Origin: Saururus chinensis
Lineage: Eukaryota; Streptophyta; Magnoliopsida; Piperales; Saururaceae
Assembly: GCA_035235625.1 (NCBI GenBank)
Contig: CP141142.1
Coordinates: 13,422,995-13,486,994 of the forward strand
Reading direction: 5' to 3'
Length of the DNA: 64,000 bases
The notes below the pieces were generated by a model that saw only the letters and a program-made list of their open reading frames with translations, searched no databases and was not told the DNA's origin. A program made the position numbers and the translations under genes. Below are positions 1 to 64,000 of this stretch, piece after piece. Within the stretch, counting starts at the first letter, position 1, and every line of letters starts with the position of its first letter.

Positions 1-86
1 GTGTAGGGAAGTAAAAATAGTAATTTATGTGGGGTGTGCAAAGTGTGGGGAGCCCTGAGTGAATGTTGGGTGGGGAATAGCCGCGT
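1..86. mobile_element. Terminal part of a MULE-like element at the window edge (candidate)
   Basis: Copy A's intron homology to copy C starts at about 87. Before that the sequence is unrelated, and read on the minus strand it begins AACGCGGCTATTCCCCACCC. This resembles the right terminus of the MULE at 51850-61525, which reads GAACGCGTCTATTTGCTCCC. I infer that a related MULE lies to the left and that its end separates exon 1 of copy A from its exon 2. The other end and the target duplication are outside the window. Confidence 0.4.
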
Positions 87-1600
87 TTTTTTAATCTTCC
101 TTCTCTTCTACCTCACCTCAGGAGAGTAGCAAAAAGTAGCGAGAAAAAATGAGTAAACATGAAAAAAAAGGTAGCTGGTGCATGCCCCTGGCCTAGGCTA
201 GCCGCAATCAAGCCGGTCCAAATCTGGGTGCAGCCACGCTCATTCTTTGATAACTAAAAAGAAGAGAAAGTAGAGGAAGAGTAGGAGAAGAAAGCAGAGA
301 CAAAGGAGAATGATATCAGCCATGGGGATGAGTGATTATAAATTAATTGATGGGGGAAATAAGTAATTATGAGGGAACCTCAGACAATAGTGTAGGGGAG
401 GGAGTAACAGCTTTCCTTAATTATTTTGAGTGAATTATAAGTAAACATGCATACATAGAAATTTATTTCAATTTTTTTCACTAAATTTATGCAAAATCTA
501 CATTTTAGGCAAGTTATTTGAAAGTTTTATAATTAGGGTAAGTTTTTTTATAGTTTAGGAAATATAATTGTAAGTTTTTTATTGTTTAGATAAATTATTA
601 TTTAAGCTTTTACAATTGGGGCACATTAATTTTTGGGTCAAAAATTTTACGTCTTCCTTCCTCTTTGCACTTTTGAAAATTATCCTAAATTTTTTTCAAA
701 ATAACCTGAATCGGACACAAATGACTTTTCATTGAAATGAAGACTTTATTATTGTGTAAGGAGAGTTTATTGTTAATTATTCCCTCCGCCCCTATAATAA
801 GTGTAGCTTGGATTAAGAAACCAAAATGAAATCATTTTAGTTCACATTTATTTTCAACTTCAAAAACTTGAGACTAGATGAAGTATATGCTCCCTTTACC
901 AAAAAAAAGAAGAAAAAATGTCTATTTATTCACTTACATAGTATACTTAGGTTGTTGGTTGATTAGGAAGTTTAGTTTATTTCACCAATATTATTAGTTA
1001 TTTATTAAGTTGCAATACAAGGTAGTAGAGGTAAAGGGGGTGCCATTGACACAAATGCTAGAAGGTGTAAGATCATAAAAAAATATAGATTAATATATGA
1101 TAAAATTGATAACTTTTGTTAAATTTTAGTCGGGTAATTGAGTTATTGGGTAAGTGAGGATATTGTTGGGGCTCCAATAGCCCCATTCTTATAACTTATG
1201 TTATTTTCTTGTTGCAAATAAAACAAATGCATAGAATTATTGAGATAGTAACAAAGACGACATTTTGGCTTGTTTGGGTAGGTTTTTTTTTCTACATTTG
1301 GTTATTTCGCTTTGGGAAAATTCAAGAGGTTTTGCAGTGTTAAAAGAGGAAAAAAAAAGAAAAGAACAAGAAATGTAGGAAGAATATTCCTGAACGTCAA
1401 AAACCAAAAGTACTGTGCCCAAATAGTAAAAAATGTAAATATATTCTATTTAAATTGCAAAAGCTAAAAAAATGCTCAAAACATTAATTTGCAAAAATTG
1501 GAAAAATCTTTGAAAATTTAAAAATTCAGTGAAATAAATTTAGGTAAAGGCCCATTTCGCTGAAACTAGCCAAATTTTCATCATACTATTGGAACAACAC
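87..1600 (-). other. Intron (part) of BAHD copy A
   Basis: This stretch matches copy C's intron in two blocks: 87-345 pairs with about 51580-51849, and 337-1175 pairs with about 61526-62365. The two blocks are continuous here, so TATAAATTA at 337-345 is the empty site for the large MULE in copy C. A half Stowaway-like end, TCCCTCCGCCCC, lies at 781 and is shared with copy C at about 61970. A segment of about 400 bp at roughly 1176-1590, bounded by CCAATAG and CTATTGG, is absent from copy C. No coding sequence is seen. The splice donor GT is at 1600-1599 on the minus strand. Confidence 0.7.
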
Positions 1601-2041
1601 CTGAATCAAGAGCAGGGGGCAGTCGAGGATCCCACTTGAACCAGGAACATCATAGAGAAGATCGTCCGAACCAGGGAATGGAGGCTGAAGATTATCCTCG
1701 ACTTGGGCAAGCATGAGGTCGGTGTCAGCCTCAATGAAGAGGATGCCCTCCCCAGTGCATTCCACGCTGAGCTTCCGGTTTGGGCCTTCCCTCAGCCTGC
1801 CGGCGAAAGGGTAGTATGGAACAAGTGATCTGGATAGGGCATCTCTAATGATAGCAGCAGGGTCTCTCCCTTCCATCCTGGGATCCGCCCGGTAGAACTG
1901 GATGATCGGCACATGGAACCGGAGGGTTTCTTGATCGTCTATGTCTGATAGCAGCTTCCACTCATGTGGGGTGGGCGCGATAGGTTTCACAAGTATGGGT
2001 TCTTGCTTCCTAACGCAGATTTTGAGCTCGGAGGAGGCCAT
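1601..2041 (-). CDS. BAHD acyltransferase, exon 1, copy A (benzyl alcohol O-benzoyltransferase-like)
   Basis: These 147 codons form the N-terminal domain of a BAHD acyl-CoA-dependent acyltransferase, cytosolic enzymes that move acyl groups from CoA to alcohols or amines. Family hallmarks are VRKQEPILV near the start, the TPHEWKLLSDIDDQE segment, IQFYRADPRMEGRDPA, then the LVPYYPFAGRLRE block and the DVPGSSGILDCPLLLIQ end. The start is the ATG at 2041, also used by copy C. The exon closes in phase 0 at ATTCAG followed by GT, the usual single-intron position in this subfamily, just before the segment that leads to the HxxxD motif. The catalytic exon 2 should lie left of the window, and a MULE-like end lies in between, so function cannot be judged. 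The family is clear; the exact substrate is not. Confidence 0.78.
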
Positions 2042-3480
2042 GAATCCAAAGAGGAGAAGTTAAATGACACTGAGGTGCCCAAGTTAGCTAGTGGGAGGAT
2101 GAAGGTGAACGATGAATGTGTGGGCTGACATGCTTTCCTTTTGTAGGTATTCTCTTCGAGTCCATACTTCAATGATTCTGTCACATGAGAATTCAAATCC
2201 CTTTGTTAAAGCTTCCCGAGCGGAGTACATAGTGTACACGTTAGTGCATGCCCCTTTGGTGAAGCTTCACGATCGGGTATGACTTCGCCACATGATACTC
2301 ATGCCGAGTCTTAGATGTTCTCTCTCGACTCTCTTCTTGCCATGCTGGAGATATCAAGAAGATTGGGTAGCCACTTGAGTGGTCCATCAGCGAATCAACC
2401 AGTAATTTGTATTCTGTCTTATATTAATGGGTATATTTAAAAAAATAATATTTTTATTAAATAGTAAAATCTAAGCTTATGATACTCTTTTTCAAATAGC
2501 AAGCTAATTAAATTTAACAAATTGAAGCTTTTAATATGAACAAACTTTTTTGCTAAATAGTTCTATTAATTTAAGACGGAGGGAGTATCTTCTATCTTTG
2601 CGAGTAACTATTTAGGCATGCATAAGTATACAGAAAATTCGACCTCAATGCCAATATCTATTGTACATGCATGAGCCGTTTTAGATATGTGCACACAAAT
2701 TATTGCATATGTCAAGTAGGTATTGGTGGCTGAGCACCATTTTCCTGTACACACTACACGTACTGAATTAGTATTTCTCTAAATTTTTTAGTGTCCACTC
2801 TTTTTCTCATTTAACAAATGTTGTTCACGAGTCATGTTAGGGTCATGGTCATGTCCGAACCACTGTATTCATCTATACTCGTATTTAAAGAATTAGCACC
2901 TTACATAATGAATCATGTTGGTGAAAGCACACATTCAAATTACACTTTAGAACTTCTAGCCGAGAATCTATAAATTGATTTTGTTTATTATTAAAAACTA
3001 TGTTTAAAAACTCAAGATTTGGACTCGACATCTAATACCATGGAGCAGAGTCGATTCACAGTTTTGATTGAGTCACAATGGAGTCATGTAGGATCGAATT
3101 TTTCATTTTTGGATAATTTTCATATTTATAATAATCAAACTTTAGCAAATTTACACGATATATTTGGTCTAAAGTGGGGGTGGTTGTGAAATTTCACCCA
3201 TTGTCAATTCAGCGAGTTTGATGGTGCACACACTAGTAAATGCAAGTGCAACTTAGCTGCTAACATATTTGACAACACATGAATTATATGTATGCCATCA
3301 ATTATATGGATGGACGGTAAAACTTCACCAGTTATCCCGCTAGTGAAGCTTCATGATTGAATTTGACTTCACCACATGATACTTGTGCTGAGTCTTGGAT
3401 GTTCTTTCTGAGCTCTCCTCTTGCCATGCTAAGATTAGGATTGGTAATATCAAAGGATTGGGTGGCCCCTTTAGTTGTCC
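2042..3480 (-). other. Upstream region of copy A, shared with copies B and C
   Basis: This is 5' flanking DNA, close to collinear with 62836-64000 and in part with 18536-19400. No ORF of note is present. It contains the Stowaway MITE listed separately. A shifted second copy of part of it follows at 3490-3688, 4871-5198 and 5741-5900, so the upstream block was duplicated in tandem before the MITEs landed. The promoter must lie here, but I could not fix a TATA box with confidence. Confidence 0.6.
2412..2585. mobile_element. Stowaway-like MITE
   Basis: The right end reads GACGGAGGGAG followed by TA, and the left end keeps TTCTGTCTTATATTAAT preceded by TA. These are the terminal motif and TA target typical of Stowaway (Tc1/mariner) MITEs. 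The first few bases of the left terminus look worn compared with the copy at 63060-63246, which occupies the same position upstream of copy C. The insertion therefore predates the gene duplication. Confidence 0.65.
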
Positions 3481-3688
3481 AACTGTAACTCTCCTAATCT
3501 TTTGTATCTTCTAACTTTATGTGCAATTATTTAGGTATTCATAAGTATGCATAAAATTCTTGCTAAACACAAATTTCTATTGGACATGCGTGAATCATTT
3601 TCGATATGGGCTAACAAATTACTGCACATGTCAAGTAGGAATTGATGTTGAGCACCATTTTCCAATACACTACACATATCAAATTATT

Positions 3689-4870
3689 GAGGAATGTGCA
3701 AAAATGACCTTGAAATACATTATATTACACAAAAAATCTCATACTTTTACGTAATACACAAAATGACCCTATGCACAAGTAAACCTCTACACATGTGACA
3801 TGAATTATTGAAAATACCCTTTTCACATTTCTTTCCTTTTAACTAACCAACTCACCTTTTCTCATTTCTAGCAGCTCTGCCACCAAATCAGCCACCTTCA
3901 CCGCCAACTTCATCGTCTTTGCTAACAGTTCTGCTTCATTTGAATTTGTCTTCACCTTTTCCTCCTCCCCTCTTTTGCCACCTCGTCCACTTTTGCCTCC
4001 TCCCCCTCCCCCTTTTCTCCTTAGTCGCCTCTACTTCCCCCCTACCGGAATCTAATAAGACAGGCTACAAATTAGTCGACAAAACAACAAACAATTTGAT
4101 TTTTTTCTTTACTGGCTCAAATCTTAAAAAATGAACCTATAAACATGTTAAACTACTCAAAATCAAGAGTGGGTTTTATTTTTACTTGATTTTGAGTTTT
4201 CTCTAACACTAACCCAAACCTCGTACCAATAGTCAATAATCAAATTTATTGCAACATTATGAGTGACAGTATCTCCCTAAGTATTTAAAATGAACTATCT
4301 TAACAAACTACATAGAAAAAATTTAAAATGAAGCAAATTTTAAACATGAGATTGTTGGATGTTGGTTGTCACCGGTGCCGAAGAAGAAGATTCTCACTAC
4401 CGGTGCCGGAGAAGAAGGTGGCCACCAGCATTGGACTTTATGATAGTAGACAATCAGGACATTCTACATTCGACAGTTGCATGTTTAAAATTTAAATGAG
4501 GAGAAGGAGGAGTGGGAGGAGAAAAGGAAAAGGAAGAGGAGGTGGAGAAGGTGATGGTGGAGGAGAAGTTGAAGATAAAATCAAATGAAGAAGAGCTAGT
4601 GGCAAAGATGATGATGTTGGCAGTAGATGCGGCAAAGTCAGTGGTGGGGGCTGCAAAGCTGGTGCCAGGGGTGGCGGAGTCGAAGTCAAAGCTACTCGAA
4701 AAGAGAAATAATGAGTTGGTGAAGTAAAAAGAAAAAAAGGGGTATTTTAAATCATTTATAACACATGTGTGGAGGTTTACATGTACATAAGTCTATTTTG
4801 TGTATTACGTAAAAGTAGGAGACATTTTGTATAATACATTGTATTCTAGGGCCATTTTGGCACATTCCTC
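3689..4870. mobile_element. Fold-back MULE-like element
   Basis: The ends are inverted copies: the left begins GAGGAATGTGCAAAAATGAC and the right, on the minus strand, begins GAGGAATGTGCCAAAATGGC. Similarity continues inward for about 350 bp: the pyrimidine-rich arm at about 3890-4040 pairs with the purine-rich arm at about 4497-4690. The flanks CAAATTATT (3680-3688) and AAAATTATT (4871-4879) agree at 8 of 9 positions, which fits a Mutator-type 9-bp duplication. The same upstream sequence in copies A (2760), B (19000) and C (63430) lacks the insertion. No transposase is present. Apparent ORFs in the arms are composition artefacts. Confidence 0.72.
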
Positions 4871-5201
4871 AAAATTATTTCTCTAAATTTTCTTGTGTCC
4901 AATTTTTTTCTCATTTAACAAATGTTGTTCACAAGTTAGGTCAAGGTCATGGTCATGTTGAAACCACTTTGAATTCATTCATACTCGTATTTAAATGATT
5001 ATCACCCAACGAAATGAATCTTGCTGCTTAAAGCATACATCCAAATCACACTTTAGAACTTCAAGCTAATGTTGTAGTTTGTTGTTGATTCTTGTGTTAG
5101 AGCTGTTTTGTTAAAGATTAGGGGGAGGATATGGAGAAGATTTACCCAAGAATCCATGAATTGATTTATTTTTTTCTTGTGAACAATGTTTAAAAACTTA
5201 A
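4871..5201. other. Second copy of the shared upstream block
   Basis: This matches 2765-3015, 19010-19190 and 63450-63660, for example the TTTCTCATTTAACAAATGTT stretch. It carries no coding sequence. It is split from 3490-3688 by the fold-back element and from 5741-5900 by the Tourist-like MITE. Confidence 0.6.
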
Positions 5202-5737
5202 GGGGTTGTTTGTGTGTTAAATTTTATAGAGATTGAAGTAGAAATGAGCGAAGAATTTTCTAATAATTCACCACTAAATTAGAATTATGTTTAGTAATGG
5301 AAGTTTTAACAATAAATTCAGATGTTTCGTCAAACCCATTTTTAAAAGTTTAAACTAATATAACTCTCTCTCCCAAACTCAGATATGAACATTCTCGGTA
5401 TTATTGCACTCCTAAATTCGAGCCCTATCAAACAAGATCCCACAGGGGGTATCAACTTTTAAAGTGGGTCTACCTATACGATATGCTTCTCAAGGCTCAA
5501 ATCGGTATTAGAGGTAGCCATTGAAAAATAACGTAATCTATAATTTCAAAATGGGGGTTGGGAGCTGTAATCAGCAGAATCACCTCACAAGGTAATTCAG
5601 TAATTCCAACCGATGCTGGTTCAAAATGGATTGGAATTAATTTTCAGGTAGAATTTTTAATTCCACCCACCTTCTCTTTGATAATTCGGATTGTAATTTG
5701 GGAAGAATAGATGAAAATTCAACATCCAAATGGCCCC
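5202..5737. mobile_element. Tourist-like (PIF/Harbinger) MITE
   Basis: The terminal inverted repeats are GGGGTTGTTTGTGTGTTAAA on the left and GGGGCCATTTGGATGTTGAA on the right (minus strand). The 3-bp target duplication TAA sits at 5199-5201 and 5738-5740. The undisturbed site is visible in the paralogous block at about 3006. It is 536 bp with no ORF. The TIR start and TAA target are typical of Tourist-group elements. Confidence 0.7.
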
Positions 5738-5899
5738 TAAGACTCAGACTCACTCCTAAGACCATGGACCGAGTCGACTTGGAATTTTGATTAAGCCACA
5801 ATGGAGACATCTAGGATATAAGTCTTCATTTTTGGATAATTTATGCATTTATACTAATCAAATTTTAGCAAAATCGCCACATACATTTGGTCTAAGATA

Positions 5900-7440
5900 T
5901 AAAATTAAAACATTCATTATTATCAATTGTTTAGTCTTAGGAAAAAAAAGACTTCCATAGTAAGATGAAAAAGATGTTAGTAGCTATATGACACTACAAT
6001 CAATTTCCTCAACATGAAGATATAATCAAACAAGATTGGTTTGTACCTGGTCACATGATCAAATACTTTGCCTAGTGTAAGTAATTAGAGAAGAAAACAA
6101 CAATATGATATAGTTGTTATTTGATTGTTTCCATTTACCAAGCCAATGTGATAAAATGTGGGAAAATGTTAATATAAGTTATTTCTAGAAATGCTTTTTA
6201 ATTCCATTAGTGAGCTACTAACAAAATAATAAATCAAACCCCTTGGTTACAACATGACTCCCATAACTATGCCTCTGGCACATATGTCAAATGCATATTG
6301 GCCACATAATTTGGATCATGCGGTCCATAAAACTCAGGAGGCGGGTGGGTTTTAATCACTCACCTGCCTTCTCATCTAATGCAATCCGATGGCTTGCGAT
6401 GCGCTAAGCACCTGCTTTTTGATATACAACCCGACACATATTAACTTTTCCCTTACACCATTAGTTTCAATAAATGAGAAATATTTTTCATGAGTTAATT
6501 ATTAGTTCCATTTTATGAGGTATAAATAGAGTAAGTTTTAATGAAAAATAATTGTGCAGAGAATAAGGAGTCAATGAAGTTGGCCAAGGTAGAACAACCT
6601 TGGAGAGTTGATTGGGAGAGTCAATTAAGTAATTAATGGATTCATGCTTATTGGAGCCAGCAACGAAGTTTTACTCGGTTTGCAAAGGAGCCAAGTTGAG
6701 TCAAGAAGTTTTTGAAGTAAAAAAGGACTTCTAAAACTATGCCTACAAATTTAGAGGTGAATGGAAGTTTGATTAAATCCTTGGATTCATGGGTGTTTAA
6801 TAGGCCAAATTCACCATGCATGCGATTTTTTAGATTTGGGCCAGGCACTTCTTATAAAATCTCCAAGTGACGAGATTTACCAATGAAGTAAAAATTCATT
6901 GGTGGTGCAAAGGCCAATGCACAATAAATGCATAAGTATAGGTAAATTGAGTTCATGTGAATCCTAATTCACTACACCCATGGAGTATTTACCAAATTGA
7001 TCCATTATACCAAGTTTAAATTGTCGAACCACAAATGTGGGCAGTTTCCAAACCAAAGAAATGACCAAGTGAATACATCGGACAATGTCAAATAGGCCTA
7101 AAATTGTAAAACAAAAAATTTAAGACAAAATGTTGTTCCTTCAGAATCAAAATTTCAAATGCATGCGACTTTCAAACTCCCAGGAAAAACCAAACCCACC
7201 TCCACTCTTTGTTGCAAGTCACCTAGCACCCCCACCTTTATGCAGATACAACCCACCTATAACAAAGGTAATTTAAAAAAAAATGGATGGGTACTGTGAA
7301 CCCTAGGGATTTTTGGTAAATAAAGCAAACTTGGATGGGAGATGTGAACTTTATCTTTTTATGTAACTAAACTAAACTTGGAAGGAAGGGTGAATTGTTG
7401 GATTTTTTTGCCATTTTAAAATAATGGTACTAAAATCCCT
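5900..7440. other. AT-rich intergenic DNA
   Basis: I see no supported gene here. Reading frames are short and lack recognisable domains. The sequence is not obviously shared with the copy B or copy C flanks. It may be old repeat DNA. Confidence 0.4.
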
Positions 7441-7449
7441 AAAAGTTGG

Positions 7450-7995
7450 GGATTATTGTAGCCTTTTTTGACAATTTCAAATTGAATGTAGCTGTTTAGA
7501 CCCCTCTTTTCCCTCTGTCCCCTATTTCTCTCTTACCCCATCATCTTTTATTAAAATCTCTCACATCCCCCATTTTTACCCCACTTCCTTCTTCTTCTCT
7601 GGCTCCAGCACCAACACCAGTGACCTATTCTCACCACCATGGCTAGTCGCGACCGCTGGTTGCAGCCATTGGACGCGGCTGTGGCCTTTGGGCTCTGCCC
7701 CTGGTCTCGGCCCCTACTTCCAGATTTGGCTGCAGTGGCCACGATCAGGCAGTCATATTTGGTCAGCATCCGCCGGTGAGATCAGGCGGCTGAATCTGGT
7801 TGGCCGGTGCTGGAGGAGAAGGGAAAGAGGGTGGGGTTTATGTATTGGGGGAAGTATGGGTAATAGGGATGAGGGAGATAGGGGAAAGAAGTAAAAAATA
7901 TCTAGTTTTCCTTTTGTTTTGGGGATACATGGAAAAAAATGGGTTCTAAATAGCCACATTCATTTAAATTTGTTATTTAAATTATGTAATTAGGA
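7450..7995. mobile_element. Candidate fold-back element
   Basis: About 7483-7515 reads TTGAATGTAGCTGTTTAGAC and continues into a pyrimidine-rich arm. The minus strand from about 7970 reads AATGAATGTGGCTATTTAGA and continues into a matching arm. The GC-rich centre (7600-7820) has overlapping frames in both directions but no recognisable protein. Outer ends and target duplication were not resolved. The arrangement resembles the element at 3689-4870. Confidence 0.4.
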
Positions 7996-8040
7996 AAAGA
8001 GGGAGATGTGCTTTTTACAAATAATTTCTATTATGACCTA

Positions 8041-8213
8041 ATTTTGTAAAACCCTTTTGAAAAGAGTACAAATGGTAAGTCAAGGGGATTTTTTTTCTTA
8101 ATGTGAAGTAAATCATCTGATTATACCCATGTTATGATAACTTGGTTCACAAATACAAATATCAAAACATATAATCACTATACATCTCTAAAATCCATAA
8201 AAATAGTCATGTT
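8041..8213. repeat. Gypsy LTR terminal fragment
   Basis: This sequence resembles the start of the LTRs at 27205 and 39722: a CC-TTTT-AAA stretch, then GATTA...GGTTCACAAATACAAATATCA. It stops abruptly where homology to the 3' flank of BAHD copy C (50658) begins, so only an LTR end remains next to copy B. Confidence 0.5.
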
Positions 8214-8249
8214 CTACATAATTTGGCTGAGTTTTTACATGATTTCAAA

Positions 8250-8675
8250 GGGATGAGAGTATGGACTTAGATGACTTATGTGGGTAAGTGTCTAGGTTGA
8301 GCATGGCTTGCAGCTCCACCATGAACCTTTACATTGTAGGATCGGGCAAACATACAAGGACGAGGACCCCTTTCACACCTTTGCCATTGCAGAAGTCGAT
8401 GTAGAAGCTGGACCAGGGTATGGCTCCCACCCCGGCCTTGGTAGGCCCCCCAAAGATGGCCTTGCCCCACCCAAAGTCCTCCTCAAGAAACCCGGCACGT
8501 GTGACATCCGAGACCAAGAACGTGTTCACCGCTGTGATGTGAGGTTAACCCTTGAGCACCATCAATTCCACCACTAAACGCATGTACTACTCTGTCACAG
8601 TCTTCTTCGTCTCCTGAATGAGCTCCACAGCGTAACCCAATAGGTTCCCCACGAGCTTCCCACTCGTCGTGATTG
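8250..8675 (-). pseudogene. BAHD acyltransferase copy B, 3' part of exon 2
   Basis: This piece encodes the C-terminal part of a BAHD acyltransferase and is close to copy C. The segment [13 protein letters not shown] is followed by the family's structural DFGWG motif, then [20 protein letters not shown] and the CLPDPTM end. DFGWG helps shape the active site without being catalytic. Shortly after CLPDPTM there is an in-frame TAA where copy C has a glutamine codon. The homology breaks at about 8675, where a CACTA-type end and an Athila-like fragment intervene; the upstream part of the exon resumes at about 11350-11480. Roughly 330 bp of exon 2 seen in copy C (about 51120-51450) is missing. This is a dead copy. 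Confidence 0.8.
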
Positions 8676-8939
8676 TAAATAGCGTCACTAATAGCAGCAT
8701 TATTAGCAACGTTGTTGTGTAAGCATCGCTATTACGAAAGCTATTAGCGACGCTTTTCGTCACTAATTGTCATTTTTTTATTTAAAATATATATTTTTTA
8801 GTGACAGTTGTATAAAATGTCGCAAATAGAAGTACTATTAGCGACGCTTATAATAAAGCGTCGCTAATAGTTGTTTTTAGCTGCACTTAACTAAGCATCG
8901 CTAATAAATGCGTCGCTAATACTACATTTTATTGTAGTG
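8676..8939 (-). mobile_element. CACTA-type terminal fragment
   Basis: Read on the minus strand the piece starts CACTACAATAAAATG at about 8938 and then carries many copies of the AGCGACG/CGTCGCTAATA subterminal motif. The same motif fills the right end of the CACTA element at 13353-17503. No second CACTA terminus is evident near 8676, so this looks like one end of an element. It lies at the junction between copy B's exon and the Athila-like fragment. Confidence 0.55.
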
Positions 8940-8940
8940 T

Positions 8941-11199
8941 ACTTTTTGAAGAACTCTTGTTACATTTGGGCCCATGTTGTGATGGTGTCTAGATCTAAAG
9001 AGTGAAGTCATTCTTTAGCCTTATATTTTAATGTGTAAGGGAAAAAGCGAAGTTTAGCAGCCTCATCAGTTAAATTTGAGAGCTTAAAAGTTGTATATAA
9101 TTCCAAGAAGTCATCTAGGTGCCTGTACGGGTTTTTATTATAAAGCCCATAAAAAGATGAAAGCATTTGAATGACATTGGGCTTAATTTCAAAATTTTGA
9201 GCAGTGACCGCTAGCAACCTAATGCATGAAGGAGAGGTGTACTCATTGGGAGTGTAATATTTCCTTAGAGCTTTCAATAGTGCATCTACTAACTTATGTT
9301 CAGCCATGATGAGGGTAGAAGTAGTGTGGATGGAGGAATTATTGGGAGAGTTTGGGGGTGTAGGGATCTAGGTCGATGGCAACTCAGCTCTCCTAGATGT
9401 CCACTCAGGCTCAGGGTCAAATGGTAGTAATTGGGGGAGCAAAGAGCGACGACCACGCATACACCACAAACACACCACACAATTTTAATTGTAAAGTGAG
9501 GAAGAATAAGCAAAAACTAAAAATAAAGAGAAAAAATGATCTTGCAAACCAAAGAGAAGCACTATGCTTGTCGATGTCCACATGCGGCCACAAGTTTAGA
9601 GAGCACGGTCTTCAACTCAACCTACAATATCAAATTTAAAAAAAGGTAAGAAACTAAGAATAAATCTAAAAACTCAAGTAAACTAAAACAAAAGTAACTA
9701 GAATTATCCTAACACTAATTTAGTAACAAATCAACACCGTCCCCGACAACGACGCTAAAAACTTGATCGTTTATAATTAAACCCTTTGCAAGTGTACAAG
9801 GTAATTGTATTAGGATAAGTATTTAAGGGTTATCGAACCTCAGTGACAGATGAATTATTACTAAATCTAAGAGAAAAAATTATTTATAAAAAACTAAAAG
9901 AACTTAAACTTAAATTAACAAAGGAAAGTTATCAATTAATTTAAAAGGTATAGATAAATATGATGAAAATTACTTAGGAAATCGAATCCACTATAGAACC
10001 ATAACAATTCTTAATCTTTAATCTAAATATAGTGTGAATATGAACAAGTATTCTCAGCTACAAGCTAGAATTACTTCAAAAAGAATCATTAATTAAATCC
10101 ATGGGATGAACTGTCTTCGACAATAGCACAAATCATCTACACTAAACTAAACTATAGGCATGACCTATCTCATCTTAGTATAACTCATCCAACTCATTAA
10201 TCATATGAACATTAAAACTATTACATGGCTATCTCATTTAAATCACAGAAATTAGAATCGATGTAAATATCAAAACTACATCAATCTATCATCTACAAGA
10301 CAATAAATCAACATAGAATTGAATAACATTAAAAGCTCTTCCAATAAAAAAGAAATCCTTATCATACAATTGACATTATTCACAATTGAGATCTAAATTA
10401 AAAAGAAATGAAACTGAAACTTATCTATAGCTTTATCAACTCCTAAAAAAAGAAAAATCTAGCATTTCATGATAGAATAAAGCTCTTGAATCTCCATTGA
10501 AAGCTTTGATTAATCTTCCATCTTCTTCTTCCTTTTTCTCTTTAAAAAATCTACCGGAATCCTTCAATTTCGAGCCAAATATGTCTTTATATAGACATAA
10601 GAATAATAGGAAGAAGTTTAATATAAAAAGGGCTCAAACTTAGCTTAAACTAGGAAACTGCGCATTATCCCGATTGATCACCCTGCATTCCCGATCAATT
10701 GCCTATACTATATGTTTCATTAAAATCACATTTAGCCATTTGATCTTCAAAAAGCCCCATTCGAACGGCTATACTGTTTCTGCAATCTAGATAGTTTTGT
10801 TTGGTTTCATGTCCAATTTCTATTCCTCAAGCTCTTTCTTTAATGTCCATACTAGTTTCCAACTTGTTTGTAACTCAGAAAAGTTGTCCAAATCATTTTA
10901 AAGTATGTCAAGAGTATTTTAAATTATTCCAAGCATCGTCCAAGTACTTTGATAAGTGCACCTTACCTACAGAACATAAAAACTTTGCATTTTAGACATG
11001 TAGAATATAATTAAAATCTCAACTTGATTTAAATACATGCCTAAACTATTAATAACTCTAAAATTAATCAATAATTAAACTAAAATATTAATATCTATTT
11101 TAACATAAATAAACCATAACTAACTCTAAATTAACCTAATCTATACTAGCAAGTAAGGTAAAAATGCATATAAAATAAATATACATTTCATACTTATCA
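8941..11199 (-). mobile_element. Athila-like Ty3/gypsy fragment: LTR, leader and gag start
   Basis: In minus orientation, a TG...CA-bounded LTR (9764-11199, TGATAAGTATG to CGATCA) is followed by a leader with the motif TTTTAGCGTCGTTGTCGGGG, typical just inside Athila-group 5' LTRs. Next comes gag at about 9307-8941, with the YTLKYKAKEWL-type signature. The rest of gag and all of pol are absent, so this is a broken fossil. It lies inside exon 2 of BAHD copy B. A related LTR is found alone at 43190-44331. Confidence 0.65.
9764..11199 (-). repeat. Athila-like LTR
   Basis: This LTR is about 1436 bp with TG/CA ends. It shares long stretches with 43190-44331, for example AAACTGCGCATTATCCCG near the middle and CCCTTTGCAA near the end. 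It is the only LTR left of this fragment. Confidence 0.6.
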
Positions 11200-11349
11200 A
11201 GAGCTTGGGCGTGGCAGACCTCTTATTTCTTCTATAGTTTGCTTTTGCTTTCTCCTTATATGAAAGTTTCTTTTTGTTCCCCTTGTTTAGGTCTTCTATC
11301 GGCTTGTCAGTGTCTTGTCTTGGTTGTTTTAGTGTTTACAGGGTGGTTT

Positions 11350-11480
11350 GCTTGGTTTAGTAGCTTCCTTCACCACACTGGCTGCACGGACGGTACTATC
11401 ACGCCTTGAGCAAGCTCCGCCATTGCCATCAAGAATTGACCAGCTCAACACCATCGCGAGTGAAAGTAGAGGACAAAAAT
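11350..11480 (-). pseudogene. BAHD copy B, 5' part of exon 2
   Basis: The minus strand encodes a decayed version of copy C's AVAELARGARVPSVQPV segment. Here it reads MAMAELAQGVIVPSVQPVW followed by a TGA stop where arginine is expected. The bases that should encode the HxxxD catalytic motif are scrambled by small indels. This piece shows that the ancestral order was VQPVW-RRKLLN, which exposes the frame change in copy C. It is separated from the rest of the exon by the Athila-like fragment. Confidence 0.7.
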
Positions 11481-11520
11481 AAAGCCTCCGCATGTAAGCC
11501 GGGTTACTTGCACGTACGTA

Positions 11521-12129
11521 GGGGTATTAAAGTAAGGTTGAAAGTTCAACTCAGATTGAGCTCTATTCAGTTCAATTCATATTCGAACTCGAAGTTAATT
11601 AAGCCAAACTCTAGATTCATAAAAACTTAACTTAATATTAAATATATTATTTTTTTAAATTGACACATGCATATATTACACTACATATCTATTATTTCTC
11701 TTAAATTTTAACTCTTCCTATTTAATATATTATTTTTACTTTTTTCCTGTTCCAACCGTAGTTGACCAAATTTGTTTGATGAATTATATAATATATCTCA
11801 TGGAGATCTAGAAGTATTTTTTTATGAAACTTTTTTCCCTCTTTCATGTATTAATAGTCCAAATTAGAAAACCAAAATCAACGAAGATTAGTTTTTTTTA
11901 TTTTCTAATTTAACATATTGGATCACTTACTAAATATATTCGTTTTAGTGATTTTTCTCTAAGTAACTCTGAGTCACCAATTATAAAACTAAGCAATGAT
12001 CACAAAGTATAGTAACTCGACTTGGCTCGAATTCGACTCAGCTCGAACTCGACTCGAGCCCGAAATTGAAGTTTCAAGCTCAAGCTTGAACACTCCAAAG
12101 CTCGACAATACTCGGCTCGTTAACACCCC
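11521..12129. mobile_element. Candidate hAT-like MITE
   Basis: The ends GGGGTATTAA and TTAACACCCC are inverted. The interior is rich in GCTCGA/CTCGAGC-type words near the right end and GAACTCGAAG near the left, as in common plant hAT-like MITEs. Flanking 8-mers (ACGTACGT-like and ACATGCAA-like) agree only partly, so the target duplication is weak. The element sits in the intron of copy B and has no ORF of note. Confidence 0.45.
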
Positions 12130-12199
12130 TACATGCAAGCGTAGTAAATAATTTAGTAAAATTTTGTTACGAGCACTGTTATTTACTCCCATTATTGCC

Positions 12200-12805
12200 C
12201 AATACCCCCAATATTGTTTTCTATTTAATTTTTTCTCTTTCCTTTCCCATGTAAGCCTCCTAATTCTATCTTTATTATCTTATCCCTTTTCTTATCTTCC
12301 TTCTCTTCTACCTCGGCTAGAGTTTTAGGCCAGTGGCCATAGTAGTGTTGGCACATCCCATAGACTACCAAAAAGGAGAGAGATAAAAGAAGTAAACATG
12401 GAAAAATGAAGAAGAGGAAGAGGCCAACATAGCCTGTGGTGGCCAAGCTCCGTGGCTAGATGTAGAGGTGGTTGGACCACACTCCTCGGCCTAGTCTAGC
12501 CACACTCAAGCCATCTTACTACAGCCATGCTCATTCTTTGGTGGCCCATAAGAGAAAAAGGAGAAAAAAAGGAGGAGATAGAGAAAGAGGAAGAAGAGTA
12601 GGACAAGAAAGCAGAGATAAATGTCATAATGGTAGGAGAGGGGTAGATAGGATGCCAGCCATGGGGATGAGTGATTTTAAATTAATTAATGGGGACACTA
12701 AGTAATTATGAGGGGTCCTGAGACAATACTATGGGGGTGGGAGTAACAACATTCTTTAATTTCTTTGAGCAAATTAAGTAAATATGCATGCATAGAAATT
12801 TATTT
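12200..12805 (-). other. Intron remnant of BAHD copy B
   Basis: This stretch is collinear with copy A 87-460. It includes CTTCCTTCTCTTCTACCTC, the GCCATGGGGATGAGTGAT block and the AGTAATTATGAGG block. The site equivalent to the MULE insertion in copy C is uninterrupted at about 12674-12684. Homology ends at about 12805, where a gypsy LTR piece begins. Confidence 0.65.
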
Positions 12806-13352
12806 TTGTAACGACTTGAATTTGGAGGATTTTCATTATTTAATTTCTTATTGTGTGCTATTTAAATTATAAGTTGCAATTGATGTAGTTTGAGGGGGGC
12901 AGGATGAGTTTTGAGTTGAAGGCCAAGCTTGTCAAGGGTTGGCGACACAATTTTTCTAGGTTTTAAAAATTAAATACATAGAAATTAGGTTGTTTAACCT
13001 TAAAATTTTTAGTAGAATAACTTCCTCCCTAGATAGAATCTATGGTGAAACTTATATGTTTAGAAAGTAGATAGAAAGATCTTCAAAACGTCATCAAGAA
13101 TGAGCAAATTAGAGTTCAGATGAGGAAGATACGACTATTCAAAGTTGAACATATCGTAAATGGCCTGTTTACCAAATTTAGATGTGTATTTAGGTCATTT
13201 AAGTCATTTTATGGGCTCAATTAATTAAAGTATCAAAATTTATTTTTAGATGCCCAATTAATTAAAGTATCAAAATTTATTTTTAAATGCCTAATTAAAT
13301 TACCTAAGTGAGGAGATTTGACCCAACTTCTAAGAAAATAAGAGTTTATAAT
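12806..13352 (+). repeat. Gypsy LTR fragment, 5' end
   Basis: It starts TGTAACGACTTGAATTT and contains the GAGCAAATTAGAGTTCAGAT stretch, also found inverted at about 28640 and 44650. It is therefore the start of an LTR of the family at 27205-28816 and 39722-44824, here in plus orientation. It is interrupted by the CACTA element at 13353. The far end was not found. Confidence 0.5.
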
Positions 13353-14523
13353 CACTATAAAAAAAGGGGTTATCAGCGATACACACATAACGACGTTTTG
13401 GAAAACAGTTGCAATATGTGTTATATTTACACACGATCGATGCCGCCTCCTCCCATATACATGACACATCCCCACTCTCCCGCGTTTTCCCGTCTCTGTG
13501 CGCGCCCATTTTCGGGGGATTGTGGGTTGTTAGCGATGGGATTTCTTCTCCTCTTCGTGCCAATCGAATTCCTAGACCGCCAAATCTCCTTCACCCACTT
13601 TGGAATCAGCTTAAAGCACCGTATGTGGAATCGACTTCGGTACTAATCACAACCAACAGCCTTCTTCGCCCAAATCCCCTGCCTTCTTCTGACCTGCATC
13701 ACCTTAATTAATTCCCAGCAGCCTTCTTCCGATTGACGACTGCCGCATCACCTTCTTCCATCTTCAGTAAAAGCTCAAGTCTTCTACTGGACTTATTCTG
13801 ATAGGGAGGTGTGGATCGAACAAGATAAAGATTTTCATGAAGACGCTTAAGGCACCCAATTGGAGATCGAAGTGATTCCAAAGACACGGTATTTTCAGTC
13901 TCTTCTCGTTCTCCCCTTTCCCTACCCACTTCGATTCTCTGTTTGCTTTTTATTATCTCTGTTTTTGTTAGGAATACAGGAAATTTCTTGTTTTAGATTA
14001 AGCAGGAGAGATGAATTGTTAGATTTGCATGGAGAAGTTGAGATATCGTAATTAATTGGTAAAGGATTTTGGATTCTCTGATTTGGGCTGTGGAAATTAA
14101 TTTTTCGTGGTTGGAATTTGGCAGTAATGTATGTCAATCATTTAATGGGTTCTCTACTTTTTTTGTCTGATTTAAGAAAAAACTAATCACTGCCTTCTTT
14201 TCATTTATACAATCTGACGCTAACAATGGTTTTCTTTCACTGAAAAGTATACTAGTTGTTCTTATGATAATGTTTTTTTTTAAATTTCCTTCTCATCATT
14301 TTTCCCCTTTCATTAAATAGCCACTTCACTTAAAAGTATACTAGTTGTTCTTGTAATTGTGTTTTTGGCAGTATATAATGATGCAACTTTTGTGTCTTTA
14401 GGAGATTTTAATTGAAGTTAACATATTGCAACTACTTGTCTGTAAAGTGTATGGATGTCATTATGTCAATCTAGTGGCAGTTTTGATGGAAATTATTGCA
14501 TTTTACTTTGTTATTTCCTGCAG

Positions 14524-15593
14524 ATGAGTCTTGTTATGGAGATGCTACCAAAGTCTCTACAATATTTGGAATAGTTGGAACAATTAGATTGCTGGCAGGT
14601 ATATTCTATGGTTGAGTTAGATCTCAAAACTGGGTAGCTCATATAAAAATCAATTGTCATCTTGTAATAGGTATTTGATTTGATAACGTCAAGAAGTTTT
14701 TAAACTTGTAATATCTTTTATGTAGATGCCTATTTTGCCTTGTATACTATGACTTACCCCTTTTTACAATAATGGCAGTTTTCATTTAGCACCATTATAC
14801 AAAAAAGAAATCTTGAATGATTTTTTCTTTTCATAGATCCTCTCTTCCTTGCGTCTGACTTCCAAACTCCCTTTCACACTGTATGAACCTTCACTTGATT
14901 TAGAATTCAAATGCATACAAAGTTTTCTTCAAGCAAGATGGGTCGTGTTCCTTACATAGTTTAGTCAGAAGTTGTTTCTCTGCCTATAGACTTAATTAAT
15001 ATCTTAAATCTATTATAGAAAAGAAATATGTATAGTAAATCTATTTTCTTGGTAGAGTAAATATGTACTGTAGATGCACAATGAACAGATATGGTATGTG
15101 TGAAAGATTGACTCTAGAAAAGTATAGAAGTAATTGGGTTTATTAATACGTTTATTTATATGAGAACTTTATATGGCTCTAAATCACATGTAGTGTGTCG
15201 TTATTTCTTTAGGTTATCAGCCAATTTCTAAGGTCCTTCTTTGGTATGATACAAGGACTTACATTCTTGTAATCACTTCAAGAAAGAAAGTTGGTTCTTA
15301 TCTTGGTCTCCCTGTTTTTCTGTTTACGTCTATGAGAGTTTTTCCCTGCAATGAAGCTTTGAAGCATTCTACAACTCAAGAAGTATGATTTATTTACCTA
15401 TCTTCCTGGTACTAAAATCTTATTGTTCGTAATATCACTTTATCAATTATTTAAGTTTTCCTTCATACCTAGTGCTTATTTATATGCAACTATTGTACAG
15501 AAACGAGACAAGGCTTATTTTATGACTCTCTTAAAAACTGTGGAAACAACCCCGGGGGCTGTATTATTCATATGAAGTAGATTTAACTGTAAG
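14524..15593 (+). pseudogene. Captured SAC-domain phosphoinositide phosphatase exons (SAC6/7/8-like)
   Basis: Three exons with their introns can be read. 14524-14598 gives GDATKVSTIFGIVGTIRLLA. 15256-15382 gives TYILVITSRKKVGSYLGLPV through PCNEALKHSTTQE and ends at a GT donor. 15501-15593 follows an AG acceptor and begins KRDKAYFMTLLKTVETTPG. These match, in order, the start of the SAC domain of plant ER-type SAC phosphatases (SAC6-SAC8 group), which dephosphorylate phosphoinositides. The last exon carries one extra G in a G run near 15555 that shifts its frame away from the expected LYYSYEVDLT. The catalytic CX5R part of the domain is absent. Introns are kept, so the capture was at DNA level. 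Whether the copy is transcribed cannot be seen. Confidence 0.83.
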
Positions 15594-16469
15594 GTGAGTT
15601 TTTTTATAACACTGCATGAAATCATAAGGGAAAGTAAAATTATCTTGACTGCAGCCCATAAATCCTAAATAAGGAGTATTACTGCCTGCTGTTGGTCTAT
15701 CATGCATATTTCTCGTTTGGGCTGAAATTGTGGCCTGAAATGCTGTATGTTAAGTCATCATTTTCCATCATTCTGAGGTTGCAGTCAAAGATTCCTCTCT
15801 TGTTAAACGATCGGCATCTATTGGCTCCAAATTTTTGTCACAATATGCATGAGCATGAACTTCCTGCTTCAAAGGAGACTAATTAAGTATGATTTGAAAG
15901 GGAATTTGCATGGATATGCATTTTCTTCATACAACATTAGGCACTTTGTATTTCAAGTCATTAACACTTACGAAATACTGATCATGACACCAGCTTACGG
16001 ACAACATGCAAGCTATCAGATGAGAGAAGAAATAAGCCACTTTGGAAGCAGGTATGGTACATGATATTTAATAGATATTGAGTGGGGAATATATCTTAAT
16101 AAATGACATAGAATAAACTGCACCATTTTATGAGCTCTATATGAGATGGTCATGGGTTGGTCACAGAAGTTGCTTTTCATCTTAAGTCTGTTGCTGGCTT
16201 ATTGAAATTAGTTGCTATATCTATTCTTTTAAGTTATAGTAAGACACTTAATTTCAATTATCAACTTCAATTACTTAAATGTTAGAATCTAAGAAGTGGG
16301 AGTTCTGATACATGTGTGCTTAGTATTATAGCGTTGTATATGTATTTTCTTTTGGCAAGCCATTTTTTTTTCTTGGTTTCATTGTGTCTGAATTATATTT
16401 ATATATATTGCTTGTGCTACAGTTGTTTTTGTCGTCACTGAGAGATAGGTCATCACAAGTTTCTTGCTC

Positions 16470-16672
16470 GCAGATCAAAATATTAGAGCATATCAGGGCC
16501 TCGCCTTATAGAAGAAAGGTAACAAACATTATTTTATGTCTACTTGAGCTCCTCCTGCAAGTGGCAAGGACATTGAGAGGCTTCACAAGTCCACCATGCT
16601 TATAGTTCACAACTTGTTGAACATTGAAGAGCATTTGACAGGCATTATTGAGATCTCAAGCACAGTTTCAAC
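16470..16672 (+). pseudogene. Second exon-like block in the CACTA element, unidentified
   Basis: The segment giving IKILEHIRASPYRRK ends in a GT donor at about 16518. Downstream, 16568-16672 reads KDIERLHKSTMLIVHNLLN then IEEHLTGIIEISS with no stop. The codon-like composition and splice site suggest another captured gene, or later exons of an unknown host gene. I do not recognise the protein and it is not an obvious part of a SAC phosphatase. Confidence 0.4.
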
Positions 16673-17029
16673 TTTTTTTTCAACATTTTATGTTTTTGTT
16701 GTCTAAATGAGATTACCCTTGTGTTGTTATGTCTGGCTAGGTATGGTGCTTTGTACATGAGTTTTCATAGTTCCAAGTTTCATTCACACGAAGATTTAAT
16801 TTCTAAATCCTTATAGATTGGGATGGGGATTTTTTTTACTTAATTAAGGTCTTTGGAAGATTTATTTGTAAATAAAACTGATTAAAATAATAGTTGTGTA
16901 TTTTCTTTATCTATTGTTCAAATGTTCAATTTTTTTACTCTTGTTTCTATCCTTATAGCTTGCTGAGACTCAACCTTTTGACTATGTGTAGCAAAGGATG
17001 TATGCAACCCTTCTAAATGGCGTTAATTG

Positions 17030-17503
17030 TTGTAAAATAATGTTGCTAATATTTTTAGCGACGTTTCTAAAACGTTGCCAATATTTTTAGCGACGTTCCT
17101 AAAACGTCGCTAATTCCTTTATATGATTTCTATACATATGTAGCAACATTTCTAAACGTCGTTAATTGTTATCGAAAAAGGTTACTAATATTTTTAGTGA
17201 CGTTTCTAAAGTGTTGATAAATCTTTTTTACGATTTCCCAACATATATAGCAACGCTTCTAAATGTCGTTAATTGTTATCAAAAAACGTTGCTAATATTT
17301 TTAGCGACGTTTTATAAAACGTCGCTATTAATTATAATAGCGATATTTTGTATAAACGTCACCACAAACGTCGCAAATACTTTTAGCGACACGACCTTTA
17401 GCGATATTTGTATAAAATGTTGCTAAAACTAAGTTTTAGCAACGTTTCAAATACTTTCAGCGACGCTTTTGAAATGTCGCTAAAACCAAATTTTTTTGTA
17501 GTG
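17030..17503. repeat. CACTA subterminal repeat array
   Basis: More than a dozen direct and inverted copies of a short motif close to TTTAGCGACGTTTCTAAAAC are packed before the right terminus. Subterminal arrays of this kind bind the transposase in En/Spm elements. The same core occurs at 8690-8938 and more sparsely after the left end (13370-13400). Confidence 0.7.
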
Positions 17504-17506
17504 AAT

Positions 17507-18417
17507 CCTTATACTTATTAATAGAGTATCTTAGGGGTCGACGAAGGAGAGAAGGACAAGAGAAAAAAAACACAGAAAATGACACAAAAGGGCAATTCAA
17601 AGATCAAGACTAAGCCTCAACCAGTATCTCTTTTGGGAAAGCGGAAGAGCGCAGAGAGCAAAAAGATGTGTTGGAGAAGGGTCTAGTTACTATAGAAGAT
17701 ATTGAGATAGCTGTTGCCGATGGGACTTTGCAAGATGCTGCTAATGGTACTCGTAATTCAAAGAACAAGGCACCAACGAGATTTCATTAGAAGAAAGGTG
17801 GGAAGTTGAGGATAAAAAAAATAAAATGAAGTCTAGCCTGACTATTGGCGCTAGTAATGCGTGGTTCCAGTGGCATCAAACTTCTAAAGCCATCAACCTC
17901 CTCACCTATGTAAGGAGATCCCAGGAAAGCCAATGCTTGTCTTGCGAGTTGTCTGCTGGGATTCGCCATGCCAGCCATTACTACAAGGAGATATCACGGT
18001 TCACAATTGAAAAAACAGGCCTTAGCAAGCTCTTCAACACATTTTGCGGAAGCACTGAGATGAGAGTCATGATGCTTGGTTGGGATGCAGCTTCTACCGA
18101 CTCAAATTGATGGACAACATCATCATGGAGCACAGTTGATGGCGTTGAGCTGTGCTCTATTGTAGGGGATGAATGAAGGTACTGTGTATCTGTGGATGTT
18201 TCATGGCTCTGTGGTGGAACTAGCATATGACAGGTTTGACATGGTTATCTTACGAGTTTTCCTTTTATATTTACTATTGAACGAATTTTAAGAATGGTGT
18301 TGCACCTTATTTCCATCAACGTAATAGTTATAGTTGTGATTGCAATGAGATTGCGCCCAGACCCACCAGCATTCTAGACCATTAGCCACCCATTGTGAAC
18401 AAAGCATGCTCTGTTTT
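17507..18417. other. Unassigned DNA between the CACTA element and copy B exon 1
   Basis: Reading frames exist on both strands (for example 17826-18110 plus and 17981-18226 minus), and one plus-strand stretch near 17690 reads EDIEIAVADGTLQDAANGT. I recognise no family. It replaces the distal part of exon 1 and the proximal intron of copy B, so it is probably insertion-derived. Confidence 0.35.
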
Positions 18418-18535
18418 CTTCATCGTCTATGTCTGATAGCAGCTTCCACTCATGTGGGGTGGACGCGACAGGTATCACAAGTACGGGTTCTTGCTTCCTA
18501 ACGCAGATTTTCAGCTCAGAGGAGGCTTGAATAAA
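18418..18535 (-). pseudogene. BAHD copy B, truncated exon 1
   Basis: The minus strand encodes ASSELKICVRKQEPVLV and then TPHEWKLLSDIDD, nearly identical to the N-terminus of copy A. The start codon is lost: the position of ATG in copies A and C is AAG here (18526-18528). Homology stops after about 38 codons, at the DDQE segment. Sequence upstream of it (18536-19400) is still collinear with the copy A and C upstream DNA. Together with 8250-8675 and 11350-11480 this defines one dead gene spread over about 10 kb. Confidence 0.8.
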
Positions 18536-19400
18536 TCCAAAGAGGAGAAGGTAAATGACACTAAGGTGTACGATGAATGTGTTGGGCTGACATGCTGTGC
18601 TTTTGTACGTATTCTCTTCGAGTCCATACTTCAATGAGTCTGTCACATGAGAATTCAATTCCCTTTGTGAAAGCGTCACCAGCGGAGTACATGGTGTACA
18701 CGTTAATGCGTGCTAGCACAAGTTAACGGCTAACACATACGACATCATGTACATTAGTTACCCCATTCGTGAAGCTTCGCCACATGATACTTGTGCCGAG
18801 TCTCGGAGATTCACTCTCGACTCTCCTATTGCCATGCTGGAGATATCAAAAGATTGGGCAGCCCCTTGATTAGTGACTCTCCGATCTTTTGTTTATTATT
18901 TAGGTTTGCATAAGTACACAGAAAATTACTGCATATGCCAAGTAGGTATTGGTATTGAGCACCATTTTCCTGTAAACACTACACGTACGTACCAAATTAG
19001 TAATTTTCTGAATTTTTTGGTGTCCATTCTTTTTCTCATTTAACAAATGTTGTTCATGAGTCAGGTTAGGGTCATGGTCATGTCAGAACCACTTTGAATT
19101 TATTTATACTCGTATCTAAAGAATTAACACCTTATGTAATGAATCATGTTGGTGAAAGCACACTTCCAAATCACACTTTAGAACTTCTAATATACAAATA
19201 GTACAAGTGCAAGTTAGCAGCTAACGTATTTGACATCACATGAATCATATGTATGCCATCGATTATGTGGATGGATGGTGAAACTTCACTACTTATCCCG
19301 CTGGTGAAGCTTCATGATTGGATTTAACTATGCCACATGATACTTGTGTTGTGGTGGATGTACTTCCTCAGCTCTCCTCTTGCCATGCTGGATAGTAACA
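18536..19400 (-). other. Upstream region of BAHD copy B
   Basis: This matches copy A 2042-3430 with deletions. It includes the TACTGCATATGCCAAGTAGG and TTTCTCATTTAACAAATGTT blocks. The Stowaway MITE present in A and C is missing here. Homology stops at about 19395. Confidence 0.6.
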
Positions 19401-20517
19401 AGAAAATAGCTATTGTGACATACATAGTATCACATAGATTATTTTAGCGTAATATCCTATACAACTTTAAAAATGAGTCCGGATACATTTTATTCATATC
19501 TCGAAATTCATTCGATTGCACTTCCAATTTTTGTTTCAAGTATTGAAATGGAACAATGTGAGAGATGTCTATATGTATGTAGTATATCTAATTCTTCAAT
19601 TATAGACAATATAGTTATCATGGATATATACATAGAGTCATGCAATATATCTTCCATTTTCATTGTTATTGCAAAATTCAAGAGTCATCAGATCAAGATA
19701 TTCACAAAATACATTTCTCACAAAAACCGATTCCCATAAGACCATCCACATAAATTCATTCACGCATACCCATTCAAATAAATCATTCACTTTTAAGTCA
19801 TCATCGTAAAACTACAAACATCAAAACATTCACATAAATTATCTATTTAAACCACAGTGTTACCTACATCCACTTAAACCATCTACAAGCCAATTTAAAT
19901 GAAAAGAGACTACCATGTCTACCTAAATAAGTCATACTACCAATCAACTGACTTCTACCACCAAATCAAACTACCATGTCCACCTAAATAAGTTCTTCAA
20001 CTGACCTATACTACCAAAATAGACTACCATGTACTCAGCTTATGCTCTAACCATCTGCGGCGTTCTTCAAGTGGAAGACTCACAAACACATGATGATATT
20101 CAAATTATTCTAGAAGAGCTTAAAACAAATCATACAAAATAGTTTAAAAGTTACAAGTTATATGATATAATATAATTAATTTATTGTAATTTAAACAAAA
20201 CTAACTTGAAGGTACTCAAGTCATGCTGCTTTTGGAGTGGTTACCTTTTGTGCATGTCTATCCCATCCAAACCTAGAATTGCATGGCATTAACTCCTTGA
20301 AAGACATTATCTTTTCCTTTAGAACTCTCAACTTATTCTTAAGGTGGGTTTTTGTCTTATTGCTATTACATCTTGAATTTCACTTTGGAAGGACTCCTTC
20401 TATCAGCACCTACTTCCTAAATGTCCCATTATCCAATTGATTGTCATTGTTCACCTCCTCAACCAAAAGTTTAATGAGTTCTTTTGTTTTAGTAGTTGAC
20501 GAACATACGATTTTGAG
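19400..20517. other. AT-rich repeat DNA, unassigned
   Basis: I see no gene. There are imperfect repeats of words such as ACCATGTC and CACCTAAATAAGT near 19910-20040. It lies between the copy B flank and LTR-like DNA, and could be part of an LTR. Confidence 0.3.
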
Positions 20518-21137
20518 CCAGAGAAAGGCCTTACCATGAAATTGATCCGAGCCGGATTAACCCCTCGATGAACCGGTGATTTTTACCAAAGTTTACTGCT
20601 TTACTGGGATTGCATCAGTATACATTTAGACGGAACTTGACTTCATGGTCAAAACTCACAATATAACTAGAAATTTTAAAAATCACCATTTGGAACACAA
20701 GAAAAAAAGGACTTTGCGGAGTTTTTTTGTGTTTCACTATTTGAACATTTGAAATCGACTAGAGATTTTTTCAAAATCGCCCATGAGATTGGTCAAAAAT
20801 ACAAACTATTTGGTTGTAAATATGAATTACAACGCCCTAAGTTGCTAATTGGGCTCATTTTAGGGCTGTAAATATAAATTATAAGATAGCGTGAGTTCTG
20901 ATTTTTAACCCATCTCACGGGTGATTTTGAAAAAATCTCTAATCGATTTCAAAAGTTCAGTTGTGAGACGCAAAAAATTAAGTTTGATATTAAAACCCAT
21001 AGAAATGAAATTAAGCCTGGTTAAAACCAAAATTACCAACCTTAACCTCAAAATCAAGTCAACCTGTAAATTTAAGCAAAACCATAAATAACACATAATG
21101 AAATCAAAATTAAACCAGGTTAGAGTTTGAGATCTTA
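20518..21137 (-). repeat. 3' LTR (part) of the Tekay-type element
   Basis: On the minus strand TGTAAGATCTCAAACTC starts right after a purine-rich tract, as an LTR should after its polypurine tract. Continuing, it includes an imperfect inverted repeat (about 20743-20792 against 20908-20965). The far part (20518-20890) recurs in the opposite orientation at about 30000-30413. The outer LTR end was not identified. Confidence 0.5.
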
Positions 21138-24100
21138 CATCCTTCCCTCCTTATAGGAATTTTATCCCCAAAATTCTCTGTTGGTTGGTGGTAAAAAGAT
21201 GAGAGCATTTCTCCTTTACTTCGTCTTTTCGCTCCCACCTAGCTTCTTCAACATTGTGATTTCGCCATAAGACTTTCACCAACATGATCAACTTGTGTCA
21301 AAGGGTCTTCTCCTTCTTGTCCAATATATGCACCGTTGCCTCCACGTAGCAAAGATCCTCTCTATGCTCCAAGGGTTTAAAGTCTAACACATGGGATGGA
21401 TCCAGCTCATACTTCAAAAGAAGTGAAACATGGAAAACATTATGAACATTTGCGAGCTAAGGAGGTAGGGCCGCCTAATATGCCATAGTGCCAATGAGCT
21501 CAAGACTTCAAATGATCCAATAAATCAAGGAGATAGTTTTCCCTTCTTGTGAAAATGAACGACACCACGGGAAGGAGATATTTTCAAGAACATATGATCA
21601 CCCACATCAAACTCTAAGTCTTGGTTTCTCTTGTCGGCATAGCTCTTTTGTGACTTTGTGTCATTTGCCCACATCAAGCTCTAAATCAGATCTTCTCTAC
21701 CGATTGTTGCACAAGATGAGGACTAGTAAGAAGATGTTCCCTGACCTCACTCCAAAAGGGGAGATTGGCAGGGACACCCATAAAATACCTCAATAGGTAC
21801 CATCTTAATGATCGTTTGATAACTGTTGTTCTAAGAAACTGTACCAATGATAGGTGCTGCTCCTAACTGCCTTTCCACTCAAGTATACATGCCCAAATCA
21901 TATCCTCAAGTGTTTGGATTGTCCTCTTAGATTGCACATCGGTCTGGGGATGATAGGCTGAGCTAAGATGCAACGATGTACTCAAGGCCTTCTGGAAACT
22001 TTGCCAAAAATGGGAGGTGAAGCAAGGATCGTGGTTGGAAATAATAGTCACTAGGACACCATGCAACCACACATCCTCCTTCACATAAAGGGCAGCTAGC
22101 ATGTCCAAAGAGGTAGTCATCCTTGTCACTTGAAAATGCGCTGACTTATGGAGTCTATCAATGAAGACCCACACCACGTCGTTACCGCACGATGATCTTG
22201 GGAGTCCGGGAACAAAGTCCATAGCTACCATCTTCCACTTCCACTCTAGGATAGGAAGGGGTTGTAGCAAACCACCTGGATGGATGCTCCGCCTTAACTT
22301 GATGACATACAAGGCATTTGGACACAAAGGAAGCGATGTCTCTCTTTATACTGCTCCACCAAAAAGTCCTCTTCACATCATGATACACCTTGGTTCCCCA
22401 TGTGTGGATGGAGAATGTAGAGTGGTGTGCCTCCAATAGAATACGCTCCTTAAGGTTCATGAAATTCAGCAAACACAACTGGCCTCTATAAGTCAAGCCC
22501 CCCCCCCCCCCATCACATCTCTCCTTAAAATCAATCACCACCCTCTCCCTCAACTTAACCTTCATGGCTAGGGTCTCCTCATCTCTCTTTTGAGCTTCCA
22601 CCATATCATAAACCAAGATAGATCTTATGAAAAGTTTGGCGAACCAACTACATGCATCCTCCACAACTAACTCCAACTTAAGCTCAATGACTTCTTCATA
22701 CAAGAGCCATTCTTGAATGTGCACACAAGCAACCGAAGTGGCTAATTTTCTACTAAAGGCATATGCCACCATGTTAGCTTTCCTGGGATGATAAGAGATA
22801 ATAAGGTCATAGTCCTTAAAGAACTCCAATTATTTTCTTTGCCTCATGTTCAATTCTCTTTGGGTGAATAGATACTTCGATCTCTTGTGGTCAGTGAACA
22901 CCTTAAACTTCCCATCATAGAGATAGTGCTACCAAATCTTCAATGTAAACACCACAGCTGCTAACTCCAAGTCATGAGTAGGATAGTTTCGCTCATGCAC
23001 TCTAAGTTGACGAGATGCATAAGTTACCACTCTCCTATGCTTCATAAGTACACAACTCAAACCACGAAGTAAAGCATCACTATAGACTAGAAATCCACCA
23101 CTCCCCAAAGGCGAAGTCAAAACCGAAGCTGAATTCAACCTCTTCTTGAACTTATGGAAGTTTTCTTCACATACTTGACTCCACTCAAACTTCTCATTAT
23201 TCCTTGTAAAATTGTTCATTAGACTTGCAATGTTAGAGAAACCCTCAATGAACCTCTACGTAGTACCTCATGAGCCCTAGAAAGTGCGGACCTCAAAAGC
23301 ACTCCTAGGTCACCCACATCTCAAAATGACTTCCACTTTGGAAGGGTCTACCGCCACACCATCCTCAAAGATGAAGTGGCTAAGGAATTGCACCTCCTCC
23401 AACTAGAACTTGCAATTGTCAAACCTTGCATAGAGTTGGTTATCCCGCAAAGTCTGCAAGACGATCCTTAGATGCTCCTCGTGCTCTTCTTTGCTAGGCA
23501 AGTAAATCAAGATGTCATCTACGAAGATAATAATGAACTAATCCAAGTACGTCCTAAAGATTTTGTTCAATAAGTCCGTGAATGATGTTGATGCATTAGT
23601 GAGGCCAAAGGGCATCACCAAGAACTTATAGTGTCCATACCAAGTCCGAAATGTTATCTTAGATACGTCGTTAGGATGGATACGAAGCTGATAATAGCCC
23701 GACCTCAAGTAAATCTTAGAGAACACCTGAGCTTGCTGTAATTGATTAAACAAATTGTCAATACAAGGCAAGGGATATTTGTTTTTAATGGTTATCTGAT
23801 TCAATATCCGGTAATCAATACATAACTGGAAAGAACCATCCTTCTTCCTAACGAAGAAGACATATGTGCCCCATACTATATGGCTCCAGCCCTATAAGGA
23901 GATGCACTCCATCGAACATACCCTTTATCGATCAAATCCTGCAACTAGGACTTGAGCTCCTTGAGCTCGGCTGGAGCCATATAGTATGGGGCTTTAGAGA
24001 TAGGAGATGTGCCTAGAATAAGATCAATGTGGACCACGATCTCCCTCTCCGGAGGCAAACCCAATAAGTCACTAGGAAACACATCCACATACTCCTACAC

Positions 24101-25798
24101 TACCCGCACGGACTCAAGAGAAGGCAATGCCACACCCTTCCCTAAAATTCTTGCAAGCAATGTTTTAAACCCCTTGTTAATATGCTTCTTGGCCTTAGAA
24201 GAAGACACCAAGAATTTTCCACTAGAGCACTTCACACCCTGGAAGATAAAAGGCTCAATATCCAGCAAGGAAAGCACCATGTTCTTCCCACGGTAATCAA
24301 TATGCACATGATACATAGACATCATGTCCATGACCAAAATCACATCAAATTCAAACATAGGCAAGATAATCAAATGAACATACAACTCATGCCCATCAAT
24401 TCACATAGAGACCTTCTCAAGATATTCCTCTGCCCGAACGGAAGACGAAGGAGTAGACAACATCATGCTCACGAGCAAAATGTGGTGAAATGAATGAATG
24501 AGATAAACCGGTATCAAATAACACTTAGCATAGTGAGAGACAATTATGATCATACCTTCCACTACCATCGAGGTGTTGGGCTCTTCGTGAGCTGAAATGA
24601 CATAAACTTTCCTTTCGTTGGCCAACCTCTTTCCTTGTGCTTCTTGCTTCCCGGCTTGAGGTCTCCCCTAGTGCTTCCCTTATGGCCCTCCCTTCTACCT
24701 CAGGCCTTGATTCGGTGGCACCAGTGGGTGTCTTGGTGCATTACCATGAGTGTTCCTTGAACACTCCATCTTGTAGTGCTCTTTTTGCCCACATAGGTAG
24801 CATGTGATGTTGGCACGGCGGCCTTGGTGGTCCAACTGCACATGGTTGGTGTGGTTCCTCACATAATGACCATTATGAGGCCTTTGATCCCTTCGAGCAT
24901 GGAAGTCCTCTTGCCTTGGCCTCTTGGGTTGCTACCCTTTCTTCTTCATATATTATTTCGAGTCTTTTACCACAACAATGACCATCTAGAGTACCTCTGC
25001 CAAATTCTTATGTCGGAAAGGGACCACTCGGACTTTAATGAATGGCCTAAGTCCATCCTTGAACTTTTTTACACACTCATACTCATCACCAAAGAAGTGA
25101 GGTGCAAAGCATTCGAGCTCAACGAACTTAGTCTCATAGGCCAAGACTCTCATAGAACCCTACTGAAGCATTAGGAACTCCTCTTTTTGCACATGTACGG
25201 GGAAATACTTGTCATTGAAGGTTGACATAAATTTCTCCCAAGGGATGTCCACATGCTCCTGAAACTGCTGCCTCTCCATAGACAACCACTACCGCTGTGT
25301 CTTGCCCTCAAAAGTGTAGACTGCAAGGCAAGTCTTCTCCTTCTACACACACTGCCTAGCACTGAAAATCTTCTCTATATGGAGTCTCTAATTATCCTCC
25401 TCAGAAGTGTCCAAGTTCCTTTGGAAACTAGGTGGATTAATTTTTTAAAACCCTCCAATGAGAGATGCTTTGACCCGCTGCTACTAGCATGCTCAGCTAA
25501 GATGACCTATGTCAGCCCCTCTGTGGCAATCAACACATCATCAACTCGGGTCTCGAGCCACATGGTGATTACTAGAGCTTGCATGATTAGATATAGCGAT
25601 CTACACAATAGCTAGACATTAATCATAAGGCCTAATAACACAAGCAACACAAGCTTTAAGCAACACAACAGCAAAGAATTTAACGTTGCTAGTATTGTCT
25701 ATATCTTTTATCACCTCACACCCCATTATCATTAAAGGCTCGTTACCTAACCTCATTTTCACTTGAACAAAGACATGCTCCAATATCAAAAACTTACT
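21138..25798 (-). mobile_element. Tekay/Del-type Ty3 chromovirus, broken
   Basis: In minus orientation the usual order is present: gag (about 25600-24800), a CCHC zinc knuckle CYLCGQKEHYKMEC near 24780, the protease region (about 24600-24100), reverse transcriptase (about 23900-23400, with a VDD active-site signature), RNase H (about 23220-22750), integrase (about 22450-21850) and a chromodomain-like end (about 21400-21200, with KVLWRNHNVEEARWERKDE). The order and chromodomain place it in the chromovirus branch, most like Tekay/Del. It is an old fossil with many breaks (ten or more), without an intact gene. Confidence 0.75.
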
Positions 25799-27204
25799 TG
25801 TCACACCCCAGTGCACGCCAACCCCGAGCCGAACCTAGTCCAAGGTGATAATGGCACGTGGCACGATAAAGTATTGTTGGATTGCGGAAGACTTAACCCC
25901 TACTCGCGTAGTTCACTGTGGGCGCACATCAACTTTGTACATGACAAAAATGAGCAACAAAAGACTACTAATTAAACATTAGTTCACATTCAAACTCACA
26001 TACTTATCTTAAATAGCTCACACATGGCTAAAGTATAAGAATATAAGCCCACAATGGCTAATAAAAGTCTAAGCCAACACTAGCTAATAAAGTGTGAAGT
26101 ATGAACAAGTATATAAAAGTCTCAATACAACATGCTATACAAGTAACCATAAAACCCATGATCTCCAACCAACCTCTCCTAAGGATTACCGCCAACCACG
26201 TGCTCCACATAAAGCCCATCAAGACCACTTACATGGCATGACATGTAGCCCCAAAATAAAACATAGCTAAGAGGGGTGAGCCATAAGCTCTGCAAGGGTT
26301 TTAAATGTGGGAAGTAAATCCAAATATGACAACACAAGCGCAAACACATAATACTAGTCACATAGTCAACCACAATACCCATTCATCATGGGTTAACTAC
26401 ATAAACATGTGGATTCATATCATAATTTACAATCCACAAGCATCTACTTATGCCACATGCATGTCATGCTGCCTCTAACATATCTCATCAACACATTCTC
26501 TTGCCATTTGCATATCAAGCTACGTGTAATATATCTCATCAACACATTCTTATTACACTTGCATATCATGCTATATGACATATCACATCATCAGATATTC
26601 AAGCCACTTGCATATCATGTCATATCTATTATCTTTCATCATCACATGGCCATGCTGCCTGCATGTCATACTATAACCCACATTATCTCATCATCACATA
26701 TGCATGCCTCTTGCGCATCATGGATTCAACATAGCTCATACACATACTCCTCATTTGTAAACATGTAAAATTTTGCTAGCATAAGCACATCCTGCATGAA
26801 AAACTTATCAACATAAATATATCATGGATATCTATTTCTCAATGAAAACATTCATCCTGCAAATCAAGTGTCTCAAACACACTATCCTGCATATCATGCA
26901 AATTAAACCATAACCACATGTGTAACACAAGCTCCATTATTTCTACACATCCAGTGTAAATTAGCATAATCTACAGACACATGCATCAACAAATGGTGAA
27001 TGTATCAAAAATAGAGAGAAATAAACCTGCTCAACTAGTCAAAAACCTTGAGCAAAACTACTCATCAAAGCCAGAGCCCCGAGCACAATTGCTCATCAAG
27101 ACAATCCTAGCACGACATGTGGTATGCCGGTGCACTCAGACAGACCACTTGGATTCTCAGGGTCAAGATATCTCATTAAATAACACACTTATAGCATTCC
27201 ACTC
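25799..27204. other. LTR-like DNA next to the Tekay-type element
   Basis: The plus strand starts TGTCACACCCC at 25799, which is the complement of a chromovirus LTR end, so this may be the worn 5' LTR of the element at 21138-25798. Between 26430 and 26760 there is an imperfect tandem array of about 65-bp units built on CTTGCATATCATG and ATCTCATCAACACATTC. No gene is seen. The pairing with the LTR at 20518-21137 could not be shown by eye. Confidence 0.4.
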
Positions 27205-28816
27205 TATCACAACCTTAATTTTTAAAATGCCTTTTTATAATAACATGAACAATAAGTCACGAGAATTTTTTTTAAATACAAAACAAAACTATTTGATTAA
27301 ATATTCAGGTGATGATAACTAGGGTTCACAAATATGAATATCAAATCATATGATCATTCAACATAAAAATTACTACATGTGAGGCTGATACAACCATCAA
27401 TATGCACCATAAGATATATCACAATAAGGCAAAAATTTAGGGATTCAATAAGCAATAGTATATCATAAACTTATGCTAAAAAATTTGGGATTAAATCAAC
27501 AAGATTATAGCATAAATAAAGCCTGACAATCAAGTATTAAATTGACAATAGTATAGTCTAGACTGGGGTTGAAAATTAGGTATTCAATCAGTAGGATTAT
27601 AGTATATACCAAGGGTGAGAATTAGGAATTTAAATAAGCAAAATTATAGCATAAATCAAGGCTTAAATTCATGATTGGAATTAGCAGAGTTTGTACATGA
27701 ATTAAACAATCAAATCAGGGATTAAACAATCATGATTATAGCATAAGTTGTAAATCAGAGATTAAACAAGCATGATTATAGCATAAATCAAGTCCGAAAC
27801 CCATGATTGAAATTAGCAGAGTTTGTACATAAATTAATGAATATGTATGTATGTATATATATATATGATTTGAAATCAGAATAGGGAAAAGGTAGATGAG
27901 AAAAATCAGTAATATGCTTGCATGAATTAGGGCTAATATAATTGAGAGAAATCTGAATCATGTATGCTAATATATTTGGCAGAAATCTGAATCATTCATG
28001 ACTAATTAAGGCTAAATCTTGACATAAAAAACTAATACACTGAGGCTGAAATAAGACTGGATTACATCTACCAAAACCTCATGCTTATGGGTGTAAAAAA
28101 ATGCTACCTACCTCTACCAATTCACCCCTAATGCTCCTAGCCCTTGCTCTTATGCTTCTTAGCCTTGAATTGAGTCCAAAGATGGTTGCTTTGTCCCCTC
28201 TAATGCTACTGGTTGTGGATGTCCTTGATGGGAGAAGGAAGAAGAGGGAAGAGATGGGAGGCCGAACCAAGCCCCCCCCTCTTTCCTTTTATAAATACCT
28301 TATCCTATTTCCTAGGGGTGCCCCCTACTATTTAAGGGTTGCCCCTCAACCTCTTCTAGCCTAGTCCTTCCTCTCTAGGACTCTCTCCCTCTTTCAATTC
28401 TTAGTTATTTTAGGATTTTCAATTCCTAGTTCTTTTAGGACTTCTAATTCCTACTTATTTTAGGACTTCTAATTCCTAGTTCTTTTAGGACTTCTAATTC
28501 CTAATTATTTTAAAACTTTTAATTCCTAGTTCTTTTAGGACACCCAATTCGTAGTTCTTTTAGGACTTCTAATTCGGGTAAACATGTCTTAAGTGATTTG
28601 CTCTACTTCGAACAGTCATATCTCCCTCATCCGAACTCTAATTTGCACGTTCCTTGTGGCATTTCGAAGCTGTTTTTGTCTACTTTCCATCTATATAAGT
28701 TCTATCCACTAATCGCAACTGATGATCAAGTAATTCTCATGAGAATTTCAAGGGGTCTAATATCCTAATTTCACATGGTTGACTTCGGTAATTTAGAAAA
28801 ATTGTGGACGTTACTA
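27205..28816. repeat. Gypsy LTR with internal tandem repeats
   Basis: The start TATCACAACCTTAATTTTTA and the end near GGACGTTAC match the two ends of the longer LTR at 39722-44824, so I read this as an LTR of the same family. Inside, 27430-27840 holds an irregular array built on GATTATAGCATAAATCAAG, and 28396-28570 holds an exact 25-bp array. A TATG/TA microsatellite lies at about 27840-27868. Confidence 0.5.
28396..28575. repeat. 25-bp minisatellite, seven units
   Basis: The anchor AATTC recurs at 28396, 28421, 28446, 28471, 28496, 28521, 28546 and 28571, exactly 25 bp apart each time. The unit is close to AATTCCTAGTTCTTTTAGGA plus CTTCT, with substitutions but no length change. Confidence 0.85.
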
Positions 28817-29990
28817 CTACTCATCAAGACCGAACTCAAAATGAAATCATGCCCCTTGGAACCCAAACCGATTTGATAAGTCTTTGATCCATTAATCCGA
28901 TAATCAATGGCATCCATGTGCATCTAATCGATCAAACATGACTAATCAATATTAATGTCATTTATAAATTATTTTCATGATGCATGCAACATGATACATA
29001 CATGAGCAATAATGCTACATAAGTCCAAATACAAGAGACATGCTAAAATCAGTCCACATGTGCATCAATCATGGCCCATTGGTGTCAAATAACATCACAA
29101 ATGTCTATACAAGTGTGTACATCAATAGTAATTTTCAAGTCAAATAATAACTCATTCAAATTATAAGAAATTAGATTAATGGAGACAAAACAAGAAACAA
29201 CCAAAATATACATGAATGGAAAAAATTGTCATTTGGCCATTCGAATGCCTTGGTGGGTCACTCGAATGACTCGCCGTTTGATTGGCCAGATAGCTCATTC
29301 AAACAATATGCCTTTCGAACACACTTAATAGTTTATTTTATGCCCATTTTTGGTCTGTCTTCAACCTCACGAAAATTAAAAAGAAAATACCCAAAATGCT
29401 AAGAAAATTCTCAAATCACTTCAAAACTTTATGATATCAAAATGCAAACCAAACACATGATAGATCTAACTATTCTCATGCTTAATCATATGAAAATCAT
29501 CATAAATGATATATTTTTTACTAATATGCGATTAAAGCACATAAATAAGTAAAAACCCACTTGAACCATTCAAACATGAAATTGAAAGCATAAAAGCACT
29601 TGAGATGACCTTTAAGAAGTCCTTAGATCGAAAATGAAGCTCTAATCCTCAAGAAACCTTACCTAAAATTAGGGTTTTGATTAATACTTAATCAAAATCA
29701 ACTATTATGCTTAAATAACCTTTAATACAAGTAGATTTATGATTTTCTTTGATTAAAAAAAAAATCTCTTTTAGGGTTTAAAATAGAGATTAAAAATAGT
29801 ATTTTTAATGAAATAAATCAAGAATCCATTTAGGGGAATGTGAAGAGTAGAGATAAGTGTAAATCCGGAAGATTAAAGCTTAAAACTCACCTAAATTAGA
29901 TTTTCCTATTTGGGCAATGAGGATTAGGGTATCACCTTGCCTCCTAGCACAGCCTTTTCCCTATTGGGAACTGAGCTAGGGTTTGTCCTT
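28817..29990. other. AT-rich DNA between LTR fragments
   Basis: No gene is recognised. Text such as TTCGAATGCCTTGG and CATTCGAATGACTCG near 29240-29320 looks like LTR interior. The stretch is probably retroelement debris. Confidence 0.35.
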
Positions 29991-29999
29991 ATATAGTAA

Positions 30000-30413
30000 G
30001 TTATTTGGGTATAAATACAAACTATTGGGCTATAAATATGAATTATAATACCCTAAGTGGCTAATTAGGCTCATTTTAGGGCTATAAATGCGAATTATAA
30101 CATACTATGAGTTCCAATTTCCAATCCATCCCACCTACGATTTAAAAAAAAATCGAGTCAATTCCCAAAGTTCAAATAGTGAGACACAAAAAAACTCTAC
30201 AAAGTCCGATTTTTCTTGTTTCCAGAAGGTGAATTTTAAATTTTCTAGTGATTTTGCAAGTTTTGGCCATGAATGAGGTTCCATCCAAATGTATACTGAC
30301 GTGATTCCGGTAAAGTTATGAACTTTTGCAAAAATCATCGGCTGATTGAGGTGTTAATTAGGCTTGAATCAATTTTGCGGTAAGGTCTTTCTCTATCTCT
30401 AAATCGTATGTTC
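30000..30413 (+). repeat. Inverted copy of the 20518-20890 LTR segment
   Basis: On the minus strand from 30413 the order matches 20505-20890: ACGAACATACGATTT, AGAGAAAGACCTTACC, then ATACATTTGG and ACTAGAAAATTTAAAA. The two copies face opposite ways, so they cannot be the LTR pair of one simple element. Confidence 0.6.
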
Positions 30414-32149
30414 GTATACACAATGCCTGATACATCGTGATATGGAATACATGACGTAGTTACTACTTTTATCTCCTTAGTGGAATGTCATGTTATCAAG
30501 GATACAATATGTACTATATCGTGTTAATGATATACGATATTCGATATAGATGTCTTCTTATCGTGCATGCATAGCATACGTAACATGTTATTAATAGCAC
30601 GATATTCTAAAGTCGACATTCAATTGTTGTGCTATCGTGTTTGAGAAGGCATCATATCATGAATCAAATAACATAATATATTCATCTACCGTGTATTTGT
30701 ATGTTAGTTACATAATGTGAATCAACGTGACTCTTTGATTTTGTTCATAATCCATTGTTGATATAAATATGTATAACATCTTTTACATACGAAGAGTTGC
30801 AAGAATACAGTCAATTGGTGGAATTAGTTAAGGCATTAGAAGAGAAAAAAAAGAGAATCTAAGGGAGAAGACCAGGTCTGGGAACAAATAGTATCCCCTC
30901 TAGACATAGACTATAAAAAACCTCTTTGAATCGAGGCTAGGATCCAAGGCAATCTTGGTAGAGACTAGGTTCTACCCAGTATACTATTGCGAGCCAATAT
31001 AGTCTTCTTTTGGATGTTCTAAAAGGTGAGTGCTAGGACGACTCACAAGAAGTTTTTAACATTTAGGGCAAAATACTACCCCTCATAGTCAAAGAAGTCG
31101 TACTAATAACCGGTTTGAGTTCGAAAGGGCCATTGAAGTTGGATAGCGGTGAGGGAAAAGATGCCCAAGGTAAGGAGAAAATATTAAAAAGTTCTCCCTA
31201 GGGAAGTGGTCAAAGAATAATTTGATTAAAGAAATTTTGAAAGAAGTGGTTAACAACAAGTCGATTGTTTTTAGAAAGGACTTAGTAGAGCAACAAATCC
31301 ATATCTTTGTGTGACTTCATAGATGACATGATACTTGTGGGGAGGTAAAATTAGGTTGGGGCTGTTCATGATATGTTGATTCAAGGCATATCATCAGCCC
31401 ACAGAAACATAAATCTCACTATATTGGATACCACTTCAGTTCATAAGGAAATACTAGAGAGTATCTGATAAGTGATAGACATGGAAGAGCATGTTCAGCA
31501 GTAAAAGGATAAGGAAGACGTCACTATGGTGCCACACAACCACCTTGATCTACTGATGGTATTCCACCTGGAGATTCAACATGTTGAAGATCAGAAGACC
31601 ATCAAGCATTTTTCAGTGCACCCACACAAGGAATGGCCCATGGTGACTCTTCTCCACACTGACTATGTGTCTCTACTTTGATAATATGGTATTCTTGAAC
31701 ATATGTTTTATTACATAGTGTGTTATTAATCACTTGAGAAGTGAAAAGTGGAAAATGTTACTTCTGTTTATCACTTTATTAATAATACGAAACATCTACA
31801 TATCATTGTATCAATAACATGCTAATTTTTAAATGATAATATTATGTATCACCACAGTATTTGTGATTACACGACATCAATTACGTCGTGTTATTAGTTA
31901 CATGATGTATTCACATGTCATGTTTTTAGTGACATGATGAATTGTTTGTTATGTTATCACTAACATGGATTTTGTTGATAATTTTAGGTCATAGACGTCT
32001 TCAGCCAACTTTTGGAGGATCATAATGCAAGATATCCTGGCCTTTATCCCAACATTTTTTTTTGGATAATCCCAATCCAGCACTAGTACAATGTTGGGAA
32101 GTAGCAAGCCAAGGAGGAGATGCTCCCTAAAATCATTGGTAACTTGATG

Positions 32150-32561
32150 AGGAGGCTGAATGTGAACACCGAGAATGGTTTCATTCCAATCTACGTCACT
32201 AGACATTTTCTTTTGTTAATGTCCACTACAGGGAAAAAAAGTCTATGTGGTATAACCCACTAAAGAGTGACTACAATCGCCACTTTGCAAAGGTGGTCCT
32301 CATTCAGAAACATGTTGCCCATGAAATAGAGAGGCAACAAAGTGGCAAATGATGAAGATCAACAAATGGCCATATCAAGAGATGAACGAAGACTATTGTG
32401 TGTTCTTCATGTATTATATAGCGAAGCAGACCGGAGGAATCTTTCAACCTGATTTTACCCAAACAAAGATCAAAACTTTGGTCAAGCCTCATATTTGTGT
32501 GGGAATTCTTCATGGGCGAATTGTTCTAGAATTCGATCAAGAAGTGAAGGCATTGTTATAA
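32150..32561 (+). pseudogene. Ulp1-like (C48) cysteine protease fragment in the MULE
   Basis: The end of an Ulp1/SENP-like domain can be read: YNPLKSDYNRHFAKVVLIQK, then KWPYQEMNEDYCVFFMYYI and ADF-less sequence through FQPDFTQTKIK. The Q-x-(N)-x-D-x-C pattern around the catalytic cysteine is seen as QEMNEDYC at about 32382-32405. Two adjacent TGA codons and a frame change near 32230-32350 break the gene, and the histidine-bearing part upstream is poorly kept. Such domains remove SUMO-like tags; in MULEs their role is unknown. The gene points toward the transposase (convergent arrangement). Confidence 0.55.
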
Positions 32562-33084
32562 GGCAATACACAATACACAATTCATACCAAGACAATACAC
32601 AATTTATAAATAGACTCAATTGTTTTATGTTGGTTCCCTATCATGTAATGTGTGATAGCCTATTGTAGTTGATAACACGACTCATGTGTCGTTAATGTAA
32701 GATTCATATTGTGTAATTTGTGATAGCGGATCATGTAATCAACTATGCGACATTATTTTAGTCATTCAAATGCTAACATGGTCAGTTAGTCGTGCATCTA
32801 ATTAATTGACCTATGGTTATGTCATGCCATGATATTGTGATGATTGTGTCATCGAAACCACGACTCTGAGTCTTATCATATCATGAATAACGTGAGAAGG
32901 ATGGTTTTGCAAAAAATAAAATATGGAAGACATCGTTGTATGCGAAAAACATTCAAAATTTTATTAATTATTTTCTTTACATAACAGGAGTCCATTACAA
33001 TGATACTATTCTTTACAACACACAAAAAATAATACAAAAAATCCCTCAATCGACCACCATCTGTGTTCCCCTTCCATGATGAAC

Positions 33085-33170
33085 TACAAGGGATCGTCTA
33101 CCACAAACTGTCTCCTAGAGATTGTCCACCACCAACTGTAAGGGATCATCCACCACCAACTACAAGGGAG
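33085..33170. repeat. Short tandem repeat in the MULE
   Basis: About three units of roughly 30 bp built on GATCATCCACCACCAACTAC and AAGGGAGAG-like text. It may be part of a decayed coding region. No further role is visible. Confidence 0.5.
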
Positions 33171-34079
33171 AGAGAAAACACAATCAATACAATAGTAGAA
33201 ATTTTAAATATAGTTTATATAGATGACCGCATACCTACTATCTCTATGTCCATAGCCTAGTTAGCCAATAGATAAAAATGCGATTAAACAATCGGGACAT
33301 AGAAATTACACCTGACTATGATCCGTCTTCCCCAGAGGTGGATGAGGATCTCACATGTTTACTCATCCACCATATGGGGATGAAGAGTTCATATAGGGCA
33401 TAAATTACATGGCTAGATCAGCCCACTTTTTATTCAGTGGGCTGACCATGCTTTTCACATGGATACAAATGGCTTTTGATTCATCCCGACCATTTATCCT
33501 AGCAGTCTCACCAATTAGGGTCTTGATCTAACCAGAGATTTATAATGGCCAATTTGAGTCGAGTCTAGAATAAAAAATTGAGAATGGATGTGTGGTTAAT
33601 GTTAGCAAATTGGAAACAGATGTGTGTTTAATGTTTACGAAATGGACTCACTCTTTGTGAATGGAGTGACTCTTTAGAAATTGATCGTTAACTTAGTGTT
33701 ATTGTCGTGCTATCGATATTATGATGTTAAGGATATCATGTAATTGTTGACACAAAATGCAACATTTTATTCATTGAATCACTTATCGTGTAATTTTAAC
33801 ACGTAAAGCCTTTAGGATTGTTATCGGTTACATGATATGTTTACAGTGTTGAATGTTTACAAAAAAAAATCAAACTATTGTGTTATCGACTACATGATAT
33901 TTAGTAAACCTTGTACCTCAGAACATAATTGTACAATGGCATATCCTTCGGCTGGCTAAATAAAGGGGTGGTAAAGGCAACCTTGATTGGTGTTCCCCTT
34001 CCTTATATCATTTTCCTTCGGCCATTAGCCACATTCGTTGGGTCCTCTTGTGCGCTGGTACATTGTTTGAGGTTGTGAC

Positions 34080-37000
34080 CCTAATGCTAGCATGCTCCAC
34101 ATTTTCGTGGGGCTTTGGCCTTTGGTTGCAACTCATTCCAATTATTCGTGGATAACCCCACGATTTGAATGGGATAGGTGGGTTGAATGTAGGCAGAATT
34201 CCAGTTGGCGCCCAATGGTGCCTATCTGTTGTTGGGTATACTCACTCTCGATATGTTAATTTATATGTTTCTATAGAGTACCATTTTTTGCAGTAGTCAG
34301 ACACATAGAAGTGTCTGTGATCAATTGATGCAATTACATGTTTACATAGTAGCCCTAGAGATTGAAATATTTTGCATGTCTAGCTACATTAGAATAGATT
34401 CACAACATCCTGTCCAATACATGTCGTGTTCATGAGAACATGATAAATGACCAATGTTGGTTATTGCTTACACGACCCGTAACGTTAACCATATGATCAC
34501 AATATATCATGTTATTATAATAGATCAACTTACACGATATGGACAATAGTGTATAAATATGCACACGATATGGAAAATAATGTATAAATATATAAACTTA
34601 CACACAATAGTAATTGCATTTTATCTAGAGATATATCAAGTTAACCTGAAATACATACATTGATATAGGCAATACATGCGCAATCCTTGTTTCTTTTCTT
34701 TTGTTTTTGATGTGTTTACGGGCAAATCGGGTTAACTCGTTGTCTTATGTTATCCATCTGTCTGATGTTTCTCAAATAGTGCAGTTGTGTGCTCCCTTAT
34801 ATGCTCAATTAACTGAGTTATAGGCATCGATCTGGCTTTTTAGAACATTGCATTTGTAATTTCAGACCTGATTGAGTTGAGATATCTTTTTCCTGAAAAT
34901 ACAACATTGGCACAACACTTTGAACTTATCTTATTTAGCCAAGCAAATGCTTTAGGATTATGTTCTTTAACGTTATTCATTTTTTCATCATACAAATTAT
35001 GTCTGAAAGTTTTAGCTACCATGAGGAGCTTGTTCTTTAGGTAGTTTTCCTTGAATCTATCCAGCGTATTTGTTGCCATGTGACAGATGAAATATATGTG
35101 GTGTGTATAGGGAAAATACTGCTTAGTAGCTTTTGTCAAGCCCTTCATTCTTTCAAAAATAATTGTATCCAACTCGGCTAGAGGATCATAAAATAGATTA
35201 TATCTAATCAATTGAAGAAACAAGCACCATGTTTTCCCACACTCATTCTCGACCACTACAAATGAGATGCATGACATATTATTGTTCCTGTCTAGTGCAT
35301 TTGCTATCAATAGTTATCCACGATATTTTCCCTTCAAGAAAGTTACATCTACCATTAGCAATAGCCTAGATGTTCTTCTAAATACTCTTGAAACTAGCCC
35401 AAACTTCCAAAATACTCTTTTGAAATTGTACCTCCTATAGGTGCAAGAATATCACATGATTTGATTGGAACAACTACACTTCCTAGATTTAACCTTTCTA
35501 TCTAAATTTTGTATGTAGAAAGTATGCAATAGGATTTATCGGGGTCCCCATCTATTAAATCAATTAGTGATTTATCTGCAAGACTAAATATTAAGTTGTT
35601 AACATTCTAATAAAACTTTCACAACAGGTTCATTCATCATGTTTTTGATAACATGACAACATTTGTAGTTGTGATGTCATAAACCTGAACTGATTAAGCA
35701 GCATGTTCATGTTAACACAATAAGTAATTAGGTTGTGTTGTAAGAGAATGTGATTGTATACTTATCATGTGACTGATAACACATCATATTTAAATTTTTT
35801 GTTACTGAACACACGTTGCAAGAAGTCTCATAAGATTATTTTACCTGCACTCCAGTATTTCTTGTAGTTTGTAGTTATACCTCAATGCTTTGAAATATAA
35901 TTTGCTATGCTTTTCATTGTATTGTCTAATGAATCTTTATATAGTCGATAACATTTTCTTGCAGTCCAAAGGTGCGATGCTAGAGGATGGTCAGTTGACA
36001 TCCTTTGTGTTCTGCACGAATGGTTCAAAACAAACATCGTCACAATCACATGATCTCCTATATTTAAAGCCCTTATGTACCATTACAAGACCGATCAAAG
36101 CACTTTGTGACGTACATATTCTTGTTCACATCCACAACATGGTAAGTGAAATTCGCCCTTATTGCTAGGTCGATCAAAACCCTCTTGAAGTGTAACAAGC
36201 TTAGAAAATATGCGCCCATTGCGATTAGATTCTATTAGTCCTTTGCTTGCAAACTACCAGTCATTAGCTTGACCTCACCAATATTTATTTCCAAAAGGTT
36301 GAGATCATTAATTGTCTCCTACTCTGCCTCGGCCTCAAGGTCAAAGTTACTGGGTACCTTGCTATGTCCGTATTCTTTGTTGTCATACATTCATTCCATG
36401 TCAACTATATCATTCTCGTTCCATTAATTATCACCCCACACTTCTTCAAATTCTTCTCCATCATAATTACTAGGATTGTATGAGGGTTCATATTTATCAA
36501 ATAAAGTCCTTATTGCACCCATTTGGTGGCATTTCATCAATCCATCCTGATTAACGTCCATCATAGGTTTTGTAGTCATCGGATTGATGTAAGAAGAATG
36601 ACATGGATTTGTTGACGACAAATTTTCTGGTTCTCCCAATCTTCATTGGTTGTTAATGTGTTAATCAATATGCAATATAACTCGACATCGTGTATTCAGT
36701 AACACGCTTACAAATCATATCATGAAAACACTAACACAATAGGTATACAAGTCGTGTTATTACATCTAAGCTAAAAATAATTAGTGCTATATCGCATGTG
36801 TAAGTCGCAAAATTACTTATGTGATAGAATAAAAATCATGTTTTTTCTTCACATGATATGCTTTGAACTTAACACGATATGCTCAATATCGTGTGCTCAA
36901 GTACCCGATAAAGTACAATTTTGTGTAATCTAATATTCATTGTTATTTGACAGTATCAAAAGTGAATTGTGTATCATTGACTCACGTATGCAATATGAAA

Positions 37001-37506
37001 TTAGAGATGGGTTGAGTCATTACCACCGGTGATTTATCTCTATTGAATGTATCATTCCTTTCTACTAATGGTGATTTATCACCATTGTCAGGCTCTTTCA
37101 TCTCGGTGTACAATGATAACACCTCCCTATTTGCCTTCAAATGAATGGAAAACACTAATTGCAAGTCCTCTTCATCTTGTAATTCATATATAATTGATGG
37201 TTGGAAAGATGGAAGTAAATACTTTAAAGTAACATTACCATTGACGGAAAGTCATTCTTTGACTTGAAGTAGCAGCTTGCCAAACCTCACCGATAGATCA
37301 ATGTTCATCAATTGTGCCTTTCCACCTATATATACTCCATCATTGCCTACCTCTCCATTATAATGCATGCAAATACAATTCCAATCCATTATGGGGGTTA
37401 AGGGGTGATCGAATATGCAAAAATGAAGCCTTTGGTGTCTTGAATAGCTTTTGGACTGTAAAAGAAATGGGTTTTTACTGAACAAAGGCACTCGTTGGTT
37501 AGTCAC
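34080..37506 (-). pseudogene. mudrA-type MULE transposase, decayed
   Basis: The N-terminal MuDR domain is seen at 37506-37252 (CICMHYNGEVGNDGVYIGGK). A plant MuDR zinc-binding region is at about 36180-36000 (TYHVVDVNKNMYVTKCFD). The catalytic core is at about 35400-34840, beginning MVDVTFLKGKYRG. The first catalytic aspartate is in MVD. The second position, usually SDRQKGL, reads IFERMKGL, so the aspartate is not evident. A CCHC zinc knuckle (RKCGAC...GHNLKQC) follows near 34100. There are several stops and frame changes, for example TAA after KGKYRG (35310-35312), where glutamine is usual. The encoded protein would cut and paste the MULE in the nucleus; this copy cannot. Confidence 0.7.
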
Positions 37507-37746
37507 TGCTGGTCACCTCCCATCAGTGACTTTATACTACTGCCGATGAATCCTAGCCCACTGGAACTACACCTCACTGTTCTGGTGTTCATTTATGATA
37601 ATATGTTGGGTAGTGGGTTTGTTTAAAACATAAGGGTGATTTCATCCATAAACAAATAATATGGAATATTGTGTTCTTTGGCCAGGCAATATGCAAAAAA
37701 CACTCTTGAAGAAGACAAAAATAGTAGGAGAAAAAAACCAAGAACT

Positions 37747-38265
37747 TCAAACAAGAATGAGGAAAATTACCGCCTTAGCTGCATTATGATATTGTTTGAA
37801 CAAATGATCTGATGGTAATCTTCCTGACAAGCCATGGATAGAGGGGCTATCCAAGGGGAAGGCACTGACCTCCTGCACCAAATAATTGTTACACACTGGA
37901 GAAGAGTAAGTCGAAGCAGCAAGGATGGCAAATACGAAGTCCGCTGGAGGACAACTATTTGATTGCCATTGTTGCTCCCCAGACAAGCACTTAATTGCTT
38001 GAGAGGCCAGTGGTGCTCACACAGCTCCACCTTGCCGTCGGGACAAGCAAGGCATTTCTCATCCACCATTGGTCGCATTCGAGGATTCTGGTGGATGTTG
38101 GGGGAGAAAGAGGGGTGTGGAAATGAAGCTTCTGAGAGAGACGGGTTTGCAGGATTTGGAGGATGAGTGCATAGCGGCTATGAAGTCCATGATGGCGTAG
38201 AGCTTGGTGTCATCGAGGTCATGATCATCTAAGGAGGAAGATATAGAAGAGGACATGGCCGCCAT
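37747..38265 (-). pseudogene. Unidentified coding remnant
   Basis: From an ATG at 38265 the minus strand reads MAAMSSSISSSLDDHDLDD, then TKLYAIMDFIAAMHSSSKS and LRSFISTPLFLPQHPPESS, and stops near 38060. Further coding-like text follows in other frames to 37747, including CLACPDGKVELCEHHWPLKQ (38060-38000). The serine-rich start, low stop density and GC content above its surroundings suggest a host gene fragment, perhaps carried by a transposon. I do not recognise the family. A CACTA, MULE or Helitron capture is possible, but no boundary was found. Confidence 0.4.
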
Positions 38266-38269
38266 TTGA

Positions 38270-39721
38270 TCTTATCTAGAGGAAACAAATGGTTAGGGTT
38301 GGGGGTGGAGGTAAATGGGTGTCTTCTTCTTCATCTGAGTTGCTTCATATTGAAAATGAGGACGGGATTTGGCATCCAATGTAAGACGAAGAGGTAGTGA
38401 CTCCTTTCCTGGTGGTGGCGATGGACTCGCTAGCTGACTAACCATGTTGGATGTTTTTGAATTTCAAAATTTAAAGGTCCCATTGTGATGTCAATTTGGA
38501 CTAGGGTCCGGTATATGGGAAAACCTGACCTGCCTCTACTTTATAGGAAGGGTTTAGGTTTATACTTTCACCCCGATTAGTTATATAGGTTGGGTTTCAC
38601 GTGATCCAAACCGACCTCACCTAAATATGGTTGTAAATATTAAATATTTTTATTTTTATTTGAATTTTAAAAATAAATTTTAACATTTTTTTATATGTAA
38701 GAGATACAACTAAATAATTATTTTAAATATTATATTTTTTAATAATGAAATGGGGTTTTAAAAATAATTAAGTGATTTATTTTACACTACGTGTTAGGTC
38801 AGGTCGGGTTTGGTTATGAGATATTCAGAGTCAAGTTGGGTTTGGGTTATTATTTCTTAAGTAGAAAAAGGGTTGCGTTTTGTGGAAACCCTACCTGAAG
38901 TGACCGGACTGTATCACTAGGTTTGGTAAAGGGTGAAATATGGACAAACTAGTCAGTCAAAGACACTAAAATAACTTGGTCTACATGAAAAACCTAGAAC
39001 CAACATGACCTAACCAAATGGTACCAGCTCAAGATTTACCTAGCTCAGTTTGGATTGGGTCTTATTTCAAATTGTGTTCATTAAAAAACAATGTTGTGTA
39101 TTTCTAGTGTCTGATCGGCTACAACACATAATAAATTTAAGAGCTGAACCTGAGTATCGCTAAGCGCAAAAAACCCATCTCATAGTGACATAGTTTAAGT
39201 GAAATTCTCTCAATCTTGGCAACATGTGTTGGTTTGAAAGTAGATAAAACAAGAAAGATGGAGTGTGTCTAGTTCGCAATTTCATAGTCCTACTGAAAAG
39301 CTATGGGCCACTCTGTGTGACACCTAGGTTTTCATGGAGAATGTTGTGTTTGATTATTATGAAATTTTTTAGTTTATCGATTTTATTTCATTTGCTTTCA
39401 CTCCATCAATATTGAATCCAATGTGTCAACAAGCATGTAGAAATGGCAAAAGGTAGGGTGTAGGCTTTGCTTGGCCCAATAAAACATCCAAAGCCTTGTT
39501 GGCCCTAGGGTTTAAGGCCCTAGGCCAAAATGGGCTTGGCTCTATCATGGCTCGAGCCTATTGAAGGCCGGAAAGCTTGACCGTTGTGCTAGTAGGCCAA
39601 TCGATCGGTCTGGCCTGTTAGGCCCCACCTTATGGCCACAGTCCATAAGGCCTTACAGGGCACCATTTTTTACCAGCTCAAGGGCTAGAGTGTAAACTGA
39701 CGGACGTAGACACAGATAAGA
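38270..39721. other. Non-coding DNA with candidate MITEs
   Basis: About 38508-38920 has inverted-looking ends (TAGGGTCCGGTATATGGGAA against GTGGAAACCCTACC...CCGGAC) and a GGTCGGGTTTGGGTT-rich interior, as in some plant hAT-like MITEs. About 39440-39690 is rich in TAGGCC/GGCCTA palindromes. Neither has a resolved target duplication. Confidence 0.3.
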
Positions 39722-42700
39722 TGTCACGACCCAAATTTTTAAAGCCTTTTTAAAATGTATGGACGATAAGTCAGAAGAAAAAAAAATATTTCTTAATATA
39801 AAATAAACCATTTGATTAAATATCTAGTTCATGATTACTAGGGTTCATAAATACAAATATCAAATCATTTGATATTATTACACATTTCAAAAATCCATAA
39901 AGAACAACCATCCATCTAAGTACAAGTCTATCGTTAGTCTAAAAATAAATAACTAAGGACTCTCACGCAAAAGATACATTTATTTACCATAACTGCAAAA
40001 ACAGGGAACTACATCCCATGCTCGCCTCTCGTGATCTTCCTAGTCCTTGCTTGAAGATCCCGCAACCAACCAAACAAAACAACAATAATAGAACCTCTCC
40101 ACCATCAGGATAAGAGTTTTCAGAAGAACAAAAGGTTTTATCAATGTTTTTTAGATCGGGCCAATATCACCCATTGTTTGTTGCCAATGTACTAATCAGA
40201 CAACATCTTCAATGTTATTCCAATGTTTTATTAATGTTTTTTAAATCAAATCTAGACATAGTTCTGCCTAGATACTATAGTACCTCAAGAAGCATAGCAT
40301 CAAATATGTAATGCTTAAGTATTTTTAATCAACATACATTTTATGCAAATCCTTTTACTATTCCACTTGTGCTAAGTAACCATCAATAGCAATCAACGTC
40401 ATTCATTATCTCACAAACCTTGTTTAATAATTAATACCCATGTCCAATCTCTTGGACAAACAAATGCATCATATGCCAACTAAAATGACACATGACACTA
40501 ACCACCCTTCATTGTTCTGACCCAACTCTAGGTTTAACATAATATAAATATGTGTTCACTCAAAAGTAGCTCGACTATTGAAGTTTTCCCTAGATATAGA
40601 ACGCCAACATTGGAGTATAATGCTAAACAGTTGCTTGACCCAAATTCCTAAGGCTCTCAATAGCCTGCCATCAATTTGGAGAAGAGGATCACAATTGTGA
40701 TCATGGAAGATTGGCGAGAAACACAAGCCTTCCATGATGCTCATGCAACTCCATTTTCGTACGCACTATATGGTCCTATGAAGACCTGCGGTAAAGACCT
40801 TGTTGGCCAATACCCAAATCGTTGTGGAAGTGAAGAAAGTGTACAAGTATCACTATCCCCACCCTCCCAACTCTGGGAGCAATGTTTGCAATGACATAAA
40901 TAATAATTTGTGCCTGATAATGTAAATAACTCCAATGCAACATGTGAGTTACGTACATACTCCCCTAGTAGATTGATGAACTGCGTTGCAAACATGTGTA
41001 ATATGTTGCATTAAACCCTAGGAAGTAGAGTTCTTTCGCTTGTTGAATGTGACATTGTGACCTGTAAAGGTGTTCATGTCACCTACTAGTCTCGCCCATT
41101 TCATTTGAAGCCATATACTATCGTTATAGAATACTCTAACTCTCTGTTAGCTAGGGTATTCATTTTAGTGAAAATAAAATACACTTTCAGTAAGGGCATT
41201 AGGTTAATAATGATAATGATGCTGAAGTAGGAAATTTTTGAATGATGAGATAGAATGCAATAGAAACAAAGACAAGGAATGGGTTACCTACTCCTAATGG
41301 TCAAAGCGAGCCTTTTTCGCTATTCTAAGAGATTATTCTATTCTGTGTAATGACGAACTTGTTATTCTGAATTCTTGGGTTTAGGAATTCCGATAGGAAT
41401 AACACTTGATATTATTAGAAATGCCCATAAAATATCATATTCGTAAAGTAGAAACATAGATATACTCCAATGAATGTGGAATATGCCGAATTAGTATACC
41501 TAGAAATTGATCACTAATCCAATTTGAGTACCACTACAGAATAGACCTCAATAGAAAACTAAAGAGTAATGGCAGTCACGAAACATTTTTTTTTCCTTGG
41601 ATCAACCCTTCCAAATAAAGATATGAAACACTTGGGTATGATACTCACCTTAGGTCATCCTGGTCAGGTCATTACCCTTCATTTAATTTTAAGTCATTGC
41701 CTTCTCCCAATGCTTCACTCTTAAATCAAATCACACTTCCATTCACATAAATGCGAGCGGTTCGCTTGTAGGAGTATTTTTGTTATTTTGTTCAAAGCCT
41801 TATTGACATTTAATGAGTCCAAAATTAGGCTCAAGGATACTATTTGACTTCATGGACCCTATGTAATTTGTTTGGCATTAGACAAGGCCGTGAACCCCTT
41901 GAACTGACCCTAATGGTTTACCCATAACCCTAGAGGCAAAATAATCAGTTATCCATTTACTCGTATTTTTAGTCACCATGTATTCCACTATATGTTTAGG
42001 GTACACATTAACCTATTATTGAGAATTTTCCTAATTTTTATGTCCACTTATAGGCTCTTAAACCAGAGCCCTAATTAGGGTAAGTGAATATTACACGACA
42101 ATTTAACTATAAGGGGCAAAAGGGTCATTTTATAGTCTTTGAGATTTCTTCCTGGTTTGAAACTTGGTCAGGACACTCCCACTACTCATTAGATACATTA
42201 ATAATTTTTTAAAATATTTTGGACACTTATACCCTACTAAACTAGACCTAGTTCATCCCCCTCTTTTATTTCTTTTATTTCTTAAATCGGACTGGGAATT
42301 AAATTCCCAGTCCAACTCTTCCTCACGGAGATAATTGTGGATATGCCTGTTTGGTTTGACTCACACTGCTTGGCCTATGACAGATCCCTGCTTTGGCCTT
42401 CTCGATCCAAAATCTCATTGTCGACAGCCGAGATGGCCTCCTGCCGTGGCTGGGTCGCGCAGCCAAGTCTGCTGTGTTGTCACACTCGACCCTCTCTCCC
42501 CCTTTCTCTCTGACATCTTTTTGGGAAGCACTGTTGGAGGCCCTACCCACCGTCTTCTCCATCTGTTAGTTGAAGGGATGGAGAAAAATGGCCAAAACAA
42601 GGGAAAACGACAGCATCTAGCTGGCCGTCTCTCCAAATTCATCAAGGTGCAAGAAGGGCATACTAGTCGTGGAGACTAAATTAGCATTGTCCCGTTGCCC

Positions 42701-44824
42701 ACCCCTCCCATCTCTCCTTATCCACGAAAGTGGAAATAAAAGAGGAAGAAGGAGAATGTGTGGAGACCGTGGCCCCAACCCCCATCACGAGGCTAAAGCT
42801 TTGCTGGGATGAAGGAAAGTGGAGGGCCAAAGGAAAGAAGCCCTTCTTGCGATCCAACAACTAACCCATTTAGTCAAACCAAATGGAATGAAACACCTGC
42901 CATGGCCTCTCCCCTATCATGGACTTGCCTTGGCAAGGCCTGGTCCCAAACCAACTCACCATAGAAGGGCGAAAGCCGGCCAGCGGCTCATCCTTCTTAA
43001 TTTTCTAATTTAGGGATTAATGCCCAAATTAATAAATAAAACAATTACATGCCCAAACCTATTAATCACACAACATAATTGAATTTATTCAATGATCTTA
43101 TCTTAATTGCAAGTTTGATGTCAATCTACCGCCATAAAACCTCAAGCTCTCTCCCTCTCTCCTTCATTGTTGTCCAAGATCATTGAAATTGATCATTTAT
43201 TATTAAGCCCTTTGCAAATGTACAAGGTAATTGTACGAGGATAAGTATTTATGGGTTGTCGAACCTCAGGCACAGAAATTAATTACTAAATCCAAGAGTG
43301 GAATTTGCTAATTAAAAATTAAAAGAACTTAAACTTTAATTAAGTAAAGGAAGTAATCACTAAATTAAAAGGAAGAAATCAATATGATAAAAATTACTTA
43401 GGAAATAGAATCCACTATAGAACCATAACAATTTTTTAACCTTTAATCTAAATCTAGTGTAAATATGAATAAATATTCTCAGCTACAAGCTAGAATTACT
43501 TCAGAAAGAATCATTAATTAAATTCATGTCATAAACTATCTTTAATAATAGCACAAATCGCCTACACTAAACTAAATTACAGGTATGGCTCGTCTCATCT
43601 TAGTATAACTTATCTAATTCATTAATCATATGAACATTAAAACTATTACATGACCATCTCATCTAAATAAGTGAAATTAGAATTAATGTAATTATCAAAA
43701 CCATATTAATCTATCATCTACAAGACAATAAATCAACATAGATTTAAATAAACATGAAAAGTTCTTCCATAAAAGGAAATCCTTGTCATACAATTGTCAT
43801 TATTTATAAATGAAATCTAAATTAAAAAGAAAAGAAATTTAAACTTGTCTATAGTTTCATAACCTCCTAAGTAAAAGAAAAATATAGCCTTACATTGTAG
43901 AAGAAAACTCTTGAATCTCTATTAAAAGTTTTAAATAATCTTCTTTTTTATTTTTTTTTTCGAGCCAAATATGTTTTCATATAGACATCGGAATCATAGG
44001 AGGAAGTCTAATATGAAAAGGACTCAAAATTTGCTCGAAATAGAAAACTGCGCATTATCCCGTTCGATCGCCTTGCATGCTAGATCGAACGGATATACTA
44101 TATTTTTTTTTCAAAATCACATTTAACCGATCAAACACCATTACACCCCGTTCAAACGTCAATGAAGAATCTGCACAAAATTAATATAAGTATGCCAATT
44201 TACTTCGAAACAACAAGCTTTTCCAAACCTAATTAAATTTAATATTTAATTATTTGAACTATACTAATTCTTAAATAAGACTAGACAAAAGAATAATTAA
44301 GGGTAAAATAATGTCCAAATTATACTTAGCAAAAATCCATTGCCGGCTCCTCCTCCATTGCCCCCAAAATATCTTTTCCTCCCCTCTTAAGGCTAAAAAC
44401 AATCTCCTTAGAAGCCCTAATTAATACTTTATATAATAAGGGTATTAGGGCTCCTAATCCCCCAAGAGGTTCAGACCAACTAAACCTCTCTTAGTCAACC
44501 TAATTGAGCTTCTTAAAATTTATATCACTTTAATTAACCGGGCATGTATAGTAATTTAAATGGTCAATTTGTGCATTCAATTGGGGTAAGTGGGCCCTAC
44601 GCGCTATGTTCAACTTCAAAGAGTCATATCTCCCTTATATGAACTCCGATTTGTGCGTTCTTGGTGGCATTACGAAGATCTTTCTATCTACTTTCTATTT
44701 ATATCAGTATCCATAAATAATTACAACTATTAGGTAAGTTATTATCACAAGAAACTCAAAGGGTCAAAAATCCTAATTTCCACGTGATCAAATTCAAGAA
44801 TTTAGAAAATTCCCGGATGTAACA
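39722..44824. repeat. Large solo LTR (gypsy) with a nested LTR
   Basis: The plus strand opens TGTCACGACCCAAATTT and closes GGATGTAACA, a TG...CA pair matching the ends of 27205-28816. Flanks TAAGA and CAAGG share 3 of 5 bases and differ by transitions, so the target duplication is tentative. Without the insert at 43190-44331 it is about 3.96 kb. No internal coding region follows, which fits a solo LTR. GC-rich frames at 42320-42680 are LTR content, not genes. Confidence 0.5.
43190..44331 (-). repeat. Athila-like solo LTR nested in the larger LTR
   Basis: This 1142-bp TG...CA unit is clearly related to the LTR at 9764-11199 but has no leader or gag beside it. Flanking pentamers GAAAT (43185-43189) and AAAAT (44332-44336) agree at 4 of 5 bases. 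It is a solo LTR left by recombination and is younger than the LTR it sits in. Confidence 0.65.
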
Positions 44825-46810
44825 CAAGGCAAGTCTGCATCCATTCAATTTTTCATGGACCATGTGTTTATTTGTCTGCATATGTTCATGGTGGACACGG
44901 ACAAAATGAAGATGTAATTTTGACATAGTCAACTTTGTTCTCAAATTAAGGGAGGCGAATAAAAAATTATTAAAAGATAAGTTAATATAACAGTTGGATA
45001 GACTAATCTATAAAATAAATCATAATGCTATGGAAGACATGTCAGAGTATATCATGTATTTTTTATAATTTTTTTATGAAAATTAACTATGTGATATAGG
45101 CTACTAAGTTAGCATAAATTAAAAATAATAATAAGAGAACATATAATTGGCAAATGCGGATAGCTAAGGATACAAACAACCCTTGTTAGTGTTCGTCCTC
45201 ATTATGTATGGATAAAAAATAATATTATCTATTTTAGTGTAGACAGACACATACGCCTATGGACGCTGGACAAATGAACATGATTTACCCCCGTACCAAG
45301 GGCTGGCTCAACACTTCAGGCCCTAGGGCATGCCAAGCCTCCCTCTGGAGATGAGGGTCATGCCCGACGCTTTGCCATCTCTACAAGCATGTTCAAGAAG
45401 ATGATAGTACTAAGTACTAATGTTAGGAAAGTTGCAAAAGTAATAAGTTCAAAACAGAGAAAGATGAGTTCTTTTCGTAAATGTTTTGAATTTCTAAAAC
45501 AAAAAGTTATTACGACAAGCATCAACACATTGATGCATGTGTTAGTGAAATTGGGATTACTGTCAATAGGCTCCGGCACGTAAGTGAACACTTCAATGAA
45601 ATGCTTTTTACACTGTCAGCAGGCCATCAACGTGTTAGTGAAATCAGTGTAGATGCTTATGGGTGCGAATTTAATTTCCCTAATTTTTTACATGTATTTT
45701 CTAATTATATCTTTTTGAAAGAATATGTCATAAACATTGTACAAGATATAGCAAAATAATCATTTTGTCATAAATCATAGAATTTCACAAAATCACATTG
45801 GGGATTTCATCCATACTTTTGCAATAGAGATTCATGATAAATATCATAAGTACATTACTAAAATACCTATAATTTTAAAATAACTACATGATCTACTTTT
45901 TGATACTTGTTTGTCACTCAATACGTGCTTAATATGAAAAATAAAGGGCACACTTACATGCCAATAAACAAACCAATGGAAAAGATAACTCTACTGCTGA
46001 AAGGAGAAACTCTTCAGTATGGCCATTGTAGCCTACCCAAACCCTTTTAAGCCAATTCTTCATCATGGAAATCCTACACCATAAAGAATACTACATATAC
46101 AGGTATACTCAATGAGATTACAAAACCAAAACAAAGATTTTACAATGTGTTATGATAAGGAATCAACCAAAAAAAAAAATCCGATAAAGTTCAAACCAAA
46201 AACATGTCTACCTTTTAGTGTCATAGTCCTACTCATAAGAAAAGGAACCAAACTTCAAAAGTTTCTCCAGACACGATGGCTTCGTCTAGGAGTTCAACAA
46301 CTCACGGTAGATATTGGACTATCACAAACTCAACTTCAGTCTTTACATGATGATTGCCTTGCTCCATTCACTCCATGAAGCAAAGGCCCACTAGAGCTCA
46401 TGAAAATGGTCAAGATTCTGACTTCTATGATCATCAAAGCCTCCTATATTGTATTGTATTGGACTAGCCATCTTTTTATTTTATGATCTGTTCAAATCCA
46501 ACTCTCTGACTAAGGGAGTGGCTCTATATACATCTCCCACTTTGGATAGATGGAAGACCAAGATCTTTTTTCATACCATACCCACTATTTACATGGCTAA
46601 GATGACCCACTTTTAAAGCCAATAAGATAGTAGGATCATTTTCCTTGAATGTCTAAATGCAATGGCTAAGGGTGACTATTCATCAAAATGGTTTTCACAT
46701 GCATCAGGGTTTACTTACCCTTATAAATATATTCTTAACATCATATTAATCGTGTATCCAAATTTTAGAAAAACAATGTTATTATATTACCACTATATGA
46801 TATAAATAAT
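44825..46810. other. AT-rich intergenic DNA
   Basis: There are several short frames (45389-45583, 46112-46378) but none has a recognisable domain or a sign of splicing. I see no clear repeat boundary. It may be decayed transposon sequence. Confidence 0.35.
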
Positions 46811-46814
46811 ATAA

Positions 46815-49800
46815 AGATAAAGTCTAAGGTCTTCTACAAGTTTAAGGAATGGAAGGCAAAAGTTGAAAACCAAACGAGAAGAAAGGTAAAGTACTTGAGA
46901 TCAAATAATAGGGGTGAATATAAAGACAAGAAGCTTCTACAATTTTGCAAGTATGAAGGAATTAAGAGACATTTCACAATAGCAAAGAATCCTCAACAAA
47001 ATGGTGTTGTGGATAGGATGAAGAGAACTCTCTTAAAGAGGGCTAAATGTATGAGGCTCCGAGTGGGGTTGCCAAAGTCTTTTTGGGCAGAGTTGGTAAA
47101 TCTTGCATGCTATGTTGTATATAGATATACTTCAAAGGTTCTTGACCTCAAGGTAGCAGAATATGTGTGGAGCGGCAAAGATGTAGATTATTCTCTTTTG
47201 AAGGTTTTTGGGTTCTCGACATAAACACATCTTCCTTATGATGAAAGGTCCAAGTTAGACTCTAAGTCACATAAGTATATTTTCATTGGCTTTGAAAAGG
47301 GTGTGAAGGGGTACAAACTTTGGGATCGGATCAATAAGAAGAAAGTGTTAGTAGAGATGTGGTATTTGATGAAACTATCATATTGAATAGGGATCTTGAA
47401 CAGAAGGAAATGGGATATGACAGAGAAAGAAGTGTTACAAGAAGTTCCAATAGCATTAAATGACTTGACCAAAGTTCCAAACTCACGCATGAAGGAGGGT
47501 ACTTCAAGTCGGGTGGAACAAGAAGAGTTTCAAGAAGTTCTATATAGTATTGCTCACAATAGAGAAAAGAGAATCATCAAGCTTCCTAATAGGCTTGGAT
47601 GGGAACCGGTAGAAGATGCTTATTATGCTCTTATTACAAGTGGCGGTGAACCCGCCTCATTTGAAGATGCTATGGAATCAAATAAAAGGGAAGAGTAGAT
47701 GAGAAAAATGGTGGAGGAGATAAAATCTCTATACAAGAACTTCGTGTGTGAGTTAGAATCAAAACCAAAGGACCGTAAACCGGTGGCATGCAAATGGATC
47801 TTTAGAAAAAAAGAAGCATTAAATGATAAAGAGAGAAGCCTATTTTCAAGGTTAGGTTAGTAGTTAAGGGGTACTCATAAAAGGTTGGGTAAGACTATGA
47901 TGAGATATTCTCCCCAGTTGTGAAACACACTTCTATAAAACTGCTTTTGGCTATGGTAGCGGAGTTCAACATGAAACTTGAACAACTTGATGTAAAAGTA
48001 GTTTTCCTTTATGCTGATTCGGAGGAAACAATCCATATGACACAACCGAAAAGTTTTGAAGATCAAGCGGGCAAAAAAGATTTTGTTTGTCAGTAGAAGA
48101 AGTCTCTCTAAGGACTCAAGCAATCGTCAAGAAAATGGTATAAATGCTTTGACTCTTTTATGTTGCATATTGGCTACTATAGAAGTGAGTATGATTGTTG
48201 TGTTTACTCTAAGGTGCTTGATGATGACTCTCTAATCATGTTGTTCATTTATTTGGATGATAAGCTTATTGCTTGTAAAAACATGTCAATGGTTGATGAG
48301 CTCAAATCTAAATTGAGCAAAGAGTTTGGCATGCAGGATCTTGGTGCGGCCATTAGGATATTGGGTATGGAGATGAGGAGAGAGACATGTTGGAAAGTTT
48401 TGGTTATCATAAAGGAGGTATCTCTAAAGTGGTGGAGAGATTTTACATGAAAGATGCAAAACTGTTCTATACACCACTTTTTTGTCACTTTCCTTCAAGT
48501 GCAAGACAATGCCGAAGTACTCTTAAACAAAATGAGAAAATGAAGAAGGAACAATATTAATGCAATAGTGTGCTTAATGTATGCCACAGTTTGTACAAGT
48601 CTGGATATTTCTCAAGCGTTTAGTGTGATTTGCAAATACATGTCAAGTCTGGGTAAGAGCATTGGAATGTAGTGAAGTAGATTTTGAGGCATTTGAAGGG
48701 CACCAAGGAGTTGGGTCATATGTTTGAGAAGAATGAAGGCTCAAATGGTGTAGTAGGATTTTTTGATGCAGATTATGCTAAGGATCTTGGCAAAAGGAGG
48801 TATACTATGGGGTGTGTTTATACTATTGCTAGAGGGCCAATTTGTTGGAGGTCGGTGCTTTGATCCACACCAACTTTATCAACAATGAAGGCCTAATACA
48901 TGACAATTACGGAGGCTTCTAAAGAAGATATTTAATTAAATGGCTTGATGAACAAGCTTATATTGAAGCAAGACAAGGTGCAACTACTTTTTCATAGCCA
49001 AAGTGCAATTTGTTTGACCAAGAACTATATATATCACTTAAGGACAAAGTATATTGCGGTGATGCATCATAGAGTTCTGGATTGGGTAAACACGGGTGAA
49101 ATCTCCATTGAGAAAGTTCACATGGATGAAAATGCGGCCAATATGCTTACCAAGTCACTTACTAGTGAAAAGTTTAAGCATTGCCTAAACTTGCTCAATA
49201 TCTCTTTATGTTAAAGATTAAAGGTAGCATCTCTCTTTTGAGGATGAAGATGAAAATTTGGTGGGAGGATGTTTCTTACTAAGGTCGAGATGTATTAGAC
49301 ATTAATGTTAATTTCCAAAGGGTTGAAAAGTTTTTTCGCCAATGTGAAACTTGTTGGGTTTGGCTTGAAAACTCAAGGCAATAGGTTATTTCTTTGGGTT
49401 GGGTCTTCGAGGGATAAACTTATAATTCTATGGAATAAGTTATAACCCACTTAGACTAGTATATATTCTCTCTTATATTTTCTTCTAGGTTAGGAGATGA
49501 ATAAAATAACTAAAGAGAAAGAAGAGAGAGCAAGCTAAAAGGGGAATGAAGAAAGTGTTGTACCGACTTGAAGCAAGGTTGAAGAGGTTTGAGTGTCAAA
49601 CTCTTGTAACATTCTTTGGAATTTATATAGTTAAAACTCAAGTGATTTCTTTTCCAATATGGATACCAAGAATAGATACTACATATCTCTTGCCTCTCTT
49701 TGTATGATTTATGTGCTCTTTGTGGTTTGTTCTTTCATATTCAACTTATTACACATTTTAATTTACTACTACTTATATGTGTGGTGGTTAATTGACATGT

Positions 49801-49856
49801 GGAGATCTTGGGAGGGTGTTTAGTGTAGATTCTAAGACCCACTCCATACACTAACA
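46815..49856 (+). mobile_element. Ty1/copia element, 5'-truncated and broken
   Basis: Plus-strand order: the later part of the integrase core (about 46815-47230, with KNPQQNGVVDRMKRTLL), linker, reverse transcriptase (about 47700-48460, with the FIYLDD active-site context) and RNase H (about 48720-49215). Integrase before reverse transcriptase is the copia arrangement. Gag, protease and the 5' LTR are absent. A candidate 3' LTR follows. It is a fossil with several breaks. Confidence 0.75.
49352..49856 (+). repeat. Candidate copia 3' LTR
   Basis: TGTTGGGTTTGGCTTG to CACTAACA gives TG/CA ends at a suitable distance after RNase H. An alternative LTR start nearer the purine-rich tract at about 49255-49265 is possible. 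No second LTR is left to test it. Confidence 0.4.
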
Positions 49857-50690
49857 TGATGCTCTTAGAATTTAGCTCTCTTTATTGCAAATGGAATTGT
49901 TTAGAAAATTATGATTCGAATGCTTACGGTCAGATTTTGGGTAAAATGGAACCCCAGTTTGTTTTCTACTTCAAAGAAAGCATAATGCAACATTAAGATG
50001 AGTTGGTTTTTTAAGTGATTCAAGGGCTGAGAGAACTTTACCAGTAAATAGTTAGCACATCTACTATATGTTAGCCTTGCCTTGTAATTGGTGACTTCTA
50101 CTCCATTTTCATTAAGGAAAAGAAGTTGGGCTTGCTACCTCCTCTGCTTATTAGAGGGAAATTGATAATGGTTAGAGCATCTCTAACATGAGACACTATT
50201 CCAAAATCGATCCCGCAGGGCAAAAAAGCTAAAAGAAATGGTGTCCTACCATTTCCAACCGGGCCACCATTTCTAATGTGGAAAGTGGGGTGCCATTTAT
50301 GGCATCTCTTTTTAATTTGGAGACACATTTTTGTTTGTTTGTCCCTCTTTTTATCTTTATTTTCACCCTTCTTTTATCTTTTCATCTTTTTTTTTCTAAA
50401 TAACATTTATAGATGAATTACTTGAGAATCTCATAACTCCAATAGCTCAATCTATTAATCTTATGAGATGTTGCTGTCTAGTCTAGGCTGAATTCAGATC
50501 TCACTTGGAGGAAGACTATGGACATTAAAGAGTAGGGCCACTACCCCAATTTGATGACTTTAGACACCTCAATAATCCCGTTAATGCTATTTTACTTATA
50601 AATTAATGAAGGGGTTTACGGGGTTATTGGAGTAAGAGGGATTATGGTAGAGTGAGGTGATACATAATTTGGCTGAGTTTTTTTATGACT
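49857..50690. other. 3' flank of BAHD copy C
   Basis: No gene is seen. At 50174 the text AGAGCATCTCTAACATG resembles the terminus of common plant MITEs, but its partner was not found. The last 30 bp before 50690 match the copy B 3' flank (8215-8250). Confidence 0.4.
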
Positions 50691-51555
50691 TCAAAGGGAT
50701 GAGAGTATGGACTTAGATGACTTAGTTGGATAAGCGTCCGGGTTGAGCATGGCTTGCAGCTCCACCATGAACCTCTGCATTGCCGGCTCAGGCAAGCAGA
50801 CGGGGACGAGGACCCCTTCCACCCCTTTGCCGTTGCGGAAGTCGAGGTAGAAGCTAGACCAGGGGATGGCCCCCACCCCGGCCTTGGCAGGCCCCCCAAA
50901 TATGGCCTTGCCCCACCCGAAGTCCGCCGCAAGAAACCCAGCGCGCGTGACGTCCGAGACCAAGAACGCGTCCACCGCTGTGATGTGAGGTCGACCCTTG
51001 AGCATCATCAGGTCCGCCACTGAACGCATGTACTCCTCCATTACCGTCTTCTGCACGAGCTCCACAGCGTAACCCAACGGGTTACCCATGAGCTTCCCAG
51101 CCGTCCTAATGGCGATCGGCAAGGCAACGGCGTTTCCATAGTAGCCTGAGGGTAGTGGCGGGCTGAATCGGTTTCGGGCATTTACTACGCAGACCGCACG
51201 CACTTGCTCCTCCGGGTCAGGCTGCAGGGCGAAGGTGCGGCAGCGCCAAAGGCAAGCGGTGATGATGTCGAAGAGGGAGGCAGGGGTACGGAGATGCGGG
51301 GGTAGGTTCTGCCGGAGAGCAGAAACGTCACCGGGACTGAAGAAGAAGGAGCGGTGAACCACGTCCTTCAAGGGGACGACAGCGGGCACCTCCTCGTCGT
51401 ATTCGTGGTGAACCCAAGTCTGGCGGGGTGGGTGCCTCGCGTTGAGGAGTTTCCTTCTCCACAGGCTGCACGGACGGTACTCTCGCGCCTCGCGCAAGCT
51501 CTGCCACCGCCATCATGAATTGGACCGGCCTAACAGCGTCGCACATCGCGTGTTG
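50691..51555 (-). pseudogene. BAHD acyltransferase, exon 2, copy C (near-complete)
   Basis: This exon encodes the catalytic and C-terminal parts of an alcohol acyltransferase-type BAHD enzyme. The HxxxD motif is present as HAMCD (51538-51552), where the histidine is the general base. DFGWG is at 50910-50924, followed by [20 protein letters not shown] and a usual C-terminus with TGA at 50691-50693. Two defects stand out. Compared with copy B, two bases are missing near 51450, where VQPVW-RRKLLN is expected, so the HxxxD part and the rest are in different frames. The exon also begins abruptly at the codon for F just before RCQHAM: about 15 usual residues and an AG acceptor are not found. Exon 1 lies about 11 kb upstream beyond a nested transposon. 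A sequencing error could explain the frame break, but not the lost exon start. Confidence 0.82.
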
Positions 51556-51849
51556 ACAGCGGAAGGCAACATATATATTTTTTTATCTTCCTTCTCTTCG
51601 CCCCACCTGAGAGAAAAAAAATAGGAGTAAACATCAAAAAAAGGTTGCTAGTGCACGCCCCCGGCCTAGGCTAGCTGCAATCAAGCCAGTCCAAATCTGG
51701 CCGTAGCCACGCTCATTCTTTTCATGGCTGAAAAGAAGAGGAAAAGAGGGGAAAAAAAAACGAAATGGACGAAGGGGAAGAAGGGTAAGAGAAGAAAGCA
51801 GACACAAAGGAGAAGGATGCCAGCCATGGGGATGAGTGATTATAAATTA
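51556..51849 (-). other. Intron of BAHD copy C, distal part
   Basis: Collinear with copy A 87-345, including CCGGCCTAGGCTAGC and GCCATGGGGATGAGTGAT. It ends at TATAAATTA (51841-51849), the left copy of the MULE target duplication. Confidence 0.75.
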
Positions 51850-51968
51850 GAAAGCGTTTATATACACCCCCAAATACCCCTCAACACCCCATTGCATAGA
51901 AAGAGTTGGATAATTTTGAGTTTTTTCGGTACCCCAGCCACCCCTATGAAATTTCCCATGTCATTAGC

Positions 51969-52833
51969 TGTTAGCCCCTCCACTTTTTGCTTAGACAAGG
52001 GGGCGGCTACCCCCTATACTTGGCAACGGACAGCCAAGTAAGCTTGGGCGACGGACAGCCTAAGCAGCCCCTTGGGCACGGTTGGATGTTGGGAGCAGCG
52101 TTGAAGCGATTCTGGACGAGTACTTGCCTTGCGGAGCAGGCTGAGGTAGAGTCCCTGCGCGGGCAGGACTCCTAGTGGTGTGCTGGGTGCCACAACACCC
52201 TAGGGACGGACTCCTAGGAGCGCTAGGACACAGGGAGGCAGCACAGCCCGACTCCTAGTACGGGTAGGAGATGATGCACAGGTTTCCTCGAATGACAGAA
52301 CTCTAGAAGCTGATGGACGCTGGACTCCTAGTCGAAGTCGGACTCCTTCACAGGTTTCCCTATTTGGTTGGGGCGACCCTCACAAGTTTCCTAGGCTGGC
52401 TAGGACAACCATAGGCTGGGAAGAGTTGGGACAGGGAGAGACACTGTATTTGCTTGGGCTGGGACTGTATTCCTAGTGGGACTCGAACTCGTATGTTGAG
52501 TCTATATAAGGGAGAAGGCTGGGGCGACCTGGGCATGTTCAGAAACCCAGGAAACCAGAGAGAAAGAGAGAGGACGAACCAGAGAGAAGGTGCTCCCTCT
52601 CTGCCTGCATTTTGGCTGGTCAGCCCTGCCCCTTCTCCCTGCCATTGTAACCGACGGATTGTGTTTACAAGCATTGGGCGGGGCCCCTTTGCACCAGAGA
52701 AGGCTGAGTAGGTTGTTTACTTGTTTTCCCCTACGCATACGAGAGGGAAGGACGGAGAGTTGGCTGCTAGCTGCGTGGTGTAGTCAGGCCATCACAGGCT
52801 GAGGACGCTAGAGAAAGCTCCACCCCTGTGACA
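51969..52833 (+). repeat. 5' LTR of the chromovirus
   Basis: 865 bp. TATATAA at 52503-52509 is a likely TATA box for the element's own transcript. The upstream half has four exact copies of GACTCCTAG (52167, 52208, 52250, 52323) and a variant GACTCCTTC (52341). It differs from the 3' LTR at about 26 sites, with no length difference. Confidence 0.92.
52503..52509 (+). promoter_or_regulatory. LTR TATA box
   Basis: TATATAA in the context GAGTCTATATAAGGGAG. It is repeated at the same LTR position in the 3' LTR (58048-58054). This is the usual place for the retroelement promoter, with the U3/R border downstream. Confidence 0.6.
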
Positions 52834-52834
52834 G

Positions 52835-52852
52835 TTGGTTCCATTGCCGGGA
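52835..52852 (+). promoter_or_regulatory. Candidate primer binding site
   Basis: TTGGTTCCATTGCCGGGA lies one base after the LTR end. It has the TGG start expected for pairing with a tRNA CCA tail, but I could not name the tRNA. Confidence 0.4.
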
Positions 52853-55800
52853 TACGAACAAACCAGGTACGTTTCTGAAATGTTTCTAAGGGATTTGACG
52901 AGACTAGATCCCAGTTTTCCTTGCTGAATTGGACAGCAAAGGAAACACCATGACCGGCTCCATGTTGACACGGTTGACGGAGGTGGAGGCGAAGCTGGAA
53001 GCTTTGAAGTTGGCTCCAGGGACGCTGGCTGATGTCCAGGCTACCTTGCGTTCTGTCCAGGAACGTATTGGAGCCTTTGACCAGCATCTCTCCTTGCTGG
53101 AGATAGGTGCCTATGCGGATGATGCTGGGGAAGGCACTTCCACCGGAGGTGCTGCTTGAGTTGCTGCAGACACCCTTGCTATGAAGGAGTATACGAGGGA
53201 AAAACTGCGAGATCTGAGGACCAAAACTGATGAGAAGGTGCAGGAATTGACAGACAAAATAGCCCTCCTTGAGCGTGCTGTTTTGAACTCATCACCTGCA
53301 GGATCAGAGGCGGAGACTAGGTCCAAGACAGTGCAGTCCATGAAGAAAGAAAAGGTACCTGAATCGAAGTCCTACTCTGGTTTGCGGAGTGCCAAGGACA
53401 TTGAGAACTTCGTTTGGGATATGGAGCAGTTTTTCGCGATTACCCATACTGTGGACAAGGAGAAGGTTATGGTGACGAGTTTGTATCTCTTAGGAGATGC
53501 CAAACTTTGGTGGCGAACCAGGCTAGAAGACGATGCTGCTGCTGGGCGTCCCCCTATCCAGACCTGGGCGTTGATGAAGAAGGAACTCAGGGAGCAGTTC
53601 CTCCCCACGAACATGGCGTGGGTTGCACGAGATTCTCTCAGGAAGCTGAGGCAAACGGGGACAGTCAGGGAGTACGTTAAACAGTTTCAGTCCCTCCTCT
53701 TGGACATCAAACACATGACGGAGGAGGACAAGTTGTTCAACTTCCTGACCAGTCTTCAGAATTGGGCGTAGAACTAGTTGAGGAGGCAGAATGTACGTGA
53801 TCTCCCTTCAGCCATCACAGCGGCTGAAAGGCTGGTTGACTACAAGTCCGAACCAGCCACACAGAAACGAGACAAGGGGGCCTCTTCCTCTAAGGGCGGA
53901 CGCAGAAGGAATGCTGGGAACGGTGAGGCACGCAGGAATGACTCTAAGGGGAGGCGCAGTGAGCAGGCTGAACCCAACAAATCGAAGGGGATAGCCTGCT
54001 TCATCTGCCAAGGTCCTCATCGTGCCAAGGAGTGCCTGAAGAGGGAGAAGCTGAACGTTGTGGTTGTGGAGGATGGCTCTTCTTCAGAAGAGGAGATCAC
54101 TGCCTGTATGAACCCCATGCAGATTGTGGGTGCTATCCGAAAGGAGAAGGCAGATCATAGCGGGCTGATATACGTTGAAGCCGTCCTAGACAAACAGCCA
54201 GTACGGGCGCTGGTTGACACAGGTGCATCCCATAATTTCCTTGCAGAGAAGTGTGTGAAAGCTTGGGATCTGAAGACGGAGAAGGCTCAAGCCCGGATCA
54301 AGGCAGTGAACTCAGAGGCAGCCCCTGTTTTGGGAGTTGTCCATGACTTGCCGGTGCGGGTTGGTGGATGGATGGGCAGAGTGAACTTCACCGTGGTTCC
54401 CTTGGATGATTTCGAGTTGATCCTTGGGCTGGACTTCATGAGATTGGCTAAGGTGTCCGTGATGCCACACCTTAGGGGAATCCTCATCGGTGATGAGAGG
54501 GTACCATGCTTTGTTGCTGAGAACAAAGGCGAGACAGAGGTGCAGGTTGTGTCTGCGCTTCAGCTGAAGAAAGGCCTTGAGCAGGGCCATAAGACCTACT
54601 TGGTCACGATGGTGGAAGCTGAGAACATAGCCCTGGACGTTCCAGAGAAGGTGGAGATGTTGCTGAGCGAGTTTGCGGACGTGATGCCACCAGGGTTGCC
54701 GCAGACCCTCCCACCACGACGGGCTATAGACCATGCGATTGAGCTGATTCCAGGGACTCGTCCTCTAGCCAGAGCCCCTTATCGCATGGCTCCACCAGAG
54801 TTAGCAGAGCTCCTGAACCAGCTTCATGAGCTATTGAAGGCGAGCTTTATCAGACCGTCCAAGGCTCCCTTTGGAGCCCCAGTCCTATTTCAGCGGAAGC
54901 AGGATGGATCCTTACGATTATGTGTGGACTATCGAGCACTAAATCAGATTACTGTAAAGAACAAGTACCCAGTCCCTCTTGTGGCTGACTTGTTCGACCG
55001 CTTGGCAAAGGCTTCCTACTTCACAAAGCTGGATCTCAGGTCGGGTTATTGGCAGGTACGTATAGCTGTGGGTGACGAGGCGAAGACAGCGATGGTGACA
55101 CGCTATGGGCTGTTTGAGTTCCTGGTTATGCCCTTCGGCTTGACGAACGCACCAGCCACCTTTTGCACGCTGATGAACGATGTATTCAGACCCTACTTGG
55201 ACCGGTTTGTGGTTGTTTACCTTGATGATATAGTGGTGTACAGCGCTACCTTGGATGAGCACGTTGGCCATCTAAGGATTGTGCTGGAAAGACTAAGGGA
55301 GCACAAGCTGTTTCTGAAGCTTGAGAAGTGCTGCTTTGCACAGACGGAGATCGAGTTCCTCGGACATTGCATAGCGGACAGTAGCGTAAGGTCAGGGCCA
55401 TTGCTGAGTGGCCAGTCCCGACGAAGGTGACAGAGCTGAGGTCGTTCTTGGGACTTGCAAATTACTATCGAAGGTTCATCAGGAATTATTCGAAGAAGGT
55501 AGCAGCGCTGACCGATCTTATGAAGAAAGACAGGCCTTGGTGCTGGGCTGAGACGTGCCAGGCAGCTTTTGAGCGGCTTAAGGATGCCATATCCTCTGAG
55601 CCTGTACTCAAACTTCCAGAGTTCGATGCGCCCTTTGAGGTGCAAACTGACGCTTCCGATCGGGCGATTGGAGGTGTGCTGATCCAGTCTAATCACCCTG
55701 CTGCATATGAGAGCCGAAAGCTTAACGAGACCGAACAGAGATATTCAATCCACGAGAAAGAGATGACTGCGGTTGTCCATTGCCTTAGAGCGTGGAGACA

Positions 55801-57513
55801 TTACTTGCTGGGTTCAAAGTTTCTAGTCCGGACAGATAACATAGCCACAAGCTACTTCACTATGTAGAAGAAATTCTCTCCCAAGCAGGCACGTTGGCAG
55901 GAATTTCTGGCTGAATTCGATTTCATGTTGGAGTACAAGCCGGGCAAAGCCAACGTTGTGGCTGATGCCCTCAGCCGACGGACGGACCCAGAGGCTACGA
56001 TGGCGGCTTTAGTGCAGGTTGCAGGGGACATGTTGGACCAGATACGTTCAGCTACAGAGAACGATCAAGTCTGTCTCAAGCTGATCGAATCCGTGAAGGA
56101 TGGGTCTACACGGACTTTGGTTGGAGCAGGGGGTGCTGTATGCGAAGGGAGGACAACCCTACATCCCCTTGGCTGGCGGTTTGAGGCGCCGGTTGCTGAG
56201 AGAGACCCATGACTCTGCGTGGGCAGGTCACCCCGGGCAAGAGCGGACGCATGCTCTCTTGTCCCGGAATTACTTCTGGCCGCAGATGCTAGAAGATGTT
56301 GAGCATTATGTACGGATGTGTATGGTTTGTCAGCAGGACAAGACGGAGAGGCGGAAGGAAGCGGGCATGCTGCAGCCCCTTCCCATTCCAGACCGACCTT
56401 GGGTCAGCTTGTCCATGGATTTCATAACTGGTTTGCCGATTGTGCAGGGATTCGGATCAATCATGGTGGTTGTAGACCGTTTCTCCAAGTATGGGACATT
56501 CATTGCAGCCCCAAAGACTTGCAGCGCTGAGACGGCCGCGGACTTGTTTTTCCAGAACGTTGTTAAGTATTGGGGACTGCCTGTGGACATTGTAAGCGAC
56601 AGAGACACTCGATTCACAGGCAGGTTTTGGACGCAGCTGTTCGAGATGTTAGGCACTCAGCTTAACTTTTCGACCAGCAATCACCCTCAGACGGACGGGC
56701 AGATGGAGCGGGTGAACGCTATCTTGGAGGAGTACTTGCGCCACTTTGTCACAGCGAACCACAAAAACAGGGTAGACTTGCTGGAGGCCGCTCAGTTTTG
56801 CTATAACCTACACACGAGCTCAGCCACAAGGAGCAGTCCTTTTGAGTTGGCCACCGGCCAGCAACCTCTTACACCAGCGGATGTGGCCTTACAGCGGACA
56901 GGAGGCAGGTGTCCCGCTGCCTATCACTTGGCAAGAGGGCGGACTGAGAGAATGGAGGAAGCGCGTGACTGCTTGGCCAAGGCAGTCAAGCGTATGAAGA
57001 AGTATGCGGACAGAGACCGGAGACCTCTTGAGTTTCAGGTTGGGGACAGCGTTATGCTGGAACTTACTCCCCAACTTTGGAAGAAGCTGTGAAGGAAAGA
57101 CGTGCACAAAGGGTTGATACAGCGCTACGATGGGCCCTTTGAGGTGAAGCGACGAGTTGGCCAGCTAGCATACCAACTCTTGTTGCCTGAACGCTTCAAA
57201 CTTCACCCAGTTTTTCATGTCAATTTTCTGAAGCCGTTTCATTCGGACTTAGGAGATTCCAGCAGAGGTATTTCGAAGAGAGCACTGCCTACGATTAGAA
57301 CCTCTTTTGAGAAGGAGGTTGACGCTATCCTGGACAGCAGAGTTGAAGGGATGAGCAGGAAGAATAGGAGGATTTTCTACTTGGTTAAGTGGAAAGGTCT
57401 TCCGGAGTCAAAGAACAGCTGGGAGCGAGACATCGCGTTATGGTAGTTCAAAGACAAGGTTTGAGAGTACTTAGCTTCGACGAGGACGTCGAAGGGATTG
57501 GTTGGGGGAGGCC

Positions 57514-58378
57514 TGTTAGCCCCTCCACTTTTTGCTTAGACAAGGGGGCGGCTACCCCCTATACTTGGCAGCAGACAGCCAAGTAAGCTTGGGCGACGGA
57601 CAGCCTGAGCAGCCCCTTGGGCACGGTTGGATGTTGGGAGCAGCGTTGGAGCGGTTCCGAACGAGCACTCGCCTTGCGGAGTAGGCTGAGGTAGAGTCCC
57701 TGCGCGGGCAGGACTCCTAGTGGTGTGCTGGGCGCCACAACACCCTAGGGACGGACTCCTAGGAGTGCTAGGACACAGGGAGGCAGCACAGCCCGACTCC
57801 TAGTACGGGTAGGAGATGATGCACAGGTTTCCTCGAATGACAGAACTCTAGAAGCTGATGGACGCTGGACTCCTAGTCGAAGTCGGACTCCTTCACAGGT
57901 TTCCCTATTTGGTTGGGGTGACCCTCACAGGTTTCCTAGGCTGGCTAGGACAACCATAGGCTGGGAAGAGTTGGGACAGGGAGAGACACTGTATTTGCTT
58001 GGGCTGGGACTGTATTCCTAGTGGGACTCGGACTCGTATGCTGAGTCTATATAAGGGAGAAGGCTGGGGCGACCTGGGCATGTTTAGAAACCCAGAAAAC
58101 CAGAGAGAAAGAGAGAGGACGAACCAGAGAGAAGGTGCTCCCTCTCTGCCTGCGTTTTGGCTGGTCAGCCCTGCCCCTTCTCCCTGCCATTGTAACCGAC
58201 GGATTGTGTTTACAAGCATTGGGCGGAGCCCCTTTGCACCAGAGAAGGCTGAGTAGGCTGTTTACTTGTTTTCCTCTGCGCATATGAGAGGGAAGGACGG
58301 AGAGTTGGCTGCTGGCTGCGCGGTGTAGTCAGGCCATCACAGGCTGAGGACGCTAGAGAAAGCTCCACCCCTGTGACA
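57514..58378 (+). repeat. 3' LTR of the chromovirus
   Basis: 865 bp, the partner of 51969-52833 at a constant offset of 5545 bp. It is preceded by the purine-rich GGTTGGGGGAGG tract at 57500-57511, the likely polypurine tract. Confidence 0.92.
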
Positions 58379-58844
58379 TTAGCCCTAGTGAACAATGCAA
58401 TGATGTATCATCTCCTCCCTTGCATCTCCTACGGTCGGTGGCTATCTTCCCTAAGTTCAATCGCGTATTGGTCTCTTAATCTCATTCTAAAGGGACTATT
58501 TAAAGATTATCAGTGGAAGATTTGTTAGAAGGAAGATAGGGGTCAAAGAAATAAAAAACCAGTGAATCCCTTGACGTCGACCAAGCTTAGGAAAACAACA
58601 TTTTTTAGACTCTTGATCTCATTCCAACGGCATTGTTAGACACATATTCATCTCAAACATATGATGGATTATATATGTATGCTCCTTTTGGGATTGATGC
58701 TTGCAGTTTTTCTTGGTAGTAGATTGAGCACTGTGCCCTGATTTTCATTCATCTTTGGTTATTGGACATTCTAGTTATGGGTTATACAAATACTACTGAA
58801 ATTTTTTCTGCTTCTCCTGGCATTGATAGTTGTGGGTTTTCTTA

Positions 58845-59275
58845 CTTGTAGATTGGAGTTCCAATTATTTCTGCTTTTTAGTTGAGTCATGTGGCAAATC
58901 GTTGTCCATTTTTATAGATTGGTACTCGGAACATATTGGGGTTTTTGAGTTTGATTTTGCTCGTGGCCTCTCGAAACAAGTCACTGATTTTGGAGACAAG
59001 GCATTGTTCTTTGGTCTAGCGGCGTCTTACTGTGTGACATGTTGTAGAAGAAGGGCTGCAATTCAAGATCTATTACCCTTCTTTCAAAAGAGAATACTGC
59101 CTCGACATGGTTGTAGATTCTGTGAAAACTGTGAATTCTCTTGAACATTGTAATAAGATAAAGTACCTACATATATGGATTGAACCAAAAGGGGTCGCAT
59201 ATGGTCTCGATCCTATTAGAGGCAAGGTCATCTTCGAAGTACAACCTGATCATATGCCATGTCACAAGGTAGAGT
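58845..59275 (+). pseudogene. F-box/DUF295 (KIB-like) gene fragment carried by the MULE
   Basis: The frame from about 58845 reads FLVESCGKSLSIFIDWYSEH, then IGVFEFDFARGLSKQVTDFG and DKALFFGLAASYCV. This is the order of the DUF295 beta-propeller of plant F-box proteins, where LVES-G-LL, V-K-DF, W-V-LGDRALFLG and S-S usually follow one another. The F-box itself is absent, and the CIYF-D stretch that should follow is not seen. From about 59045 another frame is open to about 59275 (EEGLQFKIYYPSFKREYCLD onward), which I do not recognise. This looks like a captured host fragment, no longer coding a whole protein. Confidence 0.55.
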
Positions 59276-60009
59276 AGCTGAATAATTTTATTTTCTAGTT
59301 GTGCAAATCAGATAAATGGTCCATGACTCAGGATTGCTTAGTTTTTGCTGAAAATTTTCTCTTTGGTTAGCATGATGACTAAAACTGTTGGTATGTTTTT
59401 GTTTGTTTTTACAATGGCATTGATATCATTTTTTATGAATGATAAGAAGCACTATGTAATTTTTGTTGATGCACAAATATTGAGCCAGCAGGGACTAAAA
59501 ATTTTATACAGAGCTAGCATGTCAAAAATTAACATCGTCATCATCTTCATCTAGATCTTAACAATCAAGGACACAAAATTCTGGTAGAATTTATTTCCAA
59601 ATGCTCATATTGTACTTTGTCAACTTTATGGTCATGTACTATAAATTACAATGTTATTAGTATCTTTCATTTATTATTTTAATGTTTTTTTGACATGTAT
59701 GCATTGGATGCCTATTGAAATATTTGTTGGTATCCTAAGGTTTAGTGGGGGAACATCTTCTCAACCTGGTCCAGGTGTTGGCTCTAAACTTTGGGATGGA
59801 TAGACAATTCAGGTTTTTGTGAATGCTTGGGTATGACAGTAGAACTTGTATCTGAAATACCATAAAGATTATTTCAAATATCTAATCTTTTATAAGAAAT
59901 CTCAGTTAAATATTACATCAATTTATTATGGCTGCTATTGAGTGGAATCTATAGTTGTAGGTGTTTATTTTTGTACATGTCCTCTTTATACTTGTGCCTA
60001 GGAATATTT

Positions 60010-60195
60010 CTCATGGAGCATATCGTCGATCATTCCTAGGCACTATTGATGATTGTCACTTTGTAGCAGTCTATGTAAAGAAAGATGCACCTATGCTTCC
60101 AATTTCAACTACTTGGAGGAGATATCACTAATCGAATACCGATGCAAGGGAGAAGTTATACAAGGACATAGTGATTGATATGTCTATGTGGTAGT
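60010..60195 (+). pseudogene. OTU-type MULE domain fragment
   Basis: The frame reads GAYRRSFLGTIDDCHFVAVY, then VKKDAPMLPISTTWRRYH, a TAA stop and SNTDAREKLYKDIV. The pattern H-FV-V----P-LP----W-R-H is typical of the OTU-like tail that many plant MULE transposases carry. The transposase core is absent. It supports assigning the surrounding insertion to MULEs independently of its termini. Confidence 0.5.
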
Positions 60196-60300
60196 TTACC
60201 ATTGTCGGCAATTTCTACTGTAGACATAACGGAGTAGTTGATGATCGTTTTTGCGATGTGATACATTATTTGAAACTTTAGCTCAATTATTTGGTTAGAT

Positions 60301-60515
60301 TTATATTTTGATTTTTGTGATGGGATACATGTACACGAAGGAATGGATGTGAAGTTAGGTTAAGGTGAAGATGTATATGAAAAAGTTATATTTTGATTTT
60401 TGCGATGGGATACATGTACATGAAGGAATGGATTTGAAGTTAGGTTAAGGTGAAGATGTATGTACAAGACAAAGTTACATTTTGATTTTTGCGATGAAAT
60501 ACATGTACATGAATT
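60301..60515. repeat. Tandem repeat, 85-89 bp, about 2.5 units
   Basis: Units start at 60301, 60386 and 60475. Each begins TTATATTTTGATTTTTGYGATG (with one changed base in the third unit) and continues through GGAATGGAT and GTTAGGTTAAGGTGAAG. No coding role is visible. Confidence 0.8.
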
Positions 60516-60587
60516 ATAAGCTCAATGTTTTGATTAGATCAAATTATGTGTTTAATTTGAAGATAAGTTTAAAAATTGTTCATATTA

Positions 60588-61320
60588 TACCTTCTAGAAC
60601 AGCTCTCATAGTGAGCGCCCCCTGACAGATCACAAAGTCTCATACAGTGAGCGCCCACCGAGAGAGCACATGACCTGCAATGGAGCCCAGCAATCTTTCT
60701 GGAATTTCTCTCACAAGGGTGCCCCCCGATAGATTACAAAGTATCATACGATGGGTGCTCACCAAGAGAGCAATGGGCGTCCACTATGAAAGCAAATGGC
60801 TTGCATTGGAACCCAGTGAATCCTTCTAGAACTGCTCTCAGGGTGGTCACCCCTCGATAGATTACAAGGAATCATACGGGGGCGCCCACTGAGAGAGTTA
60901 ATAGCCCACTTTGGAGCCCTGGTAATCTTTCTAGAATTACTCTCATGATGGATGCCCCCCAACAGATTACAAGGAAGCATGCGGTGGGTGCCCACTGAGA
61001 GAACAGATAACCAGCATTAGATCCCCGACAATCTTTCTAAAACTGCTCTCACGGTGGGTGCCCCCCGACAAATTATAAGCAAGCATACGGTGGGTACCTA
61101 CTGAGAAGAGTAAATGGCCCACATTCGAGCCCCATCAACTCTTCTAGAACTGCTCCCACGGTGGGCACCCCTGACATATTACAAAGAAGCATACAGTGGG
61201 CCCACTGAGAGAGCAAATGACCTACATTCAAGCCCATACAATCTTTCTAGAACTGCTCTCACAGTGGGCACCCCCCGACAGAAAATAATGTTTTATATAG
61301 TAGGCACTCACCGTATAAAA
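60588..61320. repeat. Tandem array of about 105-bp units, seven copies
   Basis: The anchor TTCTAGAACTGCTCTCA or a variant recurs at about 60593, 60692, 60825, 60930, 61033, 61141 and 61245. Each unit also contains GGTGGGTGCC and CCACTGAGAGAGCA. TGCTCTCACGGTGGG and CCCACTGAGAGAGCA are near-complementary, so each unit can fold on itself. The second unit is longer by about 28 bp. The array ends about 200 bp inside the MULE's right terminus. Confidence 0.82.
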
Positions 61321-61534
61321 TGTCAAGATTGTAGACATAACAGTGGGTAGGGCAAACAAAAATGTCCCAAGAACTGGTGGAAAATGAGTAAGTAGGAGGG
61401 GTATTGAAATGGAAAAAAAATATAATTTAAGATGGGGGTATAGATGAGAAATTATTATAAATTAACATGGGGTAAGGGAGATACGGGGTACTGAGAGGTT
61501 TTTTGGGGAGCAAATAGACGCGTTCTATAAATTA

Positions 61535-62391
61535 ATTGATGGGGGAAATAAGTAATTATGAGGGAACCTCAGACAATAGTGTAGGGGCGGGAGTAACAAC
61601 TTTCCTTAATTATATTGAGTGAATTAAGTAAACATGCACGCATAGAAATTTATTTCAATTTTTTTCACAAAATTTATGCAAAATGTATATTTTAGGTAAG
61701 ATATTTGATAGATTTATAATTAGGGTAAGTTTTTTTTATAGTTTAGGAAATATAACAGTAAGTTTTTTATTGTTTAGATAAATTATTTTTTAAGCTTTTA
61801 CATTTGGGACACATTAATTTTTGGGTCAAAGATTTTACGTCTTCCTTCCTCTTTGCACTTCTCAAATTTTGCCTAATTTTTTTTCAAAATAACCTGAATC
61901 AGACGTAAATGACTTTTCATTGAAATGAAGACTTTATTATTGTGTAAGGAGAGTTTATTGTTAATTATTCCCTCCACCCCATAATAAGTGTAGCTTGGAT
62001 TAAGAAACCAAAATGAAATCCTTTTAGTTCACATTTATTTTCAAATTCAAACACTTGAGACTAGATGAAGTATATAGCTCCCTTTACCAAAAAAAAAAAG
62101 GAAAAAAAGATTTATTTATTTACTTACATAGTATACTTAGGTTGTTGGTTGATTAGCAAGTTTAGTTTATTTCACCGATATTATTAGTTGTTTATTACAT
62201 TGCAGTACAAGGTAGAGGTAAAGGGAGTGGCATTGACAGATGGAGAAAGCATAAGGTGTAAGGTCATAAAAAAATATAGATTAATATATGATAAAATTGA
62301 GAAATTTTGTTAAATTTTGGTCGGGTAATTGAGTTATTGGGTAAGTGAGGATATTGTTGGGGTTCCGCTTTCTATGGAACCCCAACAATAC
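61535..62391 (-). other. Intron of BAHD copy C, proximal part
   Basis: Collinear with copy A 346-1175, with only small differences. It ends at the splice donor GTATTG (62391 downward on the minus strand). A 15-bp perfect inverted repeat lies at 62352-62366 and 62376-62390, touching the donor. Confidence 0.75.
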
Positions 62392-62835
62392 CTGAATCAA
62401 GAGCAGGGGGCAGTCGAGGATCCCACTTGAACCAGGTACATCATAAAGAAGATCGTTCGAACCAGGGAATGGAGGCTGAAGATTATCCTCGAATTGGGCA
62501 AGCATGAGGTCGGTGTCAGCCTCAATGAAGAAGATGCTCTCCACAGTGCACTCCATGATGAGCTTCCGGTTGGGGCCTTCCCTCAGCCTGCCGGCGAAAG
62601 GGTAGTATGGAACAAGTGATCTGGATAGGGCATCTCTAATGATAGCCGCAGGGTCTCTCCCTTCCATCCTGGGATCAGCCCGGTAGAACTGGATGTTCGG
62701 CAAATGGAACCTGAGGGTTTCTTGATCGTCTGTATCTGATAGCAGCTTCCACTCATGTGGGGTGGGCGGCGCGATAAGTATCACAAGAACGGGTTCTTGC
62801 TTCCTAACATAGATTTCGAGCTCGTCGGAGGCCAT
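62392..62835 (-). CDS. BAHD acyltransferase, exon 1, copy C
   Basis: These 148 codons run from ATG at 62835 to the phase-0 donor after LLLIQ. They are close to copy A along the whole length: LVPYYPFAGRLREGPNRKL, DLLYDVPGSSGILDCPLLL and YRADPRMEGRDPA are all kept. Differences include one extra proline codon (APPTPHEW). No stop or frameshift is present, so the exon itself could be translated. Its partner exon 2 at 50691-51555 is shortened and shifted, and the intron holds a 9.7-kb insertion. As a gene, copy C is therefore probably dead, though read-through into the intron would give a short N-terminal protein. Confidence 0.78.
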
Positions 62836-64000
62836 GAATCCAAAGAGGAGAAGGTAAATGACACTGAGGTGCCCAAGTTAGCTAGTGGGAGGATGAAGGT
62901 GAACGATGAATGTGTGGGCTGACACGCTGTCTCTTCGAGAACATACTTCAATGAGTTTGTCACATGAGAATTCAAATCCCTTTGTGAAAGCTTCCCGAGC
63001 GGAGTACATAGTGTACACGTTAGTGCATGCCCCTTTGGTGACTCAACCAGTAATTTGTACTCCCTCTGTCTTATATTAATGGTTATATTTAAAAAATAAT
63101 AATTTTATTAAATAGTAAAATCTACATAAGAAAAAATAAGTTTATGATATTCTTTTTCAAGTAGCAAGCTACTTAAATTTAACAAATTTAAGCTTTTAAT
63201 ATGAACAAACTTTTTTGCTAAATAGAACTATTAATTTAAAATAGAGTATCTTCTAAGTTTGTCAGCAACTATTTAGGTCTGCATAAGTATGCAGAAATTC
63301 AACCTCAATGCCAATATCTATTGTACATGCATGAGCCGTTTTTTATATCTGCTCACAAATTACTGCATATGTCAAGTAGGCATTGGTGGTTGAGCACCAT
63401 TTTCCTATACATGCTACACGTACTAAATTAGTATTTCTCTAAATTTTTTGGTGTCCACTCTTTTTCTCATTTAACAAATGTTGTTCACGAGTCATGTTAG
63501 GGTCATGGCTATGTCCGAACCACTGTATTCATTTATACTCGTATTTAAAGAATTAGCACCTTACATAATGAATAATGTTGGTGAAAGCACACATCTAAAT
63601 TACACTTTAGAACTTCTAGCCAAGAATCCATAAATTGATTTTGTTTATTATTATAAACATTGTTCAAAACCTCAAGATTTGGACTTGACATCTAACACTA
63701 TGGAGCAGAGTCGATTCATAGTTTTGATTGAGTCACAATAGAGTCATGTAGGATCGAAGTTTTTATTTTTGAATAATTTTCACCCATTGTCAATTTAGTG
63801 AGTTTGACGGTGCACACACTAGTAAATGCTAGTGCAACTTAGCAGCAAACGCATTCGACATCACATGAATTATATGTATGCCATCAATTATGAGGATGGA
63901 CGGTAAAACATCACTAGTGATCCCGCTGGTGAAGCTTCATGATTGAATTTGACTTCACCACATGATACTCATGCTGACTCTTGGATGTTCTTCCTGAGCT
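62836..64000 (-). other. Upstream region of BAHD copy C
   Basis: Collinear with copy A 2042-3440, with a deletion near 62930 and another near 63780. It contains a Stowaway MITE at the same place as copy A. No ORF of note is present. Confidence 0.65.
63060..63246. mobile_element. Stowaway-like MITE, intact left end
   Basis: It starts CTCCCTCTGTCTTATATTAA after TA (63058-63059) and ends before TA (63247-63248). It is orthologous to 2412-2585, with a better left end and a worn right end. Confidence 0.65.

Follow-up and report, generated by a model that had tools for sequence, protein, structure and literature searches.

The acyltransferase cluster and the interrupted copy C

The window, that is, the whole stretch of 64,000 nucleotides analysed here (C3:13422995-13486994), lies in a tandem cluster of BAHD-type acyltransferase genes. 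The genome searched comprised 516 Mb in 11 contigs. Using positions 281-480 of copy A as query against the whole of it, nine places were obtained from nine candidates, and eight gene copies were distinguished (A to H), all located within 256 kb. Copy A itself and the following copies each gave one match spanning the site at which copy C is interrupted:

C3:13435650, copy B
C3:13321832, copy D
C3:13528451, copy E
C3:13577416, copy F
C3:13546989, copy G
C3:13509967, copy H

The HxxxD motif, which together with the Transferase domain characterises BAHD acyltransferases, read HHAMCD in exon 2 of copies A and E and QHAMCD in copy C. The two exons of copy C lie on either side of a large insert:

62392-62835, minus strand: exon 1 of copy C, open frame (Pfam Transferase PF02458, 2.1e-15 on 62404-62835)
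50661-51569 (approximate), minus strand: exon 2 of copy C, damaged (from the match to copy A and the frames)

The insert was 9.7 kb long (51850-61525) and carried on both sides an exact 9-bp duplication, TATAAATTA. A sequence-only reading of this DNA had proposed a Mutator-like element (MULE) with a 9-bp target site duplication (TSD) at this place, and the duplication was found exactly where that proposal requires it:

51841-51849, no strand: left 9-bp TSD TATAAATTA of the MULE, single copy in A, D and E
61526-61534, no strand: right 9-bp TSD TATAAATTA of the MULE (sequence match, split alignment)
337-345, no strand: unfilled MULE site in copy A, single TATAAATTA (sequence match, genome search)
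12676-12684, no strand: unfilled MULE site in copy B, TTTAAATTA, one change (alignment)

Copy C matched the copy A query in two pieces (query 1-65 and 57-200), so that the alignment of the two copies broke at TATAAATTA with an overlap of exactly 9 bases (query 57-65, corresponding to 337-345), as had been predicted. By BLAST, positions 281-345 matched 51785-51849 with 92.3% identity and positions 337-1175 matched 61526-62366 with 92.1% identity. Genome-wide, the site was filled in one of the eight copies (copy C only) and unfilled in seven. Copies A, D and E presented a single, unduplicated TATAAATTA with no footprint, copies B and F the one-base variant TTTAAATTA, and copies G and H a common 10-bp deletion located exactly at the target; the target or its one-base variant was therefore kept in 5/7 unfilled copies, with a small deletion in the other 2/7. 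The loss in G and H may be the footprint of an old excision, but it is more simply explained as a small deletion of the ordinary kind. The coexistence of filled and empty sites claimed earlier was thus present, with seven unfilled copies against the two originally named. The site had been described as undisturbed in copies A and B, and it is unfilled in both; the intron of copy A as a whole is not undisturbed, since it holds another element of 1282 bp.

Further differences were observed between the copies. About 15 kb around copy A (-6327 to 8678) appeared duplicated around copy C (46621 to 69219) with an offset of about 53 kb; most pieces of this segment, which reaches past both window ends, were around 89-93% identical. 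The intron of copy B displayed its own insertion of about 610 bp (approximately 11517-12128, ends TAGGGGT...CCCCTA), absent from copy A. Some 417 bp of copy A (1176-1592) corresponded in copy C to a short perfect hairpin (62353-62389; ATTGTTGGGGTTCC with a loop of 9 bases), which may be what remains of a small element after an internal deletion.

The retroelement within the insert

A second element interrupted the first one, also between direct duplications:

51964-51968, no strand: left 5-bp TSD TTAGC of the chromovirus
51969-52833, plus strand: 5' LTR (TG...CA), BLAST match to 57513-58378
53160-57443, plus strand: internal region in broken pieces, with gag, protease, reverse transcriptase, RNase H, integrase and chromodomain
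57514-58378, plus strand: 3' LTR
58379-58383, no strand: right 5-bp TSD TTAGC of the chromovirus

The LTRs measured 865 bp and shared 97.0% identity across an 866-bp BLAST match. Pfam searches identified Retrotrans_gag (4.2e-17), RVT_1 (5.7e-37), RT_RNaseH_2 (2.2e-34), Integrase_H2C2 (4.8e-21), rve (2.1e-8) and Chromo (1.3e-9), the domains appearing in five of six open pieces searched separately; the piece 55868-56209 gave no Pfam match. The earlier proposal of a chromovirus with a 5-bp duplication inside the MULE was borne out by TTAGC on both sides, the paired LTRs and the chromodomain. TG...CA LTRs, a 5-bp duplication, the order gag-PR-RT-RH-IN and a terminal chromodomain behind the integrase are shared with Ty3/gypsy chromoviruses; unlike an intact member of that group, the copy analysed here is decayed, as stops and frame changes occur between the pieces.

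The start of the LTR, at query position 129, recurred in the genome: 40 of 1289 candidates were scored, and of the 38 such places outside the insert 36 began at query 125-131, with starts at 115 and 117 in the remaining two. In two MULE relatives (contigs C9 and C4) the sequence continued across the point where the chromovirus integrated, and an unfilled site exists therefore at the second level too.

Identity and relatives of the outer element

Without the retroelement, the outer element amounts to 3261 bp, distributed as follows:

51850-51968, plus strand: left arm of the MULE, beginning with the terminal GAAAGCGTTTATATACACCCCC... and ending with the TTAGC of the chromovirus (left-end recurrence)
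58384-61525, plus strand: right part of the MULE
58830-59141, plus strand: fragment of a gene of the KIB1-4 beta-propeller family (DUF295), scoring 22.6 bits in Pfam (E 8.4e-5) and so falling short of the cut-off, 27.4
60286-60513, plus strand: direct repeats spaced 85-89 bp (repeat families D6 and D8)
60592-61313, plus strand: degenerate repeats, mostly with a spacing of about 105 bp (repeat families D2-D5)

Positions 58384-60590 matched, over the full length and with 91% identity, an element on C9 in which the retroelement is absent. In five relatives (on C9, C8, C5, C1 and C7), the part of the KIB1-4 domain represented here scored above the Pfam cut-off. Two places on C9 matched at 74%, and one of them overlaps a KIB1-4 gene whose open frame comprises 372 aa.

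For each end of the MULE, 30 loci were cut out from 40 scored places. At the right end, 21/29 other loci reached within one base of the terminus; at the left end, where the set consisted of the 30 loci less the window's own and three that matched the gene flank alone, the match began within the first 11 bases in 26/26 other loci. Both termini therefore recur as element ends, as the sequence-only reading had anticipated. The inverted ends, alike over about 40 bp and found genome-wide, have a common form close to GAACGCGGCTATATACACCCCCAAATACCCC (judged by eye) and mostly start with GAA.

Target duplications of the relatives were searched with a script that considered all pairs of left and right ends sharing contig and strand and separated by 300-20,000 bp. 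It gave 14 pairs, two of them being the same element read in both directions, which left 12 elements. Perfect duplications of 9 or 10 bp, mostly A/T-rich, flanked 8/12 of these. In a control pairing the flanks of different elements, with shifts permitted at both ends and hence some one-mismatch matches, perfect agreement occurred in 0/182 cases, one mismatch in 5/182 and two mismatches in 31/182. The relative at C4:21566514, whose duplication has one mismatch, counts for little, since such agreement is not rare by chance. Two mismatches were present at C1:31425446, whose ends are 15.4 kb apart, and four in each of C9:449499, the nearest full-length relative, and C10:26909910, which amounts to no recognisable duplication. 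A smaller hand-picked set of seven relatives (five perfect, one with one mismatch; control 0/56 at one mismatch or fewer) had left out five relatives with both ends found and is superseded by the count on 12 elements. The end pair of this family at C1:31410054-31425446, with 7/9 flank bases alike, could represent a longer relative, perhaps a coding one.

Pfam revealed no transposase in the frame 58830-59141, the sole MULE frame searched. Transposase domains are abundant in the genome; of 2831 candidate places for MULE transposases 150 were scored, and none of these fell inside the longer relatives, coordinates being compared by eye. The outer element resembles a Pack-MULE in its inverted ends, in the 9-bp duplication of its target and in the internal piece from a host gene family, with no transposase found in the frame searched; it differs from one in that the piece stays below the Pfam cut-off in copy C, the parent gene is at best a putative one, and the inverted ends are short and imperfect. 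The element fits a non-autonomous, Pack-MULE-like element, the gene piece being weak in this copy. It could also be some other DNA transposon that generates 9-bp duplications, in line with the two transposase searches and with inverted ends that match over about 40 bp only. The 9-10 bp, mostly A/T-rich duplications of the relatives, the predominance of ends beginning with GAA and the gene piece inside, as known for MULEs, make this improbable, and 9-nt duplications are described as typical for MULEs in PMC4486113.

The 1282-bp element in the copy A intron ended within the window:

1-88, plus strand: right end of the 1282-bp element in the copy A intron (ends recur in other loci)

It spans -1193 to 88, thus starting outside the window. 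Its ends, GAACGCAGCTATTT and AAACGCGGCTATTC, resemble those of the MULE in copy C and recur elsewhere, with 40 of 154 candidates scored. No target duplication could be recognised in its flanks, which lie in T-runs, so that the recurrence of the ends is what supports its insertion. The idea that this element is older than the separation of A and C, suggested by an endpoint shared with the exon deletion of copy C, was weakened by copy E, which is without the element and has the T-run in which the deletion of copy C ends. A tentative and rather doubtful possibility is that two MULE families, sharing a terminal motif similar to GAACGCGGCTAT, inserted independently into this intron in sister genes, at points some 250 bp from each other; if true, the A/T-rich intron may be a preferred target, and the eight-copy cluster would be a naturally replicated experiment in which insertion, excision and conversion can be compared.

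Order of events and fate of copy C

The intron distance (K) between A and C was 0.0715 ± 0.0098 (27 transitions and 28 transversions), and that between the two LTRs 0.031 ± 0.0062, with 26 differences, all of them transitions. By context, these comprised 9 CG, 11 CHG and 6 CHH positions, against 64 CG, 104 CHG and 318 CHH sites available in one LTR, and were thus enriched at CG and CHG. Such changes resemble those left by the deamination of methylated cytosines and would be expected in a silenced element, methylation being deduced from this pattern; the K value of the LTRs is therefore probably inflated with respect to a neutral clock. Assuming a rate of 1.3e-8 per site and year, it would correspond to about 1.2 million years, an upper guess.

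In the intron, A and C were nearest to each other (0.129 for A-E and 0.125 for C-E), which makes E, with its unfilled site, the outgroup. The D-A intron distance (0.227), obtained from an alignment that includes segments partly missing in D, was left out of the event ordering. In exon 1, the copy nearest to A was not C (0.026 for A-D, 0.030 for A-E and 0.065 for A-C). Copies D and E lay within about 3% of A in exon 1 and were more diverged in the introns, the alignment of the D intron being unreliable. Judged from these distances, the copies have probably undergone conversion with one another, in which case a single simple tree would not describe the history of the genes.

The chromovirus is nested inside the MULE and is therefore the later of the two, and the unfilled sister sites place the MULE after the duplications; this order, which agrees with that first proposed (duplication, MULE in copy C only, chromovirus), holds regardless of the LTR date. 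Alternatively, the MULE could be older than the duplications and have disappeared from the sister copies, through excision or through gene conversion. The 10-bp deletion of G and H at the site and the exchange between copies suggested by the exon 1 divergences are compatible with such losses. However, A, D and E retain a single TATAAATTA without footprint and B and F a one-base variant, an ancestral MULE needs several precise losses as opposed to one gain, and A and C are nearest to each other precisely in the intron where the site lies; we consider this alternative very unlikely.

Copy C itself is damaged. Its match to copy A stopped at 51569 and picked up again at 51578, which equals position 86 of copy A, so that approximately the first ten codons of exon 2, the splice acceptor and the adjoining intron are missing; the start of exon 2 in copy A is VTRLACGGFIFALRCHHAMCD (splice site judged by eye). 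In addition, the frame of exon 2 shifts after SVQPV, where 2 bases are absent relative to copy A. Because the exon 2 start and the splice acceptor are lost and a frameshift is present, copy C is a pseudogene and its insert sits in a relic intron; the sequence-only reading, which spoke simply of the intron of copy C, had missed this damage to the gene. A functional insert, i.e., an enlarged intron regulating or alternatively splicing a working copy C, would agree with the open frame of exon 1 and with the ability of plants to splice long introns, yet it is scarcely credible with exon 2 in such a state.

In all likelihood, therefore, gene duplication was followed by entry of the MULE into copy C and later of the chromovirus into the MULE, with subsequent decay and copy C as a pseudogene. 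According to this proposed history, the BAHD-type acyltransferase cluster would have expanded by tandem duplication and, after A and C had separated, a non-autonomous Mutator-like element with a KIB1-4/DUF295 piece would have entered what was, or had been, the intron of copy C. It was presumably moved by a transposase made elsewhere, and its insertion duplicated 9 bp of an A/T-rich target. A Ty3/gypsy chromovirus later integrated 119 bp inside the MULE, duplicating 5 bp, and the region has decayed since; exon 2 of copy C was deprived of its start and acceptor and acquired a frameshift, and the gene may have died before or after the insertion.

The case had been presented as unusual, a view that does not stand: both nested insertions and comparison with empty sites are standard, as PMC3903597 and PMC4486113 indicate. 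Nested insertions are present in more than one third of the candidate coding MULEs from maize and rice, and in maize most of them are LTR retrotransposons (PMC3903597); the same arrangement, an LTR retrotransposon within a MULE, is found here. The MULEs of that survey had transposase sequences, whereas none was detected in the MULE of copy C, which lies in a pseudogene. Paralogous sequences without the insertion serve as proof of past insertion in the comparison of related or paralogous empty sites known as RESites (PMC4486113), where, as in this work, a filled site is set against paralogous unfilled ones; in the present case a tandem gene cluster supplies the unfilled sites, and the MULE adds a second level. 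A maize tandem gene array has likewise been reconstructed event by event (PMC2686159).

The locus illustrates an ordinary process very cleanly and leaves the known picture unchanged. It is of textbook quality: each of the two insertions can be set against an unfilled site elsewhere in this genome, and the polarity of the MULE insertion is given by seven sister copies. It can be used for calibrating element ends and target duplications, and it shows that LTR dates need care where decay is of the methylation type.
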